DNA of 64,000 bases from contig NZ_RZNC01000004.1 of assembly GCF_004078655.1 (NCBI RefSeq), forward strand, positions 220,920 through 284,919, written 5' to 3'. Below, piece by piece: positions 1-64,000 of the stretch (within the stretch, counting starts at the first letter, position 1; each line of letters starts with the position of its first letter). The notes under the pieces are model-generated. The model saw only the letters and a program-made list of their open reading frames with translations, searched no databases and was not told the DNA's origin. The stretch is from Labedella populi (GTDB taxonomy: Bacteria; Actinomycetota; Actinomycetes; Actinomycetales; Microbacteriaceae). The translations under genes and the position numbers were made by a program.

Positions 1-61
1 GATGGCCTCGGTTTTGCTCCAGATTCGTGTCGAAAGCACGAGAAAAGCCCGGTCCATCCAT
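1..61 (-). CDS. possible 5' end of a CDS leaving the window
   Basis: On the minus strand an ATG lies 12 nt after the stop of the inositol-phosphatase-like gene and opens a frame that runs to the window edge, about 20 codons beginning MDGPGFSRAF. No clear Shine-Dalgarno sequence and no -10 hexamer precede it, so only its position in a same-strand run supports it. Too little is visible to name a family. Confidence 0.25.
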   Translation of the reverse strand, partial: MDGPGFSRAFDTNLEQNRGH

Positions 62-73
62 GTTTCGCGTCGT

Positions 74-880
74 TCACCCGTGAGAAGCCTCCGAGACACG
101 TTCATGGAGGAAATCGAACAGGCCGGGCGTGGCGGCGATGGTGAGTCGACGATTGCTCGGGGCGCCCGCGCGACCTTCCACCCGGGCGCCCGCTTCGCGG
201 GCGATGAGCGCACCCGCCGCTTGGTCCCAGGCATTGAGGCCGGACTCGTAGTACCCGTCGAGTCGGCCGCACGCCACAGCGCACAGATCGAGCGCGGCAG
301 CGCCGATGCGCCGGATGTCGCGGACCTCGGCGATGAGCGACTCGACGACCGCCGCCTGGCGCACCCGCTTCTCGGCCGCGTAGCCGAAGCCGGTCCCGAT
401 GAGCGCGAGTTCGGGCCGCACATCCGGATTGACGACAAGCCGCTCGTCTCCCCGGAAGGCACCGTGACCGACAGCCGTGCGGAAGAGTTCCGACTTGGCC
501 GGGGCGAAGACGACTCCGGCGAGCGCCGACCAGGTGCTCGGGTCGGGTTCCCCCTCGACGACCGCGATGCTCACGCAGTAGTCGGGGATGCCGTAGAGGT
601 AGTTGACCGTGCCGTCGATCGGGTCCACGACCCACGTGAGTCCGCTCGAGCCGCCCTCCGCACCGGACTCCTCTCCGAGGAAGGCATCGGCCGGCCGGAC
701 GTCGGCGAGTCGTGAGCGGATGAGGGTCTCGACCTCGCGGTCGGCCTCCGTGACCACGTCCTCGAGCGACGACTTGGACGCCGCGATCGACACGCCCTCG
801 ACTCGACGCGTGAACGCGAGCTCCCCCGCCTCTCGTGCGATCGACTCGGCGATGTCCCTTAGTTCGAGCACTCCGGTCAT
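74..880 (-). CDS. inositol monophosphatase family protein
   Basis: A 268-residue Mg2+-dependent phosphatase of the IMPase/SuhB/CysQ superfamily, probably hydrolysing inositol-1-phosphate or a related sugar or nucleotide phosphate in the cytoplasm. The metal-binding motifs are visible: LGEES near residue 68 and DPIDGTVNYLYG near residues 87-98, with a C-terminal NAWDQAAGALIAREAG block typical of the family. The length matches the family. The ATG is preceded by GAGGAGACCGAC on the minus strand, a good ribosome-binding site. The sequence does not separate inositol phosphatase from histidinol-phosphatase or PAP phosphatase activity. Confidence 0.88.
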   Translation of the reverse strand: MTGVLELRDIAESIAREAGELAFTRRVEGVSIAASKSSLEDVVTEADREVETLIRSRLADVRPADAFLGEESGAEGGSSGLTWVVDPIDGTVNYLYGIPDYCVSIAVVEGEPDPSTWSALAGVVFAPAKSELFRTAVGHGAFRGDERLVVNPDVRPELALIGTGFGYAAEKRVRQAAVVESLIAEVRDIRRIGAAALDLCAVACGRLDGYYESGLNAWDQAAGALIAREAGARVEGRAGAPSNRRLTIAATPGLFDFLHERVSEASHG

Positions 881-1032
881 GTCGGTCTCCTCACGTCAGC
901 GGCCGGCCCGCACGGCCGAGCGACTCCAGGGTACCGGGGCCCCTCGACGAGCGGATGGCCTCGCGGACGGCCGGATGGTCGGGGAGGCGGCACGGACGGC
1001 GCGACCGAGCGGAAACGGGCCGGACAGGGAGG

Positions 1033-1070
1033 CAGCCCCCCGCCCGTCCGGGAGGACGTGCGGGGGGCTG
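1033..1070 (-). terminator. hairpin terminator after tRNA-Tyr
   Basis: A perfect 11-bp stem (CAGCCCCCCGC at 1033-1043 with its complement at 1060-1070) begins 9 nt beyond the CCA end of tRNA-Tyr. No T tract follows, which is common in high-GC actinobacteria. Its position suggests that it ends the tRNA transcript. Confidence 0.6.
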
Positions 1071-1081
1071 TCGTGGTCTGG

Positions 1082-1163
1082 TGGCGAGTGAGGGATTCGA
1101 ACCCCCGAATGCTGAGCAGTCTGATTTACAGTCAGATCCCTTTGGCCGCTTGGGTAACTCGCC
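1082..1163 (-). tRNA. tRNA-Tyr (GTA anticodon)
   Basis: Read on the minus strand this is an 82-nt class II tRNA. The acceptor arm GGCGAGT pairs with ACTCGCC, the anticodon arm is TCTGA-CTGTAAA-TCAGA with anticodon GTA, a long variable arm follows, and the T arm carries TTCGAAT. A CCA is encoded at 1079-1081. A possible -10 (TAGTAT, 1214-1219, minus strand) would give a 5' leader of about 45 nt to be trimmed by RNase P. Confidence 0.97.
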
Positions 1164-1283
1164 AGATGCGCTTCCGACCGTACTTGTTCAGCCAACCGAA
1201 CGCGCCGCAAGAAATACTACCCCGGAGCCGGGAGGCTGCGAAATCCGCGCCGCCCGGCGCCCACCGGCGTGTCTCGCGTTCTC

Positions 1284-2210
1284 CTACCGGTCGAGATCCT
1301 CCGGTGTGCGGAGCAGAGCACCCTCGGCTCGACACGTCGCGGCGGCGACGAGCATCGCCCGGTCGAGCACCCTCGACCAGCCGTTTGCGTCGGTCGGGCG
1401 GCCCTGCCGGACCACGTCGGCGACCACGGATGCGAGCGAAGCGTCTCCGGCCCCCATGGTGTCGACGATCGGACCCGGGAGCGAGGCGATCCCGCTCGAG
1501 ACCTCGATCGTCCCGTCGAGGATGCGCGCTCCCGCCTTGCCCTCGGTCGCGAGCACGGCGTCGGCGCCGCGCTCACGCAGGTCCGACACGAGCGCCGCGA
1601 GTCCGGCGGCGCCGAGGAACGGGGCGTCGTCGTCGCCGACCTTCACGAGCATGCTGCCGCCGGAGACGCGCAAAGCGTTCGTCTCGAAGCGGCCGCGGTC
1701 CGCCATCATCGCCTCGCGCGGATTCGGATCGACGATGAGCGGCACCCCCGCCGTCGTCTCCTCGAGCGCGGCGGACTGCGCGTCGTCGTCGAAGGGGAAG
1801 CAGCTCACGACGACGGCGGGGGCTGCGGCGATCACTGCCCGTTCCCGGTCTCCGAAGTCGACGTGGCGGTTCTGGGCGGCGGCGTTGAAGACGTAATGCG
1901 GCTCCCCGTCCACTCGCTCGCTGACGGCCCGAGAGGAGCCGTGCTCCGACGACGTCGCGATGAGTTCGACGCCGTGCGTCTCGAGCAGTTCGCGGATGGT
2001 ACGCCCGTCCTCGTCGTCGCCGACCATCGCGAGCAGCGTCGTGGGAACGCCGAGGCGCGCGAGACCCACCGCGACGTTGAGCGCCGCTCCCCCGACGAAT
2101 TCACGCGTGCCCCGCTCGTCCCGCAACTCGTCGATGAGGGCGTCGCCGATGACGACGACTCGGTCCGGTCCCGTGGTGGCGTCCGCTGCGGCGCTGTGCT
2201 GTTCGCTCAT
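1284..2210 (-). CDS. PfkB-family carbohydrate kinase
   Basis: A 308-residue ribokinase/PfkB-fold sugar kinase that transfers phosphate from ATP to a sugar or nucleoside hydroxyl. The N-terminal signature is visible as VVIGDALIDE and the glycine pair in EFVGGAALNVAVGLARLG near residue 40. The C-terminal signature is DTMGAGDASLASVVADV near residues 255-271, whose GAGD aspartate is the catalytic base. The ATG lies 7 nt downstream of a TACATT hexamer, so the message is probably leaderless. The substrate cannot be read from the sequence; no transporter or catabolic partner is adjacent. Confidence 0.9.
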   Translation of the reverse strand: MSEQHSAAADATTGPDRVVVIGDALIDELRDERGTREFVGGAALNVAVGLARLGVPTTLLAMVGDDEDGRTIRELLETHGVELIATSSEHGSSRAVSERVDGEPHYVFNAAAQNRHVDFGDRERAVIAAAPAVVVSCFPFDDDAQSAALEETTAGVPLIVDPNPREAMMADRGRFETNALRVSGGSMLVKVGDDDAPFLGAAGLAALVSDLRERGADAVLATEGKAGARILDGTIEVSSGIASLPGPIVDTMGAGDASLASVVADVVRQGRPTDANGWSRVLDRAMLVAAATCRAEGALLRTPEDLDR

Positions 2211-2217
2211 GGTTCGG

Positions 2218-2223
2218 AATGTA
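2218..2223 (-). promoter_or_regulatory. -10 element, leaderless PfkB kinase gene
   Basis: TACATT on the minus strand ends 7 nt before the ATG, with no Shine-Dalgarno sequence between them. Confidence 0.5.
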
Positions 2224-2254
2224 CACGGACTGACGGCCGGGTGCTGCGGACGGA

Positions 2255-2260
2255 TACCGT
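2255..2260 (+). promoter_or_regulatory. -10 element, leaderless Eis-like gene
   Basis: TACCGT stands 6 nt before the ATG at 2267. The divergent kinase has its own -10 about 30 bp away, so this 56-bp gap appears to hold two back-to-back promoters. Confidence 0.5.
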
Positions 2261-2266
2261 GGAGTC

Positions 2267-3562
2267 ATGACCGAGCCGTACCTCTCTCTTCCCATCGACG
2301 ACCAGGCGGCGGCATCGCTGCGCGACTCCGGATTGCGACTCGCCCTCGTCGACACCGCCGACGACGACGCCTTCGACGCGTGGCTCTCGGCCGACGCCCG
2401 CGGCTTTCACTCGAAGCAGCCGTCCCCCGCGGCCCTCGCCCAGCAACGCGAGCTGCTGCGCCACCGTCGCACCACGGGTGTCTACGACGACAACATCCCC
2501 GTCCCGCACTCCCCCGTCGGAACCGTGAACTCCTGGCCGGCGCCCCTCACCGTGCCCGGACCCGGGCAGGTCGACTCGTGGCTCATCAGCTCCGTCACGG
2601 TCGCTCCGACGCACCGACGCCGCGGTATCGCGACGGCCATGCTCCCCGCGGAGTTGCGGACCGCCGTCGCGCTCGGGCTCCCGGTCGCCGCCCTCACCGT
2701 CTCCGAGTCGACGATCTACGGCCGGTGGGGCTTCGGACCGAGCGCATTCTCCACCGCCTGGACGATCGACGCCCGACGCGCCGGTTGGATCGGCCCCGCG
2801 ACCCGCGGTCGCCTGTCGTTCACGACGGCACCCGAATTCATCGAGACCGGACGGGCCCTGCTCGCCCGCCAGAACGCGGCACATGCCGGGGAGGTCGGCC
2901 TCTCCGAGTACCTCGCCGACCGCACGATGACGCCTCTCGAGGGAGCGCCTGACGCCTCCACGTACCGCATCGTGCGTTACGACGGGCCCGACGGTGACCC
3001 CGAGGGCTTCGTCACGTACACGATCACCGAGGACGACTCCGACTTCACGAACGCCACGCTCGACGTCGTGGCCCTTGTGGCGACGACCGACGCGGCGAAC
3101 GCCGCCCTCTGGCGCTACGTCATCGAGATGGACCTCGTGTCGACCGTCCGCGCCCACACCCGGGCGGTCGACGAGCCGCTCCCCTGGCTCGTCCGCGACA
3201 TCCGCAGAGCGAAGGTCACGAAGGTGCAGGACCACCTCTGGACCCGCATTCTCGATGTTCCCGCGGCCCTCGAGGCGCGCCGCTACGAGAACGCCGGAAC
3301 CCTCGTCCTCGAGGTCGACGACCCGCTCGGGTTCGCCGACGGCCGGTTCCGCGTCGCTGCCGGATCGGACGGAGTCGCGAGCGTCACGGAGACGACGGAC
3401 GCCCCGGACGTCTCCCTCCCCGTCGGCGCGCTCGCCTCGGTGTACCTCGGCGCACCGGCCGCGGCCGGTCTCGCCGCAGCCGGTCGGATCGACGGCGACG
3501 CCGTGGCCCTCGACCGGCTCTTCCGCACCGCCGTTCCCCCGCGGCTCAGCAGCTGGTTCTAG
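2267..3562 (+). CDS. Eis-like GNAT N-acetyltransferase
   Basis: A 431-residue protein with the layout of the Eis (enhanced intracellular survival) family: an N-terminal GNAT domain, a second GNAT-like domain and a C-terminal SCP2-like domain. The acetyl-CoA pyrophosphate loop is visible as VTVAPTHRRRGIATAML near residues 110-126. The segment ESTIYGRWGFG near residue 146 holds the tyrosine that is the general acid in Eis proteins. The protein ends in SSWF, matching the C-terminal Phe carboxylate used as catalytic base in the family. Known members acetylate aminoglycosides or other amines; the substrate here is unknown. The gene is probably leaderless. Confidence 0.85.
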   Translation: MTEPYLSLPIDDQAAASLRDSGLRLALVDTADDDAFDAWLSADARGFHSKQPSPAALAQQRELLRHRRTTGVYDDNIPVPHSPVGTVNSWPAPLTVPGPGQVDSWLISSVTVAPTHRRRGIATAMLPAELRTAVALGLPVAALTVSESTIYGRWGFGPSAFSTAWTIDARRAGWIGPATRGRLSFTTAPEFIETGRALLARQNAAHAGEVGLSEYLADRTMTPLEGAPDASTYRIVRYDGPDGDPEGFVTYTITEDDSDFTNATLDVVALVATTDAANAALWRYVIEMDLVSTVRAHTRAVDEPLPWLVRDIRRAKVTKVQDHLWTRILDVPAALEARRYENAGTLVLEVDDPLGFADGRFRVAAGSDGVASVTETTDAPDVSLPVGALASVYLGAPAAAGLAAAGRIDGDAVALDRLFRTAVPPRLSSWF

Positions 3563-3620
3563 CCCGCTCCGCCTCCCGTCATGACGGCTCGTCCGCTCGC
3601 ACGCGTGCGGACGGGCCGCC

Positions 3621-3626
3621 TACACT
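3621..3626 (+). promoter_or_regulatory. -10 element, leaderless yajQ
   Basis: TACACT precedes the yajQ ATG by 6 nt with no Shine-Dalgarno sequence. Confidence 0.5.
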
Positions 3627-3632
3627 GGCCGT

Positions 3633-4121
3633 ATGGCAGATTCATCGTTCGACGTCGTCAGCAAGGTCGAGAAGATGGAGGCGGACAACGCCGTTCATCA
3701 GGCCTCGAAGGAGATCGAGCAGCGCTACGACTTCAAGGGCGTCGGCGCGTCGGTCGAGTGGAGCGGCGAGAAGATCATGCTCAAGGCCAACAGCGAGGAG
3801 CGCGTGAAGGCCGTCCTCGACGTCCTCCAGTCGAAGCTCATCAAGCGGGGCATCTCGCTCAAGAGCCTCGAAGCGGGCGAGCCCTACGCGAGCGGCAAGG
3901 AGTACCGCGTGGAGGCCACCCTCAAGGATGGCATCTCCTCCGAGAACGCGAAGAAGATCGGCAAGATCATCCGCGACGAGGCGCCCAAGAGCGTCAAGAG
4001 CCAGATCCAGGGCGACGAGTTGCGCGTGCAGTCGAAGAGTCGCGACGACCTCCAGGAGACGATCGCTCTCCTCAAGGGCAAGGACCTCGACATCGACCTC
4101 CAGTTCGTCAACTTCCGCTGA
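3633..4121 (+). CDS. yajQ: YajQ family (UPF0234) nucleotide-binding protein
   Basis: A 162-residue cytoplasmic protein beginning [14 protein letters not shown], the conserved start of the YajQ/UPF0234 family, with the conserved [10 protein letters not shown] near residue 31 and a C-terminal DLQFVNFR. Members have two ferredoxin-like domains, and some bind cyclic di-GMP and act as effector proteins. The length is exactly that of the family. It appears to be a single-gene unit with its own leaderless promoter. Whether this copy binds c-di-GMP cannot be seen. Confidence 0.95.
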
Positions 4122-4224
4122 CGGACCGTCGGGGACCTCCGACCGCCCCTGAGCGACTCGCGCGCGGTCGGAGTCGGACGGAACCGTGCCGCGTCAACCC
4201 TCGGCCCGGGGAACACGTTCCCCC

Positions 4225-4230
4225 TACGCT
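4225..4230 (+). promoter_or_regulatory. -10 element, leaderless small membrane gene
   Basis: TACGCT stands 6 nt before the ATG at 4237. Confidence 0.45.
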
Positions 4231-4236
4231 CACGCC

Positions 4237-4413
4237 ATGACCGCTCTCGGGCGGACTCCCCTCGAGCCGCTCCCCGAATCCGTGGCTCCCGAACCGGAGT
4301 CGCGGCGCTCCATCGTCTTCGTCGTGGGTGTCATCGCGTTCCTGGCCTTCGCCGTGCTGCGCATCGTCGTCGCCATCGACCGCGCCCCCTCGACGTGTCG
4401 TGGAACGACCTGA
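4237..4413 (+). CDS. small membrane protein, possibly the 5' part of a frameshifted gene
   Basis: A 58-residue product with one predicted membrane segment (about residues 25-47, RSIVFVVGVIAFLAFAVLRI) after a proline-rich N-terminus. It ends in the unremarkable tail APSTCRGTT. The next ORF overlaps it by 19 nt in another frame. Reading the other frame across the run of five C at 4385-4389 gives a smoother junction (RAPLDVSWNDLM), so the two may be one gene split by a frameshift or a sequencing error. No family is recognised. Confidence 0.5.
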   Translation: MTALGRTPLEPLPESVAPEPESRRSIVFVVGVIAFLAFAVLRIVVAIDRAPSTCRGTT

Positions 4414-4676
4414 TGCTCGTGCTGACGAGCGACCCGATCGTCGTCGTCGCCTGGGTTCCCGCGATCGTGGGCGGGACGGTGGGGATGTTCGTCGTCGGTC
4501 TGGTCCTCATCCTCCTCCTGTCGTGGCGCGGGCGGCGGTGGGACGCGGCGACCTTCGCGGTCGCCGTCGTCTCGACCCTCGTATGGTGCACCATCGAAGC
4601 CGGGCGCGATCGTCGCGCTGCCCGTTCCCCCGACGCCTCGGCGACCGAACCCCACTGGAAGGCCCCTAGCTCATGA
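4395..4676 (+). CDS. small membrane protein, possibly the 3' part of the preceding gene
   Basis: A 93-residue product from a GTG start with two predicted membrane segments (about residues 8-40 and 52-65) and a polar tail. No Shine-Dalgarno sequence precedes the GTG, and the frame is open upstream of it with sensible residues (PLD before VSWNDLM), which favours a continuation of the preceding ORF over an independent start. It overlaps the following DUF1206 gene by ATGA, so the two are translationally coupled. Function unknown. Confidence 0.55.
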   Translation: MSWNDLMLVLTSDPIVVVAWVPAIVGGTVGMFVVGLVLILLLSWRGRRWDAATFAVAVVSTLVWCTIEAGRDRRAARSPDASATEPHWKAPSS

Positions 4677-5494
4677 CCCGCAACAGCTCGACAGCATCCC
4701 CGACGGGCGCCGCCCGCGCCGCTCAGGATTCGACGGTCTTCCGTGCCCTCGCGCGCATCGGCTACGTCGTGCTCGGCATCCTGCACATCGTCATCGGAGG
4801 GATCGCGATATCGATCTCGACGGGGTCCGGCGGGGAATCCGCCGATCAGGGCGGCGCGATGGAGCAGATCCAGCAGTCGCCCGCCGGCGTCTTCCTGCTG
4901 TGGCTCATCGTCGTCGGACTCGCTGCCCTCGCGATCTGGCAGATCGCCGAGGCCTTCCTCGAGCGCGAGCCGGACACGAAGAAGAAGTGGGGCCACCGGA
5001 TCAAGTTCCTCGGCACCGCCGCCGCCTACATCGCGATCGCGATCACGGCGCTCACCTACGCCATGGGCGGCCAGTCCCCGTCGTCGGACTCGTCGCAGTC
5101 GTTCAGCGCGCAGCTCCTCGCCGCACCGGCGGGCGTCGCGCTCCTCGTCCTCGTCGGTCTCATCGTGGTCGGCGTCGGCGTCGCCTTCGTCGTGCGCGGA
5201 TTCACCAAGGCCTTCATGAAGCACTTGAGCCTCCCCGGAGGGACGACGAAGAAGGGGATCGTCGCGTTCGGCGTCGCCGGCTACATCGCGAAGGGCGTCG
5301 CCGTCACCGTGACGGGCATCCTCTTCGTCGTCGCAGCCATCACACACGACCCCGAGGCCGCCGGCGGCCTCGACGCCGGCCTCCGCACCCTCGCCGGTCT
5401 GCCCTTCGGCACGGTCATCCTGTGGATCGTCGGCGTCGGTCTCGCGCTCTACGGCCTGTTCTGCTTCGCCCGCTCCCGCTACGCGCGCATGTAG
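4673..5494 (+). CDS. DUF1206 domain membrane protein
   Basis: A 273-residue integral membrane protein with three repeats of a two-helix unit, the DUF1206 pattern. The repeats begin near residues 20 (FRALARIGYVVLGILHIVIG), 105 (IKFLGTAAAYIAIAITAL) and 195 (GIVAFGVAGYIAKGVAVTVT). Linkers contain FRALAR- and RGFTKAF-like amphipathic stretches. The biochemical role of DUF1206 is unknown. The ATG overlaps the upstream stop (ATGA). A second DUF1206 gene lies at 57291-58043 and aligns over its whole length, so these are paralogues. Confidence 0.9.
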   Translation: MTRNSSTASPTGAARAAQDSTVFRALARIGYVVLGILHIVIGGIAISISTGSGGESADQGGAMEQIQQSPAGVFLLWLIVVGLAALAIWQIAEAFLEREPDTKKKWGHRIKFLGTAAAYIAIAITALTYAMGGQSPSSDSSQSFSAQLLAAPAGVALLVLVGLIVVGVGVAFVVRGFTKAFMKHLSLPGGTTKKGIVAFGVAGYIAKGVAVTVTGILFVVAAITHDPEAAGGLDAGLRTLAGLPFGTVILWIVGVGLALYGLFCFARSRYARM

Positions 5495-5610
5495 CAGCTC
5501 ACAGGCGGCGACCACCTCGACCAGCGAGTCGTCGCCAGGCTGCCGGCGCGCTACTTCGGAAGGCGTTCCGATCGCGCGTGCGGCGGGAGGCGCCCGACCT
5601 CAGTGGAGGC

Positions 5611-6993
5611 TCAGCCGAGCGACGCGGCGATCTCGTCGGCCGTGGCGCGGCCGATCCGGATGGCGCCGTCGACGTGTTGGTAGCCCTCGGCCGCGAGATC
5701 GCTGCACGACCAGTGGATCGGACCGACGGGCGTGCGCTGGTGCGCTCCGTAACGCGACAGTCCGCCGAGGTCGAAGCTCGCGGCGTACGCTCCGCGCGTC
5801 CACTCCTCGGACGCCCAGTCGCTCTCGTAGTAGACGACCGGCTCGAGCGCTTGCGGTCCGTAGTAGGCCGCGAGCGACCCGAGGATGCGGCGCTTCCGCT
5901 CCTCGGCCGGGAGGGCGAACACCGCGTCGGCCTTCTCGTCCGAGACGAAGCCGACGAGCGTCCCGCGCGGATCGCCGTGATTCGTGTTGTCGTACGCCTC
6001 GTGAACGAGTTGGTACGGGCTGAAGGCGGTGCCCGAGAGACCGGACTCGCGCCAGAACGGCGTCTCGTAGACGGCGTGCACCTTGATGACGAGCCCGAGC
6101 GACAGGTGCTGGTGCATCTGCTGCTGACGTCGGGGAAGAGGCGGCTCGAACGCGATGCGCGAGTAGAGGTTCGGCGGAACGGCGACGACGGCCCGGCGGG
6201 CCGTCACGGTGATGCCGTCTGCGTACGCGGTGACCGAATCGCCGCTCCATGCGAGCCGACGCACCGGGGCGCTGAGGTGCACGGCGTCGCCGAGGCGTTC
6301 GGCGAGCTTGATCGGCACCTGCTGGAGCCCGCCGGCGACACGCTTGTCGAGGATGTAGTCGGCGTCGACGAGGTGGGAGAAGCTCCCGGCCGATGCGGCC
6401 ATGAGGATCGCCTGAAGGGCCGAGAAGGAGTGCGACGGCTTCGTGAGCATCGCCTCGGCGATGAAGAGGGCGATGTTGTCGCGCGCCTCGACGTCGTCCG
6501 TCTGCTGCGTCAGCCACTCGCTCCACGAGATCCGGTCGAGCTCCGCGGCCTTCGCGTGCGCCCACGGCTCCGTGGCGCCGATCTCGGCGGTGAGGCCGTC
6601 GAGCACATCGATGAGCCGCTCCATCTCGCGCTGGGTCGCAGCGTCGACGGGGAAGAGCTCGCCGGTGAAGCGGGTGACCTCGCCCGCCGCGTTCGCGTAG
6701 ACGCTGTCGCCCTCGCGGTAGCGCGAATAGGTCTCGAGCCCGAGTTCTTCGACGGTCTCGATGAGGGCGGCCTGGTCCGGGGACACCCACTGGCCACCGA
6801 GTTCGAGGAGTGCCCCGTCGATCGTCTCGGTCCAGAGCCGGCCCCCGACGCGCTCGCGCGCCTCGAGAACGGCGACGGAGTGCCCGGCCGCACGCAATCG
6901 GGTCGCGGCGGTGAGGCCGGACGCGCCGGCTCCGACGATCACGACGTCGACGTCGAGTGCCGTGCCCTGCTCGGAACGGCGACTGTCCACCAT
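5611..6993 (-). CDS. puo: flavin amine oxidase, probable putrescine oxidase
   Basis: A 460-residue FAD-dependent amine oxidase. The Rossmann motif VVIVGAGASGLTAATRL (about residues 17-33) is followed by the ERVGGRLWTE motif. The C-terminal part carries WTRGAYAASFDLGGLSRYG and TPVGPIHWSCSDLAAEGYQH, which resemble actinobacterial putrescine oxidases of the Kocuria/Rhodococcus type. Those enzymes oxidise putrescine to 4-aminobutanal, releasing NH3 and H2O2. It is the last gene of a gabT-gabD-puo operon, which supports a putrescine-to-GABA-to-succinate route. AAGGAG precedes the ATG. Tyramine or another monoamine remains a possible substrate. Confidence 0.85.
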   Translation of the reverse strand: MVDSRRSEQGTALDVDVVIVGAGASGLTAATRLRAAGHSVAVLEARERVGGRLWTETIDGALLELGGQWVSPDQAALIETVEELGLETYSRYREGDSVYANAAGEVTRFTGELFPVDAATQREMERLIDVLDGLTAEIGATEPWAHAKAAELDRISWSEWLTQQTDDVEARDNIALFIAEAMLTKPSHSFSALQAILMAASAGSFSHLVDADYILDKRVAGGLQQVPIKLAERLGDAVHLSAPVRRLAWSGDSVTAYADGITVTARRAVVAVPPNLYSRIAFEPPLPRRQQQMHQHLSLGLVIKVHAVYETPFWRESGLSGTAFSPYQLVHEAYDNTNHGDPRGTLVGFVSDEKADAVFALPAEERKRRILGSLAAYYGPQALEPVVYYESDWASEEWTRGAYAASFDLGGLSRYGAHQRTPVGPIHWSCSDLAAEGYQHVDGAIRIGRATADEIAASLG

Positions 6994-7053
6994 GGCGGCT
7001 CCTTGCTCCAGTACTGCATCCGGTCTGACGGTCGTGGGTCGGGGTTGCGCGGG

Positions 7054-8514
7054 TCAGGAGACCGGGGTGAGCGTGTACTTCGTCGAGAGGTACTCGTGGA
7101 TGCCCTCGAAACCGCCCTCGCGGCCGACCCCCGATTGCTTGACGCCCCCGAAGGGAGCCGCCGCATTCGAGATCACGCCGACGTTCAGTCCCATCATGCC
7201 CGTCTCGAGCCGATCGATCATGCGGTGACCGCGTCCGAGGTTCTCGGTGAAGACGTAGCTCACGAGACCGTACTCGGTGTCGTTCGCGAGGTGCACGGCC
7301 TCGTCCTCGGTGTCGAAGGTCGCGATGGCGAGCACGGGTCCGAAGATCTCCTCGCGGAGGATCTGCGCGTCGCGCGTCACGCCCGTGACGACGGTGGGTT
7401 CGAAGAACGTGCCGTCTCCCTCGATCGGGTTGCCGCCCGTCGTGACGGTCGCGCCCTTCGAGACGGCGTCATTCACGAGCTCCTCGGCCTTGCCGACGGC
7501 CTTCTCGTCGATGAGCGGTCCGATCGTGACGCCCTCCTCGGTACCGCGACCGATCGAGAAGCCCTGGACCCGCTCGGTCACCCGCCGGGCGAACTCCTCG
7601 GCGACGGCCGAGTGCACGATGAAGCGGTTCGCCGCGGTGCATGCCTGACCGATATTGCGGAACTTCGCCGCGATCGCGCCGTCGACGGCCTTGTCCAGGT
7701 CGGCGTCCTCGAAGACGACGAACGGTGCGTTGCCGCCGAGCTCCATCGACGTGCGGAGGACGCCTTCGGCCGCCTGGGCGATCAGCTTCTTGCCGACGCC
7801 CGTCGATCCTGTGAAGCTGAGCTTCCGCAGCCGAGGGTCGGCGATGATCGGCTCGGACACGGGTCCGCTGCTCGTCGTCTGGACGACGTTGACGACACCC
7901 TTCGGCAGGCCCGCCTCCTCGAGGATCTTCACGAACGCGATCGTCGTGAGCGGCGTGAGTGCGGCCGGCTTCACCACGACGGTGCAACCGGCGGCGAGCG
8001 CCGGCGCGATCTTGCGCGTCGCCATCGCGAGGGGGAAGTTCCACGGGGTGATGAAGTAGCAGGGTCCCACGGGGAGCTGGCTCACGATCATGTGGCCCGT
8101 ACCCTCGGGGTTCAGTCCGTAGCGGCCCGTGATGCGCACGGCCTCCTCGCTGAACCAGCGGAGGAACTCGCCGCCGTAGGTGATCTCGCCGACGGACTCG
8201 GCGAGCGGCTTGCCCATCTCGAGCGTCATGAGGAGCGCGATGTCCTGCTTGCGCTCCTGCAGCAGGTCGAACGCCTTCCGGAGGATGTTCGAGCGCGTGC
8301 GCGGAGGGGTCGCGGCCCACTCGTCCTGCGCCGCGACGGCGGCGTCGAGCGCCGCCACGCCGTCGGCTGCGCTCGCGTCCGCGATCGTCGCGATCGTCTT
8401 GCCGGTTGAGGGATCGGTCACGTCGAAGGTCTTGCCGCCCTCGGCGTCTCGCCACTCGCCGCCGATGTACAAACCGGTGGGGATGCTCGCGAGGAGCTCC
8501 TGCTCTGTCGTCAT
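7054..8514 (-). CDS. gabD: succinate-semialdehyde / aminobutyraldehyde dehydrogenase
   Basis: A 486-residue NAD(P)-dependent aldehyde dehydrogenase. The catalytic Glu is in MELGGNAPFVVFEDADLDKA and the catalytic Cys in NIGQACTAANRF. The cofactor segment is ITPWNFPLAMATRKIAPALA. The ATG at 8514 is chosen over the longer frame because GGAAGGAA stands about 7 nt upstream and family members begin near this residue. It lies between gabT and the amine oxidase, so it could oxidise succinate semialdehyde, 4-aminobutanal or both. A strong inverted repeat sits upstream at 8544-8603. Confidence 0.9.
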   Translation of the reverse strand: MTTEQELLASIPTGLYIGGEWRDAEGGKTFDVTDPSTGKTIATIADASAADGVAALDAAVAAQDEWAATPPRTRSNILRKAFDLLQERKQDIALLMTLEMGKPLAESVGEITYGGEFLRWFSEEAVRITGRYGLNPEGTGHMIVSQLPVGPCYFITPWNFPLAMATRKIAPALAAGCTVVVKPAALTPLTTIAFVKILEEAGLPKGVVNVVQTTSSGPVSEPIIADPRLRKLSFTGSTGVGKKLIAQAAEGVLRTSMELGGNAPFVVFEDADLDKAVDGAIAAKFRNIGQACTAANRFIVHSAVAEEFARRVTERVQGFSIGRGTEEGVTIGPLIDEKAVGKAEELVNDAVSKGATVTTGGNPIEGDGTFFEPTVVTGVTRDAQILREEIFGPVLAIATFDTEDEAVHLANDTEYGLVSYVFTENLGRGHRMIDRLETGMMGLNVGVISNAAAPFGGVKQSGVGREGGFEGIHEYLSTKYTLTPVS

Positions 8515-8543
8515 AGTGCTGTTCCTTCCGAGGTTCACTGTCC

Positions 8544-8603
8544 GTGAGGTGTCGACATCGGTCGCCATTCCGGCTCGGATAGCGGCCGATTGTGACACCT
8601 CAC
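8544..8603. repeat. imperfect inverted repeat between gabT and gabD
   Basis: GTGAGGTGTC (8544-8553) pairs perfectly with GACACCTCAC (8594-8603). After three mismatches the pairing resumes with ATCGG against CCGAT (8586-8590). The structure lies in the 105-nt gap between gabT and gabD and would form in their shared transcript. It may be a partial terminator, an RNase processing site or an operator. Confidence 0.55.
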
Positions 8604-8619
8604 GAGAGGTAGAGGGGGG

Positions 8620-9981
8620 TCAGGAGGCGGCGAGCGCCTGGAGGACGACGTCGATGCCCTCGTCGAGCAGCGCGTCCGGGATGGTGAGCGGCGGCAGGAA
8701 CCGGATGATGTTCCCGTACGTCCCGCACGTCAGGACGATGACGCCCTCGGCGTGGGCGGCCTTCGCGACGCGACCCGTGAGCGTGGCGTCGGGCTCGTTC
8801 GTCTCGGGATCGACGAACTCGACCGCGATCATGGCACCCCGCCCGCGGACGTCGCCGATGCGCGCGTCCGACGCCGCCGCCTCCCGGAATCGCGAGACGA
8901 GTTTCTCGCCGATGCCGCGCGCCCGGTCGACGAGGCCGTCCTCCTCGTACGTCTCGATCGCCGCGAGGGCCGCAACGCACGCGAGCGGGTTTCCACCGTA
9001 GGTGCCGCCGAGTCCCCCGGCGTGCGGGGCGTCCATGATCTCGGCGCGACCGGTCACGGCGGAGAGGGGCAGTCCGCCCGCGATGCCCTTCGCCGTCACG
9101 ACGAGGTCGGGGACGATGCCCTCGTGGTCGGAGGCGAACATGTCGCCGGTGCGGGCGAAGCCGGTCTGGACCTCGTCGGCGATGAAGACGACGCCGTTCG
9201 CGCTCGCCCACTCGACGAGCGCGGGCAGGAAGCCCTCGGCGGGGACGACGAAGCCGCCCTCACCCTGTATCGGCTCGATGATGATCGCCGCGAGGTTGTC
9301 CGCGCCGATCTGCTTTTCGATGAGCGAGATCGCGCGCTTCGCCGCTTCCGGACCGGTGAGCCCGTCGCGGAAGGGGTAGGACATCGGCGCGCGGTAGATC
9401 TCCGAGGCGAAGGGGCCGAAGCCGCTCTTGTAAGGCATCGACTTCGCGGTGAGCGCCATCGTGAGGTTCGTGCGGCCGTGATACGCGTGGTCGAAGGCGA
9501 CGACGGCCTGCTTCTTCGTGTACGAACGCGCGATCTTGACGGCGTTCTCGACCGCTTCTGCGCCGGAGTTGAAGAGGGCGCTTCGCTTGTCGTGGTCACC
9601 GGGCGTGAGGCGGTTGAGCGCCTCGGCGACGGCGACGTACGAGTCGTACGGCGTGACCATGAAGCACGTGTGCGTGAAGTCGGCGACTTGCTGCTGGACC
9701 GCCGCGACGACGCGCGGTGCGCTGTTGCCGACTCCCGTGACCGCGATCCCCGAGCCGAGGTCGATGAGCGAGTTTCCGTCGACGTCCACGACGACGCCGC
9801 CGCCGGCGCGCGCCGCGAAGACCGGCATCGTCGTTCCCACCGCCGACGACACGGCCGCGAGCTTGCGCGTCATGAGTTCCTGCGACACGGGACCGGGGAT
9901 CTCGGTGACGAGGCGTCGTTCCTGCACGAGCTCGTCCCGGTCGAGGGTCTGAGCGGTGATCGTGGCGGTGTCGATGGACAT
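8620..9981 (-). CDS. gabT: 4-aminobutyrate aminotransferase
   Basis: A 453-residue class III PLP aminotransferase that transfers the amino group of GABA to 2-oxoglutarate, giving succinate semialdehyde. Visible motifs are NSGAEAVENAVKIAR, the Asp-containing FIADEVQTGFARTG and the PLP lysine in VVTAKGIAGGLPLSAV. The ATG at 9981 is preceded by GGGAGG at good spacing, and the family N-terminus TEIPGPVSQELMTRKLAAV follows shortly after. It is the first gene of the gabT-gabD-puo operon and diverges from the PucR-type regulator; the operator palindrome lies between them. Confidence 0.94.
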   Translation of the reverse strand: MSIDTATITAQTLDRDELVQERRLVTEIPGPVSQELMTRKLAAVSSAVGTTMPVFAARAGGGVVVDVDGNSLIDLGSGIAVTGVGNSAPRVVAAVQQQVADFTHTCFMVTPYDSYVAVAEALNRLTPGDHDKRSALFNSGAEAVENAVKIARSYTKKQAVVAFDHAYHGRTNLTMALTAKSMPYKSGFGPFASEIYRAPMSYPFRDGLTGPEAAKRAISLIEKQIGADNLAAIIIEPIQGEGGFVVPAEGFLPALVEWASANGVVFIADEVQTGFARTGDMFASDHEGIVPDLVVTAKGIAGGLPLSAVTGRAEIMDAPHAGGLGGTYGGNPLACVAALAAIETYEEDGLVDRARGIGEKLVSRFREAAASDARIGDVRGRGAMIAVEFVDPETNEPDATLTGRVAKAAHAEGVIVLTCGTYGNIIRFLPPLTIPDALLDEGIDVVLQALAAS

Positions 9982-10039
9982 GGTCCGTGCCTCCCGGAGC
10001 GTCGAAGCGGCCGGCCTGTGCGCCGATGCCGCTCCGCCC

Positions 10040-10045
10040 ATGCTA
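10040..10045 (-). promoter_or_regulatory. candidate -10 of the gabT operon
   Basis: TAGCAT on the minus strand lies about 60 nt before the gabT ATG. A start site near 10033 would place the 17-bp palindrome at about -43, a class II activator position. No good -35 hexamer is present, as expected for an activated promoter. Confidence 0.4.
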
Positions 10046-10067
10046 GAAGCCGCGGCACCCCGCGTCG

Positions 10068-10084
10068 ATGGACACTCTGTCCAT
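10068..10084. promoter_or_regulatory. 17-bp perfect palindrome, candidate PucR-type operator
   Basis: ATGGACA-CTC-TGTCCAT is a perfect inverted repeat with 7-bp arms in the divergent region between gabT and its probable regulator. It is the only clear palindrome in the gap. Its place upstream of both promoters fits a binding site for the PucR-type protein. Confidence 0.65.
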
Positions 10085-10123
10085 AAAGCCTGCTCAGGAT
10101 CGACACCATGGCATATCGGGTTC

Positions 10124-10129
10124 TAGACT
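10124..10129 (+). promoter_or_regulatory. -10 element, leaderless PucR-type regulator
   Basis: TAGACT stands 7 nt before the ATG at 10137, with no Shine-Dalgarno sequence. Confidence 0.55.
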
Positions 10130-10136
10130 CCTCAGC

Positions 10137-11621
10137 ATGCATCCCACCGTGCGCGCTCTCGTCGGTGAGGCGTCATTGCGGCTGACAGTGCTCGACGGCG
10201 GAGCGGACGGCGCGCTCGACGCCGAGGTGTCGTGGGCGCACAGCTCGGACCTCTCCGATCCGACGCCGTTCCTCGACCCCGGCCAGGTCCTGCTCACGAC
10301 AGGAACGCAGTTCGCGGCGGAGGGCGACCACCACGACGCGTACGTCGAGAGACTCACCGCTCGCGGAGTGGCCGCCCTGGGTTTCGGGACCGAGGTGGTC
10401 ACGGCCGGCACACCGGAGGCCCTCGTGCGCGCGTGCGCCACCCGGGGCCTCCCGCTCTTCGAGGTGCCGTATGACGTCCCCTTCATCGCGATCGCGCGCT
10501 TCGTCGCCGACCGTGTCGCCGCCGCCGAACACGCTCGTGACGCCTGGGCACTCGGGGCGATGCGCTCCATCTCGTTCGCCGCCCTGCGACCCGAGGGACT
10601 CGACGCGACGCTCGCGGAACTCGCCCGCCAGCTCGACCTGTCGGTGCTGTTGTTCGATGCGTCCGGCGCCGTGACCCACGGTGAGAGCGAAGGGGGACCC
10701 GCGCTCGCGGCCAGCCACCGGAGCGACATCGGGGCCGAGGCTGCGCGGCTCCTCCGCCGCGGCCAACGCTCCAGCTCGACGATGCACCTCGACGGCACGA
10801 CGGTCACCCTGCAGACGATCGGTCGCCGCTCCGAGCTCCGCGGCGCTCTGGCCGTCGTGGGCGAACGCGACCTCGACGCATCCGACCAGACCGTCGTGAC
10901 GAGCGTCGTGGCCCTCGTCGGCGTCGCGCTCGAGCAAGGGCGCATCCTCTCCCGGGCCCGCTCCGCCGTTCGCAGCGCGGCGGTGCGAGCCCTCCTCGAC
11001 GGCCGCGCCGACCTCGCCGCCGCCGTCCTCGCCGAGTTGGGAGAGCGCGTTGCCGAGGGAGAGGTGATCGTCGCCCGCGTCCAGCCCGGCGACGGCACGA
11101 CGGCCGACTCCCGTGCGGCGAATGCGGCGGTCCTCGACGCGTGGATCGACGACGGTCGCGTGCTCATCGGTACGCCGCAACGGATCCGTGCCGCAGCAGG
11201 CGCGCTCGTTCATGACGGTGCACGCATCGGCGTCTCGGCACCCACACGTCTCCCCGACCTCCCGCGTGCCCATCGCGAGGCCGGAGCGGCGCTCGCCGCC
11301 GCGACCGCCGCATCTCCCGTCGTGCACGCCGGGGAGCTCGGCTCCCGCGGCGTCGATTGGTTGCTCGAGCGACCGGGTTCCCGGGATATCGCAGCCGCCG
11401 TCCTGCGGCCGATCGCGCATGACGCGGCGCTTCTCGCGAGTCTCGAGGCCTGGCTCGAGGCGAATGGGCAGACGGATCCGGCCGCCCGCCGCCTCGGCGT
11501 GCACCGGCACACCCTCCGCGCGCGGATCTCGACGATCGAGCAGCTCATCGGACGGGACCTCTCCTCGTTCGCCGCTCGGACGGAGGCGTGGATCGCCCTC
11601 CGCGCCACCGCAGAAGACTGA
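10137..11621 (+). CDS. PucR family transcriptional regulator
   Basis: A 494-residue regulator with a PucR N-terminal ligand-sensing domain (about residues 5-125), a central GGDEF-like/CdaR-type region and a C-terminal PucR helix-turn-helix (about residues 435-490, with AARRLGVHRHTLRARISTIE). Known members activate purine, proline or GABA catabolism in response to a substrate. Divergence from gabT and the palindrome between them make it the likely activator of the gab/puo operon. The start ATG at 10137 is preferred over the ORF start at 10068 because it follows a TAGACT -10 by 7 nt and the family N-terminus begins here. Confidence 0.88.
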   Translation: MHPTVRALVGEASLRLTVLDGGADGALDAEVSWAHSSDLSDPTPFLDPGQVLLTTGTQFAAEGDHHDAYVERLTARGVAALGFGTEVVTAGTPEALVRACATRGLPLFEVPYDVPFIAIARFVADRVAAAEHARDAWALGAMRSISFAALRPEGLDATLAELARQLDLSVLLFDASGAVTHGESEGGPALAASHRSDIGAEAARLLRRGQRSSSTMHLDGTTVTLQTIGRRSELRGALAVVGERDLDASDQTVVTSVVALVGVALEQGRILSRARSAVRSAAVRALLDGRADLAAAVLAELGERVAEGEVIVARVQPGDGTTADSRAANAAVLDAWIDDGRVLIGTPQRIRAAAGALVHDGARIGVSAPTRLPDLPRAHREAGAALAAATAASPVVHAGELGSRGVDWLLERPGSRDIAAAVLRPIAHDAALLASLEAWLEANGQTDPAARRLGVHRHTLRARISTIEQLIGRDLSSFAARTEAWIALRATAED

Positions 11622-11682
11622 TGTGTCCCCTCCCCCTCGCGTCGACCGCCCCTGGGCGGAGGCGTTCGCTCCGCGGAACCCC

Positions 11683-11688
11683 TAGCGT
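11683..11688 (+). promoter_or_regulatory. -10 element, leaderless CPBP gene
   Basis: TAGCGT stands 6 nt before the ATG at 11695. Confidence 0.5.
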
Positions 11689-11694
11689 GAAGTC

Positions 11695-12735
11695 ATGACC
11701 GAGTTCACGCCACCTTCGCCGTCGGCCGGGTCCGGAATCCCGGCGCCCGCTGCCGATCCGACGTCGCCGCCCACCGCGACCGCCACGACCGTGACCGCGA
11801 CCTACGACCACGCCCTCCGCGTCGCTCCCGCCTGGTGGCGCGGTGCCCTCGCGATCATCCTCCTCGCCGGGGTGTTCCTCGTTCTCTCGGTCGCACTGAG
11901 CGTCGCTGCGATCGCCGTCGATCTGCTGACGGGAGCGTACTCACTCGACGACCTCACGTCGGGGGCCATCACCCTCACCCCGTGGTCGATGCTCGCCAAC
12001 AACCTCGCCCTCGCGGCGATGTGGCCGGTCGCGGTGCTCCTGCAGTGGTGGCTCTTCGGCGTCCGACCGCGGTGGATGTCGTCGGTCGAGGGCCGGTTCC
12101 GCTGGAACTGGGTCGGCCGCCTCGCGCTCGTCATCGTGCCGGTGTGGGCGGTCTACGTCGGGGGGTCGTTCCTCCTCTCGCCGCTCGACGCCGTGGTGAT
12201 CGACGGCACCGTCATCGCCATGGTCGCCGTCGTCATCCTGACGACTCCACTGCAATCCGCCGGAGAGGAGTTCGGTACGCGGGGACTCATCCAGCGTTCG
12301 GCGGGCTCCTGGCTCGCAAACCCGACGGCTGCTTTCGTCGTGGGCACGCTCGTGTCCGGGGCGATCTTCGCCGTCGCGCACCTCGCGGGGGACCCGTGGC
12401 TCATCGCCTACTATTTCGTCTTCGGCGCCTCTCTCTCCCTCACCGCGCGCGGCACGGGCGGGCTCGAGGCCCCCATCCTCATCCACGTGACGAACAACGT
12501 GCTCCTCCTCGTTCCCACGGCGCTCATGTCACAGACGGACCAGGTCTTCCAGCGCGACGCCGGGACCGGCGGGCCGTTCATGCTCGTCCCGATGGCGATG
12601 TGCATCCTCGGGGCCGCCCTCAGCATCTGGTGGGCGCGACGGAACCGTGTCGTCACGGTGGCGCCACTCCCCCCGTCCCGCGTCGCGGCACCGGTCCCCG
12701 CGATCGACACCCGGGCGAGTGGTCCGCTCCTCTGA
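11695..12735 (+). CDS. CPBP family intramembrane protease
   Basis: A 346-residue multi-pass membrane protein of the CAAX prenyl protease / bacteriocin-processing (ABI, Rce1-like) family. All three active-site motifs are visible: EEFGTRG (EExxxR) near residue 190, IFAVAHLAG (FxxxH) near residue 225 and HVTNN (HxxxN) near residue 263. About eight hydrophobic segments are seen, with a proline/threonine-rich cytoplasmic N-terminus of about 45 residues. No bacteriocin or prenylated substrate gene is nearby, so the substrate is unknown. Confidence 0.88.
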   Translation: MTEFTPPSPSAGSGIPAPAADPTSPPTATATTVTATYDHALRVAPAWWRGALAIILLAGVFLVLSVALSVAAIAVDLLTGAYSLDDLTSGAITLTPWSMLANNLALAAMWPVAVLLQWWLFGVRPRWMSSVEGRFRWNWVGRLALVIVPVWAVYVGGSFLLSPLDAVVIDGTVIAMVAVVILTTPLQSAGEEFGTRGLIQRSAGSWLANPTAAFVVGTLVSGAIFAVAHLAGDPWLIAYYFVFGASLSLTARGTGGLEAPILIHVTNNVLLLVPTALMSQTDQVFQRDAGTGGPFMLVPMAMCILGAALSIWWARRNRVVTVAPLPPSRVAAPVPAIDTRASGPLL

Positions 12736-12744
12736 ACGGGCTGC

Positions 12745-13752
12745 TCACCGCTCGAGGGCGCTCCGGAGCCAACGACGGACCTCGGTCTTCGCATGCTCTC
12801 GCACCGGTCGGCGCGACAGCATCACATCGTGAAGCGCCCCCTCGATCCGGGCGACGGTCACCGTCGGGGCGAGTTGGAGCGATCGACGGGCGATGTCGGC
12901 GACGTCGAGCACACCGTCGGTCTCGAGCATGAGCGGGGACCACTGAGGCTGCAATGTCGAGCGCGCGGACACGAGCGTGAGCACCCGCGCGTCGATCGAG
13001 AGGCCCGCCGCGACGGACGCGTGTCCCGCGAGTACCGCACGCAGCCACGCGCGATGCGTGCGGAATCCGCGCTCGGGCCGCCAGCGCAAATCGTAGTCCC
13101 ACTCCCCTTCCATCGTCGAGGAGACGGCGCGGGTGTAGTAGCCGAAGTCGACGTTCGGCAGCATGCCCAGCGGATCGACGCGTACGCTCATCTCGAGCAC
13201 CAGCGACAACGCGACGCGGCCGAATTGATGGGCTTGGAACTCGAGCCAGGGGCTGTTGAGGACGAGGGCCGCGACCCGGCCGGGGTGCCGGTCCGTCCAC
13301 AGGCTCAGGGTGAGTCCCCCCGACGAGTGCCCCATGAGGATCAACGGTCTCGACGGGTGGTCGTCGGCCCCGTGGCCCATGGCGGCGAGGGCCGCCTCGA
13401 TGTCCTCGTCGTAGGTCTCGAGCGACGTCACGAAGCCGGGTGTCTGATGGTCGAGCAGACTGCGCCCGTACTTCCGCAGGTCGACCGCGTGGAAGCGTGC
13501 ACCCGTCGACGCCCAGAATTCGGCGAGTTCGCGCTGGAAGAAGTAGTCGGACCAACCGTGAACGTACAGGACGTCCGCGCCTCGTGCCGGGTGCGGTCCG
13601 CCCACGTGCAGGACGGCGCGGGCCCACGAGTCGCGGGGGCGGTGACGCACGAGAGTCGCGCGCACCTCCCCCTCGTCGTCGTCCGCGAGGGGCAGCACGA
13701 GCTGCTCGAAGTCGTCTCCGAGCACGTCGTCCCGCCACTGCCCCTCCGCCAT
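12745..13752 (-). CDS. alpha/beta hydrolase (serine aminopeptidase S33-like)
   Basis: A 335-residue cytoplasmic alpha/beta-hydrolase of the monoacylglycerol lipase / Hydrolase_4 type. The nucleophile elbow is LMGHSSGGLTLSLW (GHSSG) near residue 132, an oxyanion region is VLYVHGWSDYFF, and the probable catalytic His is in EGALHDVML near residue 305. The ATG at 13752 (MAEGQWRDD) is the first start after the upstream gene's stop. The gene ends 9 nt from the converging CPBP gene. Likely a lipase or esterase; the substrate is not predictable. Confidence 0.85.
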   Translation of the reverse strand: MAEGQWRDDVLGDDFEQLVLPLADDDEGEVRATLVRHRPRDSWARAVLHVGGPHPARGADVLYVHGWSDYFFQRELAEFWASTGARFHAVDLRKYGRSLLDHQTPGFVTSLETYDEDIEAALAAMGHGADDHPSRPLILMGHSSGGLTLSLWTDRHPGRVAALVLNSPWLEFQAHQFGRVALSLVLEMSVRVDPLGMLPNVDFGYYTRAVSSTMEGEWDYDLRWRPERGFRTHRAWLRAVLAGHASVAAGLSIDARVLTLVSARSTLQPQWSPLMLETDGVLDVADIARRSLQLAPTVTVARIEGALHDVMLSRRPVREHAKTEVRRWLRSALER

Positions 13753-13763
13753 GACGTGTGGCG

Positions 13764-14324
13764 TTACGAGGTCCGGTTGCGCCCGAGGCGGTCGAGGAGG
13801 ATCGCCGCGATGAAGACCGCGATGTACTCGATCGACTGAGAGAGGGTGCCGACGATCCCACTGCTGACGAAGCTCGCCAGGAAGTCGCCACCCTCGACGA
13901 GTGTGAGCACCGTCGTGAGGAGGAAGAGTGCTGCGGCCCCGAGTCCGCCGGCGATGAGCGCGCTGCGGAGGAACGCGGTTCGCGTGGCCGCGCGATCGAT
14001 CGGCGACACGAACGCCGCGCCGACGAAGGCCAGGCCCGCGAATGCGATCGGGAGCACGAGATACATGAGCCTCTGACCGATGTACTCGCTGCCGTAGCCG
14101 AACGTCAGGGTGCTGACGGTATTGAGGATCGTCAGCACGACGGCGACGACGACCACGGCGATCGCGCCGACGAGCGGTTCCCGAAACGATCGCGGAGGAC
14201 GCTGGCCGGCGGAGGGGGCACCGTACTGCTGACCGTACGGCTGCTGCTGCGGGTAGGGCTGAGGCTGCCCGGACGGCTGCTGCGGCCACGGATTCTGGCC
14301 CGGATTCCCCTGATCGTTGGTCAT
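13764..14324 (-). CDS. membrane protein with Pro/Gln-rich N-terminus
   Basis: A 186-residue protein with a cytoplasmic N-terminal tail of about 45 residues rich in Pro, Gln, Gly and Tyr (QPQPYPQQQPYGQQYG), followed by four predicted membrane helices. Such tails are common in actinobacterial membrane proteins and are likely disordered. No domain of known function is recognised. It has its own leaderless promoter and lies 11 nt upstream of the hydrolase gene, so the two are probably cotranscribed. Confidence 0.75.
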   Translation of the reverse strand: MTNDQGNPGQNPWPQQPSGQPQPYPQQQPYGQQYGAPSAGQRPPRSFREPLVGAIAVVVVAVVLTILNTVSTLTFGYGSEYIGQRLMYLVLPIAFAGLAFVGAAFVSPIDRAATRTAFLRSALIAGGLGAAALFLLTTVLTLVEGGDFLASFVSSGIVGTLSQSIEYIAVFIAAILLDRLGRNRTS

Positions 14325-14330
14325 GGCGTC

Positions 14331-14336
14331 AGCCTA
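14331..14336 (-). promoter_or_regulatory. -10 element, leaderless membrane protein gene
   Basis: TAGGCT on the minus strand ends 6 nt before the ATG at 14324. Confidence 0.6.
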
Positions 14337-14383
14337 TCGACGCCATCCCCGCCACGCAGGGATGGCGGGTGTGGAGAACTCCC

Positions 14384-15778
14384 CTAGTCGGAGACGTGCG
14401 TCGAGCCGTCGACATCCGAGGAGACGCGATCGAGCGAGACGTCCACCATCTCCTCACGCGGGACGACCTTCACTCGCTCGCGGCCCCGGGCAGCGCCGAG
14501 GGCGAGCTCGTGCTGATCGAGCCGGTGCCAGCCGTCGAGCGTCGTGAATTCGACGCCGCGCTCAGCGAGCAGGGCGGGGACGCTCTCTTCGTCCGGGTGC
14601 GCTGGGCTCCACCAGTCGCTCTGGTCTCCGACGAGGTGCGAGATGGTCTCCATCGCGTCGGACTTGGTGTGGCCGATGAGGCCGACGGGTCCACGCTTGA
14701 TCCAGCCCGTGGCGTAGACGCCCGACAGGATCTCGTTGCTCTCGGCGTGCAACACGCGACCCTCGTGGTTGGGGATGACGCCGTGCTCCTCGTCGAACGG
14801 GACACCGGCGAGCGGGGAGCCGAAGTAGCCCACGGCGCGGTAGAACGCCTGGATCGGGATTTCCCGGATCTCGCCCGTGCCGACGACACCGCCCTCGCCG
14901 TCCGGTCGGGTGCGCTCGTAGCGGAAGGCCGACACGCGGCCGGTGCCGTCGTCGACGAGACCGAGCGGCTTCGCGTAGAAGTGGAGGTGCAGGCGGCGGC
15001 TCGCCGACCCCGTCTCGCGCTGGCGCCACTGCTGCAGTACCCGGTCGATGACCATGACCTGCTTGTTCGACGCGACCGCGAGCTTCGACGCGTCGTCGTA
15101 GTCGAAGTCCTCGTCGTAGACGATCATGTCGACGTCGCGCAACTCGCCGAGCTCGCGGAGTTCGAGCGGCGTGAACTTCACCTGTGCAGGGCCCCGGCGG
15201 CCGAATACGTGCACGTCGGTGACCGGAGAGGCCTTGAGACCCTCGTAGACGTTGTCGGGGACCTCGGTCGTGAGGAGGTCGTCGGCGTGCTTCGCGAGGA
15301 TCCGCGAGATGTCGAGGGCGACGTTTCCGTTGCCGAGCACCGCGACCTCGCGGGCCTCGAGCGGCCACGTGCGCGGCACGTCGGGGTGGCCGTCGAACCA
15401 GTTGACGAAGTCCGCGGCGCCGTACGAGCCCTCGAGGTCGATGCCCTCGATGTCGAGCGGAGCGTCGCGCACGGCTCCCGTCGAGAAGATGACGGCGTGG
15501 TAGTGCTGCTTGAGGTCGTCGAGAGTGATGTCGGTGCCGAAGTCGACGTTGCCGAAAATGCGGATGTCGCCTCGGTCGAGCACATCACGGAGGGCGTTGA
15601 TGATGCCCTTGATACGGGGGTGGTCGGGTGCGACACCGTAGCGCACGAGGCCGTAGGGTGCGGGGAGTCGCTCGAAGAGATCGATCGAGACGTCGAACGC
15701 CCGCTCGTGCTTGAGCAGGATGTCCGCTGCATAGATGCCGGCGGGGCCGGCTCCGACGATCGCGAGTCTCAACTTCAC
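14384..15778 (-). CDS. fprA: ferredoxin/adrenodoxin-type NADP+ reductase (FprA-like)
   Basis: A 464-residue flavoprotein of the adrenodoxin reductase type (FprA of mycobacteria), which moves electrons between NADPH and ferredoxins. The FAD motif LAIVGAGPAGIYAADILLKH is at the N-terminus, APYGLVRYGVAPDHP is diagnostic of the family, the NADP-binding VAVLGNGNVALDISRIL is near residue 145, and ATGWIKRGPVGLIGHTKSDA is the C-terminal signature. The start is GTG at 15778 with AAGGAG upstream. It is followed by an unrelated membrane protein and preceded by the prenyl synthase gene on the same strand. Confidence 0.92.
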   Translation of the reverse strand: MKLRLAIVGAGPAGIYAADILLKHERAFDVSIDLFERLPAPYGLVRYGVAPDHPRIKGIINALRDVLDRGDIRIFGNVDFGTDITLDDLKQHYHAVIFSTGAVRDAPLDIEGIDLEGSYGAADFVNWFDGHPDVPRTWPLEAREVAVLGNGNVALDISRILAKHADDLLTTEVPDNVYEGLKASPVTDVHVFGRRGPAQVKFTPLELRELGELRDVDMIVYDEDFDYDDASKLAVASNKQVMVIDRVLQQWRQRETGSASRRLHLHFYAKPLGLVDDGTGRVSAFRYERTRPDGEGGVVGTGEIREIPIQAFYRAVGYFGSPLAGVPFDEEHGVIPNHEGRVLHAESNEILSGVYATGWIKRGPVGLIGHTKSDAMETISHLVGDQSDWWSPAHPDEESVPALLAERGVEFTTLDGWHRLDQHELALGAARGRERVKVVPREEMVDVSLDRVSSDVDGSTHVSD

Positions 15779-15848
15779 GGGGCGTTCTCCTTGCTGACGG
15801 ACGGCGCCGGGCGCGTCCGAGGTGCGATGATGCCGCGAGCGGCGATGG

Positions 15849-16907
15849 TCAGCTGCTGCGTTCGACGATCGAGTCGGCGAATCGCGTGAGCGCGTTCTTG
15901 ATGGGTCCCTTGGGGAGCACGTCGAGGGCCTCGACGGCCTCGCGCGCCCACCGGTGGGCCTCGGCGAGCGTGTCGGCGGTCGCGGGGTGGCCGCGGAGCT
16001 CCGCGATGGCCGCGTCGAAGTCCGCGGAGTCCTCGCCGGCCCTCGCACCCCGCTCGATGCGCTCGAGAAGTGCGGCACTGGCCGCGTCGCTCGCGGCGCG
16101 TTCACGCAGGATGAGCAGCGGCAGCGTCACGACGCCGGCCTTGATGTCCGTGCCGGGCACCTTGCCCGTCTGCTCCGGCGCGGCCGAGAGGTCGATGACG
16201 TCGTCGACGAGCTGGAAGGCGACGCCGACCTTCTCGCCGTACTCGACGACGGCCGCCTCGTACTCCGACGGGGCGTTCGAGAAGATAACTCCGGCCTGGG
16301 CGGCGGCCGCGATGAGGGAGCCGGTCTTGTCGGCGAGGACCTGGATGTAGTGCGCGCGCGGGTCGTCGCCCTCCTTGGGGCCGACGGTCTCGTGCAGCTG
16401 ACCGAGGACGAGGCGCTCGAACGTCTCGGCCTGGAGGCGGATGGCTCCCTCGCCGAGGCTCGCCATGAGGTTCGACGCGCGCGCGAAGAGGAGGTCGCCC
16501 GTGAGGATCGCGATGGAGTTGCCCCACACCGTATGGGCGCTCGGAACGCCTCGGCGGCGATCCGCGTGATCCATGACGTCGTCATGGTAGAGCGACGCGA
16601 GGTGGGTGATCTCGATGGCCTTCGCCGCCGTCACGACGTCATCCGTCACGCCCTCGCCCAGGTGCGCGGTGAGCAGCAGGAGCATGGGACGCACGCGCTT
16701 GCCGCCCGCTTCGAGCAGGTAACGGCTGGTGGCATCGGCGAGGTCGTCGGTGAAGCTCAGTTCGGCGGCGAGGCTCGCTTCGACGGCGTCCAAACCCTCC
16801 TCGATCGCGGAGAGCAAACGCTTCGTCTCGGGGGTGGCGAACATCCGTTCGGCGAGCCCCAACTGCTTGGACAGGCTCGACCCTCGCGTGGGGGCGCTTG
16901 GATTCAC
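15849..16907 (-). CDS. long-chain polyprenyl diphosphate synthase
   Basis: A 352-residue all-trans isoprenyl diphosphate synthase. Both aspartate-rich motifs are present: SLYHDDVMDHADRRRG (first DDxxD-type) near residue 112 and FQLVDDVIDL (second) near residue 237. It probably makes the side chain of menaquinone (for example hepta- to nonaprenyl diphosphate), which MenA would attach. The men genes start about 5 kb downstream. The start is a GTG 6 nt after a TAGGCT -10. Chain length cannot be assigned without structural comparison. Confidence 0.9.
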   Translation of the reverse strand: MNPSAPTRGSSLSKQLGLAERMFATPETKRLLSAIEEGLDAVEASLAAELSFTDDLADATSRYLLEAGGKRVRPMLLLLTAHLGEGVTDDVVTAAKAIEITHLASLYHDDVMDHADRRRGVPSAHTVWGNSIAILTGDLLFARASNLMASLGEGAIRLQAETFERLVLGQLHETVGPKEGDDPRAHYIQVLADKTGSLIAAAAQAGVIFSNAPSEYEAAVVEYGEKVGVAFQLVDDVIDLSAAPEQTGKVPGTDIKAGVVTLPLLILRERAASDAASAALLERIERGARAGEDSADFDAAIAELRGHPATADTLAEAHRWAREAVEALDVLPKGPIKNALTRFADSIVERSS

Positions 16908-16913
16908 ACCCTC

Positions 16914-16919
16914 AGCCTA
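16914..16919 (-). promoter_or_regulatory. -10 element, leaderless prenyl synthase gene
   Basis: TAGGCT on the minus strand ends 6 nt before the GTG at 16907. Confidence 0.6.
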
Positions 16920-16996
16920 TCCGAGCGCCCATGCCACGCCGACGGGGTAGCAGCGGACTGGCAGCAACATCGCCGACGGAGCGCTCGCGCTGCAGG

Positions 16997-18229
16997 TCAG
17001 AGCGGCTTCTCCTCCACCCCCCATGGGGAGTCGTAGCCGTGCGGGGCAGGGGCGGCGAGGAGGTCGAGGAACGGTTTCGCGGGGAAGGCCTCGGGACCGA
17101 GCACGCCCGTCCCGGTCCAGACACCCGTCGCGAGCAGTTCCAGAGCGATGACGGGGTTGATCGCCGTCTGCCACACAACGGCTTGCGAGCCGTACTCCGC
17201 CATCGTCTGCTCGTTGTCGGCCACGTGGTAGAGGTACGTCGACCGCGGCCGGCCGTCGGTGCCGGTGCCGCGCACCCACACGCCGGCGCAGGTCTTGCCG
17301 GTCATCCTGTCGCCGAGGGTCGCGGGGTCCGGGAGGGCGGCCGCGACGACGTCGCGCGGTGAGACCGGGACGCCCTTCACCATCACGGGCTCCGTCTTGT
17401 CGAGACCGAGCTTGTGCAGCGTCTTCAGCACGTCGATGAACTCGTCGCCGAGGCCGTACTTGAAGGTCACTCGCTTGGCCTTCGTCCAGCGCGGCATGAG
17501 GAGGACCTCTTCGTGCTCGACGTTGACGCACTCGACGGCACCGATGCCCGCCGGGAAATCGAAGACCTCCGGCTCGCTGAACGGCGCCGTCGTGAACCAG
17601 CCGCGATCCTGCTCGAATACGACGGGCGGATTGAGGCATTCCTCGATCGTCGTCCAGATGGAGAACGAGGGCGCGAAGTCGTGGCCGGCCACGACGAGAT
17701 TCGCGCCGTCACGCACGCCGAGTTCATCGATCTCGCTGAAGAGCTCGTCCTCGGCGTAGCGGGCGAACACGTCCGAGAGCCCGGGCTCGACACCGATGCC
17801 CACGAGCGCGAGCCGTCCCTCCGCCTCCCACTCGTCGGCCTTCGCGAATTGCTCGTCGCCGAGCTTCACGCCCGTCTCGACGTAGGGGTTCTCGGGGTGC
17901 GGCTTCGACAGGCTCATGGCCATGTCGAGATACGTCGCACCGGCGGCGAACGCGCCGTCGAAGATCGGCATCACGAAGCGCGGGTCGACCGCGTTGAGCA
18001 CGTGGGTGATGCGGTGCTCCTGGATGAGGGCCGCGACCGAGTCGGTACTCGACGCGTCGACCTGCGCGGCGACGAGGCGATCATCTCCGACCGCGGCGAC
18101 AAGGCTCTTCGGCCGGGCCGGGTCGTAGTCCGCCACGACGAGCGTCTCGAAGAAGGAACGGCGAACGGCGATGCGCGCCGCGGCGGAACCGACGCCTCCG
18201 GCGCCGACGATGAGGATCCTGACGGTCAT
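16997..18229 (-). CDS. saccharopine dehydrogenase family protein
   Basis: A 410-residue NAD(P)-dependent enzyme of the saccharopine / carboxynorspermidine dehydrogenase family. The Rossmann motif ILIVGAGGVGSAAARIA is at the N-terminus, and VLNAVDPRFVMPIFDGAFAAG near residue 70 is the conserved family block. The ATG at 18229 is preceded by GAGGAGC and begins directly at the Rossmann fold, so it is preferred over the longer frame. Family members act in lysine or polyamine metabolism. Together with the putrescine oxidase operon a polyamine role is conceivable, but the two are 10 kb apart and unlinked. Confidence 0.85.
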   Translation of the reverse strand: MTVRILIVGAGGVGSAAARIAVRRSFFETLVVADYDPARPKSLVAAVGDDRLVAAQVDASSTDSVAALIQEHRITHVLNAVDPRFVMPIFDGAFAAGATYLDMAMSLSKPHPENPYVETGVKLGDEQFAKADEWEAEGRLALVGIGVEPGLSDVFARYAEDELFSEIDELGVRDGANLVVAGHDFAPSFSIWTTIEECLNPPVVFEQDRGWFTTAPFSEPEVFDFPAGIGAVECVNVEHEEVLLMPRWTKAKRVTFKYGLGDEFIDVLKTLHKLGLDKTEPVMVKGVPVSPRDVVAAALPDPATLGDRMTGKTCAGVWVRGTGTDGRPRSTYLYHVADNEQTMAEYGSQAVVWQTAINPVIALELLATGVWTGTGVLGPEAFPAKPFLDLLAAPAPHGYDSPWGVEEKPL

Positions 18230-18350
18230 GCTGAGTGCTCCTCGAGAATGGGTGGCGCGGTGAGCGGGTGCGTCGGGCGGATCGGATCGAGCGTCAACGC
18301 GTCGATGTGGTGGCGGAGCGGGAGGGTCCGTCGATGGGTCGCGCTGCTCG

Positions 18351-20423
18351 TCATGCGATGCCGCCGACCACGGAGTAGGCGGCCTCAACGCCGCCGGTCT
18401 CGTCCCGCACACGGACGACGACGATCGACCCGTACGGCTCCCGCCACCGGCTGTGGCGGTACGCGTGCACCTCGGGCCCCCGCGGGACGGCGACATCGAC
18501 GACGGTCCGGTGATCGTGCTCGTCGCCCTCCGGACTCACCGGCACCTGCTCGCCGTCGACCGTGACCACGAGGTCGGCGAGCGGCGACCTGCTCTCGACC
18601 TCGATGCGCGCCCGCACGACGACGGTGCCGTCCGCGCCCGGCTCGACCCCGGCGTCGAGCACTACGACGGGCGCCGCAGCCGGCCTCGCCGCCGGAGGGA
18701 CGACCGCTGCACGCGGGAACACGTCGAGGGCGCGCTCCGGCGTCCGCGGCGGTGCCACACGCGCCTCCGCCGCCGCTTCGAAGGCGCCGGCGAGCGCCAG
18801 CAGACACGCATCGTCGTAGGCGCGACCGACGAACGTGAGCCCGACGGGCATCCCGATGTCGTCGAGGAGCCCCATCGTCACGGTGACGGTCGGGATGCCG
18901 AGGTGCCGGGGGATCGAGTTGCCGTTCGAGAACGCGACGCCGTTCCGCCAGGCGATCTCGCTCGAGGCCGGATCGACGTCCGCATCGGCCGGCGCGACGT
19001 CGGCGTTCGCGGGGAACACGATCGCGTCGAGACCCTGCTCGTCCATCCACTGCTCGAGGTCGATGCGCCGCGTCTCCTCGAGGCCGCGCACCGCCTCGGC
19101 CATGCCGGGGAGATCGTCGAGGCCGATGTCGCGCTGCTTCGCGATCTCGACGAGGCGCGCGAGCTCCTCCGCGAGGTTCTCCGGGTTCGGGATGTCGCCC
19201 GGGTTCTCGGGGAAGAGCAAGGCACCGTCGACGTCGCGGAACCGGTTCAGCGCGGGGTCGCCGTTCGCGCGCAGATATTCGTCCCACGCGTAGATCGAAC
19301 CGAGCTCCCACTCCATCGCGCTGAAGCCGGGAGGGACGAGTCCACGCGTCTCGATCGTCGGGGTGCCCGGCCGGTCGCCCTCGTAGTTCGTCACGGGCGG
19401 GAAGTCCGTCTCGATCACCGTTGCGCCGAGCGACTCGAGGAGCGTGCGCGCGCTCCTCCAACGATCCATGATCGACTCGCGCGTCACGATCGGCTCGGCG
19501 ATCTCCTCGTCGGCGTTGATGTACATGCGCGGCACACCGATACGCGCCCCCGCGAGCGCGCCGTCGTCGGCGAGCGCAGCGTAGGAGGCGGGCCGCACGT
19601 CGGCGAGCGGCGGCAACGCGACCCAGGGCTGCGTCCTCCAGAAGTCCCCACGCGGCTCGGGGTCGTCGGCGACGAGGACGTCGAGGAGCTCGAGCAGGTC
19701 CGGGACGCTCCGCGTGTGCGGGACGACGACGTCCATCGTCGGATACAACGGCCAGTTGCCACGCACGGAGATAACGCCGCGCGACGGCGTGTACGCGACG
19801 AGGCCGTTGTTCGACGCGGGCGACCGGCCGGAGGACCAGGTCTCCTCACCGAGCCCGATGATCGCGAGGCTCGCGGCCGTCCCGGCGCCGGAGCCGTTCG
19901 ACGATCCGGATCCGAAGGCGGCAGGGAGGAAGTCCGCGTTGTACGGGCTCTCCGCTCGACCGTAGAGGCCTCGCTGCATCCCGCCGTCGGCCATGGGCGG
20001 CATGTTCGTGAGCCCGATGAGCACGGCCCCCGCGGCACGCATCCGCTCGATCGCGAACGCGTCGCGCGAGGCGATGAGGTCGGCGAAGGCCGGCGACCCG
20101 CTCGCGACCGTCAGGCCCTCGACGGCGTAGCTGTCCTTCGCGGTGTAGGGGATGCCGTCGAGCGGACCGAGCGTCCGTCCCGTCCGCCGCCGCTCGTCCG
20201 AGGCCCTGGCCTCCTCGAACATCCTCGGGTCCAGCACGGGCACGGCGTTGAGGTGGATGCCGTGTCGGTCGTACCGCGCGATGCGCTCGAGGCACGCGGC
20301 GACGAGTTCGACGCTCGTCACGACGCCGTCCTCGAGCGCGCGACGGGTCGCCGCGATCGTCCCCTCGACGACGCTGTATCGCTGTGGAATCCCCTGTAGG
20401 CCCGATGTGCGCACCGCAATCAC
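18351..20423 (-). CDS. amidase signature enzyme with extra C-terminal domain
   Basis: A 690-residue amidase. The Ser-cisSer-Lys triad is visible: Lys in IPYTAKDSYAVEG near residue 96, the Gly/Ser-rich FGSGSSNGSGAGTAAS near residues 170-185, and the nucleophile region in SSGRSPASNNGLVAYTP near residue 197. The amidase part ends near residue 570. The last 100 or so residues form a beta-rich, Ig-like segment that most amidases lack. The GTG start lies 5 nt after the Fic stop codon with a marginal GGGAG. Substrate unknown; a simple amide or nitrile-derived amide hydrolase is likely. Confidence 0.87.
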   Translation of the reverse strand: MIAVRTSGLQGIPQRYSVVEGTIAATRRALEDGVVTSVELVAACLERIARYDRHGIHLNAVPVLDPRMFEEARASDERRRTGRTLGPLDGIPYTAKDSYAVEGLTVASGSPAFADLIASRDAFAIERMRAAGAVLIGLTNMPPMADGGMQRGLYGRAESPYNADFLPAAFGSGSSNGSGAGTAASLAIIGLGEETWSSGRSPASNNGLVAYTPSRGVISVRGNWPLYPTMDVVVPHTRSVPDLLELLDVLVADDPEPRGDFWRTQPWVALPPLADVRPASYAALADDGALAGARIGVPRMYINADEEIAEPIVTRESIMDRWRSARTLLESLGATVIETDFPPVTNYEGDRPGTPTIETRGLVPPGFSAMEWELGSIYAWDEYLRANGDPALNRFRDVDGALLFPENPGDIPNPENLAEELARLVEIAKQRDIGLDDLPGMAEAVRGLEETRRIDLEQWMDEQGLDAIVFPANADVAPADADVDPASSEIAWRNGVAFSNGNSIPRHLGIPTVTVTMGLLDDIGMPVGLTFVGRAYDDACLLALAGAFEAAAEARVAPPRTPERALDVFPRAAVVPPAARPAAAPVVVLDAGVEPGADGTVVVRARIEVESRSPLADLVVTVDGEQVPVSPEGDEHDHRTVVDVAVPRGPEVHAYRHSRWREPYGSIVVVRVRDETGGVEAAYSVVGGIA

Positions 20424-20428
20424 ACTCC

Positions 20429-21571
20429 CTACTCGAGTTTGTCGTTCTGCAGCATCGGCGGAAGGAAACCCAATTCGTTGAAGCGCCGCACCAGGAAAGG
20501 CCCGATCACCGGATTGTGAAGTGATGCCGTATAAAAGCGCGGTCCCGCATCGGCTCGCTGCAGCAATCCGCGCTCTACCATCGCTCGAATAGCCACCGAG
20601 CGTGCCGATGGCCCACCTGGGAACGCATCCTCTAGGTCTCCCGCTTTCACGACTCCCTGGTCGAAGACGATCTGAAGCGCTTTGCTCTCCGCCGTATTGA
20701 GAATCCCGGACTCGCGCATCCTTTGGATGGTCGGAGCCAAGACTTCTCGGCTCAGGTATTCGGCGTCTTGAAGCTTCGTTAGGCGCTCAAGGTCGTCATG
20801 TACGCCACGTGCGAAGAAGGTGCACCACAGCACAGTGCCACTGTTTGAGAGATCGTCGGCCGCTTCCAATGAGGCGTAGTACTCGTCTCGATCGTTTCCG
20901 AAGACAGCTGTGGGGTTGACCGTACGAAGCCCTACAGGGCTGACGAACCCGTTCCGTCTGATCATGAAGTAGGTCACGAGTCGAGAGACCCGCCCATTAC
21001 CGTTCCTGAAAGGATGAATCCAGAGGAAACGATGGTGAGCAATCGCGACGTGAATCATCTGTTGGTGCGCAGGCAACGGCCTGTTTGCGAACTCCAGAAA
21101 ATCGCTCATTTCAGAGTGCACGTAAACGTGGCTCGGCGGAGTATGAGCTGAGTTCAATATTTCTACGTCTACGACACGATAGGAGCCCGGGGTCGGGTCG
21201 CCTTCCCGTGTCAGGCCGTCGACGGTCATGCGATGAAACTCGCGCACGAGCGAATGCGTCAACGGAGCTTCCGGCGGCAGCTCGTCGATCAGACGCATCG
21301 CAGCGAGAAGATTGTTGATCTCTCGCTGGGCCTCGCTTTGCTGCTCGTCATCACCCGAGGGGCCCCGAATAGCGTCGTAAACGGTGGTCCTGTTGCCCTC
21401 GATGCGGGCTGAGATGACGCTTGACAGAATTTGAAACAGGCTGTGCAACTCGATGATGAGTTGCGGGCGTGTAGTACCAAGCCCTAGGTTTCCGCGGAAA
21501 CGTTCGAGTTCGAAAGAAAGCTCCACGAGAGGCGAATCGAAATCAACACTAGGAAGGCGATACTTGTCCAC
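20429..21571 (-). CDS. fic: Fic family protein (class II, self-inhibited)
   Basis: A 380-residue Fic/DOC enzyme, expected to transfer AMP from ATP to a target hydroxyl. The catalytic loop IHPFRNGNGRVSRL near residue 200 keeps the His and the GNGR core. The N-terminal helix carries ISARIEGN near residue 57, an (S/T)xxxE(G/N) inhibitory motif, which makes it class II. The C-terminal 100 residues look like a winged helix. The GTG start has a strong AGGAGGTG. Base composition is clearly more AT-rich than the neighbours, suggesting horizontal acquisition. No antitoxin gene is adjacent. The target is unknown. Confidence 0.9.
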   Translation of the reverse strand: MDKYRLPSVDFDSPLVELSFELERFRGNLGLGTTRPQLIIELHSLFQILSSVISARIEGNRTTVYDAIRGPSGDDEQQSEAQREINNLLAAMRLIDELPPEAPLTHSLVREFHRMTVDGLTREGDPTPGSYRVVDVEILNSAHTPPSHVYVHSEMSDFLEFANRPLPAHQQMIHVAIAHHRFLWIHPFRNGNGRVSRLVTYFMIRRNGFVSPVGLRTVNPTAVFGNDRDEYYASLEAADDLSNSGTVLWCTFFARGVHDDLERLTKLQDAEYLSREVLAPTIQRMRESGILNTAESKALQIVFDQGVVKAGDLEDAFPGGPSARSVAIRAMVERGLLQRADAGPRFYTASLHNPVIGPFLVRRFNELGFLPPMLQNDKLE

Positions 21572-21889
21572 GCTTCACCTCCTATTTGTAATTCCTCAGT
21601 GGCTTTCTTTACAGCAGCCGTCGTGCCACGCGGAAAGACGCCAGTGGGAACTTCTTCAGGCAAGTAACTTCTTGTGAGACCAGTAAAGACTATTTGCGAA
21701 TGTCTCCGCGGAATATTTTCCCAGGCAATCGCTTACTGATCCCGCCGCCTATCTAATGTTGCTAGCGAAACGAGGAGGCACACGCATGCTCAAGGCAGGG
21801 CGCCCATAGAGGCGTCAGCGCGATCAAGACATGGATTGGCCGGCGGGGCCGGATGTAGGACCTGTCGATCACCTCAAACGCGCTCGTCG
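21572..21889. other. AT-rich intergenic region upstream of fic
   Basis: These 318 bp are less GC-rich than the rest of the window (for example the stretches around 21580-21610 and 21660-21720). They hold the fic ribosome-binding site and presumably its promoter. An eight-codon ORF (21786-21809, plus strand) with a strong GAGGAGG site begins MLKAGRP and stops; it may be a decayed gene start. No tRNA, integrase site or terminal repeat was found. Confidence 0.5.
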
Positions 21890-22606
21890 TCAGGCGGTCT
21901 CGAGCGGCTTGCGACCCCGGTGCAGCGCGACGATGCCGCCCGTAAGGTTGCGCCAGGCGACGTCGCGCCAGCCGGCCTCGCGCAACCACGCCGCGAGCTT
22001 GGGCTGCGCCGGCCAGTCCTTGATCGACTCGTCGAGGTAGTCGTAGGCGTCGGAGTTCGAGCTCACGACCTTGACGACCGTGGGCATGACGCGGTCGAGG
22101 TAGAAGTCGTAGAGTCCGCGGAAGGCACGGTTCGGGGGCGTCGAGAACTCGCAGATGACGATGCGGCCGCCGGGCTTCGTGACCCGGAGCATCTCGGCGA
22201 TGGCCGTCTGGGGCCCCTCGACGTTGCGGAGCCCGAAGGAGATCGTCACGGCGTCGAACTCGGCGTCGCCGAAGGGCAAGGCCGTCGCGTCGGCCTCGAC
22301 GAAATCGACGTTCGTGAGGTGTCCGTACTTCTGCCGCCCGACCTCGAGCATACCGGGCGAGAAATCGGCCGCGACGATGTGGGCACCCGACGCGGCGAAG
22401 GCGGCACTCGAGGTCCCCGTCCCGGCGGCGAGGTCGAGCACGCGCTCGCCCGGCTTCGGGTCGACCGCGCGCGTCGTGGCGATGCGCCAGAGTCGGTCGT
22501 TGCCCACCGAGAGGACCGTGTTGGTGCGGTCGTAGTGCGTCGACACCTCATCGAACATCGCCGAGACCTGGCCGGGTTGCTTCGAGAGATCGGCTTTGCT
22601 GTTCAC
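21890..22606 (-). CDS. menG: demethylmenaquinone methyltransferase
   Basis: A 238-residue SAM-dependent methyltransferase of the UbiE/MenG family that carries out the last step of menaquinone synthesis, C-methylation of the naphthoquinone ring. The SAM-binding motif VLDLAAGTGTSSAAFA is near residue 57, preceded by the family N-terminus VSAMFDEVSTHYDRTN, with ISFGLRNVEGPQTAIAEM near residue 132. The start is a GTG 6 nt after a TAGACT -10. It faces the lipoprotein gene, and menF follows 45 nt after that. Confidence 0.95.
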   Translation of the reverse strand: MNSKADLSKQPGQVSAMFDEVSTHYDRTNTVLSVGNDRLWRIATTRAVDPKPGERVLDLAAGTGTSSAAFAASGAHIVAADFSPGMLEVGRQKYGHLTNVDFVEADATALPFGDAEFDAVTISFGLRNVEGPQTAIAEMLRVTKPGGRIVICEFSTPPNRAFRGLYDFYLDRVMPTVVKVVSSNSDAYDYLDESIKDWPAQPKLAAWLREAGWRDVAWRNLTGGIVALHRGRKPLETA

Positions 22607-22612
22607 CCCGCC

Positions 22613-22618
22613 AGTCTA
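22613..22618 (-). promoter_or_regulatory. -10 element, leaderless menG
   Basis: TAGACT on the minus strand ends 6 nt before the GTG at 22606. Confidence 0.6.
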
Positions 22619-22690
22619 GGACCGCTCATCACCCGGAGCCTGGGCGCCGACCGGGTGGACACGCCGTCGGACGCGGCCGAGACTGGAGGC

Positions 22691-23212
22691 ATGGAGCGGC
22701 ACGGACGTGGTCGAGCGGGAGCGGTGGTCGCCGCGAGCGCCGCACTCCTCGCCGGTTGCGCCGCCGGGCCACGAGTGGCGGAGAGCCCGGACCTCTCGTC
22801 CGATCCGTCCGTCGCGCCGTCGTCGACCCGCTCCGAGTCGGTCACGCCCCTCCAGGACGGCTTTTACCGCGCCGCGGTCTACGTCTCCGACGGCGCCGCG
22901 TCGGACGGTGTCCTCGCCGCCGGCACGCTCGTCGACCTCGGCGATGGCTGCCTCGGCCTCGAATCCACTGACGGGCAGCGCTTCCTCGTCGCGTTCCCGG
23001 ACGGCACCACACTCGAGGACGGGGTCGTCACGGCCGTCGGTATGGCGCCGTTCGGGCTCGGACAGCCGCTGCGCTACGAGGGCGCCGTGCGAAGCCTCGA
23101 CGACCGGCAGGACGCCCTGGCCCTGCCGGTCGGCTGTCCGGACGACGTGACGGACGTCTGGTACTTCGTCGTGCCGAACAGCGCCGGCGTCGGCGGCCCC
23201 GGCGCTGACTGA
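22691..23212 (+). CDS. putative lipoprotein
   Basis: A 173-residue protein with a lipoprotein signal: positive RHGRGR, a hydrophobic AGAVVAASAALLAG and lipobox LLAGC with Cys near residue 22. A Ser/Pro-rich linker of about 30 residues leads to a small beta-rich domain with two further cysteines (DGCLGLES and VGCPDD) that could form a disulfide. GGAGG lies before the ATG. It is expected on the outer face of the membrane. It lies between menG and menF, but no link to menaquinone synthesis can be shown. Confidence 0.75.
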   Translation: MERHGRGRAGAVVAASAALLAGCAAGPRVAESPDLSSDPSVAPSSTRSESVTPLQDGFYRAAVYVSDGAASDGVLAAGTLVDLGDGCLGLESTDGQRFLVAFPDGTTLEDGVVTAVGMAPFGLGQPLRYEGAVRSLDDRQDALALPVGCPDDVTDVWYFVVPNSAGVGGPGAD

Positions 23213-23251
23213 CGCCGCCGCTGGACACCCGACGCGACCGCCCACCGGGCT

Positions 23252-23257
23252 TAGGCT
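23252..23257 (+). promoter_or_regulatory. -10 element, leaderless menF
   Basis: TAGGCT stands 6 nt before the GTG at 23264. Confidence 0.6.
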
Positions 23258-23263
23258 GAATCC

Positions 23264-24511
23264 GTGATCAGTACCGGCACGCCCCCAGCCCTCGTCGCCT
23301 CGACGAGACGGGTCGACGGTATCGGTCCCCTCCTCGCCCACGCCGACGCACAGCGTCCGCTCGTGTGGTCGCGACGCGGAGACGGCCTGGTCGGAATCGG
23401 TGAGGCCCTGCGGCTCGAGTTCCGGGGAGCAGACCGCATGAGGGAGGCCGCCGCGGCGTGGCGCGACGTGGCGGCCGCCGCCACGGTGACGGACGGCGTC
23501 CGCGTGTCGGGATCCGGACTGGTCGCCTTCGGGACCTTCGCTTTCTCCGCCGACTCGCAGGAGCCGAGCGTCCTCATCGTGCCGCGCACGATCGTGGGGC
23601 GGCACGGGTCGACGACCTTCGTGACACGGATCCGCCGGGCGGACGAGCCCGACGACGACTCCCGGCTCACCGCGTCACGGCGCTTCGGCGACGAATTCCG
23701 CATCTCCCTCTCCGCCGGTGAGGAGACCGCCGACGGATACGTCGAGCACGTGGGTCACGCGATCGACCGGATCGCGAGCGGTGCCCTCTCGAAGGTCGTG
23801 CTCGCTCGGGAGCTCACGGGGCACGTCCCCGCCGGAGCCGATCTGCGCCGGGTCATCACCGACCTCGCCCTCGGATACCCCGACTGCTGGACCTTCGCCG
23901 TCGACGGACTGATCGGCTCGAGCCCGGAGACGCTCGTCCGTGTCGAAGCCGGCACGGTGGGCGCTCGGGTGCTCGCCGGAACGGCTTCGCGCGGCGTCAA
24001 CGCGGACGCCGACCAGAAGGCGGCCCTCGCGCTCGTGACGTCGACGAAGGACCAGGACGAGCACCAGTTCGCCGTGCGGAGCGCCGTCGAGTCGCTCCGT
24101 CCGCACACGCGGCACCTCGCGACGAGCGAGGTGCCGTTCGCCCTCAAACTGCCGAATCTCTGGCACCTCGCGACCGATCTCGAGGGAGCGCTCGACGGCG
24201 GCGCCTCCTCGATCGACCTCATCGACGCGATGCACCCGACCGCCGCCGTGGCCGGCTCCCCCCGCGAGGAGGCCGTCTCGCTCATCGCCGAACTCGAGCC
24301 CTTCGACCGGGGTCGCTATTCGGGTCCCGTCGGGTGGGTGGACGCGTCGGGCGACGGCGAGTGGGCGATCGCGCTGCGCTGCGCACAGGTCGACCCCGAC
24401 GGCGACGTCACCGCATATGCCGGCTGCGGCATCGTCATCGACTCGGATCCGGCGGCCGAACTCGCCGAGACGCGGATGAAGTTCCGCCCCATCGTCGACG
24501 CCTTCGGCTGA
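23264..24511 (+). CDS. menF: isochorismate synthase
   Basis: A 415-residue chorismate-utilising enzyme that isomerises chorismate to isochorismate, the entry step to menaquinone. The C-terminal chorismate-binding domain shows KVVLARELTGHVP (the KVVLAR block, near residue 179), SPETLVRVEAGTVGARVLAGT near residue 222, MHPTAAVAGSPREEA near residue 326 and CGIVIDSDPAAELAETRMKF at the end. Its position beside menG and menD favours MenF over a siderophore or salicylate synthase. The GTG start follows a -10 hexamer directly. Confidence 0.92.
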   Translation: MISTGTPPALVASTRRVDGIGPLLAHADAQRPLVWSRRGDGLVGIGEALRLEFRGADRMREAAAAWRDVAAAATVTDGVRVSGSGLVAFGTFAFSADSQEPSVLIVPRTIVGRHGSTTFVTRIRRADEPDDDSRLTASRRFGDEFRISLSAGEETADGYVEHVGHAIDRIASGALSKVVLARELTGHVPAGADLRRVITDLALGYPDCWTFAVDGLIGSSPETLVRVEAGTVGARVLAGTASRGVNADADQKAALALVTSTKDQDEHQFAVRSAVESLRPHTRHLATSEVPFALKLPNLWHLATDLEGALDGGASSIDLIDAMHPTAAVAGSPREEAVSLIAELEPFDRGRYSGPVGWVDASGDGEWAIALRCAQVDPDGDVTAYAGCGIVIDSDPAAELAETRMKFRPIVDAFG

Positions 24512-24620
24512 TCCGCCCCCTCCACCTCCCGCGGATCCCCCTCCCGGGTCGTCACATGTGTCCGCGGTCGCCGGCCCCAAGACCACGGATTCGCGTCCAC
24601 CCGGGACCCGACTGGAGGGA

Positions 24621-25463
24621 TCAGGTCGCCGCGAGCCGCTGCTTCTCGCGCTCGACACCGAAGTCGGCCGTCGGCCACTGCGGAGAGATGGACTCGAGCG
24701 CGTCGATGAGGAGTTGTTGCACGGCGAGGCGTGCGAACCACTTCTTGTCCGCGGGGACGACGTGCCAGGGCGCCTCCGGAATCGAGGTCCGTTCGATCGC
24801 CACCTGGTACGCCGCCTGGTAGTCGTCCCACAGCAACCGTTCGTCGACGTCTCCGGGGTTGTACTTCCAGTGTTTGTCCGCGCGTTCGAGCCGCTCGCCG
24901 AGGCGTTCCTTCTGCTCGGAGCGGCCCACGTGCAGCATGACCTTCACCACTCGGACGCCGCGCTCGACGAGCCCGCGCTCGAACTCGACGATGGCCCCGT
25001 AGCGCCGCTCGAGTTCGTCCTCACCGGCGAGCGAACGGACACGACCGATGAGGACGTCCTCATAGTGCGAGCGGTCGAAGACGCCGATGAGGCCGGGCGT
25101 CGGCACCCGCCGCTCGACGCGCCAGAGGAAGTCGTGCTCGAGCTCCTCATCCGTGGGCTTTTTGAAGGCGGTGATCGTCACACCTTGGGGGTCGACGGCG
25201 CCGACGACGTGCCGCATGATGCCGCCCTTTCCCGCGGTGTCCATGCCCTGGACGATGAGCAGCACGGAGTCGCGAGCACCGCCTGTGCTCGACGCGAAGA
25301 GCCGCTCCTGCAGTTCCGCGAGCCGTTCGACGCGCGCCGTGAGTTCCGTCTTCCCCCGCTTCTTCGGGCTCCGTGAGCCCCGCGACGTGAATCCGGGGGT
25401 CGAGCCGGGGTCGACGTCGGAGAGTCTGAAGCCCGGGCCGATGGTGAGGGTTGTGGAGTCCAT
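24621..25463 (-). CDS. ppk2: polyphosphate kinase 2 family protein
   Basis: A 280-residue PPK2-family phosphotransferase that uses polyphosphate to phosphorylate nucleotides. Walker A is VQGMDTAGKGGIMRHV near residue 73, the Walker B/lid region is IGVFDRSHYEDVLIGRVRSL near residue 126, and HWKYNPGDVDERLLWDDYQAAY follows. A single PPK2 domain of usual length is present, suggesting a class I or III enzyme (NDP or AMP/ADP as acceptor). The ATG at 25463 (MDSTTLTIGPG) is chosen over the in-frame start at 25499 because it sits after GAGGATGAGGG. It lies between menF and menD on the minus strand, with no evident link to them. Confidence 0.9.
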   Translation of the reverse strand: MDSTTLTIGPGFRLSDVDPGSTPGFTSRGSRSPKKRGKTELTARVERLAELQERLFASSTGGARDSVLLIVQGMDTAGKGGIMRHVVGAVDPQGVTITAFKKPTDEELEHDFLWRVERRVPTPGLIGVFDRSHYEDVLIGRVRSLAGEDELERRYGAIVEFERGLVERGVRVVKVMLHVGRSEQKERLGERLERADKHWKYNPGDVDERLLWDDYQAAYQVAIERTSIPEAPWHVVPADKKWFARLAVQQLLIDALESISPQWPTADFGVEREKQRLAAT

Positions 25464-25517
25464 GCCCTCATCCTCGTCCCTCCGACCGATGGGCGACACC
25501 CCGCCACGGTCCAGTGC

Positions 25518-27266
25518 TCAGCGCTCGAGCGGGACCTCGATGAGTGTCGGCGCACTCGTCTGAGCGGTGAGAGCCTGATCGAGCTCCGCGCGCGTCGTGG
25601 CGCGCGCGTGACCCCACCCGAATCCCCGGGCGAGCGCCTCGAAATCGACGGACCGCGGGGTGTAGAGGACGCGGTCGATATCGTCCTTCCGCGCCGACGT
25701 CGCGACCTCGAGTCCATCGAAGATCGTGCCGCCGCCATCGTCGCCGACGACGAGTTGCAGGCGCGGCGGCGTCTCGCCCGCTGCCAGCAGGAGCCCGCCG
25801 ATGTCGTGCAGAGCCGTGAGGTCGCCGACGAGGACGCGTGTGACTCCCGCACCCCCCGCGCGCTGACTCGCCGTCGCGATACCGAGAGCCGTCGAGATCG
25901 TGCCGTCGATTCCCGCGAGGCCACGATTGGCGTGGACCCGGACCTTCTTCCCGCCCACGACGGCGTCGGCCTCGCGGATCAGTCGGGACGCCCCGAGGAC
26001 GAGCCGGTCGTGCGGCCACGTCGCCCGCCACACCGCCTCGACGAGGAGGCGACGATCGATCGGTTGTCGCACGGCGGAGAACTCCGCCTTGACGTAGGCG
26101 AGCCGCTCGGCGGGGTCGTGGGAGCGCGCGGCTTCGAGGTCGGGCGCACTGTCCCGCGACTCCGCCTCGGCGATCCCGCGCGACGCCGTGATCCAACTCC
26201 CGAGCCACTGCCGGTCGACGGGCCCCTCCACGACGGAGACGGCGGACACGACACGCACGGCTCGACGACCCGGGTTGTACACCTCGCCTCCAGTGGGGGC
26301 CACGACGGTGACGTCCATCCCCTCTCGTGACAGCAACGCGGGGACCTCCCGGCTGAGCGTCGGATGCCCGAAGACCACGGCGCGCTCGATGCGGCCGCCG
26401 AGCGCGGGGTCTGCGAGGAGGCGGCGGTACGCGACGACGAGGTTGCGTCCGTACCGCGCATCACTCGACACCTCCGCGATGAGCGGCCAGCCGCCGGCGT
26501 GAGCCAACGACTCCGCCGCGGGTCCGGCCGCGTGGCCGGCGATGACGACCGTGCGCTTGTCGCGATCGAGCAGGATCGACGGCCGGTAGACCGCGGTCGG
26601 AGCGGCCGCCGGCGGCGTGACGAGACCGCCCTCGTCCGTCAGGGCGTCGACGAGCTGATGCGGCACATGGACGAATCCCGAGGAGAGCGGCTCCCGAAAG
26701 GCGAGGTTGAGGTGGACCGGCCCCGCGCCGGCCTCGCCGCGGCCGGCGGCGAACGACACCGCGTTGTCGGCGAGTTCGTCTGCCGCTCGGGACTCGCTCC
26801 GGAGCCCCGACGGTGCGGCGACGTCGACGGCGAACCGGGTCGCCTTCGCGAAGATCCCCGGCTGGGCGGTGGTCTGGTTGGAGCGGATGCCGCGCAGCTC
26901 CTCCGGACGATCCGCGGTGAGCAGGATGAGCGGTACGAGCGAGTGGTGGGCCTCGAGAACGGCGGGGTGCAGGTTCGCGACGGCGGTCCCCGAGGTCACG
27001 ACGATCGCGACGGGTCGCCTCGACTCCACCGCGAGCCCGAGCGCGAAGAAACCGGCGGCCCGCTCATCGATCCGCACGTGCACGGCGATGGCACCGGCGC
27101 GCTCGAACGCGGCGGCCGCGAGAGCGAGGGCTTGCGATCGAGAACCGGGGGCCACGACCACGTCCCGGACCCCGCGACGCACGAGACCCTCGAGGAGGGC
27201 CGCGGCGAACGCGGTCGAGGGGGCTGGGCTCTGGTCCTCGGGGGAGGTGCGTTGACCGTCAGACAT
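25518..27266 (-). CDS. menD: SEPHCHC synthase
   Basis: A 582-residue ThDP-dependent enzyme that condenses isochorismate with 2-oxoglutarate. The N-terminal block VVVAPGSRSQALALAAAAFE, the diagnostic PEELRGIRSNQTTAQPGIF near residue 120, the Pyr domain GTAVANLHPAVLEAHHS and the C-terminal ThDP-binding region (LVGDLTALHDIGGLLLA near residue 490) are all visible. The ATG at 27266 follows a TAGAGT -10 by 7 nt. The upstream PLD-N gene ends 10 nt earlier, so menD can also be read from that promoter. Confidence 0.94.
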   Translation of the reverse strand: MSDGQRTSPEDQSPAPSTAFAAALLEGLVRRGVRDVVVAPGSRSQALALAAAAFERAGAIAVHVRIDERAAGFFALGLAVESRRPVAIVVTSGTAVANLHPAVLEAHHSLVPLILLTADRPEELRGIRSNQTTAQPGIFAKATRFAVDVAAPSGLRSESRAADELADNAVSFAAGRGEAGAGPVHLNLAFREPLSSGFVHVPHQLVDALTDEGGLVTPPAAAPTAVYRPSILLDRDKRTVVIAGHAAGPAAESLAHAGGWPLIAEVSSDARYGRNLVVAYRRLLADPALGGRIERAVVFGHPTLSREVPALLSREGMDVTVVAPTGGEVYNPGRRAVRVVSAVSVVEGPVDRQWLGSWITASRGIAEAESRDSAPDLEAARSHDPAERLAYVKAEFSAVRQPIDRRLLVEAVWRATWPHDRLVLGASRLIREADAVVGGKKVRVHANRGLAGIDGTISTALGIATASQRAGGAGVTRVLVGDLTALHDIGGLLLAAGETPPRLQLVVGDDGGGTIFDGLEVATSARKDDIDRVLYTPRSVDFEALARGFGWGHARATTRAELDQALTAQTSAPTLIEVPLER

Positions 27267-27273
27267 GCTGAGG

Positions 27274-27279
27274 ACTCTA
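27274..27279 (-). promoter_or_regulatory. -10 element, leaderless menD
   Basis: TAGAGT on the minus strand ends 7 nt before the menD ATG and overlaps the last bases of the upstream gene. Confidence 0.5.
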
Positions 27280-27699
27280 TCGGTCGCGCGAATCGCCGTC
27301 CTGGCGGTCTGCTCCATGGTCGGCCGGGTCGTCGGGCAGCGTCTCGGGGTGACCGGCCGCGGGGCCGTCGGGCTCCGGTGACTCGGAGTCGAGCGCGGCG
27401 AGCTCCTCCTCGAGGCGACGGATGCGGTCGTCCTGCTCGGCGTCGCGGCCGAGTCGGCCGAGGAACGCCGGGTCGTCGTCCGGGGCCCGCGGTCCTGCGG
27501 CGACGGCGGTGTTCTTCCGTCCGCGACCGATGAGGAACCACAGGACGATCCCGATGACGGGGAGGACGATGATGACGACGATCCAGACCGGCTTCGGCAG
27601 CCCGCGGACGCGATCGTTGGCCATCATGGCGCAATCCACGACCGCATAGATCGTGACCACCACGACGATGACGGCGAGTCCGAGGAGCAGACGGGGCAT
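27277..27699 (-). CDS. PLD nuclease N-terminal-like membrane protein
   Basis: A 140-residue protein with two membrane helices (about residues 3-22 and 37-60) carrying the PLDc_N pattern: ...VDCAMMANDRVRGLPKPVW then VLPVIGIVLWFLIGRGR. A charged, probably disordered cytoplasmic tail of about 75 residues follows, containing a short coiled-coil-like stretch (AEQDDRIRRLEEELAAL). The domain is named from the N-terminus of cardiolipin synthase-type proteins, but no catalytic HKD domain is present. Such genes commonly sit beside men genes in actinobacteria; the function is unknown. Confidence 0.8.
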   Translation of the reverse strand: MPRLLLGLAVIVVVVTIYAVVDCAMMANDRVRGLPKPVWIVVIIVLPVIGIVLWFLIGRGRKNTAVAAGPRAPDDDPAFLGRLGRDAEQDDRIRRLEEELAALDSESPEPDGPAAGHPETLPDDPADHGADRQDGDSRDR

Positions 27700-27705
27700 G
27701 CCGTC

Positions 27706-27711
27706 ATGATA
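27706..27711 (-). promoter_or_regulatory. -10 element, leaderless PLD-N gene
   Basis: TATCAT on the minus strand ends 6 nt before the ATG at 27699. Confidence 0.5.
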
Positions 27712-27775
27712 TCCGCCGAAACTGGGCGTCGTCCGTGGCGCTGGTTCCTCGGGCGGCCCCTCGCAGGCCGCCGCG

Positions 27776-27781
27776 TAGACT
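27776..27781 (+). promoter_or_regulatory. -10 element that decides the DUF4229 start
   Basis: TAGACT lies 7 nt before the GTG at 27789 but only 1 nt before the ATG at 27783. The usual -10 to start spacing therefore selects the GTG. Confidence 0.55.
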
Positions 27782-27788
27782 TATGCCC

Positions 27789-28046
27789 GTGAAACGCGTG
27801 CCCCCCGTCCTCGTCTACACGGTCCTCCGGCTGCTCGCGTTCCTCATCCCGCTCGGCGTCCTCCTCGCCTTGCGCATCGAGCCGTGGATCGCGGCCGTGC
27901 TCGCCGCGCTCATCGGCATGGCGCTCTCGTTCGTCCTCTTGCGGTCACCGCGGGAAGAGGTCGCGAAGGGCATCTACGCGCGACGGCACGGCGACCACAT
28001 GCCGGACACCACGGACGAGGACGCCGAGGACTCCGCTACTCCCTGA
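27789..28046 (+). CDS. DUF4229 family membrane protein
   Basis: An 85-residue protein with two membrane helices (about residues 8-25 and 30-48) followed by LRSPREEVAKGIYARRHGD and an acidic tail, the DUF4229 pattern. The function is unknown; these genes are often found among actinobacterial men genes. The GTG at 27789 is preferred to the ATG two codons earlier because it fits the leaderless spacing. It converges on menA across a strong hairpin. Confidence 0.8.
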   Translation: MKRVPPVLVYTVLRLLAFLIPLGVLLALRIEPWIAAVLAALIGMALSFVLLRSPREEVAKGIYARRHGDHMPDTTDEDAEDSATP

Positions 28047-28062
28047 GCGGCGGAGACCACCG

Positions 28063-28119
28063 CTCACGAACGCCGACGGCCCCACCCTCGAGGAGTGCGG
28101 GGCCGTCGGCGTTCGTGAG
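28063..28119. terminator. bidirectional hairpin terminator between DUF4229 gene and menA
   Basis: A perfect 21-bp stem (CTCACGAACGCCGACGGCCCC at 28063-28083 without its last base counted in the quoted core, paired with 28099-28119) encloses a 15-nt loop. It starts 17 nt after the DUF4229 stop and lies 6 nt from the end of menA, so it can serve both converging transcripts. Confidence 0.85.
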
Positions 28120-28124
28120 AACGG

Positions 28125-29327
28125 TCAGAACGCGAGCGCCCAGAACCACGAGATGCCGTAGAGCAGTTGCGTGATCCCCACGAGCCGGAGCGCCACGATC
28201 AGTTCACGAGGCTGCTGAGCCGTCGCCACGATGACGCACGCGGGGAGAGCCGCGAGGAGCGCGAAGAGCGAGAACCACAGCTCGGGGAAGAGGAACGCGA
28301 CCCACGCCGCGAGCAGGAAGGGCACGATGAGGAAGACGATGAAGAGCACGCGTGAAGCCGTCGATCCGATGATGACGCTGAGGGTGCGCTTTCCCACGAG
28401 CCGGTCCTGGTCACGGTCCCGCAGGTTGTTGACGAGGATCGCGGAGCACGCGATGAGGCCCGCGCCCGCCGCACCGAACAACGCCTCCTGGCTGAGCGTT
28501 CCGACCTGGACGTACATCGTGCCGAGCGTCGCCACGAGTCCGAAGAAGAGGAAGACGAAGACCTCACCGAGCGCGAAGTAGCCGTAGGGGCGCTTCCCGC
28601 CCGTGTAGAACCACGCAGCAGCGATGCTCGCCGCGCCGACGATGAGGAGCCACCAGTACTGTGTCAGGACGGTCAGCGTGATGCCGGCGATCGCGGCGAT
28701 CCCGAAGAACACGAACGCCACGACGAGCACGGTTCGCGCCGCCGCTCGACCGGAGCCCACGAGGCGCGACGGGCCGACGCGGACCGCGTCGGTGCCCCGG
28801 ATGCCGTCGGAGTAGTCGTTGGCGAAGTTGACGGCGATCTGCAGCGACACCGCCGTGACGAGGCAGAGGAGTGCGCGCACCCAGTGGTACTCGCCGGGAC
28901 CGGCCGCGAAGATCGCCGCGCCCGTGCCGATGAGCACGGGGGCGACGGCCATCGGGAGCGTCCGCACGCGAGCGCCCTCGACCCAGTCGCCGAAGCGGGC
29001 GGGCCGGACGCTCTCGATACGGCGAGCCGCGGGGTTTCCGCTCTTCCCCTTCGCCTTCGGACGGTTGCCGCCGCCGCGCCCGCCGGCTTCGGCGATCACC
29101 TTGGCGGCCCCCGACTTGGCGTCGATCGACTTCTGCTTCGCGGCGCGTTCCTGCTGGGTGCGGCTCGGCGTCGCGGTCCCCTTCTTCGAGGAGGACTTCT
29201 GCGTGGCACCACCGGCCGCGCTCGACGCCTCGGAGCCCGTCGCCCCGTGCGCGGTGTTCTCCGCCGCGGGGGGCTTCTTCTTCCCGAGCGCCCCGGCGGG
29301 ATCCAGCCTCTGTTCTTTCGCAGCCAC
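28125..29327 (-). CDS. menA: 1,4-dihydroxy-2-naphthoate polyprenyltransferase with long N-terminal tail
   Basis: A 400-residue UbiA-type membrane prenyltransferase that attaches the polyprenyl chain to dihydroxynaphthoate with loss of CO2. The first Asp motif is VNFANDYSDGIRGTDAVR near residue 184, and the second is LVNNLRDRDQDRLVGKRTL near residue 285. Eight or nine membrane helices follow from about residue 125. The first 105 residues are unusual: low complexity, rich in Lys, Ala, Ser and Gly, and absent from typical MenA proteins of about 300 residues. The GTG at 29327 has AAAGG upstream; no better internal start is seen. Confidence 0.92.
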   Translation of the reverse strand: MAAKEQRLDPAGALGKKKPPAAENTAHGATGSEASSAAGGATQKSSSKKGTATPSRTQQERAAKQKSIDAKSGAAKVIAEAGGRGGGNRPKAKGKSGNPAARRIESVRPARFGDWVEGARVRTLPMAVAPVLIGTGAAIFAAGPGEYHWVRALLCLVTAVSLQIAVNFANDYSDGIRGTDAVRVGPSRLVGSGRAAARTVLVVAFVFFGIAAIAGITLTVLTQYWWLLIVGAASIAAAWFYTGGKRPYGYFALGEVFVFLFFGLVATLGTMYVQVGTLSQEALFGAAGAGLIACSAILVNNLRDRDQDRLVGKRTLSVIIGSTASRVLFIVFLIVPFLLAAWVAFLFPELWFSLFALLAALPACVIVATAQQPRELIVALRLVGITQLLYGISWFWALAF

Positions 29328-29382
29328 GTGTCGACCTTTCGTTCGTGGAAATTCTAGGGTGTGGACGTCCGAGCGCTGCGCG

Positions 29383-30564
29383 TCATTCCTCGGGGCGGGG
29401 AGGAGCCACGAGTCGGGCGACCGCCGACCGGTCGGGTTTACCCGTGCCGAGAAGCGGGAGCTCGGCGAGACGGACGATGCGCGCCGGCCGGGCCGCGACA
29501 CCGAGCTCTCGCTCGACGGCATCCCGCACCTCGGACAGCGACACGGCGGGGGCTGCAGCATCGACCGCGACGACGGGGACGCTTCCCCAGCGGGGGTCGG
29601 CGGCCCCGACGACCACGGCCGAGTCGAGGCCCGGTCGCTCCCGCACGGCGGCCTCGACACGATCGAGCGAGACGTTGACACCCCCGGAGACGATCACGTT
29701 GTCGATGCGGCCGAAGACGTGCACCACACCCTGATCGTCGATCGTCCCCGTATCCCCTGTACGGAACCACCGTCCGTCCGCGTCCTCCGGGAAGACCGCG
29801 GCGGTGCGGTCTGCGTCGTCGAGGTAGCCGAGAGCGAGGGTGGGGCCACCGATCCGGATCTCGCCGTCGACGAGGCGGACGGTGACGCCGTCGAGCGGTC
29901 GGCCGTCGTAGACGCAGCCCCCTGCGGTCTCGCTCGATCCGTAGCTGCGGACGAGGCGGACCCCGGCAGCGGCTGCGCGGTCGCGGAGCACCGACGGCAC
30001 CGCTTGACCGCCGACGATCACGGCGTCGAGCGCGGCGAGCGCACCACGCCCGCGGTCGTCGTCGAGGAGCCGGGCCACCTGCGCCGGCACGAGCGCGGTG
30101 TACGAACGCTGTCCGGAGCGCGCCTCCGCGACCGCGGCGGTGAACGCCTCGATCCCGAAGGCGCCGCCGGCGAGCGGGACGGGCGCCGTCCCCGCCACGA
30201 TCGACCTCACGAGGACCTGCACGCCCGCGACGTAGTGCGCGGGCATGGCGAGCACCCACCGGCCAGGACCGCCGATGGCGCTCTGGGTCGCGCGGGCGCT
30301 CGCGAGCAGCGCCGAGGCGGAGAGGGCGACGCGTTTCGGGTAGCCGCTCGATCCGGAGGTCGCGATCACGACGGCGACCTCGTCCTCGACGACGCCGGTG
30401 GCGTCGTCGATCGACGAGGAGTGCGCGGCGCCGGGCCCGGTCGAGAGCGCTCGCCCCACGGCGAACGGCTGCACCGCGGGACCCCTCCCCTCGATCGCGT
30501 GCTCGATCGCCCGGCTCAGCCGCAGCGGATCGTCGGCGGCGCTCAGGTGAAGTTCTCGCGTCAC
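29383..30564 (-). CDS. menE: o-succinylbenzoate-CoA ligase
   Basis: A 393-residue AMP-forming acyl-CoA synthetase, short as is usual for actinobacterial MenE. The P-loop VVIATSGSSGYPKRVALS is near residue 70, VRSYGSSETAGGCVYDG near residue 205, the adenylate-binding RWFRTGDTGTIDDQG near residue 260, RIDNVIVSGGVNVSLDRVE near residue 280, and the C-terminal catalytic Lys in LLGTGKPDRSAV. It activates o-succinylbenzoate for MenB. The GTG at 30564 is the first start after the menB stop, 40 nt away; its ribosome-binding site is weak. Confidence 0.92.
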   Translation of the reverse strand: MTRELHLSAADDPLRLSRAIEHAIEGRGPAVQPFAVGRALSTGPGAAHSSSIDDATGVVEDEVAVVIATSGSSGYPKRVALSASALLASARATQSAIGGPGRWVLAMPAHYVAGVQVLVRSIVAGTAPVPLAGGAFGIEAFTAAVAEARSGQRSYTALVPAQVARLLDDDRGRGALAALDAVIVGGQAVPSVLRDRAAAAGVRLVRSYGSSETAGGCVYDGRPLDGVTVRLVDGEIRIGGPTLALGYLDDADRTAAVFPEDADGRWFRTGDTGTIDDQGVVHVFGRIDNVIVSGGVNVSLDRVEAAVRERPGLDSAVVVGAADPRWGSVPVVAVDAAAPAVSLSEVRDAVERELGVAARPARIVRLAELPLLGTGKPDRSAVARLVAPPRPEE

Positions 30565-30604
30565 GGCTGTGTCCGCCCCCTGGTCGGTTGCGCCCGCCCC
30601 ATGG

Positions 30605-31510
30605 TCAGTAATGCCAGGGGAAAGGCGACCAGTCGGGCTCGCGCTTCTCGAGGAAGGAGTCGCGCCCCTCGACGGCCTCGTCCGTGCCATACGCGAGCCG
30701 GGTCGCCTCCCCGGCGAAGACCTGCTGCCCCACGAGCCCGTCGTCGACCGCGTTGAAGGCGAACTTGAGCATGCGGATGGCCGTCGGCGACTTCCCGAGG
30801 ACCGTGCGGGCCCAGGCGATCGCGGTCTCCTCGAGTTCCGCGTGCGGCACGGCCGCATTGATCGCGCCCGTCGCAAGGGCGCGCTCCGCGGAGTACTCCT
30901 CCGCGAGGAAGAACACCTCCCGCGCGAACTTCTGACCGACCTGCCGGGCGAAGTACGCGCTTCCATACCCGGCGTCGAACGAGCCGACGTCCGCGTCCGT
31001 CTGCTTGAACCTCCCGTGCTCGATGCTCGCGATCGTCAGGTCGCACACGACGTGGAGCGAGTGCCCTCCCCCCGCGGCCCAACCCGGAACCACCGCGATG
31101 ACGACCTTCGGCATGAACCGGATGAGGCGCTGGACCTCGAGGATGTGCAGGCGCCCCGACCGCGCGGGTTCGACGGAGTCGACCGTGTCGCCCTCGGCGT
31201 ACTTGTAGCCGTCTCGGCCCCGGATGCGCTGGTCGCCGCCGGAGCAGAAGGCCCAGCCGCCGTCCTTCGGGCTCGGACCGTTGCCGGTGAGGAGCACCAC
31301 GCCGATGCGTGGGTTCTGGCGGGCGTCGTCGAGCACCCGAGCAAGTTCATCGACCGTCCGGGGGCGGAAAGCGTTCCGCACCTCGGGGCGGTCGAACGCG
31401 ACCCGGGCGATCCGTCCGTCGGTCGAGTGGTGATAGGTGACGTCTCCGAGGTCGTCGAAGCCCGGGGCATCGATCCACGCGGATTCGTCGAACAGCTCGG
31501 AGACGCTCAT
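30605..31510 (-). CDS. menB: 1,4-dihydroxy-2-naphthoyl-CoA synthase
   Basis: A 301-residue crotonase-fold enzyme that closes the second ring of the naphthoquinone. Visible features are the oxyanion-hole block WAFCSGGDQRIRGRDGYKY near residue 86, VVPGWAAGGGHSLHVVCDLT near residue 140, the MenB-specific KQTDADVGSFDAGYGSAYFA near residue 169, and the family C-terminus ending in PFPWHY. The length is typical of actinobacterial MenB. It is the first gene of a menB-menE pair, with a leaderless ATG, and diverges from menC. Confidence 0.97.
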   Translation of the reverse strand: MSVSELFDESAWIDAPGFDDLGDVTYHHSTDGRIARVAFDRPEVRNAFRPRTVDELARVLDDARQNPRIGVVLLTGNGPSPKDGGWAFCSGGDQRIRGRDGYKYAEGDTVDSVEPARSGRLHILEVQRLIRFMPKVVIAVVPGWAAGGGHSLHVVCDLTIASIEHGRFKQTDADVGSFDAGYGSAYFARQVGQKFAREVFFLAEEYSAERALATGAINAAVPHAELEETAIAWARTVLGKSPTAIRMLKFAFNAVDDGLVGQQVFAGEATRLAYGTDEAVEGRDSFLEKREPDWSPFPWHY

Positions 31511-31516
31511 TGCTCC

Positions 31517-31522
31517 AGCCTA
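31517..31522 (-). promoter_or_regulatory. -10 element, leaderless menB
   Basis: TAGGCT on the minus strand ends 6 nt before the menB ATG. Confidence 0.6.
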
Positions 31523-31593
31523 ATCCCGCGCCCTGGCGGAGACACCGCACCCGGCGAGCGCTCGATCGGGCGACCGGTGCGAGACTGAAGGCC

Positions 31594-32592
31594 ATGGACC
31601 CACTCGCCGCACCCGTGCCGGACATCGAGGAGCTCCTCGACTCCGCCCACGTCGTCTCCCTTCCGCTGGCGACGCGGTTCCGCGGCATCACGGTGCGCGA
31701 GGCCGTCGTCTTCGACGCTCCGCTGCGCGCCACCGAGTTCTCGCCGTTCGCCGAATACGACGACGCCGAGGCCTCCACCTGGTTGAGGGCGGCGATCGAC
31801 TTCGGTTGGGCGGAGCAGCCCGCTGTCCTCCGCGGCCGCATCCCGGTCAACGCAACGGTCCCGGCCGTGTCCGCCGATGACGTCCCGGCGATCCTGGCAC
31901 GGTTCCCCGGGTGCCGGACGGCGAAGGTCAAGGTCGCCGAACCGTCGCAGACGCGCGACGATGACGTCGCGCGGGTGCGTGCCGTCCGAGACGTGATGGG
32001 TCCGGAGGGTCGCATCCGGGTCGACGCCAACGGCGGCTGGAACGTCGACGAGGCGGAGCACACCATCCACGAGCTCGCCCCGTTCGACCTCGAGTACGTC
32101 GAGCAGCCGTGCGCGAGCGTCGAGGAGCTCGGCGAGTTGCGGGCGCGCATCCGCTGGATGGGCGTCCCCATCGCCGCCGACGAGAGCGTGCGGAAGGCCG
32201 CGGACCCACTCGCCGTGGCGCGAGCCGGCGCCGCCGACGTGCTCGTCGTGAAGGCTCAGCCTCTCGGTGGTGTTCGGCGCGCCCTCGCGATCCTCGAGCA
32301 GACGGGGCTTCCCGTGGTGATCTCGAGCGCCCTCGACACGTCCGTCGGGTTGGCGATGGGCGCTCGGCTGGCCGCGGCGGTACCCGGACTCGCGTTCGAC
32401 TGCGGCCTCGGGACGGCGGCTCTCCTCGCGGCCGACGTCACCGACGACCCACTGCTCCCCGTCGAGGGAGCGATCCCCGTCCGCGACGTCGCCCTCTCCC
32501 CCGAGCTGATGTCCCGTCACGTGGCGGACGCGGAGCGCACGGCCTGGTGGCACGAGCGCATCAGGCGCTGCCACCACCTGCTCGCCCGCTGA
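31594..32592 (+). CDS. menC: o-succinylbenzoate synthase
   Basis: A 332-residue enolase-superfamily enzyme that dehydrates SHCHC to o-succinylbenzoate. The catalytic Lys pair lies in RTAKVKVAEPS near residue 109, and the metal ligands are in RVDANGGWN (Asp), EYVEQPCASVEEL (Glu) and IAADESVRKA (Asp). The second catalytic Lys is in LVVKAQPLGG near residue 224. The ATG at 31594 is chosen because the family N-terminus (PLATRFRGITVREA) follows closely. A weak GAGACT lies 7 nt upstream, so this may also be a leaderless gene. It ends 18 nt from the converging ccsB. Confidence 0.93.
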   Translation: MDPLAAPVPDIEELLDSAHVVSLPLATRFRGITVREAVVFDAPLRATEFSPFAEYDDAEASTWLRAAIDFGWAEQPAVLRGRIPVNATVPAVSADDVPAILARFPGCRTAKVKVAEPSQTRDDDVARVRAVRDVMGPEGRIRVDANGGWNVDEAEHTIHELAPFDLEYVEQPCASVEELGELRARIRWMGVPIAADESVRKAADPLAVARAGAADVLVVKAQPLGGVRRALAILEQTGLPVVISSALDTSVGLAMGARLAAAVPGLAFDCGLGTAALLAADVTDDPLLPVEGAIPVRDVALSPELMSRHVADAERTAWWHERIRRCHHLLAR

Positions 32593-32610
32593 CCCGGGCC
32601 GGAGAGGGGA

Positions 32611-33615
32611 TCAGAGGCCGGAGTAGGCGTGCAGTCCCTTGAAGAAGACGTTGACGACGCCGAAGTTGAACAGCACTGCCGAGAATCCGATGATCGCGAG
32701 CCATGCCGAGCGGGTTCCGCGCCATCCCCGAGTGGCACGAGCGTGGATGTACCCGGCGTAGATGACCCAGATGATGAACGTCCACACTTCCTTCGTGTCC
32801 CAGCCCCAGTAGCGACCCCACGCCGACTCGGCCCAGATCGCTCCCGCGATGAGGGTGAAGGTCCAGAAGATGAAGCCGATGATGCTCACGCGGTACGCGA
32901 GGTTCTCGAGTCGGTCGGCGCTCGGAAGTGTCGCGAGGAAGCGCATCCTGAGCGCCGAGAGCTCGAGCTTCAGCCGCTCCTGTCGCGCCTGGATCAATTG
33001 CACGACCGACAGTGCGAAGCCGAGCGCGAGGAACGCCGTCCCGAGACTCGCGACGAAGACGTGTACGACGAGCCACGCCGATTGGAGGGCCGGGGGCAGC
33101 GGGGCGATCTCGACGTAGAAGTTCCACGACAGGCCCAGCAGGACGACGACGAGCCCGGTCACGAACGTGCCGAGGAAGCGCAGGTCCTCGCGCGTGAGCA
33201 CGAGGAGGAAGACGCCGATGATGAGCAGCGTGCCCGTCATGGCGAACTCGTACATGTTGGCCCACGGCACCCGACCGGCGGCGATACCGCGCGTCACGTC
33301 GGCGGCGAGATGCACGATGAAGCCGAGGACCGTGAGGGCGACGCCCACCCGCAGCGACGGAGACCGCGACGCGGTGACGCGCGCCCCTCCCCCGGTTCCC
33401 GTCGGCCGATCGACCGTGAGGGTCCGCGCGCCGCCGGTGGATCCCGCGTCGGCCGCAGCGGAGTTCCGCGCGACGGCGCTCGGGACGACGGCACCGGCCG
33501 CCTCGCGCACCTCGGTGCTGCGTCTCGCCAGATCGAAGGTGAAGGCGATGAAGGCCAAGGCGTAGAGCGCGAGCGCCGTCCACAGTGCCATCACCGAGAA
33601 GTCGTTGAGATCCAC
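32611..33615 (-). CDS. ccsB: cytochrome c biogenesis protein CcsB
   Basis: A 334-residue membrane protein of system II cytochrome c maturation that, with ResB, delivers heme across the membrane and ligates it to apocytochromes. The tryptophan-rich WWD-type motif WGRYWGWDTKEVWTFIIW is near residue 260 and is followed by conserved His in YAGYIHARAT; a further conserved His is in WLVVHVFVASLG near residue 178. About eight membrane helices are visible. An unusual polar insert (about residues 30-75) follows the first helix. The GTG start follows a TAGTCT -10 by 6 nt, separating it from the resB operon upstream. Confidence 0.93.
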   Translation of the reverse strand: MDLNDFSVMALWTALALYALAFIAFTFDLARRSTEVREAAGAVVPSAVARNSAAADAGSTGGARTLTVDRPTGTGGGARVTASRSPSLRVGVALTVLGFIVHLAADVTRGIAAGRVPWANMYEFAMTGTLLIIGVFLLVLTREDLRFLGTFVTGLVVVLLGLSWNFYVEIAPLPPALQSAWLVVHVFVASLGTAFLALGFALSVVQLIQARQERLKLELSALRMRFLATLPSADRLENLAYRVSIIGFIFWTFTLIAGAIWAESAWGRYWGWDTKEVWTFIIWVIYAGYIHARATRGWRGTRSAWLAIIGFSAVLFNFGVVNVFFKGLHAYSGL

Positions 33616-33621
33616 CCGATC

Positions 33622-33627
33622 AGACTA
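33622..33627 (-). promoter_or_regulatory. -10 element, leaderless ccsB
   Basis: TAGTCT on the minus strand ends 6 nt before the GTG at 33615. Confidence 0.5.
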
Positions 33628-33685
33628 CCCCGCGAACCTGTGGCGGAGACGGGGCGGAGCCGGCCTCCTGGGCGCTCCTCCGATG

Positions 33686-35476
33686 TCAGAGTCGCTCGAC
33701 GCCGAGCGCAGTGCCATGCCGGTACGCGAGCGATGCGACGGCCTCGGCGAGCCCCGGATCCTCGCCTCGGGCCAGGCCCGCGTACTCCACGCGGACTCCC
33801 CCGCCGTATTCGTCCCCGTCGCTCCCGCCACCGTCGTCGGTCTCCCCGAGCGGACGTACGGCGACCCAGACGCGACGGCGCGGGACGAAGAGCGACGTCA
33901 GCAGGCCGAGTGTCACGAGCACGGCGAAGAGCAGCACCCAGAACTGGCTCGGGTCGCTGTGGATGTCGAGCGAGGCGAAGCGCGGCACGGAGTTCGAGAA
34001 GTCACCGGCCGCAGCCTCCGGATCGGCGTTGCCGAACTCGATGGACCCGAGTCCGTTCGGCAGCTCGGCGGATTGTCCCGGCAGCAGCTGGATGGCGTCG
34101 ACGTCCGTACCGCGGCCCGCGATCTGCGTCATATCGTCCGTGTTGAGCGTGTACACGGAGCGCGGCACACCCCCGTCGATTCCGAGGTCGCCCGTGAAGA
34201 CGTTGAGCGACAGCATCGGGAGGACGAGGTCCGGGTAGGTCGACGTGAAGGCGCCGTCCTCGAGCGGCTGCGCCGTCGGGTAGAAGAATCCGAGCAGGCC
34301 CACCTGCTCCGCGAGGCCGTCGGGAACCTTCACGACGCCGACCGACGTGAGGTTCGCGTCTTGCGGCAGGAACGGGATGGAATCGGTGAAGACGACGGTC
34401 CCCTCCGGGTCGCGCACCGTGATCGTCGGCGCGTAGCCGTTGCCGAGCAGGAAGACATCGGTGCCGGCGAATCGGAGCGGCTCGTTGACCTTGATGCGCT
34501 GCTCCTGGCTCGTGCCGTCCGGTGTCGTCGTCGTGAGATGCGCCGTGAAGTCGATCGGCTGCCCGAAAGCGTCCGCGTTCTGCGTCTCGTAGGTCACGTC
34601 GAAGGCGTCGAGCGTGAGCGCGTACGGCGACAAGGTGCCTTCGTCGAAGAAGCGACCGGGATTGATGGTGTCGTAGTCGATGACCGAGTTGACGAACGAC
34701 TGGCCCTCGACGACGACACGCTGACCCGAGTAGCCGAAACCACCCCCGACGCCGACGGCGACGAGCACGCCGACGAGCGACGCGTGGAAGACGAGGTTGC
34801 CCGTCTCGCGCAGATAGCCGCGCTCCGCCGAGATCGACCGGACGCCGCGCTGGTCGTACTCCTCGATCCGGTAGCCCGAGCTCTTCAGGAGGGTGCGCGC
34901 CTCGGCGATCGCCGTGTCGACGTCGACGTCCGGGTAGGCCTCCTCCCGGTGGTCGGCAAGACGCGACAGCCGCGCCGGGGTGCGCGGGGGCCGCGAGCGC
35001 ATCGCGTCGAAGTGGTGCTTCGTGCGCGGGATGATGCAGCCGATGAGGGAGACGAACAACAGGATGTAGACGGCCGAGAACCAGGCCGAGCTGTAGACGT
35101 CGAAGGCCTGCAGGTTGTCGAGCACGGGTGCGAGGTCCGGGTTGTCGACGAAGTACTGCGTGACGCCGTTCGGGTCGCTCGATCGCTGCGGGACGAGGGA
35201 CCCGGGGATCGCCGCGATCGCGAGCAGCAGGAGCAGGAGGATCGCCGTCCGCATGCTCGTGAGCTGTCGCCAGAAGAACCGGAGCGACCCCGCGAGACCG
35301 AGCTTCGGCGAGACGGGACCGTCCGGCCGCGCACCGCTCGCCGTACCCTCCGTCGACTCGCCGTCGAGCTCGGGGCGTGCGTTGGGGTCGTCGATGCGGT
35401 CGGACGGTCCGCGCGCGCGCGTCGATCGGGCGGCCCGCTCGGGAACCTCCCGCTCGGAATCAGATGACGAGGTCAA
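33686..35476 (-). CDS. resB: cytochrome c biogenesis protein ResB
   Basis: A 596-residue ResB/Ccs1 protein, the partner of CcsB in system II. After a polar tail of about 65 residues come the first helices (FWRQLTSMRTAILLLLLLA near residue 70), with PGSLVPQR near residue 91 as is typical of the family. A pair of helices and a long extracytoplasmic domain (about residues 260-530) follow, and a last helix (VLLFAVLVTLGLLTSLF) near residue 540. The start overlaps the end of ccdA by 17 nt, so the order ccdA then resB is translationally coupled. Confidence 0.92.
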   Translation of the reverse strand: MTSSSDSEREVPERAARSTRARGPSDRIDDPNARPELDGESTEGTASGARPDGPVSPKLGLAGSLRFFWRQLTSMRTAILLLLLLAIAAIPGSLVPQRSSDPNGVTQYFVDNPDLAPVLDNLQAFDVYSSAWFSAVYILLFVSLIGCIIPRTKHHFDAMRSRPPRTPARLSRLADHREEAYPDVDVDTAIAEARTLLKSSGYRIEEYDQRGVRSISAERGYLRETGNLVFHASLVGVLVAVGVGGGFGYSGQRVVVEGQSFVNSVIDYDTINPGRFFDEGTLSPYALTLDAFDVTYETQNADAFGQPIDFTAHLTTTTPDGTSQEQRIKVNEPLRFAGTDVFLLGNGYAPTITVRDPEGTVVFTDSIPFLPQDANLTSVGVVKVPDGLAEQVGLLGFFYPTAQPLEDGAFTSTYPDLVLPMLSLNVFTGDLGIDGGVPRSVYTLNTDDMTQIAGRGTDVDAIQLLPGQSAELPNGLGSIEFGNADPEAAAGDFSNSVPRFASLDIHSDPSQFWVLLFAVLVTLGLLTSLFVPRRRVWVAVRPLGETDDGGGSDGDEYGGGVRVEYAGLARGEDPGLAEAVASLAYRHGTALGVERL

Positions 35477-36194
35477 AGCCGTACATCACCCCTTGAAGCT
35501 GATACATGATGAGGGACCAGACGCCCGTGACCATGAGGACACCGACGACGATGAGCAGCACTCCGCCGATGATGTTGACGGCGCGGATGTGGCGACGCAG
35601 GAACCCGACGGAGCGCGTCGCCCAGCCGAGGCCGAGCGCGATAAGGATGAACGGGATGCCGAGCCCGAGGCAATAGCCGAAAGCGAGGAGGGCGCCCTGC
35701 CATGCCGTGCCGCCCGTGAAGCCCAGGGAGAGCACGGCCGAGAGCGTCGGTCCGATGCACGGCGTCCAGCCGATGGCGAAGACCGCACCGAGGAGAGGGG
35801 CGCCACCGAGTCCCGTCGCGGGCAGCCACGAGAGCTTCGCGGTGCGCTGGAAGGCTCCGAAGCGCCCGATGAAGACGAGCCCCATCACGATGACGACGGC
35901 ACCGAGGACGCGGGTGATGACGTTCTCCCACTGCACGAACCACGCGCCGATCGCGCCGAACGCCGCACCATAAAGGACGAAGACGACGGCGAAGCCGAGC
36001 ACGAAGAGCGACGCGCCGAGCACGAGGCGGCGGCGGTCCTGTCGTCCCTCGCCCTGGAACCCGCCGACGTAGCCGAGGTAGCCCGGGACGAGCGGAAGCA
36101 CACACGGCGAGGCGAACGACACGAGGCCGGCGAGCATCGCGAGCGGCACGGCCAGCAGGAGGGACCCGCCCGTGATGATCTCCCCCGGATTCAC
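35460..36194 (-). CDS. ccdA: thiol-disulfide transporter CcdA
   Basis: A 244-residue six-helix membrane protein of the CcdA/DsbD family that carries reducing equivalents from thioredoxin to the extracytoplasmic ResA-type protein. The first redox Cys is in LVSFASPCVLPLVPGYLGY near residue 31 and the second in IGWTPCIGPTLSAVL near residue 145. It sits between resA and resB with overlapping reading frames on both sides, so resA-ccdA-resB is one transcript. Confidence 0.95.
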   Translation of the reverse strand: MNPGEIITGGSLLLAVPLAMLAGLVSFASPCVLPLVPGYLGYVGGFQGEGRQDRRRLVLGASLFVLGFAVVFVLYGAAFGAIGAWFVQWENVITRVLGAVVIVMGLVFIGRFGAFQRTAKLSWLPATGLGGAPLLGAVFAIGWTPCIGPTLSAVLSLGFTGGTAWQGALLAFGYCLGLGIPFILIALGLGWATRSVGFLRRHIRAVNIIGGVLLIVVGVLMVTGVWSLIMYQLQGVMYGFDLVI

Positions 36195-36808
36195 TCCTCT
36201 GACTCGGCGATCGTGTCGCGGATGAGGGTGTCGAGGATCGAGGCGTCGCGGATCTGGCCGACGATACGCGCGGCGATGCGGCCCTCCGCATCGAGCACGA
36301 GGGTCGTCGGAACGGCGTTCGGAGGCACCGAACCGGAGAAGGCGAGCTTCACGGCACCGTCGTTCGTGTCGATGATCGACGGGTATTCGATTCCGTACGT
36401 CTCATCGAACGCGATCGCCGTGTCCGCCTGGTCCCGCACGTTGACGCCGAGGAAACTCGCGCCCTGGCCCTCGTACTGCCCGCTGAGCTCGACGAGATCG
36501 GGCGCCTCGGCCCGGCACGGCGCACACGCGGCGTACCAGAAGTTCACGACGAGGACCTCGCCGGCGAAGTCGTCGGAGGTCACCTCGTCGCCGTTCTGGT
36601 CGACGCCCGCGAACTCGACCGGCTCGTCCCGCTCCACCGCGGGGATCTCGGTCCAACTGCCGTCACCGGCGATGTATCCCTTGCCGCTGCCCTCGCGGTA
36701 CTGATCGGCGAGCGGATCGTTCGTGCAGCCCGTGAGCGCGAGGAGAGCGACGCCCGCGATGGCCGCGAGCCGGGAGGGGAGTCGGAATCGGGAGGTGCGC
36801 ATCATCAC
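36191..36808 (-). CDS. resA: TlpA/ResA-type thiol-disulfide reductase lipoprotein
   Basis: A 205-residue extracytoplasmic thioredoxin-fold protein with a lipoprotein signal (GVALLALTGC, Cys near residue 28). The active site is VNFWYAACAPCRAEAPDLVE (CAPC) near residue 92. The cis-Pro segment is in PPNAVPTTLVLDAEGRI near residue 165. It is expected to reduce apocytochrome c cysteines using electrons from CcdA. Its ATG overlaps the stop of the upstream phosphatase gene, and its stop overlaps ccdA. Confidence 0.93.
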   Translation of the reverse strand: MMMRTSRFRLPSRLAAIAGVALLALTGCTNDPLADQYREGSGKGYIAGDGSWTEIPAVERDEPVEFAGVDQNGDEVTSDDFAGEVLVVNFWYAACAPCRAEAPDLVELSGQYEGQGASFLGVNVRDQADTAIAFDETYGIEYPSIIDTNDGAVKLAFSGSVPPNAVPTTLVLDAEGRIAARIVGQIRDASILDTLIRDTIAESEE

Positions 36809-37440
36809 ACCGCCCCCACATCGGTCGCGGCGGTCGCGAGCCCCGCCGCGGGGTCACGGTAGGAGACCTCGATGAACCCATCGCCGCTGCGCTCCAGCGT
36901 CGTGATGCTCGAGAGCGCGCAGCGCCGCTTCCGCGGGTCGTGCGGGAGCGGGATGCCCGCCACCGTGGAGTGCACCATCCAGATGGGGAGTTGGTGGCTC
37001 ACGAGGACGACGTCGCCGTCGGGCGTGGACTCCCACGCGTCGTGGACGGCCGCGAGCATCCGGGCGGAGATGGACACGTAGGGCTCCCCCCAGGTGGGCA
37101 CCCGCGGGTTGCGCAGCGCGAACCAGTTCCGCGGGTCGCGCACAGCGCGTGCCATCACGCGTCCCTCGAAGTGGTTCGCGGGCTCGATGAGGCGCTCGTC
37201 GAGCTCGGGCTCGAGCTCGAAGCGCTTCCCGATCGGCGCGGCCGACTCCTGCGTGCGCTGGAGCGGTGAGGCGATGATGCGGGAGACCGGCGCATGCTCG
37301 TCCTGCAGGGCGAGCGCTGCAGCCGCGGCCATCCGCTCGCCGAGGGTCGAGAGCCGGAATCCGGGAAGGCGTCCATAGAGCACGCGCGAGGGATTGTGGA
37401 CCTCGCCGTGCCGGACGAGGTGGATCCGGGAGGCAGACAC
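36805..37440 (-). CDS. histidine phosphatase family protein
   Basis: A 211-residue phosphoglycerate mutase-like phosphatase. The phosphohistidine motif is IHLVRHGEVHNPSRVLYGRL at residues 6-25, a second motif is IASPLQRTQESA near residue 56, and the second catalytic His is in VVLVSHQLPIWMVH near residue 146. It heads the transcript that continues into resA, ccdA and resB through overlapping stops and starts. Members of this group in the same context are annotated as phosphatases of unknown substrate. The GTG start is leaderless. Confidence 0.88.
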   Translation of the reverse strand: MSASRIHLVRHGEVHNPSRVLYGRLPGFRLSTLGERMAAAAALALQDEHAPVSRIIASPLQRTQESAAPIGKRFELEPELDERLIEPANHFEGRVMARAVRDPRNWFALRNPRVPTWGEPYVSISARMLAAVHDAWESTPDGDVVLVSHQLPIWMVHSTVAGIPLPHDPRKRRCALSSITTLERSGDGFIEVSYRDPAAGLATAATDVGAV

Positions 37441-37446
37441 GCCTTC

Positions 37447-37452
37447 AGTCTA
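37447..37452 (-). promoter_or_regulatory. -10 element, leaderless phosphatase-resA-ccdA-resB operon
   Basis: TAGACT on the minus strand ends 6 nt before the GTG at 37440. It is the only promoter seen for the cytochrome c maturation operon. Confidence 0.6.
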
Positions 37453-37497
37453 CGTTCGCGTCGCCTGAGCGTTCGCCCTGGCCGCGCACGCCCCGAG

Positions 37498-37503
37498 TAG
37501 GCT
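37498..37503 (+). promoter_or_regulatory. -10 element, leaderless aspS
   Basis: TAGGCT stands 8 nt before the GTG at 37512. It overlaps the TTG at 37503, which argues against that codon as the start. Confidence 0.5.
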
Positions 37504-37511
37504 TGACCCCC

Positions 37512-38852
<1,341 letters not shown>

Positions 38853-38854
38853 CC

Positions 38855-38922
38855 CTCACCCCCCTGAACACTTCCTTTGTGCTCGAATTTTCGAGCACAA
38901 AGGAAGTGTTCAGGGGGGTGAG
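38855..38922. repeat. 68-bp palindrome with 33-bp perfect arms
   Basis: Arms 38855-38887 and 38890-38922 are perfectly complementary with only TT between them. The inner 26 bp (GAACACTTCCTTTGTGCTCGAA and flank) are AT-richer than the surroundings, and the outer ends are CTCACCCCCC / GGGGGGTGAG. It fills the gap between the converging aspS and the Dabb-domain gene. It could be a bidirectional terminator, but it is far longer and more perfect than needed. No T tract lies outside the stem. Confidence 0.9.
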
Positions 38923-38926
38923 TGGG

Positions 38927-39229
38927 TCAGAGGGCGTAGTCGATCGAGGCCCGGTCGGAGACGACGCCGCGGACGTACGACGCCGCGTCCTGGTGGGCCG
39001 GGTGCTTCTGATAGCGCTCGAGAGCATCGAGGTCGTCGAACTCCGAGACGAGGACGACGTCCCAGTTCTGCTCCGGGTAGGCGACGTTCGTCGCGACCGA
39101 GAGCGATCGGATGTCCTCGACCACGCCGACGAGCGCGGTGAGCCGTTCGGAGATCCCGGAGGCGTGCTCGGCGCGTGACTGCGGGTCACTCGCCGCGAGC
39201 TTCCACGTGACGATGTGGCGGATGGTCAT
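38927..39229 (-). CDS. Dabb family (stress-responsive alpha/beta barrel) protein
   Basis: A 100-residue single-domain protein of the Dabb family (dimeric ferredoxin-like barrel). Visible hallmarks are the N-terminal IRHIVTWKL, VATNVAYPEQNWDVVLVSEF in the middle and YQKHPAHQDAASYVR near residue 75. The function of bacterial members is largely unknown. Its ATG overlaps the stop of the upstream glutaredoxin-like gene (ATGA), so the two form an operon. The stop lies 4 nt from the big palindrome. Confidence 0.88.
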   Translation of the reverse strand: MTIRHIVTWKLAASDPQSRAEHASGISERLTALVGVVEDIRSLSVATNVAYPEQNWDVVLVSEFDDLDALERYQKHPAHQDAASYVRGVVSDRASIDYAL

Positions 39230-39492
39230 CGGTCTCCCAGGATCGCGTTCGTCAGGCGGCCGGAGTCGACCCGCCAATAGCAGTGCTGTCGGCCGTCGAG
39301 GAGGACGACAGGGATCATCTCCCCGTAACGCTCGCGGAGCGCCTCGTCGTCCACGATGGAGAGTTCCTCCACGGTGAGCTCCGGAGAGCCTGCGCGAGAA
39401 CGGATGTCGGCGACGACAGACGACACGACGTCACGCGCGTCGTCGCACAGATGGCAGTCCGGTTTGCCGATAAGGGTGATGGCGACGGTCAC
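39226..39492 (-). CDS. glutaredoxin-like (DUF836) protein
   Basis: An 88-residue thioredoxin-fold protein with the redox motif GKPDCHLCDDARDVV (CHLC) at residues 13-16 and a cis-Pro segment YGEMIPVVLLDG near residue 60. It is probably a thiol-disulfide oxidoreductase in the cytoplasm. The start is a GTG 6 nt after a TAGGCT -10. It is translationally coupled to the Dabb-domain gene downstream. Confidence 0.88.
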   Translation of the reverse strand: MTVAITLIGKPDCHLCDDARDVVSSVVADIRSRAGSPELTVEELSIVDDEALRERYGEMIPVVLLDGRQHCYWRVDSGRLTNAILGDR

Positions 39493-39498
39493 GCGTTC

Positions 39499-39504
39499 AG
39501 CCTA
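39499..39504 (-). promoter_or_regulatory. -10 element, leaderless glutaredoxin-like gene
   Basis: TAGGCT on the minus strand ends 6 nt before the GTG at 39492. It overlaps the stop region of the regulator gene upstream. Confidence 0.6.
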
Positions 39505-40221
39505 TCCGCAGTCAGCGTCGCCGGGCGCGAGCGCCGGTCTGACCCAGATGGACCGAGCGGCGAGCACACCGAGCTCGGTGCTCGCGTCGCGCCCCTCGGC
39601 ATCGCCGCTGCCGTCCCGACCGAGAACGAGCACACCCGCAACCTCCACGCGTTCCCGTACCGTGACGCGCGTGTCGAGCACGATCCCGTGGGCGCCGAGG
39701 TAGCGCAGCAGAGCGGGGTCCTCGTCCGAGATGCGCGCGACGGTCCCGCCCGCGCCGACCGCGAGGTCCGCGAGATTCACGGCATCGGAGGCGGGGACCC
39801 GGCCATCCCGCCGCGGGATCAGATCACCGTGGGGGTCACGCTCGGGGAAGCCGAGCTCCTCGTCGATCCGGTCGATGAAGGTCTCCGACGCCGCGTGCTC
39901 GAGGTGTTCGGCCTCGTCGTGGACCTCGTCCCAGCCGTAACCGAGCCGCTCGACGAGGTACGACTCGAGCAGCCGGTGCCGACGGACCATCTGCACGGCG
40001 GCGGCGCGGCCGTCGGCCGTGAGGGTCACCGCGCCATACCGTTCGTGCTCGACGAGTCCGTCGGCGACGAGCTTCTTCAGGTTGCCCGAGACGGTCGAGG
40101 TCGCGACTCCGAGTCGGGCGGCGATGTCGCCGGCGGCGGCGTGCTGATCGCTCCACTCCTCCGACTTCCAGATGGCGCTCACGTAGTCCTGCGCCATCCG
40201 CGTCAACCGGTCGAGTTCCAC
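39502..40221 (-). CDS. DtxR/MntR-type metal-dependent repressor
   Basis: A 239-residue regulator with the DtxR layout: an N-terminal winged helix (residues 1-65, with IAARLGVATSTVSGNLKKLV as the recognition region), a metal-binding and dimerisation domain (LLESYLVERLGYGWDEVHDEAEHLEHAAS near residue 80) and a C-terminal FeoA/SH3-like domain. It lies 10 nt after the permease gene of the metal importer, which makes it the probable Mn- or Fe-dependent repressor of that operon. The GTG start at 40221 is set by a TAGACT -10 lying 7 nt upstream. Confidence 0.9.
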   Translation of the reverse strand: MELDRLTRMAQDYVSAIWKSEEWSDQHAAAGDIAARLGVATSTVSGNLKKLVADGLVEHERYGAVTLTADGRAAAVQMVRRHRLLESYLVERLGYGWDEVHDEAEHLEHAASETFIDRIDEELGFPERDPHGDLIPRRDGRVPASDAVNLADLAVGAGGTVARISDEDPALLRYLGAHGIVLDTRVTVRERVEVAGVLVLGRDGSGDAEGRDASTELGVLAARSIWVRPALAPGDADCG

Positions 40222-40228
40222 GCGAGCG

Positions 40229-40234
40229 AGTCTA
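40229..40234 (-). promoter_or_regulatory. -10 element, leaderless DtxR/MntR-type regulator
   Basis: TAGACT on the minus strand ends 7 nt before the GTG at 40221 and overlaps the stop of the permease gene, so the regulator can be expressed apart from the importer. Confidence 0.55.
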
Positions 40235-41131
40235 CGGTGCGGCCGGGCGGCGACGGATCGGCCGACGCCGACGCCACCGGCGCCGCAGAACCGCAACGAG
40301 TACGCCGTGACGAGGGCTCACGAGGAACACGATCGCGAACACCGCGCCTTGCGAGAGGACCACCATGCCACCGGGCGCCGTATCCAGGAAGTAGCTCGAG
40401 TAGATGCCCGCGACAGCGGAGAACGCCGCGATCGACGGGGCGATCACGAGCATGCGGGGGAGGCGATCCGTGAGGAGGTACGCCGTCGCACCGGGGATGA
40501 TCAGCATCGCGACGACGAGGATCACCCCGACGGTCTGCAATGCGACGACGGCCGTCAAAGCGAGCACACCGAGCAGCAGCGCACCCAGCAGGCGTGGTGA
40601 GAGCCCGATCGCATGTGCGTGCGTCGGATCGAACGCGAAGAGGGTGAGGTCGCGACGCTTGACGATCAGCAGACCTGCGGCGATGGCGCCGAGGACGAGG
40701 ATCTGCACGAGGTCGCTCGTCCCGATCCCGAGGACGTTCCCGAAAATGATGTGGCTGAGGTCCGTCTGGCTGGGCGTGACCGAGATGAGGACGAGACCCA
40801 GCGCGAAGAGCGTCGTGAAGACGATGCCGATCGCGGCGTCCTCCTTGACCCTGCTCGTGTCGCGGACGACGCCGATGAGGGCGACGGCGAGGAAGCCGAA
40901 CACGAGGGCACCCACGGCGAAAGGCACCCCGACGATGTAGGCGAGGACGACACCCGGCAGGACCGCGTGGGAGACCGCGTCCCCCATGAGCGACCACCCG
41001 ATGAGCACGAGCCAGCAGCTGAGCAGAGCGCACACGACGGCGGCGGCGAGCGTCGCGACGAGCGCACGCACCATGAAGTCGAACTGGAGCGGTTCGAGGA
41101 GGAGGCCGAGGACACCGTCGAGTTCCGCCAT
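40232..41131 (-). CDS. Mn/Zn ABC transporter permease
   Basis: A 299-residue integral membrane protein of the ABC-3 (ZnuB/MntB/TroC) permease family with about eight helices. The family block GWSLMGDAVSHAVLPGVVLAY lies near residue 47, and LQTVGVILVVAMLIIPGATAY near residue 205. A basic C-terminal tail (RRRWRRRRPIRRRP) is cytoplasmic. The ATG at 41131 is preceded by GGAGGGGG and lies 1 nt after the ATPase stop. It forms the channel of the importer encoded with the two genes upstream. Confidence 0.93.
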   Translation of the reverse strand: MAELDGVLGLLLEPLQFDFMVRALVATLAAAVVCALLSCWLVLIGWSLMGDAVSHAVLPGVVLAYIVGVPFAVGALVFGFLAVALIGVVRDTSRVKEDAAIGIVFTTLFALGLVLISVTPSQTDLSHIIFGNVLGIGTSDLVQILVLGAIAAGLLIVKRRDLTLFAFDPTHAHAIGLSPRLLGALLLGVLALTAVVALQTVGVILVVAMLIIPGATAYLLTDRLPRMLVIAPSIAAFSAVAGIYSSYFLDTAPGGMVVLSQGAVFAIVFLVSPRHGVLVAVLRRRWRRRRPIRRRPAAP

Positions 41132-41132
41132 G

Positions 41133-41885
41133 TCAGTCCCCCTCCGCGAGCACGTCGAGACCGAAGGCTCGCGCGAGCTGCTCGGGTCGCAGCACGTCAC
41201 GCGGATCACCGTGGGCGAGTACGCGGCGCAAGAGGAGGATGGCCTCGTCGCAGAGCGCGGGGAGGGCGCGGAGGTCGTGTGTCGAGACGACGACGGTCTT
41301 GCCGTCGGCCGCCAGCTCGCGCAGCAGGCGGCTGATCGTGGCCTCCGAACGCTTGTCGACCCCGGCGAACGGCTCGTCGAGCAGCAGGACGTCGGCGCCC
41401 TGGGCGATGCCGCGAGCGACGAAGGCGCGCTTGCGCTGCCCGCCGGAGAGCTGCCCGATCTGCCGGTCCGCGAACTCCGTCAACTCGACGCGCTCGAGCG
41501 CATCGACGACGGCGGCACGGTCGCTCGCCCGAGGGCGGCGCGTGAATCCCATCCGCCCGTAGCGTCCCATCATGACGACGTCGGCGACGCTGACGGGGAA
41601 CTGCGCGTCGATCTCCTCGCTCTGCGGCACGTAACCGACGATGCCGCGCTTGCGGGCGATCCCGGGCGGGAGCCCCATGACCGCGACCGTCCCGGAATCG
41701 GGGACGACGAGACCCATCACGGTCTTGAAGAGCGTCGACTTGCCCGAGCCGTTCATGCCGACGAGCCCGCACACTCGACCAGGCCGGATGGCGACACTCG
41801 CGCCGTCGAGCCCGAGCACCTCGCCGTAGCGGACGGTGACGTCGCGCAGTTCGAGGGTGCGAGTGTCCGGTCGATCGGCGCTCAC
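41133..41885 (-). CDS. Mn/Zn ABC transporter ATP-binding protein
   Basis: A 250-residue ABC ATPase. Walker A is GLVGMNGSGKSTLFKTV near residue 42, the Q-loop is GYVPQSEEIDAQFPVSV near residue 85, the signature is GQLSGGQRKRAFVARGIAQG near residue 144, Walker B is VLLLDEPFAGVD near residue 166, and the switch His is in VVVSTHDLRAL. The block IDAQFPVSVADVVMMGRYG is typical of the metal-chelate MntA/ZnuC group. The GTG start overlaps the stop of the binding-protein gene (GTGA). Confidence 0.95.
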   Translation of the reverse strand: MSADRPDTRTLELRDVTVRYGEVLGLDGASVAIRPGRVCGLVGMNGSGKSTLFKTVMGLVVPDSGTVAVMGLPPGIARKRGIVGYVPQSEEIDAQFPVSVADVVMMGRYGRMGFTRRPRASDRAAVVDALERVELTEFADRQIGQLSGGQRKRAFVARGIAQGADVLLLDEPFAGVDKRSEATISRLLRELAADGKTVVVSTHDLRALPALCDEAILLLRRVLAHGDPRDVLRPEQLARAFGLDVLAEGD

Positions 41886-42805
41886 TCCGCGGCCACCGAT
41901 CCGGTCAATCCCCCGACGATCGTCCGCACGTCGTACCGGAGGAGGTCGAGGTAGGTCGGAACGGGTCCGTCGGGCAGGGAGAGGGAGTCGACGTAGAGCA
42001 CTCCCCCGAAGCGGGCTCCCGTCGCTCCGACGACCTGGCGCATGGCCGAGTCCGACACGGTCGACTCGCAGAAGACCGCCGCGACGTCGTTCCGCTCGAC
42101 GAAGTCGATGGCTCCGGCGATCTGGCCGGGGGTCGCCTGCTGCTCGGCGTTGACCGGCCAGAGATACGCCTCCTCGAGGCCGCCGTCCCTCGCGAGATAC
42201 GAGAAGGCGCCCTCGCACGTGACGAGAGCGCGTTGCGATCTCGGCAATCCCGACAGCCCGTCGATGAGCTCGTCGTGCACGTCGTCGATCTCGGCGGCGT
42301 AAGCCTCACCGTTCGACCGGTAGTCCGCGGCGTTCGGCGGATCCAGTTCGCTGAACGCGTCGACCATCGTCGTGACGTACCGTTGCGCCTCGAGCGGCGA
42401 CATCCATGCGTGGGGGTTGGGTCGACCGGCGTAGACGTCCGAGGCGATCGGGAGGGGATCGACGTCGCCGCTCACGACGACGTGCGGCACGTCGAGCTCA
42501 CCGACGAATCGCTCAAACCACGCTTCGAGGCCCAATCCGTTGTCGAGGACGAGGTCGGCACCCGCCGTGACCCGGACGTCTCCCGGGGTCGGCTCGTACC
42601 CATGGATCTCCGCCCCGATCTTCGTGATCGACTCGATCCTCAGGTGATCACCCGCGACGTTGCGGGCCATGTCGGCGAGAACCGTGAACGTCGTGACGAC
42701 GACGGGACGATCATCAGCCGGAGCGAGGGAGGCACAGCCCGACGTCGCGAGTGACGCCACGACGGCGAGCGCCACGGCGGTCGTCCTCGACGGGGAGAAT
42801 CGCAT
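41882..42805 (-). CDS. Mn/Zn ABC transporter substrate-binding lipoprotein
   Basis: A 307-residue cluster A-I (ZnuA/PsaA-type) binding protein with a lipoprotein signal (ALAVVASLATSGC, Cys near residue 24). The expected metal ligands are visible: His in GAEIHGYEPTPGD near residue 68, His in RPNPHAWMSP near residue 132, Glu in AAVFCESTVSD near residue 243 and Asp in VLYVDSLSLPDGP. The His-rich loop of zinc-specific ZnuA is absent, which favours Mn or Fe. It is the first gene of the operon, with a good -35/-10 promoter and an adjacent near-palindrome. Confidence 0.93.
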   Translation of the reverse strand: MRFSPSRTTAVALAVVASLATSGCASLAPADDRPVVVTTFTVLADMARNVAGDHLRIESITKIGAEIHGYEPTPGDVRVTAGADLVLDNGLGLEAWFERFVGELDVPHVVVSGDVDPLPIASDVYAGRPNPHAWMSPLEAQRYVTTMVDAFSELDPPNAADYRSNGEAYAAEIDDVHDELIDGLSGLPRSQRALVTCEGAFSYLARDGGLEEAYLWPVNAEQQATPGQIAGAIDFVERNDVAAVFCESTVSDSAMRQVVGATGARFGGVLYVDSLSLPDGPVPTYLDLLRYDVRTIVGGLTGSVAAE

Positions 42806-42811
42806 GAGACG

Positions 42812-42840
42812 AGCCTAGTGTTCGGTCGCGACACTCTCAA
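42812..42840 (-). promoter_or_regulatory. promoter of the metal importer operon
   Basis: On the minus strand a -35 TTGAGA (42835-42840) and a -10 TAGGCT (42812-42817) are separated by 17 bp. The -10 ends 6 nt before the ATG, so the message should be leaderless. Confidence 0.75.
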
Positions 42841-42841
42841 T

Positions 42842-42857
42842 GTTTGGGTACCCGAAC
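42842..42857. promoter_or_regulatory. 16-bp near-palindrome, candidate metalloregulator operator
   Basis: GTTTGGGTACCCGAAC is a palindrome with one mismatched pair. It lies 1 bp upstream of the -35 of the metal importer promoter. The position fits an operator for the DtxR/MntR-type protein encoded at the end of the operon. Confidence 0.55.
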
Positions 42858-42920
42858 TTCGGGACCCACCTGCGCGCTGCCGCGAGCACATGCAGCCCCG
42901 AGCCGCCGCCCGTGAACGCC

Positions 42921-42950
42921 AAAAAGCGCCAGGCCGTGCGGCCTGGCGCT
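42921..42950 (-). terminator. intrinsic terminator of the bS22 gene
   Basis: On the minus strand an 11-bp perfect stem (AGCGCCAGGCC, paired across 42925-42935 and 42940-42950, loop of 4 nt) is followed by a run of T (42921-42924). It begins 16 nt after the bS22 stop. Confidence 0.9.
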
Positions 42951-42966
42951 CGTTCGACGCGCGACT

Positions 42967-43065
42967 CTACTTCTTGTTGCGGCGCTGGTGGCGGGTCTTG
43001 CGAAGCAGCTTGCGATGCTTCTTCTTCGCCATACGCTTGCGGCGCTTCTTGATAACAGAACCCAC
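42967..43065 (-). CDS. small basic ribosomal protein bS22 (AURKAIP1/COX24 domain)
   Basis: A 32-residue protein, GSVIKKRRKRMAKKKHRKLL onward, more than half Lys and Arg. It matches the actinobacterial AURKAIP1/COX24-domain protein found as bS22 on the small subunit in mycobacterial ribosome structures. The start is a GTG with GAGG upstream (GTGAGGTATCC). A -10 TAGACT (43131-43136) would give a 5' leader of about 60 nt. An intrinsic terminator follows at once. Confidence 0.95.
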   Translation of the reverse strand: MGSVIKKRRKRMAKKKHRKLLRKTRHQRRNKK

Positions 43066-43130
43066 GGATACCTCACTGAAGAATCGGAAAGGGCCACGAC
43101 CAGCGCGGCCTGAGAAAAATGCCTCGGGAC

Positions 43131-43136
43131 AGTCTA
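43131..43136 (-). promoter_or_regulatory. candidate -10 of the bS22 gene
   Basis: TAGACT on the minus strand lies 65 nt before the GTG. Unlike most genes here, bS22 would have a leader containing a Shine-Dalgarno sequence. Confidence 0.4.
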
Positions 43137-43296
43137 GCCGATCGCCGGGCCTGCGGGCGCACTGCCGTGATTCGCCGCTGATCCCCCTCGGCGTGGCGCG
43201 CCGTCGAGCACTCACACCGATGTCCCCCAAACGTCCGACTACCCCCTCGGGGGACGAGGCGACAGGATCAGGGGACCAAGGGATCGGGGGGTCACC

Positions 43297-43863
43297 ATGG
43301 ACGAAACGACTCATGATTGGTGGGTTCTCGGCGCCGATCACGGCAGATCGAGTCCCCACGTGCAGAGCACCTGGCCCGGTCGGACGGGGCCGACCGACTT
43401 CCGGCTCCCGGACGGTCGGGACGAGGACGAGCTCGTGTCGACGGGGGATTTCGCCGGCTGCACCTTCCCGCTGTGGTTCGAACCCGTTCTCGGAGTCGCG
43501 CTCCGGGGTGACATGGTCGCAGCGAACGGGGCGGGCTACAAGATCGTGTCCGACCGGATCGTCGAGGTGTTCGACGACCTCGACGTGGTGGGATTCCTGT
43601 CCACCCCGGCGGATCTCCGTGACGGCGAAGGTCGTCGGGTACCCGGCTTCCACATGCTGCACGCCCTCCCCGAGGCCCCCGGTCACGAGGTGCGCCCGTT
43701 CTTCCGAGACCTCCCCCACGTCTGGATGTTCGAGGTGAGCGCTCGCGTCCGGTGGGAACTCGCGAGGCGCGGCATCGGTGACCTCCGGATCCGACCCGCA
43801 CGCGTCGTGCACGAGTGCGCGAGCCGGATCGTGAGCGATCCGTCGGTCCTCGAGGCGCCCTGA
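43297..43863 (+). CDS. hypothetical protein
   Basis: A 188-residue soluble protein without signal peptide or membrane segment. It starts MDETTHDWWVLGADHGRSS and contains SGDFAG-like and YKIVSDRIVEVFDDLDVVGF segments, then PGFHMLHALPEAPGHEVRPFF near residue 120, with scattered Trp and His. No family is recognised; the general look (compact, single domain, VSDRIVEVF helix) resembles some polymorphic-toxin immunity proteins, but this is a guess. AT/GC use is like its neighbours. It converges on the BldC-like gene with 40 nt between stops. The 230 bp upstream hold only the bS22 leader and short GC-rich inverted repeats. Confidence 0.7.
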   Translation: MDETTHDWWVLGADHGRSSPHVQSTWPGRTGPTDFRLPDGRDEDELVSTGDFAGCTFPLWFEPVLGVALRGDMVAANGAGYKIVSDRIVEVFDDLDVVGFLSTPADLRDGEGRRVPGFHMLHALPEAPGHEVRPFFRDLPHVWMFEVSARVRWELARRGIGDLRIRPARVVHECASRIVSDPSVLEAP

Positions 43864-43903
43864 TCGGCGGCCGCACCGTGCGCGCGCCGAGCGGGTGCCG
43901 CCG

Positions 43904-44110
43904 TCAGGCGGAGGACTCGCCCGCGTCGGCCACCGGATTGTTCAGGACGGCGATCACGGCCGACTCGGGGACCCGGAACGAGCGACCGAAGCGGATGGCC
44001 GGCAGATCCCCCGAGTGGACGTGGCGGTAGACGGTCATCTTGGACACCCGCATCATCTCGGCCACTTCGGCGACCGTGAGGAAGCGGGCATCGGACAGTC
44101 CGTTGCTCAC
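43904..44110 (-). CDS. bldC: BldC-like helix-turn-helix regulator
   Basis: A 68-residue MerR-like single-domain DNA-binding protein of the BldC/excisionase type. The core reads LTVAEVAEMMRVSKMTVYRH then HSGDLPAIRFGRSFRVPESA, nearly the whole of BldC. In streptomycetes BldC controls the timing of development; in non-sporulating actinobacteria the role is unclear. The GTG at 44110 with GGGAGG upstream gives the family length. The frame continues upstream through a tandem repeat and could add 26 residues, which I do not favour. Confidence 0.88.
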   Translation of the reverse strand: MSNGLSDARFLTVAEVAEMMRVSKMTVYRHVHSGDLPAIRFGRSFRVPESAVIAVLNNPVADAGESSA

Positions 44111-44124
44111 GGGAACCTCCCCAT

Positions 44125-44160
44125 CTGTGTCGAGTGTGCGACCTGTGTCGAGTGTGCGAT
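44125..44160. repeat. 18-bp tandem repeat upstream of the bldC-like gene
   Basis: The 18-bp unit CTGTGTCGAGTGTGCGAC occurs twice (44125-44142 and 44143-44160, differing only in the last base), and a partial third copy (CTGTGCGTGTG) follows from 44161. It lies 15-50 nt before the GTG start, in the promoter or leader. Confidence 0.85.
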
Positions 44161-44299
44161 CTGTGCGTGTGGTCACGGCACCGGTCACGGCCTGCTGTGG
44201 CGGATGTGACCGATGTGAATGACGATCACTTTAGTGACCGTGCGGGGGAAAAGCCATGCTCCCGAAGGCGGGACACCACGAGCGACGGGACCGGGGCGA

Positions 44300-44737
44300 T
44301 CAGGGACGCAGTTTCTTCCCCACGGCATGGACGGCCGTCGTGACGCGGTGGGTGGTGTCGGCGACGGCGTGGCCGATCGCATCGGCGACCTGCTTCGCCT
44401 GGTCGGGCAGGCTCGCGACCATCTGTCGCGCTTGCTCAGCGGGGTCGAAGTCGGCGCTCAGGAACGGGATGAGCCAGTCCTCGACGCTCTCGAGAGGCGT
44501 GTAGTCGAGACTGTAGAAGCGGTGCTGGCCCTCTTCCCGCACGGTTACGAGCCCCGCTTCCCTCAGCACCTTGAGGTGCTTCGAGACGGTGGGCTGGCTG
44601 AGCCCCAGGTGCGCGACGATCTCCGAGACGCTCGTCCCCGGTTGCTGGTCCTCGGTGTCCGGCACGTGGCCGTCGAGCAGCACCTGAAGGATGTCTCGTC
44701 GCGTGGGATCCGCGATCACGGTGAAGATGTCGGCCAT
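44300..44737 (-). CDS. ArsR family transcriptional regulator
   Basis: A 145-residue winged-helix regulator. The N-terminal FTVIADPTRRDILQVLLDG and recognition helix HLGLSQPTVSKHLKVLREAG (about residues 43-62) are typical of ArsR/SmtB proteins. The metal-binding ELCVCDL box is absent; in its place is PGTSVSEIVAHLG, so it probably senses something other than arsenite or zinc. The C-terminal 50 residues form an extra helical tail. The ATG is leaderless (TAGCCT 6 nt upstream). No obvious target gene is beside it. Confidence 0.88.
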   Translation of the reverse strand: MADIFTVIADPTRRDILQVLLDGHVPDTEDQQPGTSVSEIVAHLGLSQPTVSKHLKVLREAGLVTVREEGQHRFYSLDYTPLESVEDWLIPFLSADFDPAEQARQMVASLPDQAKQVADAIGHAVADTTHRVTTAVHAVGKKLRP

Positions 44738-44743
44738 GGCACC

Positions 44744-44749
44744 AGGCTA
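44744..44749 (-). promoter_or_regulatory. -10 element, leaderless ArsR gene
   Basis: TAGCCT on the minus strand ends 6 nt before the ATG at 44737. Confidence 0.5.
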
Positions 44750-44895
44750 GTGAGTCCGAGTGCGGAGTACCACGACTCGCGATCGGCGGGCCGTCACGCC
44801 GCGACCCGGCCACGTTGATACAGTGACACTCTCAGCCGCACTGGCGGTGCGTCGGACGTCGGCGCTTCTCAGACGCTCAGAGGGAAGGCCCATCG

Positions 44896-45567
44896 GTGGT
44901 TGATCGGATCAAACACGACGCGCCCGTTCTCGTGATCGGGCTCGGCCGGTTCGGAGCCGCGTGCGCCGGCGAACTCGACCGACTCGACCGTGAGGTGCTC
45001 GCGATCGACGAGGACATGGGGCTCGTGCAGAAGTGGTCCGAGCGGATCACGCACACCGTGCAGGCCGACGCACGGAATCTCGAGGCGCTCAAGCAGATCG
45101 GTGCGCAGGACTTCTCGATCGCCGTCGTGGCGGTGGGCTCCTCCATCGAGGCGAGTGTGCTCATCACCGCGAACCTCGTCGACCTGAAGGTCCCGCAGAT
45201 CTGGGCGAAGGCCGTCTCCCAGTCGCACGGCAAGATCCTCGCGCGCGTCGGCGCGAACCACGTCATCTACCCCGAGGCGGAAGCGGGAGAGCGCGTCGCG
45301 CACCTCGTGAGCGGCCGCATGCTCGACTTCATCCAGTTCGATGACGATTTCGTGCTCGTGAAGATGTACCCGCCGAAACCGATCCGCGGTCTCAACCTCA
45401 CGGAGAGCGGCGTGCGGACGAAGCACCGCATCACCGTGGTCGGGGTGAAGAGTCCCGGCAAACCCTTCACCTATGCGACCGCAGACACCGTGGTCTCGAA
45501 CCACGACCTCATCATCGTGTCGGGCACGTCCGCCGACATCGAGCGCTTCGCCGCTCTCGGCTCCTGA
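44896..45567 (+). CDS. trkA: TrkA/KtrA-type potassium uptake regulatory protein
   Basis: A 223-residue cytoplasmic RCK protein that gates a Trk/Ktr potassium transporter by binding nucleotides. The N-terminal RCK-N domain has VLVIGLGRFGAACAGELDRL and the acidic end of beta-2 in LAIDEDMGLVQ; the C-terminal RCK-C domain starts near residue 138. A single RCK unit is present, as in KtrA. The GTG start has AGGGAAGG upstream. The membrane subunit (TrkH/KtrB) is not in the window upstream or downstream. Confidence 0.92.
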   Translation: MVDRIKHDAPVLVIGLGRFGAACAGELDRLDREVLAIDEDMGLVQKWSERITHTVQADARNLEALKQIGAQDFSIAVVAVGSSIEASVLITANLVDLKVPQIWAKAVSQSHGKILARVGANHVIYPEAEAGERVAHLVSGRMLDFIQFDDDFVLVKMYPPKPIRGLNLTESGVRTKHRITVVGVKSPGKPFTYATADTVVSNHDLIIVSGTSADIERFAALGS

Positions 45568-45594
45568 GGTCAGGAGCGGGTCGAGGGAGCGGAG

Positions 45595-46446
45595 TCAGTC
45601 GGGGGTGGGGGCCGCGAGCTCGCGGGCGCGCGCGAGCGCGGCGTCGGTCGCCTCGGTGAAGGTCCGTTCGAGGCCCGCCGCCTGGAGGACCGCGATAGCC
45701 CGCTCCGTCGTGCCCTTCGGACTCGTCACCTGGATGCGCAACTCCTCCGCCGTCCGGTCGGAGGACACGAGGAGCTCCGCCGCGCCGAGGAACGTCTGCG
45801 AGACGAGGAGATCGGCCTCCTCCGGGGAGAACCCCTTGCCGATAGCCGTCCGCGTGAACTCCTCGATGAGGTAGAAGACGTACGCGGGGCCGGAGCCCGA
45901 GATCGTGCTCAGGGCGTCGAGCTTGTCCTCGGGCACCTCGAGCACCTCTCCGACGGTCTCGAAAACGGAGCGGACGAGCGCGAGGTCGTCGGAGCTCGAG
46001 CGGGTCCCGGCTGACAGCCCCGTCAGCCCGCGGCCGACGATCGAGGGCGTGTTGGGCATCGAACGGATGACAGAGACACCGGCGGGGAGGATCGATTCGA
46101 ACGTCGCGACGGTGACGCCGGCCGCGACGCTCACGACGATCGTCCCTGGCGCGAGGTCACCCGCGATCTCGCGCAACAGGTCGGGCACCATCGCGGGCTT
46201 CACCGCCACGAGCACGACGGCGGCGTCGGCGACGGCTGCCCGATTCCCGTCGGGCCGTTCCTCGAGCGCGATCGACGCGACGCCACGGAGCCCGGCGAGC
46301 GGCTCGGCCTTCGCCCGCGTGCGGTTGGTGACCGTGATCCCACCGTCGACCTCGATGTGGGGCTGCACAAGCCCCGAGAGGATCGCGCCACCCATCGAGC
46401 CGGTGCCGAGAATCGCGATGCGGGGAAGAGTCGTCGGGGTGCTCAC
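45595..46446 (-). CDS. proC: pyrroline-5-carboxylate reductase
   Basis: A 283-residue NAD(P)H-dependent enzyme for the last step of proline synthesis. The Rossmann motif IAILGTGSMGGAILSGL lies at residues 9-25, VLVAVKPAMVPDLLREI near residue 76, MPNTPSIVGRGLTGLSAG near residue 131, and the substrate-binding ALSTISGSGPAYVFYLIEEF near residue 181. The length and motifs match ProC. The GTG start follows a TAGGAT -10 by 6 nt. It diverges from the SGNH-remnant/BadF-type kinase pair. Confidence 0.95.
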   Translation of the reverse strand: MSTPTTLPRIAILGTGSMGGAILSGLVQPHIEVDGGITVTNRTRAKAEPLAGLRGVASIALEERPDGNRAAVADAAVVLVAVKPAMVPDLLREIAGDLAPGTIVVSVAAGVTVATFESILPAGVSVIRSMPNTPSIVGRGLTGLSAGTRSSSDDLALVRSVFETVGEVLEVPEDKLDALSTISGSGPAYVFYLIEEFTRTAIGKGFSPEEADLLVSQTFLGAAELLVSSDRTAEELRIQVTSPKGTTERAIAVLQAAGLERTFTEATDAALARARELAAPTPD

Positions 46447-46452
46447 GCCCCC

Positions 46453-46458
46453 ATCCTA
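46453..46458 (-). promoter_or_regulatory. -10 element, leaderless proC
   Basis: TAGGAT on the minus strand ends 6 nt before the GTG at 46446. Confidence 0.5.
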
Positions 46459-46532
46459 GGAGGCCGTCGAGGCGCTATCGTGGCTCGGTGGCGGCGGAAG
46501 CCGACGTATCCCCGAGGAGACGAGCAGGAACG

Positions 46533-46682
46533 ATGGCGATCATGATCGGGCGCGGCACACGCGTTCTCTTCACCGGCGACAGCATCACCGATACGGGCCG
46601 GCGCGACGGCGTCGGTGACGGCCTCGACGCCACGAGGACCGACGCCACGAGGACCGATGCGACGACGGGAGCGACACCGTGA
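46533..46682 (+). pseudogene. 5' remnant of an SGNH/GDSL hydrolase gene
   Basis: The frame opens MAIMIGRGTRVLFTGDSITD, the N-terminal block I of SGNH hydrolases with the GDSITD catalytic Ser motif, then TGRRDG. It then runs into a 15-bp tandem repeat and stops at codon 50. Blocks II, III and V (Gly, Asn and Asp/His) are missing, so the product cannot be an active hydrolase. The stop overlaps the GTG of the kinase gene, so translation of the remnant may now serve only to couple the kinase. Confidence 0.75.
46625..46669. repeat. 15-bp tandem repeat in the SGNH remnant
   Basis: CGACGCCACGAGGAC occurs twice in perfect tandem (46625-46639 and 46640-46654) and a third degenerate copy follows. It encodes ATRTD repeats and marks the point where homology to SGNH hydrolases ends. 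Confidence 0.85.
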
Positions 46683-47614
46683 GCACCCTCAACCGCCTCG
46701 CCGTCGACGGTGGCCAGACGGGCACGCGCTTGCGTCTCACGGACGGCTCGGGCTCGGTCCTCGTCGAGCAGGAACTCCCGGGGATCCTCACGGACCGGCC
46801 GATCCTGCCTCAAGTGGCCGCCTACTCCGCCGAGCTCGCCGCGGCTTCCGGTCACCGCATCGACGAACTGGCACTCGGTCTCTCCGGACTCACGCCGGCC
46901 GCATCACGGCCCGAGGCGCTCCTCGCCGCCGTGGCTCCGCTCGGCGTCCGGCGCGTCGCCCTCGCGCACGACTCGGTGAGCGGCTACCTCGCAGCCAACG
47001 GCCTCGCGACCGGGGCGATGCTCGCCGTCGGCACGGGCGTCGTGATCCTCGCGGCATCGGACGACTCTGTCGCGAAGGTCGACGGCTGGGGTTATCTGGT
47101 CGGCGATGTCGGCAGCGGCTTCTGGATCGGCCGCGCCGGTCTCGAGGCCGCGATGCGTGCGTTCGACGGCCGCGGCGCGGCGACGGTGCTCGAAGCGGCG
47201 GCGCGCGAGCGGTTCGGAGCCCTTGACGAGCTCTACATGGTCATCCAGGGCGACGAGCGGCGAGTGTCCCTCGTCGCATCCTTCTGCCGCACCGTCATCG
47301 AGGCCGCCACGGCCGGTGATGGCGTCTCTCTCGGTGTCGTCCGTGCCGCGGCGCGCGAGCTCGCCCACTCCGCCGCGACCGCTCTTCGGCGCACGGGGTG
47401 GCAGCCCGAGACCCCGACGCGCGTCGGAGCGGTCGGCGCTCCCGTGACGCGTTCCGAGTTGATGCGCGGGGAGCTGTCGGCAGGACTCGAGATCGAGGCC
47501 CCCGGCGCGCGGCTCGAGCCACCCCTCGGCGAGCCGATCGACGGTGTCGGCGCCCTCCTCGACGTCCCTGTCGGGCACGCTCTGCACCGCTCCATCCTCG
47601 TCGCCACGGCGTGA
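46679..47614 (+). CDS. BadF/BadG/BcrA-type ATPase, probable sugar kinase
   Basis: A 311-residue actin-fold ATPase of the BadF/NAGK group. The phosphate-1 motif RLAVDGGQTGTRLRLTDG lies at the N-terminus, a conserved Asp is in VALAHDSVSGYLAAN near residue 98, and phosphate-2 is in AVGTGVVILAASDDS near residue 118. A GWGYLVGDVGSGFWIGRAGL block near residue 138 resembles N-acetylglucosamine kinases. It is therefore likely an amino-sugar kinase rather than a 2-hydroxyacyl dehydratase activator, whose Cys motifs are absent. The GTG overlaps the stop of the SGNH remnant. Confidence 0.85.
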   Translation: MSTLNRLAVDGGQTGTRLRLTDGSGSVLVEQELPGILTDRPILPQVAAYSAELAAASGHRIDELALGLSGLTPAASRPEALLAAVAPLGVRRVALAHDSVSGYLAANGLATGAMLAVGTGVVILAASDDSVAKVDGWGYLVGDVGSGFWIGRAGLEAAMRAFDGRGAATVLEAAARERFGALDELYMVIQGDERRVSLVASFCRTVIEAATAGDGVSLGVVRAAARELAHSAATALRRTGWQPETPTRVGAVGAPVTRSELMRGELSAGLEIEAPGARLEPPLGEPIDGVGALLDVPVGHALHRSILVATA

Positions 47615-47729
47615 GCCGCCGCGTCACCGATCCCGCGGGCCCCACCGAGGAACGGGATGGCGGATCGATAGCGCTCGCATAGCAACACCGGGGACGCTGT
47701 CATTCCGAACCCGCAATCGGAGGAGAGCG

Positions 47730-48137
<408 letters not shown>

Positions 48138-48151
48138 TCGGCGGACGACCG

Positions 48152-48667
48152 TCAGGGCCGGGCGTCAGGACCGGGCGTCGAGCCCGCTGACATCGCCCGC
48201 TCGCCGCGGAAGAAACGTGTCAGGAGCTGCGAGCACTGCTCCTCGTCGATTCCCCCGACGACCTCGACTCGGTGATTGAGCCGTCGATCACGCACGAGGT
48301 CGAAGGCGGAGCCCGCCGCTCCGGCTTTGTCGTCCCATGCCCCGAACACGAGCCGCTCGAGCCGCGCGGCGACGATGGCACCCGCGCACATGACACACGG
48401 TTCGAGTGTCACGACGATCGTCGACCCCTCGAGTCGCCAGTCGCCGAGGCGAGCCGCCGCGTCGCGGATCGCGAGGACCTCCGCATGGGCCGTCGGATCG
48501 TGACCGGCCTCTTTGCGGTTGTGTCCGCGACCGATCACGCGCCCGTCGGCGTCGAGGACGACGGCGCCGACGGGGACGTCCCCGGAGGCGAGAGCCACTT
48601 CGGCCTCCGCACGCGCGGCCGCCATCGCCTCGAGGAGCACGCGGTCGATGATCACGATGATCCGCAT
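48152..48667 (-). CDS. tadA: tRNA adenosine(34) deaminase
   Basis: A 171-residue zinc-dependent deaminase that converts A34 of tRNA-Arg(ACG) to inosine. The zinc and catalytic residues are in [19 protein letters not shown] (HAE, near residue 61) and [20 protein letters not shown] (PCVMC, near residue 92). The length is that of TadA. AAGG directly precedes the ATG at 48667; a GTG at 48655 after GGAAGG has better spacing and is an equally likely start. It diverges from upp. Confidence 0.92.
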
Positions 48668-48690
48668 CCTTCCGCGACGGGTGGAACCGG

Positions 48691-48696
48691 TAGGTT
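48691..48696 (+). promoter_or_regulatory. -10 element, leaderless upp
   Basis: TAGGTT stands 7 nt before the ATG at 48704. Confidence 0.5.
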
Positions 48697-48703
48697 AGAG
48701 CCT

Positions 48704-49336
48704 ATGCGAGTGCACGTTGCCGACCACCCCCTCATCACCCACAAGCTCACCGTCTTGCGGGACGAGCGGACCCCGTCGCCCGTGTTCCGCGCACTGACCG
48801 AGGAGCTCGTGACGCTGCTCGCCTACGAGGCGACGCGCAATGTGCGGACGGAGTCGGTGTCGATCCAGACGCCCGTCACGCAGACGATCGGGCTCGAGAT
48901 CAGCCGCCCTCGACCCCTCGTCGTCCCGATCCTGCGCGCCGGCCTCGGCATGCTCGACGGAATGGTCAAGCTCCTCCCGACCGCCGAAGTGGGCTTCCTC
49001 GGCATGGTGCGCAACGAGGAGACCCTCGAACCCACCACCTACGCCGAGCGACTCCCCGACGACCTGTCCGATCGGCAGTGCTTCGTCCTCGACCCGATGC
49101 TCGCGACCGGCGGCTCGCTCGGCGCCGCGATCGAGTTCCTCTTCGATCGCGGCGCCGTCGATGTGACGGCGATCTGCCTGCTCGCCGCCCCCGAGGGCGT
49201 CGCCGCTCTCGAGAAGGCCACGGAGGGCCGCGACGTCACGATCGTCCTCGGGTCGCTCGACGAGCGACTCAACGAGAACGGCTACATCGTGCCCGGTCTC
49301 GGCGACGCCGGTGACCGCCTCTACGGTCTCGTCTGA
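48704..49336 (+). CDS. upp: uracil phosphoribosyltransferase
   Basis: A 210-residue PRTase that makes UMP from uracil and PRPP. The N-terminal [20 protein letters not shown], the central [19 protein letters not shown] block ([14 protein letters not shown] near residue 75), the PRPP loop [20 protein letters not shown] near residue 128 and the C-terminal [18 protein letters not shown] with the uracil-binding GDAGDR are all present. The length is exact for Upp. The ATG is probably leaderless. Confidence 0.97.
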
Positions 49337-49481
49337 CGCGTCGAGGACTGCTCGAGTCGTCACGCACGTCCTGCGCCGACGCCTTCTTCGCGCGGAAAGA
49401 CCCCGCATGATCCGCGATTCCCGCCGGACGAGTCGAAGAACCTGCAATGTGACGCCGACATTCGTCACCTTGTGCAAAGAA
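49337..49481. other. non-coding gap after upp
   Basis: No gene, terminator hairpin or repeat stands out in these 145 bp. The region becomes AT-richer near the promoter at 49482. Confidence 0.5.
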
Positions 49482-49511
49482 TTGACACAGTTCTCCGGGC
49501 GTGTGTTTAAT
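49482..49511 (+). promoter_or_regulatory. consensus promoter of the Cys-rich leader ORF
   Basis: TTGACA (49482-49487) and TTTAAT (49506-49511) are separated by 18 bp, one of the best -35/-10 pairs in the window. The expected start site (49518 or 49519) coincides with the ATG of the small ORF. Confidence 0.75.
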
Positions 49512-49518
49512 CATGCAC

Positions 49519-49620
49519 ATGACTGACAACGCGTATGTCCTGGGCTCCGTCGAGCTTCATCGGACTGCCGGCATGATGATGGCCGGCCGCGTCTCCACCT
49601 GTTGTCGAATGTGCCGCTGA
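49519..49620 (+). CDS. leaderless Cys-rich leader peptide (33 aa)
   Basis: The small ORF codes for 33 residues, starting MTDNAYVLGSVELHRTAG and ending in STCCRMCR, with three Cys in the last six residues. It starts where transcription from the TTGACA/TTTAAT promoter should start, so it is probably translated without a leader. An in-frame ATG two codons earlier (49513) is the alternative. The Val-Glu-Leu-x-Arg then Cys-rich end resembles actinobacterial putative leader peptides, and clustered Cys codons near the stop recall cysteine-responsive attenuator ORFs of mycobacteria. It lies 204 nt upstream of a winged-helix regulator gene with possible alternative hairpins between them. Confidence 0.6.
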   Translation: MTDNAYVLGSVELHRTAGMMMAGRVSTCCRMCR

Positions 49621-49824
49621 TCCTGCGCCCTTCGTCCCGATCCCGTCCGACCGCGACAGCCGGTCTCGGAATCGCCGCGGGTTCCCAGGACCCCGCCGCC
49701 GACTGATCCCCCCGGGAGTCGGCACTCGAGAACCCACCCCGGGTTCGTCCCGAACACGTCGACACGGATCGACCGCTGTTCCGACCGACAGGTCGCATCG
49801 CCTTCATCATCAAGGACTCCTCTC
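49621..49824 (+). promoter_or_regulatory. leader region with hairpins before the winged-helix gene
   Basis: Three hairpins can form: GCCGACT with AGTCGGC (49698-49704, 49717-49723); GAACCC with GGGTTC (49730-49735, 49741-49746); and GTTCG with CGAAC (49743-49747, 49751-49755). The last two share bases 49743-49746 and exclude each other. AAGGA at 49812-49816 serves the ATG at 49825. The layout suggests attenuation coupled to translation of the small ORF, though no T-tract terminator is seen. Confidence 0.4.
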
Positions 49825-50538
49825 ATGTCTCTCGCTCACATCGACAGCCACCCCTCCTTCGAACAGCAGCTCGACCGCCGGCCCGCCTCCGAGGCGCACG
49901 GTCGTCGTTTGAGCGCCGTTCCCGCCGGAGCCGAGGCTCGCGGGTTCGTGCTCTACGTCGGTGTCGACGAAGCCAAGGCGGCCGCCGCGGGCACCGACCT
50001 CGGCGCTCTCGTCCAGGCCCTCAAGACCCTCGCAGCGGACCTCGTGCCGACTTCGGAGACGTACGCGGCCGTCGCCCTCGCCCCCGAGGGCGTCGGGGGC
50101 AGGGACGTCGACGTCGTTCGGCTCGCCCTCCAGGAACCGGCGGCGTTGGCCCGTCACCGCCACAGCGACGAGGACGAGGACGCAGACCTCGATCGAGCGC
50201 GCGACGGGGTCGTGATCGACATCTCCCGCAAGCGCGTCATCCTCGACAACGAGGTCACCTCCCTCACCTACAAGGAGTTCGAACTCCTCCAGTTCCTCGT
50301 CCTCCGCGAGGGCCGGACGGTCGGCCGTGCCGAACTCATCGAGTCGCTGTGGACGGCGGGCGACGAGGACGGCGCACCGAACGAGCGCACCATCGACGTC
50401 CACGTCCGCCGCCTCCGCTCGAAGCTCGGTCGCTACGAGGACATCGTCCGGACCGTGCGCGGCGTCGGGTACCGGTTCGACCGCCACGCGGACGTCTCCA
50501 TCCGGCACGCCTCGACCCCGTCCCCCGACCTCTTCTAG
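49825..50538 (+). CDS. orphan winged-helix (OmpR-type) transcriptional regulator
   Basis: A 237-residue regulator. The C-terminal OmpR/PhoB winged helix is complete (about residues 130-218): VVIDISRKRVILDNEVTSLT, KEFELLQFLVLREGRTVGRA, then NERTIDVHVRRLRSKLGRYE and TVRGVGYRFDRH. The N-terminal 100 residues do not show a receiver domain with a phosphorylatable Asp, so it is not a standard response regulator. No histidine kinase is adjacent. It follows the Cys-rich leader ORF, which may control it in response to cysteine or sulfur supply; the regulon is unknown. Confidence 0.85.
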   Translation: MSLAHIDSHPSFEQQLDRRPASEAHGRRLSAVPAGAEARGFVLYVGVDEAKAAAAGTDLGALVQALKTLAADLVPTSETYAAVALAPEGVGGRDVDVVRLALQEPAALARHRHSDEDEDADLDRARDGVVIDISRKRVILDNEVTSLTYKEFELLQFLVLREGRTVGRAELIESLWTAGDEDGAPNERTIDVHVRRLRSKLGRYEDIVRTVRGVGYRFDRHADVSIRHASTPSPDLF

Positions 50539-50548
50539 GGCGCGCTCC

Positions 50549-51925
50549 TCAGTTGTGGACGGAGACCTCCGTGCCGACCTGGGCGAAGCGGTAGACGGCC
50601 TCCGCAGCGCTGATCGGGAGATTGACGCAGCCGTGGCTCATCATCGCCCCGGCGCCGAAGTTGCTGTGCCAGTACGTGCCGTGGAGACCCTGGTCGCCGT
50701 TGAAGTATGTGACCCACGGCACATCCTTCGTGCAGTAGTCGTAGCCGTCGACGCACCCCATGTCTTGCTTGGTGAGTTGGGCATACACGCGGTAGTTGCC
50801 GTTGTCGGTCGGGCTCGCGGGCTTGCCGATCGCCATCCGGTACGTGGCCATGAGCTTCTCGTTCTCGTACAACCGGGTCACGCCGTCGCTCTTGTCGACA
50901 TCGATGCGGCGGTACAACTCGTGCGTCGCGGCCTCCTTGACCTCGACTGCGAGTTCGTAGACGCCGTCACCCTCGGCGAGCTGCTGCGCGAAGCTGGCAG
51001 CGACACCGTCGGTCGTGGGCAGCGCCCAGCCGTCCTGGCCCTTCTGGATCGTGCGGAGGTGCTTACCCGCCGAGTCGGTGACGATCTTCTCGTCGATGAC
51101 GGTCCGGGTGATCTTCTCGGGAAGGGTCGCGACGACGCCTCCGATGGCGTCCTGGTCGACGGTCACCGAGAAGTCCTCACCCTCGGCGGCGATCGTCAGC
51201 CACGAGGCCACCTCGGCCGGCGGCACGGCGACGGCCTTCTCCCCATCGATGTAGAAGCCGGCTTCGGAGATGAGGCTGTTCAGCTCGTCCACCTCGGTCT
51301 GCGCGTCCGCCGTCGTGATGGCGGCCTCGACCTCGCTCGCCTGCGGAACGACGGAAATCGCCCCTCCTCCGTCGGCGAGGGCTGCGGAGATGCCGGCGGC
51401 GAGCGCGTCGAGGTCGACACCGGTACCGGTCTGCGCTTCGGCGACCGTGTAAGCGGCTGCCGCCTCGTCGAAAACGACACCGGCGTCGACGGGGTCTGAA
51501 TAGAGGTCCGGGGCGGCCTCGCGCAACGCCGCAGCCGCAACCGCCTGATCGATCTCGACATCGAGGTCCAGGGAACCGGCGTTCCAGCTTCCGACATTCC
51601 ACAGCGGGTGGTCCGCGTGTGCCCGGTCCGCGACGGCCCGCGCATCGACGGACAGTCCGAGCTCGGCCCCCGTCAGGGAGACGCCGCCTCCCGCTCCGTC
51701 GATCGTGATCGCGGTCGACGCGAGGGACGTCATGATCGACTCCGCCGCAGCGTCGCTCGTCCGCCATCCGATCTCCGCGCCCGCTGCGCTCACACCGGGC
51801 GCGACGAGAAGGAGGGAGCACACCGTGGCACCGACGGCGAGGAGTCCGCCGGGAACGCCGAACCACAAACCGAGGTGGCGCTTCTTCGGGGCCGGCTCGT
51901 CCGGCGCCCACTCGTACTGAACCAC
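50549..51925 (-). CDS. L,D-transpeptidase (YkuD) with N-terminal anchor
   Basis: A 458-residue extracytoplasmic cell-wall enzyme. A short cytoplasmic start (KKRHLGLW) leads to one membrane helix (about residues 22-45). Then come about 280 residues of peptidoglycan-binding-like domain (PGdom/PG4-type), and the YkuD catalytic domain at the C-terminus with DQGLHGTYWHSNFG and MMSHGCVNLPISAAEA, which hold the catalytic His and Cys. It would form 3-3 cross-links or attach proteins to peptidoglycan. The GTG at 51925 follows GGGAGAG; a GTG at 51943 is the alternative. A TAGCAT at 51978-51983 may be the -10. Confidence 0.92.
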   Translation of the reverse strand: MVQYEWAPDEPAPKKRHLGLWFGVPGGLLAVGATVCSLLLVAPGVSAAGAEIGWRTSDAAAESIMTSLASTAITIDGAGGGVSLTGAELGLSVDARAVADRAHADHPLWNVGSWNAGSLDLDVEIDQAVAAAALREAAPDLYSDPVDAGVVFDEAAAAYTVAEAQTGTGVDLDALAAGISAALADGGGAISVVPQASEVEAAITTADAQTEVDELNSLISEAGFYIDGEKAVAVPPAEVASWLTIAAEGEDFSVTVDQDAIGGVVATLPEKITRTVIDEKIVTDSAGKHLRTIQKGQDGWALPTTDGVAASFAQQLAEGDGVYELAVEVKEAATHELYRRIDVDKSDGVTRLYENEKLMATYRMAIGKPASPTDNGNYRVYAQLTKQDMGCVDGYDYCTKDVPWVTYFNGDQGLHGTYWHSNFGAGAMMSHGCVNLPISAAEAVYRFAQVGTEVSVHN

Positions 51926-52027
51926 GACTCTCCCGACCTCCACACGCGCCGGACCCCCCGGCGAGACACGTCAGTCCATGCTAAGCGCGGCGCAGGCGAA
52001 TCCGCGCATACCCATCTCACGAATCGG

Positions 52028-52933
52028 CTACGATTCGTCCCCGCTCCGATGCTCGGCGTCGCCGTGGCGCGCGAGCGTCCAGACGCCGAATCCGGCCATC
52101 GCACCGGCGAGGAGGAAGATCGGTATCGCGTAGAGAGGTGCGTTCGCGGCCTCTCCCAGCACGACGATTCCGAGGCCGACGGCTACGATCGGATCGATCA
52201 CGGTGAGCCCCGCCACCACGAGCGACGCCTTGCCGGTGACATACGCCTTCTGCACGAAGAAGACGCCGAGCGCGAGTGTCGCCCCGAGTGCCACCACGCA
52301 GACGACGGACAGCCACTCGGCGTTTCCGGTGATCACCCGGTTGATGACGACCTTCGCGAGTGTGACGACGAAGCCGTACAGGACGCCGGCGGCGACGATG
52401 TAGAACGGCGCGCGCAGCGATCCGTGCGCGCGCGCGTAGAGGACCACGGCGGTCGTATAGACCACGAGGAGGAGGCCGAGGATGACGAAGAGCTGCGGCT
52501 CGCGGATCGGCTCCTCGTGCGCGAAGATCGCTGCGGCCGTGACGAAGACGGCGATGCCTCCCACGCAGAGGCCGATCGACCGGATCTCGACGCCGTCGAG
52601 TCGACGTTTCACGTGCCGCGCCCCGAGCAGCGCGGTGATGACGAGCGCGAGCGCGCCGAGCGGCTGGACGACGATGAGCGGCGCGAAGCCGAGCGCGACC
52701 AACTGGAGCACGACCGCCGAGCCGAGCAGCACGGTTCCGACGAGCCACGATGGCCGCTTGAGCAGCAACGGGAGTTGACGGAAGCCGAAGCCGTCGCCGT
52801 CGCTCGCGGCCTTGCCCACCCCGCGCGACTGGTAGTGCGTCCCGAGCGCCAGCAGGACGGCGGCGAACAGGGCGATCGGGATCCCGATGGCCTGGTAGGG
52901 CGTCACCGAGATGTTGAGATCGTCCTCGAGCAT
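52028..52933 (-). CDS. DMT-superfamily transporter
   Basis: A 301-residue membrane protein with about nine or ten helices in two repeats, the drug/metabolite transporter (EamA-like) pattern. The first repeat ends near VVQPLGALALVITALLGARH (residue 95), the second near VAGLTVIDPIVAVGLGIVVLGE (residue 250). The P-x-G-A-L and D-P-I-V-A blocks lie at equivalent places. The ATG at 52933 has GAGGACC upstream. The substrate is unknown; some relatives are magnesium or small-metabolite carriers. Confidence 0.82.
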   Translation of the reverse strand: MLEDDLNISVTPYQAIGIPIALFAAVLLALGTHYQSRGVGKAASDGDGFGFRQLPLLLKRPSWLVGTVLLGSAVVLQLVALGFAPLIVVQPLGALALVITALLGARHVKRRLDGVEIRSIGLCVGGIAVFVTAAAIFAHEEPIREPQLFVILGLLLVVYTTAVVLYARAHGSLRAPFYIVAAGVLYGFVVTLAKVVINRVITGNAEWLSVVCVVALGATLALGVFFVQKAYVTGKASLVVAGLTVIDPIVAVGLGIVVLGEAANAPLYAIPIFLLAGAMAGFGVWTLARHGDAEHRSGDES

Positions 52934-52976
52934 GCAGCGGTCCTCCGGTCGGGCGTTGTACGTTTCGACGTCGGCG

Positions 52977-54125
52977 TCAGGAGGCGACCACCGGGGCCGG
53001 CGCCTTCTTGGCGTCCTGGCTCGGGAAGACCACCTTCTGGATGATGATAATGACCGATGCTGCGATCGGGATGGCCACGAGCGCCCCGAGCACCCCACCG
53101 AGCGCCCCACCGGCGACGGCGGCGATCACCACGACCGCTCCCGGCACCGACACCGCCCGGTTCATGATGCGGGGGCTGAGGAGATACGCCTCCACCTGCA
53201 TGTAGATCAGGTAGTAGATGCCCGCGATGAGGGCCGTCTGCGGCGAGTTGAAGAAGCAGAGCGCGGTGATGACGATCGAGGCCGACAGCGTCCCGACGAG
53301 GGGGATGAGCGAGCCGATGAAGGCGAGGAGCGCGAGGAGCGCCGGCAGGGGAGCCTGGATGGTCGTGAGGAAGATGAAGCTCAGCACACCGTTGACGAGC
53401 GCGAGGCTCACTTGTCCCATGACGTAGCGCCCCACGGCCCCCGTGACCTGGTCAGTCACGTCGGCGAAGGCCTCGCGACGGTAGGCCGGGACGAAGCGGT
53501 AGAGCGCTCGCTTCATACTGCGGAGAGATCCGAGGAAGTAGAGGGTGAGGATCGTCACGATCGTGACGGCGGTGAGACCCGACGCGACGCCCGCACCCAC
53601 CGCGACGATGCCGCCGCCGATCGACAGAAGGTTGGCCGGGTCCTGAACGAATGAGAGCGCCCCGTTGACGGCGTCCTGGAACCCGTCGCCGAACATGTCC
53701 TCGAGGTTGTTGTACCACTCGCTCGCGAGGATGTCATCGACGTAGCCGGGGATGTCCTCCACGAGATTCGTCGTCTGCCTCACGAGGAGGGGAACGATCG
53801 CGAAGAGGATGCCGGCCACGGCGGCGAGCGCGCCCAGCACGACGATGGCGATCGCGGCCGGACGCGGCAGCTTGCGCTCGATGAGCGACACGAGCGGGTC
53901 GAGGCCGAGTGCGAGGAAGAGAGCGAGCCCCACGTAGACGAGCACGGTCGACAGCTGCGTCACGATGCTGCCGACGAGCAACGCGACGAGCACGCCGAGG
54001 CCTCCGAGCAGGCCCATCCGGAACGCATTGATGCGAACGGGCGGGAGCGGACCGTAGCCATCAGCTTCGATCGTCTTCACCTCGAAGTGAGCGGGGTCCG
54101 CCGAATGACGGAACGGGTTCTTCAT
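52977..54125 (-). CDS. AI-2E family transporter
   Basis: A 382-residue membrane protein of the AI-2E (PF01594/YdgG/PerM) family with about eight helices. It begins with a polar segment of about 35 residues, and typical blocks are VLVYVGLALFLALGLDPLVS near residue 60, GRYVMGQVSLALVNGVLSFI near residue 230 and FIGSLIPLVGTLSAS near residue 272. A long extracytoplasmic or amphipathic loop lies between helices 3 and 4 (residues 120-175). Members export autoinducer-2 or act as Na+/H+ antiporters. The ATG at 54125 has AGAGGAAACG upstream. Confidence 0.9.
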   Translation of the reverse strand: MKNPFRHSADPAHFEVKTIEADGYGPLPPVRINAFRMGLLGGLGVLVALLVGSIVTQLSTVLVYVGLALFLALGLDPLVSLIERKLPRPAAIAIVVLGALAAVAGILFAIVPLLVRQTTNLVEDIPGYVDDILASEWYNNLEDMFGDGFQDAVNGALSFVQDPANLLSIGGGIVAVGAGVASGLTAVTIVTILTLYFLGSLRSMKRALYRFVPAYRREAFADVTDQVTGAVGRYVMGQVSLALVNGVLSFIFLTTIQAPLPALLALLAFIGSLIPLVGTLSASIVITALCFFNSPQTALIAGIYYLIYMQVEAYLLSPRIMNRAVSVPGAVVVIAAVAGGALGGVLGALVAIPIAASVIIIIQKVVFPSQDAKKAPAPVVAS

Positions 54126-54359
54126 ATGCGTTTCCTCTCGCGCGGCGGGACGGCGACACCGTCGTGGCGCGATCGGACTCCCCACGCGCCGCTCCCCCGC
54201 GCTCTCATGATCCCGCACGCCGGTCCGAACCGGGGGACCTTGCGACGCGGCGCGGTCGGGGAACCCTGACATGCGCATTCACGCACCGTTTCCGCTCTCT
54301 CGAACGGTTTTTCCCGATCCGGACTAGCCGTCGTTACCGTTCCGTTATATATTCGAGGA

Positions 54360-54458
54360 GCGGAAGTTGTTTTGCTGTGGCGGCTTTCGCGAATGTGATT
54401 GCAGGACACTCTTGGTGCAAAGGGATGGGCCGGTCGCGAAGCCTCTCGCGACCGGCCC
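54360..54458 (+). ncRNA. candidate small RNA
   Basis: A TATATT hexamer (54348-54353) in an unusually AT-rich spot is followed about 80 nt later by a perfect 13-bp hairpin (GGGCCGGTCGCGA at 54427-54439 with 54446-54458). No ORF of the right kind lies between. A transcript of about 100 nt ending at the hairpin is possible. No known RNA family is recognised and no T tract follows the stem. Confidence 0.3.
54427..54458. terminator. 13-bp perfect hairpin
   Basis: The arms 54427-54439 and 54446-54458 are perfectly complementary with a 6-nt loop. It lies far from any CDS end (about 75 nt before the next start), so it most likely ends a non-coding transcript or acts as a barrier. Confidence 0.55.
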
Positions 54459-54519
54459 TCACCTGCCTCCGCCCCAACGTGGACCGGACTCCCAGCAGGA
54501 CGGACGCCGAGGTCTCGCG

Positions 54520-54525
54520 TAGCGT
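54520..54525 (+). promoter_or_regulatory. -10 element, leaderless small membrane gene
   Basis: TAGCGT stands 6 nt before the ATG at 54532. Confidence 0.5.
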
Positions 54526-54531
54526 GGAGTC

Positions 54532-54792
54532 ATGACGAGACCGAGCCGGACCGACGACGAGAGCGGCGTCTCGCTGCTCCGCGACGCCGGCGGCGCCGTT
54601 GCATTCGGGCTCGGACTCCTGCTGCTCGCGGCCGGCCTCCTGCTCGTGATCCTCGGGCTCGTCGGCTCCCCGACCGTCGTCGGCGAGGGGATCGCGCCCG
54701 TGCTCCTCGGACTCGTCCTCGTGCTCGCCGGACTCGGCACGGCGGCGGCCGGGCTCGTCGCCCTGTACCGCCGCCTGACCCGCGACCGGTAG
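54532..54792 (+). CDS. small two-helix membrane protein
   Basis: An 86-residue protein with a polar N-terminus (about 17 residues), two Leu/Gly/Ala-rich membrane helices (about residues 20-43 and 50-76) and a basic C-terminus (YRRLTRDR). No family is recognised. The leaderless start and codon use support a real gene. A 123-nt gap separates it from the MarR gene, which has its own ribosome-binding site. Confidence 0.65.
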   Translation: MTRPSRTDDESGVSLLRDAGGAVAFGLGLLLLAAGLLLVILGLVGSPTVVGEGIAPVLLGLVLVLAGLGTAAAGLVALYRRLTRDR

Positions 54793-54915
54793 CGAATCGG
54801 CCGCGAGACGCGGTGACACGTCACTCGCCCCGACCCGTCTCCACCGACGCGGCCCGCCGACCCGGGAGTGCTTCAACGGAACCGTAGGCTGGTCGCAGCG
54901 AAAGGAGACGCACTC

Positions 54916-55362
54916 ATGGCTTCGACGTCTGCGGCGGTGACCGCTTGGGAGTCGCTGTTCCGAGCCCAGGTCGGAGTCATGCGCGCGCTCGCCGCCGAGT
55001 TCCCCACCCACCTGCTTTCGCTCAACGAGTACGACGTGCTGTTCAATCTCTCGACCCAGCCGGACCGCAGCGCACGACTGCGCGACATCAACGACCTCGT
55101 GCTCATCAGCCAGCCGAGCGTCTCGCGCCTCGTCGACAAGCTCACGAAGCGTGGACTCGTCGGCAAGTGCCCCGACGCGAACGACGGTCGCGGCACGATC
55201 GTGCGCCTCACCGACGAGGGCTACGCGCTGTACCGTCGGGTCGCCCTCGAGCATGTCAGGGTCATCTCTCGCGTGATGACGCTCGAACTCGACGAGGACG
55301 ACCTGTCAACCCTCACGGGCCTGACGGACCGCATCAGTTCGGGTCTGCGCCGCCGCGCCTAG
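54916..55362 (+). CDS. MarR family transcriptional regulator
   Basis: A 148-residue winged-helix regulator. The core shows LSLNEYDVLFNLSTQPDRSA, the recognition helix LVLISQPSVSRLVDKLTKRG (about residues 64-83) and the wing CPDANDGRGTIVRLTDEGY, all typical of MarR. The ATG at 54916 has AAAGGAG upstream. Its TAG stop is the first three bases of the -10 of the photolyase gene, so the two are adjacent but have separate promoters. The ligand is unknown. Confidence 0.9.
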   Translation: MASTSAAVTAWESLFRAQVGVMRALAAEFPTHLLSLNEYDVLFNLSTQPDRSARLRDINDLVLISQPSVSRLVDKLTKRGLVGKCPDANDGRGTIVRLTDEGYALYRRVALEHVRVISRVMTLELDEDDLSTLTGLTDRISSGLRRRA

Positions 55363-55365
55363 GCT
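55360..55365 (+). promoter_or_regulatory. -10 element of the photolyase gene, sharing the MarR stop codon
   Basis: TAGGCT begins with the TAG stop of the MarR gene and ends 6 nt before the photolyase ATG at 55372. Confidence 0.6.
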
Positions 55366-55371
55366 GGCCCG

Positions 55372-56754
55372 ATGGCAGCCCCCTCGACCACGCCGTCCGC
55401 CTCGGTCGCCTCCGTCGTCTGGTTCCGCGACGACCTCCGCGTGGCCGACAACGGGGCGCTCACCGCCGCCGTCGGGCGAGGCGGACCCGTCGTGGCCGTG
55501 TACGTCCTCGACGAGGTGAGCGACGAGATCCGGCCCCTGGGCGGTGCAGCGAAGTGGTGGCTCCACGGCAGTCTCGAGGTCCTCGCCGACCGGCTCGGCG
55601 GCCTCGGGATCCCCCTCGTCCTCCGGGCGGGCCCCGCCGAGGCTGTCGTGACCGGCATCGTCGAGGAGGTCTCGGCCGACGCGGTGTTCTGGAACCGCCG
55701 GTACGGCGCCGAGCACCACATCGACGGACGCATCACGTCGCGCCTCCGGGACGCGGGTCTCGAGGTCGCGAGCTTCCCCGGGTTCCTCCTGAACGAGCCG
55801 TGGGACATCCAGACGGGCGCGGGGACGCCGTACGCCGTCTATTCGCCTTTCTGGCGTGCGAACCTCGACCGGATCGCCCACCATCCCGTCGCCGAGCCCC
55901 TCCCCGTGCCCGGGTCCGCCGCAGGACGGGCTCCCGAAGTGCCCGGAGAGACGCTCAATTCGTGGAAGCTGCGGCCGACGGCGCCCGACTGGGCGACCGA
56001 GTTCGCCGAGCGATGGACGCCGGGCGAGGATGCGGCGCACGAGCGGCTCCTGGAGTTCGTCGATTCCGGACTCGTCGACTACGTGCGCTCCCGGGACCAC
56101 CTCGACGTCGACGAGACGTCGCGCCTCTCGCCGCGCCTCCGCTGGGGCGAGCTCACCCCGCGGCAGGTCTGGCACGCGGTCGCGCATCATCAGTCGGAGG
56201 CCGCCCGCACCTTCCGATCGGAGCTCGGCTGGCGCGAGTTCGCGTGGCACTCGCTCTACGCCCGCCCCGACCTGCACGAGCGCAACTGGCGCGTCGCCTT
56301 CGACCTCTTCCCCTGGCCACCTCTCGACCAAGACGCGCTGAGGGCGTGGGAGCGGGGGCTGACGGGCATCCCCCTCGTCGACGCCGGCATGCGCGAACTG
56401 TGGCGGACCGGCACGATGCACAATCGCGTGCGGATGGTCGTGGCGTCATTCCTCACGAAGAACCTCCTCATCGACTGGCGCATCGGCGAGCGGTGGTTCT
56501 GGGACACCCTCGTCGACGCCGATCCCGCGAGCAATCCGTTCAACTGGCAATGGGTCGCGGGGAGCGGAGCCGACGCCGCCCCCTTCTTCCGCGTCTTCAA
56601 CCCGGAACGCCAGCGCGAGAAGTTCGACGCGAACGGCGGCTACGTGGCGCGTTGGCTCCCCGATCTCGATTCTCCGGACTACCCGGATCCGATCGTCGAT
56701 CTCGCCGCCTCTCGACGCGCCGCGCTCGACGCCTGGGAGTCGATCCGGCACTGA
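55372..56754 (+). CDS. phr: deoxyribodipyrimidine photolyase
   Basis: A 460-residue class I CPD photolyase that repairs UV pyrimidine dimers with light. It starts with the antenna-domain block VVWFRDDLRVADNGALTAAV (residue 16 on). The FAD-binding C-terminal part has LSPRLRWGELTPRQVWHAV near residue 252, GWREFAWHSLYARPDLHERN near residue 285, GIPLVDAGMRELWRTGTMHN near residue 328 and SNPFNWQWVAGSGADAAPFF near residue 385. The conserved FAD-site Asn and Trp residues are visible. The ATG is leaderless. Confidence 0.95.
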   Translation: MAAPSTTPSASVASVVWFRDDLRVADNGALTAAVGRGGPVVAVYVLDEVSDEIRPLGGAAKWWLHGSLEVLADRLGGLGIPLVLRAGPAEAVVTGIVEEVSADAVFWNRRYGAEHHIDGRITSRLRDAGLEVASFPGFLLNEPWDIQTGAGTPYAVYSPFWRANLDRIAHHPVAEPLPVPGSAAGRAPEVPGETLNSWKLRPTAPDWATEFAERWTPGEDAAHERLLEFVDSGLVDYVRSRDHLDVDETSRLSPRLRWGELTPRQVWHAVAHHQSEAARTFRSELGWREFAWHSLYARPDLHERNWRVAFDLFPWPPLDQDALRAWERGLTGIPLVDAGMRELWRTGTMHNRVRMVVASFLTKNLLIDWRIGERWFWDTLVDADPASNPFNWQWVAGSGADAAPFFRVFNPERQREKFDANGGYVARWLPDLDSPDYPDPIVDLAASRRAALDAWESIRH

Positions 56755-56864
56755 GTGCGGTCGGCGGGCGCACCGCAACCCCCCTGCATCCGACCGGCGC
56801 TCCCCTACGGTGGTCTTCGGTCGGGCGCTCTCCGTGCCCGATCCCTCACCGAAAGGACGCCATC

Positions 56865-57119
56865 ATGAGTATCGGGCTCGGAATCTTCCTGTTCGTCGTC
56901 GGCGCCATCCTCACCTTCGCCTTGAACGTCAGTCTCGATTGGATCGACCTCGATCTCGTCGGCTACCTCCTCATGGGAGCCGGGGTCGTCATCACGATCA
57001 TCGGCATCGCCCTGCTCGCGCGTCGTCGCCAGTCCGTGACGACCGAGCGCAGCCGCGTCGACCCCGCCGCCAACGAGCGAGTCACGCAGCGCTCGACCGA
57101 GTCTGACCCCCTGGCCTGA
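56865..57119 (+). CDS. DUF6458-type small membrane protein
   Basis: An 84-residue protein with two membrane helices (about residues 3-20 and 32-52), beginning MSIGLGIFLFVVGAILTFAL and continuing VSLDWIDLDLVGYLLMGAG, the pattern of small actinobacterial DUF6458 proteins. A polar tail of about 30 residues is cytoplasmic. GAAAGGACG precedes the ATG. Function unknown. A strong hairpin follows at 57204. Confidence 0.82.
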   Translation: MSIGLGIFLFVVGAILTFALNVSLDWIDLDLVGYLLMGAGVVITIIGIALLARRRQSVTTERSRVDPAANERVTQRSTESDPLA

Positions 57120-57203
57120 TCGGGTTCCGCCCGATCAACCGCCGGAGCGACTCCGGCTGAGGTCCTGAGCACTCGTCGCGGCCTCGATACCGCCGCCCTC
57201 GCC

Positions 57204-57243
57204 GATGCGGTCCGCTCCCCGTTCACAGGGAGCGGACCGCATC
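57204..57243 (+). terminator. 16-bp perfect hairpin after the DUF6458 gene
   Basis: GATGCGGTCCGCTCCC (57204-57219) pairs perfectly with 57228-57243 across an 8-nt loop. It lies 84 nt after the DUF6458 stop and 47 nt before the DUF1206 start, so it can end the first transcript or structure the leader of the second. Confidence 0.75.
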
Positions 57244-57290
57244 GTCGTGCGATCAAGCGGCGCGCGAAGAAGATCAATGACAGCCCGGCC

Positions 57291-58043
57291 GTGCGGATCG
57301 CAGCCCGCATCGGGCTCGTCGCGAACGGAGCCCTGCACGTCCTCATCGGCGGTGTCGCGATCGGGGTCGCCCTCGGCGCGGGCGGCGACGCCGCTCAATC
57401 CGGTGTGCTGACGGCGATCGCCGCAACCCCGGGCGGCTTCCTCGTCTTGTGGACGGCGGCGGCAGGGCTCGGCGGCCTCGCCCTCTGGCAGCTCACCGAC
57501 GCCGCCTGGGTCGGCACACGCGACCCTGCGAAGATCGCCTACCGAGGCACGAAGGCGGCCGGGAAGGCCGTCGGTTTCGCGAGCGTCGGCGCACTCGCGG
57601 CGTTCGTGGCGGTCGGAGGACGCTCCGATGGCGATTCGACCGCGCGAGGCTTCAGCGAATGGGCGCTCTCGTCGCCGGTGGGCGGAGCCGTCCTCCTCGT
57701 CGCAGCGGGACTCGTGGGAGCTCTCGGCGTCGGCTTCGCGGTCCGCGGCGTGATGCGTACGTTCCGCGAGGACCTCTCGATCCCGCCGGACGCCCTCGGA
57801 TCGGTCGTCACAGCTGTCGGGGTCTTCGGGCACATCGCGAAGGGAGTGTCGTTCCTCCTCGTCGCGGGGCTGCTGGTCTCCGCAGCCGTGGTCTCCGACC
57901 CCGAGAGGGCCGGGGGGCTCGACGGGGCGCTCAGCGCTGTCCGAGACCGACCGTACGGAGTGGCCCTGCTCATCGTGATCGCCGCCGGGCTGATCGCATT
58001 CGGGATCTACCTCGGGGCTCGCGCGCGCTACCTGCGCCGCTGA
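57291..58043 (+). CDS. DUF1206 domain membrane protein
   Basis: A 250-residue integral membrane protein with three two-helix repeats (starting near residues 4, 85 and 165; RIAARIGLVANGALHVLIGG opens the first). It is a paralogue of the protein at 4673-5494. The GTG at 57291 is the only start codon in frame for at least 80 nt upstream, and neither a Shine-Dalgarno sequence nor a -10 hexamer is in place, so the true start is uncertain. The frame stays open upstream into the hairpin. Function unknown. Confidence 0.8.
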   Translation: MRIAARIGLVANGALHVLIGGVAIGVALGAGGDAAQSGVLTAIAATPGGFLVLWTAAAGLGGLALWQLTDAAWVGTRDPAKIAYRGTKAAGKAVGFASVGALAAFVAVGGRSDGDSTARGFSEWALSSPVGGAVLLVAAGLVGALGVGFAVRGVMRTFREDLSIPPDALGSVVTAVGVFGHIAKGVSFLLVAGLLVSAAVVSDPERAGGLDGALSAVRDRPYGVALLIVIAAGLIAFGIYLGARARYLRR

Positions 58044-58139
58044 ATGACGCGGCGAGCCGACCGGGATCCGTGAGGTGAGCACGCGTCGGAACCCGGGCTC
58101 AGGTCCGCGCCCTCAGACAGCGCCCTCAGGACCGTGCCG

Positions 58140-58889
58140 TCAGGACCGCGGTGTCGCCTTCCTGATGACGAGGTAGCCGCCGACCGCGCAGAGGAGCGCC
58201 GTGGCGAGGACGACGGTGAAGATCCCGGGAATGGTCGCCGTCGCCAGGAGGTCGGCGAGAGCGGACCATCCGTCGACCGCGGTGACGACCACCGCGGCCG
58301 CGAGAAGGAGGACCACGACCACCGCCGACGCCGCGATCACGCCGACGACGCGCCACCGCATGTAGAGGGTCGTGGTCGCTGCGCCGATGAAGAAGACGAA
58401 CATCTGCAAGGCGAAGGTCGAGAAGAAGTCGTGGTACCACGGTCCGAGGCCGTACCAGAGCGAGTCGAACATGTGCGTCCCGGTCCACCAATGGTCCGTC
58501 GCCCGCTCCACCTGCAACAGGATCGTGTACGCGGCCGCATTCACGAGCGACAGCAGCGTGAAGAGGGCCGCGGTGCCGAGCCAGAAGTCGCGACGGGTGA
58601 CACCGAAGCCGAGGGCGAACGGGAAAGTCAACCCGACGGCCTGAACGCCGACGACCACGAGGTACCACTGGGGCGAAAGGACCGCCCAGCTGTACCGCTG
58701 ACCCGTCGCCTGGCCCCCGTTCAGGGCGATGAGGACCGCGATCGCGACGCTCACGAAGAACGCCATGCCCACGATGATCCAGGGGATTCCGAGGAAGACG
58801 GACGGGGCGGCGAGGTGGAGCCTCATGACGCGCCAGATCCGTCGGCTGCGCGGCGGCACGGTGATGCCGTCCAGGGTCGCTGTCGTCAC
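58140..58889 (-). CDS. ABC transporter membrane subunit
   Basis: A 249-residue membrane protein with six helices (beginning near residues 30, 70, 105, 155, 180 and 215), predicted to pair with the ATPase upstream. Short loops and a polar N-terminal segment (PPRSRRIWRVMRLHLAAPSV) fit the permease subunits of YtrA-type (GntR-linked) exporters. No substrate can be proposed. Its ATG overlaps the stop of the ATPase gene. Confidence 0.78.
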   Translation of the reverse strand: MTTATLDGITVPPRSRRIWRVMRLHLAAPSVFLGIPWIIVGMAFFVSVAIAVLIALNGGQATGQRYSWAVLSPQWYLVVVGVQAVGLTFPFALGFGVTRRDFWLGTAALFTLLSLVNAAAYTILLQVERATDHWWTGTHMFDSLWYGLGPWYHDFFSTFALQMFVFFIGAATTTLYMRWRVVGVIAASAVVVVLLLAAAVVVTAVDGWSALADLLATATIPGIFTVVLATALLCAVGGYLVIRKATPRS

Positions 58890-59797
58890 GAGACGACCTC
58901 CTTCTCTGTGGGGATTTCCGTGCCCGTGAGGTGCACGACGAGTTGCTGGAGCGACACGGGGGCGAGCTCGAGACCGAGTTCTCGGGCCTCACGGCGTTCG
59001 GTGGGGTGGAGCGGGCCGGTGAAGGTGACGGACGCGAGACCGCCGATGCCGTCACGGCCGATCACGTCGCGACCGGTGACGAACGCCTCGACGGTGCCGC
59101 GGGTCCCCACGACCGTGGTCGCCGAGCCGCGCACCTCCTCGGCATCGGCGTCGATGAGGATGCGTCCGCGGTCGACGAGCACGACGTGCTCGATGAGGTT
59201 GCTGACCTCATCGATGAGGTGCGTCGAGAGGACGATTGTGCGCGGATGCTCGGCGACGTCGGCGAGGAGCCGATCGTAGAAGGTCGCTCGCGCGACGGCG
59301 TCGAGACCGAGGTACGGTTCGTCGAAGAAGGTCAGAGGGGCCCGGGAGGCGAGACCGACAATGACACCCACGGCGGACAACTGGCCACGCGAGAGCTTCT
59401 TGATGGGACGGCCGAGGGGCACTCGGAACTCGGCGATGAGTTCCGCCGCGAGCGCCTCGTCCCAGTTCGGGAAGAACCACGGCGCCGAGGCGAAGACGTG
59501 GCTCGGTCTGAACTGGTCCGGATACTTCTGCGACTCCGCGATGAAGCAGATGCGACTGAGAACGTCGGCATGTTCGGCCGGGGTTCGACCGAACACCTCG
59601 ACGGTGCCGCCGTCCGGGAAGATCTGGCCGGTGAGCAGTTGCATCGCCGTGGTCTTCCCCGCTCCGTTCCGACCGAGCAGGCCGTAGATCCTGTTCGCCT
59701 CGAAGGTCAGGTCGACGGCGTCGAGCGCGGTGAAGGAGCCATAGGTCTTCGTGAGGCCGCGTGCCCTCACCACCGGCCCGGTGTCGTGCGTGCTCAT
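58886..59797 (-). CDS. ABC transporter ATP-binding protein
   Basis: A 303-residue ABC ATPase of the exporter type. Walker A is GLLGRNGAGKTTAMQLLTG near residue 40; the Q-loop is in ICFIAESQKYPDQF; the signature LSRGQLSAVGVIVGLASRAP near residue 135 has SRGQ where SGGQ is usual; Walker B is LTFFDEPYLGLD; and the switch is TIVLSTHLIDEVSNL. The ATG at 59797 overlaps the GntR stop (ATGA). The set GntR-ATPase-permease resembles ytr operons that respond to cell-envelope antibiotics. Confidence 0.92.
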   Translation of the reverse strand: MSTHDTGPVVRARGLTKTYGSFTALDAVDLTFEANRIYGLLGRNGAGKTTAMQLLTGQIFPDGGTVEVFGRTPAEHADVLSRICFIAESQKYPDQFRPSHVFASAPWFFPNWDEALAAELIAEFRVPLGRPIKKLSRGQLSAVGVIVGLASRAPLTFFDEPYLGLDAVARATFYDRLLADVAEHPRTIVLSTHLIDEVSNLIEHVVLVDRGRILIDADAEEVRGSATTVVGTRGTVEAFVTGRDVIGRDGIGGLASVTFTGPLHPTERREARELGLELAPVSLQQLVVHLTGTEIPTEKEVVS

Positions 59798-60156
59798 GAT
59801 GCAGGTCCTTCCGAACGGATCATGTCCGAGAGTTGGGTGGCGGAGATGCCGAGCTTGGCTGCCTCCGTGAGGAGCGGGCGGACGAACTCGTCCGGGAAGC
59901 GGGCGCGGCGACGCTCGATGAGCATGTCGCGGGCACCGGTGCTGACGAACATTCCGATCCCTCGTTTCTTGTAGATGACCCCGTCTTCGACGAGTCGATT
60001 GACGCCCTTGCCGGCCGTCGCCGGATTGATGCGGTGGAATGCGGCGAACTCGTTCGTCGACGGCACCTGGGTCTCCTCCGGGAGGCGGCCCTCGATGATG
60101 TCGTTCTCCACCTGCTCGGCGATCTGCAGGAAGATCGGACGCGAATCGTCCATCAT
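59794..60156 (-). CDS. GntR family (YtrA-type) transcriptional regulator
   Basis: A 120-residue GntR regulator. The N-terminal winged helix (PIFLQIAEQVENDIIEGRLP, VPSTNEFAAFHRINPATAGK near residue 31) is followed by a short helical tail of about 45 residues, the YtrA subgroup layout. It is the first gene of a GntR-ATPase-permease operon and probably represses it. A short inverted repeat, TTAGT-N6-ACTAA, lies just upstream. GCGAGGCG is a possible ribosome-binding site. Confidence 0.9.
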   Translation of the reverse strand: MMDDSRPIFLQIAEQVENDIIEGRLPEETQVPSTNEFAAFHRINPATAGKGVNRLVEDGVIYKKRGIGMFVSTGARDMLIERRRARFPDEFVRPLLTEAAKLGISATQLSDMIRSEGPAS

Positions 60157-60175
60157 TCATCGCCTCGCTGGTTCA

Positions 60176-60191
60176 TTAGTCATGTAACTAA
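60176..60191. promoter_or_regulatory. inverted repeat, candidate GntR operator
   Basis: TTAGT (60176-60180) and ACTAA (60187-60191) are separated by 6 bp, 19 nt upstream of the GntR ATG in an AT-rich patch. YtrA-type repressors usually bind such repeats in their own promoter. Confidence 0.45.
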
Positions 60192-60252
60192 CCAATCAGG
60201 CCAAGCGACCGGTGTCAAGACCCGTCTCGCGACGTGTCGACTCGTCCCCCTG

Positions 60253-61131
60253 TCAGGCGGGGAGCAGCACGACCGGAACCGGGGAGTGGCGGACGATCTT
60301 CGTCGCACTCGACCCCATGAATACGCGCGCGACCGCCCCTCCCGGCTTCGAGCCGATGACGAGAACATCACCGGGGGCCCAGTCGACCTCATCCACCGCG
60401 GCCCGCCAGTCGGCTCCCACGGCGATCGTCGTCTCGACGTCGTCGCCCACGAGGCCGCGAGAACGCAAGGAATCGAACGTCACGCGCACGCCGGCGGTCC
60501 AGGCGACGAACACCTCCTCCTCGGCGTCGAGACCCACCTCCGGCGGGAACATCGCGGGACGCCGCAGCCCGAACGTGACGATGCGCACCCGTGCACTCGC
60601 GGACTCGGCGAGTGCGACGAGTCGCGCGATCGCGGGCACCTCCGACTCGTTGCCGGCCCACGCGAAGGTCAAGCGATCGATACCGTCCTTCGGCGCGCGA
60701 TAGGCGCGCGGCGCGACCGCGACGGGCACCGGCGACGAGTGCACGAGCCGGTCGGCCGTCGACCCCAGCACGACCTGGCCGAGGCTGCCGTCGGCGGCCG
60801 AGCCGAGGACGATCACCGTCGCGTCCTCGTCCCGCGCTGCCTGGACGAGCGCAGCGGGCACCGATCGCCCCTCGACACGTCGGAAAGTGACGTCGTGCTG
60901 CGGTGCCGACTCCGTCAACCGCGTGCGAGCGGCTGCCAGGTCGTCGTCCGCGGCGCGTCGCGACCAGTCGATGAACTCCGCATCGACGCGCGAGATGGAG
61001 GGGGTGCCCCACGAGCGCCGCGCGGCCGTCACGACGGTGAGAGGGAGGCCGAACGCGTCGGCGAGCGCGACTCCGAGTTCGAGCGCGTCGCGAGCGCCCC
61101 GACCATTCGCGAACCCGACGAGGACGGTCAT
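60253..61131 (-). CDS. universal stress protein, two USP domains
   Basis: A 292-residue protein of two tandem UspA-like domains (residues 1-140 and 150-292). The ATP-binding G-x2-G-x9-G(S/T) motif appears in domain 1 as LGSAADGSLGQVVLGSTADR near residue 110 and in domain 2 as IGSKPGGAVARVFMGSSATK near residue 255. Each domain ends in SPVPV. It overlaps the amino-acid permease gene by ATGA and is downstream of it, so they are one operon; a stress link to amino-acid uptake is inference. Confidence 0.92.
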   Translation of the reverse strand: MTVLVGFANGRGARDALELGVALADAFGLPLTVVTAARRSWGTPSISRVDAEFIDWSRRAADDDLAAARTRLTESAPQHDVTFRRVEGRSVPAALVQAARDEDATVIVLGSAADGSLGQVVLGSTADRLVHSSPVPVAVAPRAYRAPKDGIDRLTFAWAGNESEVPAIARLVALAESASARVRIVTFGLRRPAMFPPEVGLDAEEEVFVAWTAGVRVTFDSLRSRGLVGDDVETTIAVGADWRAAVDEVDWAPGDVLVIGSKPGGAVARVFMGSSATKIVRHSPVPVVLLPA

Positions 61132-62618
61132 GACCGTCCCCCGCCGTCGGTCATACGCCCGGGTCCGGTCGCACCCCCCGGCGCCGGTCCGGCGGCCGGA
61201 TCATCGACCTCCCCGACCAGGGTCTGATTGAGCTTGCTGTGCCGCCGACCCCAGAACAGATAGAACGCGAGGACCACGAGGAGCCAGCCGAGGAACCACA
61301 CGTACGTACTCCAGTGCAGTCCGGACAGGATGTAGAGGCACGCGAGGATCGAGAGGATCGGCACGACGGGGTAGCCCGGGACGCGGAAGCCGCGCGGCAG
61401 ATCCGGCCGGGTGCGTCGCAAGACGATGACACCGAGCGATACGACGATGAACGCGACGAGGGTGCCGATCGACACCAGGTCCCACAGACTGTCGAGCGGC
61501 ACGAAACCGGCGAGGAGACCGACCGCGATCGCGACGACGACGGTCGTGTTGACGGGCGTCCGGAGCGTGGGGTGGACGCGAGCGAACATCGGCGGCAGCA
61601 GACCGTCGCGCCCGATGGCGAAGAGGATGCGCGTCTGCCCGTACATCGTCACGAGGGTGACCGAGAAGATCGAGATCACGGCTCCGATCGCGAGGATCGT
61701 GCCCGGCCACGCGGCACCGACGACGTTCTCGAGGATCTTCGCGAGACCGGCCTCGGCCTGGTCCTCATCGGAGAACGTCTGCCACGGCTGGGTCCCGAGG
61801 GCCGAGACCGCGACGAGCAGATAGATGACGACGACTGTGATGAGGGCAGCGATGAGGGCCCGCGGCAGCGTCTTCTGCGGATCCTTCACCTCGTCGCCGG
61901 CCGTCGAGACGGCGTCGAGACCGATGAACGTGAAGAAGATGGTTCCCGCGGCCGCGGTGACCCCGGTGACACCGTTCGGCGCGAAGTCCGCGAAGTTGTC
62001 CGCGCTGAAGGCCGTGAACGCCACGGCGCTGAACCCGAGGAGTACCGCGAGCTTGATGATCACCATGACGGCGTTCGCCATGGCCGACTCGCTGGTTCCG
62101 CGGATGAGCAGGACGGCGCACATCACGACGAGCACGACGGCGGGCAGGTTGATGACGCCGCCCTCGAACGGGCCCCCCTCGAGCGCGTCCGGGATGCCGA
62201 ACCCGAACAGATTCGAGATCAGCAGGTCGACGTAGTCGCTCCAGCCGACGGCCACCGCTGCGGTGGACACCCCGTATTCGAGGAGCAGACACGCCGCGAC
62301 CCCCATCGCGACGATCTCGCCGAGAGTCGCGTACGCGTAGGAGTACGTGGAACCGGAGACGGGCACGGCCGACGCCATCTCGGCGTAGCAGAGGGCGGAG
62401 AGCCCGGCGGCCAAGCCCGCGAGCAGGAACGCGATGACGACCGCGGGCCCCGCGTCCGGCACTGCCTCGTGCATCACGAAGAACACGCCCGTACCGACCG
62501 TCGCACCGACCCCGAACATCGTGAGCTGGAAGGCGCTCAGGTTCCGGGACAGGCCGCCCGGAGAGGTCGCGGGGGCGGAGATGGGCTTGCGACGGAACAA
62601 TTGCTGACTCGTACTCAC
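61128..62618 (-). CDS. APC family amino-acid permease
   Basis: A 496-residue membrane transporter of the amino acid-polyamine-organocation superfamily with twelve predicted helices. Diagnostic segments are FGVGATVGTGVFFVMHEAVP in helix 1 near residue 35, ALCYAEMASAVPVSGSTYSY near residue 77 and FIGLDAVSTAGDEVKDPQKT near residue 233. The look is that of cationic amino-acid transporters (CAT/YfnA-like). The GTG at 62618 is chosen because the conserved region starts about 35 residues later; a longer start at 62702 is possible. It is cotranscribed with the downstream universal stress protein. Confidence 0.92.
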   Translation of the reverse strand: MSTSQQLFRRKPISAPATSPGGLSRNLSAFQLTMFGVGATVGTGVFFVMHEAVPDAGPAVVIAFLLAGLAAGLSALCYAEMASAVPVSGSTYSYAYATLGEIVAMGVAACLLLEYGVSTAAVAVGWSDYVDLLISNLFGFGIPDALEGGPFEGGVINLPAVVLVVMCAVLLIRGTSESAMANAVMVIIKLAVLLGFSAVAFTAFSADNFADFAPNGVTGVTAAAGTIFFTFIGLDAVSTAGDEVKDPQKTLPRALIAALITVVVIYLLVAVSALGTQPWQTFSDEDQAEAGLAKILENVVGAAWPGTILAIGAVISIFSVTLVTMYGQTRILFAIGRDGLLPPMFARVHPTLRTPVNTTVVVAIAVGLLAGFVPLDSLWDLVSIGTLVAFIVVSLGVIVLRRTRPDLPRGFRVPGYPVVPILSILACLYILSGLHWSTYVWFLGWLLVVLAFYLFWGRRHSKLNQTLVGEVDDPAAGPAPGGATGPGRMTDGGGRS

Positions 62619-62746
62619 GCGATCCCCGTTCGTCGGCGCGAACGACCGGTGGACGTCGCGAAGCTGCACGATGGTGACCGATGGTAGAAGCGCACGGGGC
62701 ACGACACAAGCACTGGATCGCGCCGCTCGCGAGGAGGACCGCCGAC

Positions 62747-63457
62747 TCAGCCGCCGCTGAGGACGGCGACGAGGTCGCGTGCATCGCTCACACGGTGGAA
62801 CGGGATGCCACGGGAGGTCGCCTCGCTCTCCAGACGACGGATCGCCTCATCGATCGTGGCGTCGTCGAGCAGATCGCCGAGCGACACCGTGAGGAAACCG
62901 GGGCGATCGTTCGTCCGGCGCCACCGCGGATCCGAACGCGGGAACGGGCGCACGAGGTGCGTCAGCCGGGCGTCGATGACTCGCGCACGAGTGGCGCCCA
63001 CATCGGTGACGGCGAGGCCGACGGTGACGGCGCGCCCGTGGCGGCTGGCCTTGTCCGCGACGCACACACTCGTGACCACCGACCATTCGAGTAGCGGCAG
63101 ATGTGCGAGGTGCACTCCCTCCGAGGACAGTCCGATCACGATGCCCCCCTCCGGCGCGGACGCGGCGAGCAAACGTCGGGTCCGCGAACGAGCCGCGCCG
63201 GCCAGGACGACGGCGGCCACGGCCGCGAGGAGGGCGAGCACCGACAGCCCGATCCCGAAGACGGGCACCGCTCCGCGCCGCGCCTCCAGCACGATGACCG
63301 CCGTGGCGACGAACGCGAGCACGAGGGCGCCCATGAGCGCGATCCGACCGCTCCACACGCTCACGCGGGCACGCCGATGCACGCGCGCTGCGAGCGCGGC
63401 GGAGATCTCGACCTCGAGCCGGTCCTCTCCGGGGCGGCGTTCGAACACGTCCGACAC
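62747..63457 (-). CDS. hypothetical membrane protein
   Basis: A 236-residue protein with a charged N-terminus (about 40 residues), two membrane helices (about residues 38-57 and 66-87) and a soluble C-terminal domain of about 145 residues (EGGIVIGLSSEGVHLAHLPL onward) likely facing the cytoplasm. No family is recognised. The GTG at 63457 is preferred over the GTG at 63466 because AGGAGG lies 8 nt upstream of the former and directly abuts the latter. Confidence 0.68.
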   Translation of the reverse strand: MSDVFERRPGEDRLEVEISAALAARVHRRARVSVWSGRIALMGALVLAFVATAVIVLEARRGAVPVFGIGLSVLALLAAVAAVVLAGAARSRTRRLLAASAPEGGIVIGLSSEGVHLAHLPLLEWSVVTSVCVADKASRHGRAVTVGLAVTDVGATRARVIDARLTHLVRPFPRSDPRWRRTNDRPGFLTVSLGDLLDDATIDEAIRRLESEATSRGIPFHRVSDARDLVAVLSGG

Positions 63458-63577
63458 GAACCTCACCTCCTCTCACCCGCGCCACCGTAACCCGTCCGCC
63501 GAGGCCGTCGAGGCGCGGGAGCGCCGCTTGTGGAAACGGAGGCGGATGATCGACTTCCGGCACGGTCCCGGCGGGGA

Positions 63578-63840
63578 TCAGCCGCCGTCCGTGACGAGAC
63601 GGTACCCGCGCCCCGGCTCGGTCAGGAGGTGACGCGGCTCCGACGGATGCGACTCGAGCTTCTTGCGCAGCTGAGCCAGGTAGAGGCGCAGGTATCCACT
63701 GTCGCCGGTGTGATGGGAGCCCCACACGCGTGCACCACGGTTCCATCGGCCGGGTCGCTGCGGGTGACGGACCGGGAGGCGAGGTCGATCCTCCCCTGAT
63801 CGGCCGGCCGTGAGCGACACGACGCGGGTGCGACCCCACC
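63578..63840 (-). pseudogene. decayed KdpE/OmpR-type response regulator, 3' part
   Basis: The last 50 codons on the minus strand read VWGSHHTGDSGYLRLYLAQL, RKKLESHPSEPRHLLTEPGR and GYRLVTDGG, the C-terminal half of a KdpE-type winged helix. Upstream, residues such as LPVRHPQRPG and SLTAGRSG look like the corresponding degraded region of that domain (LVRHPxR and LTP-x-EW in intact proteins) with probable frameshifts. No receiver domain or start codon is found within reach. This is best read as the decayed end of a kdpE-like gene. Confidence 0.7.
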
Positions 63841-63946
63841 CCGGGGATCGCCGGCGGCCGTCGTCCACAGACGCCGATCGACGACAGCCTTCCACCCGTG
63901 CCGCCGGCCCCGCGACGATGTCGGTGGTGTGGTGTTCACTGTTCCT

Positions 63947-64000
63947 ATGGGGGAACACGGCACGGCACTCAGCGTCGCGATCGCACACGCGGTCGACGAG
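63947..64000 (+). CDS. 5' end of a CDS leaving the window
   Basis: An ATG opens a frame of 18 codons (MGEHGTALSVAIAHAVDE) that reaches the window edge. TTCACT lies 6 nt before the ATG, the usual leaderless spacing in this window but a poor hexamer. The family cannot be named from so few residues. Confidence 0.4.
   Translation, partial: MGEHGTALSVAIAHAVDE

Follow-up and report, generated by a model that had tools for sequence, protein, structure and literature searches.

Polycysteine leaderless short ORFs of mycobacteria were reportedly described by Canestrari in 2020. Mycobacterial leaderless upstream ORFs (uORFs) with clusters of cysteine codons at their ends were first noted in PMC4633059 and appear also in PMC9031893, and excerpts of these two papers and of PMC13236596 and PMC9094748 report such uORFs as attenuators; within these excerpts, they precede cysteine-metabolic or hypothetical genes. 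For the tna leader of E. coli, an excerpt of PMC8429421 describes that a ribosome stalled at the stop codon blocks the rut site from Rho, and for the CruR leader an excerpt of PMC9426467 describes a bubble with more C than G after the leader ORF and a stalled leader ribosome that keeps Rho away. In the open-licence papers searched, no paper was found on a uORF before the regulator treated here.

The locus lies in a window of 64,000 nucleotides from Labedella populi, by which we mean the whole stretch of DNA that was analysed, and it has the following features:

48152–48667, − strand: tRNA adenosine deaminase-kind gene, divergent from upp (PF14437 and PF00383; name inferred from Pfam)
48704–49336: uracil phosphoribosyltransferase gene (upp), upstream of the leader (PF14681; gene name inferred from the Pfam match)
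49482–49487, + strand: −35 hexamer TTGACA (sequence; relatives show TTGAC at the same place)
49506–49511, + strand: −10 hexamer TTTAAT (sequence; 18-nt spacer from TTGACA)
49519–49620, + strand: uORF of the leader with 33 codons and a TGA, predicted to be leaderless (frame conserved across the family)
49544–49555, + strand: small hairpin GCTC-CGTC-GAGC inside the uORF (6 of 61 sequences have G-C in place of C-G, a change on both sides)
49567–49587, + strand: hairpin GCCGG...CCGGC around the ATGATGATG (Met) codons (pairing in 86% of cells; in 4 of 61 sequences one C-G pair has become U-A)
49600–49617, + strand: sensor-like tail TGT TGT CGA ATG TGC CGC (CCRMCR; codon counts in 93 relatives)
49606–49611, + strand: CGA-ATG pair within the tail (invariant among 93 relatives)
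49621–49824, + strand: C-rich, G-poor spacer of 204 nt, candidate premature-termination site (C/G ratio; relatives)
49812–49816, + strand: AAGGA ribosome-binding site of the regulator gene (sequence)
49825–50538, + strand: orphan winged-helix (OmpR/PhoB-type) regulator, 237 aa (PF00486; family orthologues)
50549–51943: YkuD L,D-transpeptidase gene, downstream and convergent with the regulator (name inferred from the Pfam match)

As far as the excerpts describe them, the mycobacterial polycysteine ORFs resemble the present uORF in that it is predicted to be leaderless and to come first in the transcript, has its Cys codons clustered at the end and belongs to an actinobacterium. However, the presumed target here is an orphan transcription factor and not a sulfur gene, the Cys codons range in number from one to six and are interleaved with an invariant CGA-ATG, most members have a Met run, and a C-rich spacer follows. 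With TnaC of the E. coli tryptophanase operon the locus shares a short leader whose critical part lies at the stop codon and is followed by a possible Rho-recruiting stretch, but TnaC arrests on free tryptophan, whereas here a shortage of charged tRNA is proposed and a role of Rho is deduced from composition only. The copper-responsive CruR of Bordetella likewise has a bubble of C over G behind the stalling place and a Cys-containing leader peptide, but belongs to DUF2946, is longer and carries CXXC and RAPP motifs, both of which the present uORF lacks. Finally, the whiB7/wblC uORF of actinobacteria controls a transcription factor gene, as the present leader would; whiB7 is set apart by its description as a sensor of many translation stresses, and the Cys tail and CGA-ATG belong to the present leader.

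The earlier note had proposed that a TTGACA/TTTAAT promoter starts transcription at or next to the ATG of a 33-codon ORF. Both hexamers are present in the sequence, with the ATG (49519) 7 nt past the −10 box TTTAAT, and among the 143 family loci that passed the strict filter described below, this distance is 6 to 8 nt in 139. The further claims that the ORF ends in STCCRMCR and is followed by 204 nt and then by the regulator, and that this regulator is an OmpR-type DNA-binding protein without a receiver domain, agree with the sequence and with the Pfam result, and the gene content bears out a transcription factor as the putative target. The uORF translates as MTDNAYVLGSVELHRTAGMMMAGRVSTCCRMCR, with the C-terminal STCCRMCR and the TGA at 49618–49620. 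Two further in-frame starts lie nearby (ATG 49513, GTG 49501); the start was set at 49519 because a locus of the same genus (L082) starts there and lacks an ATG at the position equivalent to 49513. From the promoter-like hexamers, the 5′ end is predicted to coincide with the uORF ATG. A strict promoter scan of 48400–51200 listed no promoter; its rule demands an A as the second base of the −10 hexamer, hence TTTAAT was left unlisted. An Rfam gathering scan of the whole window returned one tRNA only, so no known RNA family was found at the leader, and the uORF peptide had no NCBIfam match.

In the regulator protein, PF00486 at residues 144–218 is the sole Pfam match (E 1e-21, 77.2 bits, cut-off 26.2); no Pfam match to a receiver domain was found, and we hence call the protein an orphan winged-helix regulator. 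AlphaFold2 gave a poor model of its N-terminal part; the mean pLDDT was 65.2, and values were below 50 over residues 1–38, 82–114 and 230–237. The best named protein matches are from Labedella (Microbacteriaceae), with 88–92% identity. Among solved sequences, those closest to residues 109–222 are 8hig, 8hml and 8hih, all OmpR family regulators; 8hig and 8hih are probably GlnR, the nitrogen regulator.

The regulator query matched at E ≤ 0.001 in all 100 genomes drawn from the Microbacteriaceae; the weakest match (G015, E 1.1e-8), which is unlikely to come from an orthologue, does not figure among the loci collected. The first collection comprised 110 loci, some of them duplicates, and in 103 a uORF was found by a Cys/CRM tail pattern. 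Four loci (L009, L050, L060, L070) have a uORF in which the last Cys is replaced, the Clavibacter loci L074 and L076 have a uORF with one Cys and the tail SCRMSA, and L016 is cut by a contig end. From 69 further best hits beyond the first loci, 67 were taken; G072, which is the place of L062, and G075, where the contig start is close to the gene, were omitted. Removal of 15 duplicates and of the cut locus left 161 distinct loci. A strict filter demanded CGAATG, an in-frame stop at most 8 codons on, and an in-frame ATG or GTG with −35-like and −10-like hexamers at the right distance. By this filter, an equivalent uORF precedes the orthologous winged-helix gene in 143 of the 161 loci, and the opposite strands, taken as a control, gave 2 hits. 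Of the 18 failures, 8 keep an in-frame CGAATG tail and fail the promoter rule only (L011, L074, L076, L095, L137, L149, L155, L173), four have Met/Cys tails without CGA (L195–L198), and one (L185) has a Met/Cys uORF of a different form. No convincing uORF was found in 4 of the 161 loci (L186, L187, L190, L191). The leader of L153 looks decayed, as it keeps the promoter and the first half and has lost the Cys tail; this locus is a natural near-deletion and could show how the regulator behaves without its leader.

The reading frame was followed in a frame-free test, which looked for TTGAC, a −10-like hexamer after 17–19 nt, a start codon 6–8 nt on and then the first CGAATG. It located both elements in 134 of the 161 loci (27 were not located), and in all 134 the predicted start and CGAATG share a frame. 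Because the frame is kept in all of these loci and the uORF is conserved family-wide, we take the comparison as strong evidence that the uORF is translated; the family loci are not independent events, since one common origin is likely. In the strict-filter set the called uORFs are 8 to 45 codons long. The called lengths of 11–13 codons (L146, L147, L169) probably represent internal starts of longer ORFs, and the shortest uORF, VILRRMCA (L181, 8 codons), consists of the core only. Most of the peptide is conserved, beyond the tail alone. The motif TGYCGAATGTGYSSCTRR occurs 15 times in 14 of the 40 genomes searched, and a reversed control pattern had no occurrence; 12 of the hits lie just upstream of the regulator and one elsewhere (G020, contig 33, 29522–29539, + strand), and the positions of the hits in G246 and G247 relative to the regulator are outside that tally. 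Taken together, as judged from sequence comparison, this is a real and conserved leader ORF that is predicted to be leaderless.

All 143 uORFs of the strict-filter set have at least one Cys in their last 12 residues and 140 have at least two, which corresponds to the clustered Cys codons of the mycobacterial attenuators; in the window the cluster is CC.C. In 93 non-identical uORFs, the last six codons before the stop encode Cys (86/93), Cys (93/93), Arg (93/93), Met (93/93), Cys (88/93) and Arg or Ala (91/93), where the frequencies of Cys and Arg-Met are partly selected, as this set was gathered mainly by the Cys/CRM tail pattern, and the choices of CGA and TGT are not. The Arg at −4 is encoded by CGA in 93 of 93 uORFs, whereas CGA accounts for 58 of 2,309 Arg codons of the regulator genes and for 205 of 1,664 of the upp frames. 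TGT encodes the Cys at −6 in 81 of 86 cases, compared with 35 of 237 in the upp frames. At −5, where the residue is Cys throughout, TGT (56) alternates with TGC (37), as expected if the amino acid and not the codon is kept. The number of Cys codons ranges from one (VILRRMCA in L181, SCRMSA in Clavibacter) to six (L170), and divergent tails include MCMCMCMCR (L196) and CACRMCCCC (L170). Among the aligned leaders, the codon pair CGA-ATG is more constant than any other element, including the run of Cys codons.

The note had also likened the Cys codons close to the stop to the logic of the cysteine-responsive attenuators. This stands in so far as these codons are conserved, but the most invariant element is CGA-ATG, the Cys codons can be down to one, and Met accompanies or replaces Cys in distant relatives. 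Conservation of the ORF and of its Cys codons in relatives, for which the note had proposed to search, was found across the family, and Cys uORFs also precede many, but not all, homologues in other families of the order; overall, the earlier interpretation is partly supported. The invariant Arg-Met and the CGA codon exceed what Cys starvation alone would need and count against a cysteine-gated reading. CGA is decoded by an inosine-bearing tRNA, and from this mode of decoding the CGA-AUG pair is likely to be a built-in slow site; its invariance makes it a natural test of codon-pair pausing in bacteria. The tadA-kind gene (48152–48667, − strand) sits one gene upstream of the leader region, near the promoter. 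tRNA adenosine deaminases of this kind make the inosine by which tRNA-Arg reads CGA, and the presence of this neighbour next to a leader with an invariant CGA may be a coincidence.

The region between the uORF and the regulator has an unusual base composition. As in the stretches past the stalling places of TnaC and CruR, the spacer is C-rich and G-poor: C exceeds G in 92 of 92 loci, and the C/G ratio is at least 1.5 in 88 of 92, compared with 2 of 92 regulator coding sequences and 0 of 90 regions of 600 nt upstream. In the window, the spacer from 49621 to 49812 has a C/G ratio of 1.64, which is reached by 0.36% of 5,318 segments of the same size on both strands. Among 25 upstream regions of the window, delimited by crude gene calls, the leader spacer alone reaches at least 1.5 (1.67; median 1.04). 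The bias extends to 36 divergent loci (38 were queried, one key was not found, and one spacer was too short), with C/G above 1 in 36 of 36 and at least 1.5 in 28 of 36.

We propose tentatively, with a confidence slightly short of even, that the uORF is a cis-acting attenuator of the winged-helix regulator gene that is gated by cysteine, and perhaps by methionine. The transcript would start at the ATG, and the leading ribosome would translate the uORF. When charged Cys-tRNA (perhaps Met-tRNA) is plentiful, the ribosome would complete the uORF and depart, and the exposed C-rich spacer would lead to early termination before the regulator gene, which would likely be Rho-dependent. When Cys is short, the ribosome would linger at UGU-UGU-CGA-AUG-UGY beside the stop, a place at which CGA should slow it, and would cover the spacer; the regulator would then be produced and would in turn tune genes that serve to acquire reduced sulfur. 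Cys is favoured as the signal because the Cys codons (with Met) are kept through all changes, occupy the position of sensor codons and recall the Cys clusters of the mycobacterial attenuators. The Cys and CGA-AUG codons are at most six codons away from the stop, so that a ribosome halted on them would extend over part of the spacer; this position, the excess of C over G and the precedents of CruR and tna are the reasons why transcription attenuation, likely by Rho, is preferred. If the proposal is true, the ribosome would read a nutrient signal once and the regulator would broadcast it, and the regulon of the regulator could be tested by cysteine limitation.

A close rival of the Rho reading keeps the leader and the signal but assumes a readout by RNA structure, in which alternative hairpins either terminate transcription without Rho or hide the ribosome-binding site. 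Although we regard it as unlikely, several observations favour it. The spacers of 35 chosen loci are predicted to be more stable than their shuffled versions (mean z −2.1; −1.0 for the window). This is at odds with the unstructured stretch expected of Rho-gating leaders, but the leader may still work like one. GGATGC was found in 30 of 143 spacers (3.6 after shuffling) and GCATCC in 54 (16.3 after shuffling), and a hairpin follows a CTCC motif in 28 of 88 anchored loci, compared with 11.2 after shuffling. The predicted stable folds and this hairpin suit attenuation by structure at least as well as a Rho site on its own. In addition, a citing passage in PMC13236596 reports translation attenuation for M. 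smegmatis.

The uORF itself also shows signs of structure. On 61 sequences, namely those of L001–L080 and the window that have Met codons at the usual place, with L054 left out, its three named helices together pair in 88.3% of cells, compared with at most 46.2% when they are slid. The proposed attenuator gives the uORF hairpins no part to play, which counts against it. The covariation score of 0.104 exceeds those of all 500 shuffles (mean 0.060), which is to be read with the caution that kinship among sequences may suffice to outscore such shuffles where there is no structure. Of the five covariation measures, two stay within the shuffles: the 4 pairs changed on both sides (reached by 37 of 500) and the 12 further pair types (108 of 500). 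The compensatory both-side changes, which would favour a readout by structure, fall in the two inner uORF hairpins and none in the start-codon stem, in which AUGAC pairs with the GUCAU before the Cys codons in 85% of cells.

Three results speak against the structural readout. A duplex test with five uORF segments in 75–83 loci led us to reject a family-wide uORF-spacer pairing (mean z −0.28 to +0.24), no intrinsic-terminator-like site was found in 48400–51200, and in the predicted ensembles of 35 loci the ribosome-binding site of the regulator is about half unpaired (mean 0.51). One clade might nevertheless have such a readout, as eight loci (L019, L030, L032, L034, L038, L051, L055, L072) have GAAGG...CCCTTC (or ACCTTC)...AAGGA before the regulator start, and the CCTTC could pair with either side and thereby hide or free the ribosome-binding site. 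In the window, ATGATGATG of the uORF looks complementary to CATCATCA at 49805–49812, just before the ribosome-binding site of the regulator; this pairing was discarded as a family-wide mechanism on account of the duplex test and because CATCAT occurs in several lineages that have no Met run and is missing from several that have one.

The remaining alternatives question the signal or the cis action rather than the readout. The leader could be a general sensor of translation stress in the manner of whiB7, such that any slowing in the leader, for example by antibiotics, would raise the regulator, and Cys and CGA would merely be slow places. That a transcription factor is the target in both cases, that the invariant CGA-ATG is not a Cys feature, and that whiB7 responds to several antibiotics and to amino acid starvation (according to an excerpt of PMC12121999) fit such a sensor. 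However, all 143 uORFs keep Cys, the version of 8 codons included, and leaders that have lost CGA (L195–L198) again show Met/Cys codons, so that we hold this explanation to be improbable. Lower still is our confidence in a nascent-peptide or metal sensor, in which a Met/Cys-rich peptide would bind copper or a small molecule and alter stalling as in CruR: tails such as MCMCMCMCR and MMMCMCMMHR would suit it, and CruR senses copper by its CXXC motif and acts through Rho (excerpt of PMC9426467), but the Cys residues here are at the very end of the peptide and would still be deep in the ribosome, and L181 makes do with 8 codons. Least probable of all is a small protein that acts in trans and lies before the regulator as a matter of operon organisation, for although most of the peptide is conserved beyond its tail, the codon-level constraint (CGA 93/93), the hairpins in the coding sequence, the spread in length from 8 to 45 codons and the unrelated Met/Cys tails of the outer relatives fit a cis leader better.

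The cysteine-gated reading was set beside the sulfur genes of the host. PF01507, the PAPS reductase family, which we take to contain also the small subunit of sulfate adenylyltransferase, had no match in the own genome or in 3 other genomes of the genus; it was found in 1 of 16 sampled family genomes (15 of 16 are without it), compared with 14 of 14 control genomes. PF01077 (sulfite/nitrite reductase) had no match in the own genome either, and 11 of the 14 controls match. A cysK gene is present (450.8 bits, above the cut-off). Judging from this gene content, the host probably makes cysteine from sulfide and cannot reduce sulfate by the usual route, and its cysteine supply should therefore depend on reduced sulfur from outside. 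Against the cysteine-gated reading, a filter similar to the one used above, uncalibrated on a known mycobacterial case, detected no Cys-uORF at two cysK-like loci in the own genome, nor at 5 of 8 PF01507 loci of other genomes. In the open-licence papers searched, nothing usable was found on what Clavibacter and Leifsonia require as sulfur sources.

Leaders of related kinds occur beyond the family. In an order-level draw of 149 genomes, the regulator matched at E ≤ 1e-25 in 34, of which 24 are outside the Microbacteriaceae, and 21 loci from outside the family were taken (10 from family f6, 7 from f7, 1 from f9 and 3 from f12). In f6, 6 of the 10 loci (L113, L114, L115, L116, L118, L120) have a GTG-started uORF that ends in CCRM[HQ]A, CCRRMQA or RRMPR, the tail TGTCGTCGAATGCACGCGTAG is present in L112, out of frame with its GTG, and no uORF was found in L111, L117 and L119. 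Arthrobacter sp. ERGS1:01 (Micrococcaceae), of the same kind as f6, has a uORF ending in CSCRMPA. Leaders built around Cys-Val-Arg (MLCVRD, MRCVRGLR, PCVRCR, RCVRGR) were observed in 6 of the 7 f7 loci, and no leader was found in the seventh (L124). The single f9 locus has the leader MCRCACCCQN, and all 3 f12 loci have Met-run leaders in which the run holds 0–2 Cys and the peptides end alike in RQPS[LI]. In f9 and f12, the regulator match lies for the most part in the DNA-binding region, so these leaders may be either related or convergent; in both cases, the same position is again occupied by Met and Cys codons.

What is new is a leader of the cysteine-attenuator kind before an orphan transcription factor, present in nearly every sampled member of a large soil and plant family. 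It is possible, though we hold this broader view with more reserve than the attenuator itself, that the leader serves as a family-wide gauge of sulfur amino acids: bacteria that appear to have lost sulfate reduction would read the supply for Cys and Met codons by a leaderless leader with a CGA-AUG pause and would set a transcription factor and its regulon instead of one operon, and distant kin would use poly-Met or poly-Cys leaders at the same place.

Two minor observations concern the loci outside the family. The Met-run uORFs of the f12 loci L126, L129 and L131 (for example MMMDMMMMMRMMRRQPSI) lie about 470–610 nt before the regulator match and are possibly the methionine counterpart of the cysteine leader. 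In the f7 loci L121, L122 and L125, repeats such as GTCATAAAACGTCATAAAAG or GTCACATTCGGTCATATTCG, about 10 bp apart, were seen by eye upstream of the uORF promoter and are a possible binding site for an OmpR-type protein; GTCAYA repeats were likewise seen by eye upstream of f7 uORFs.
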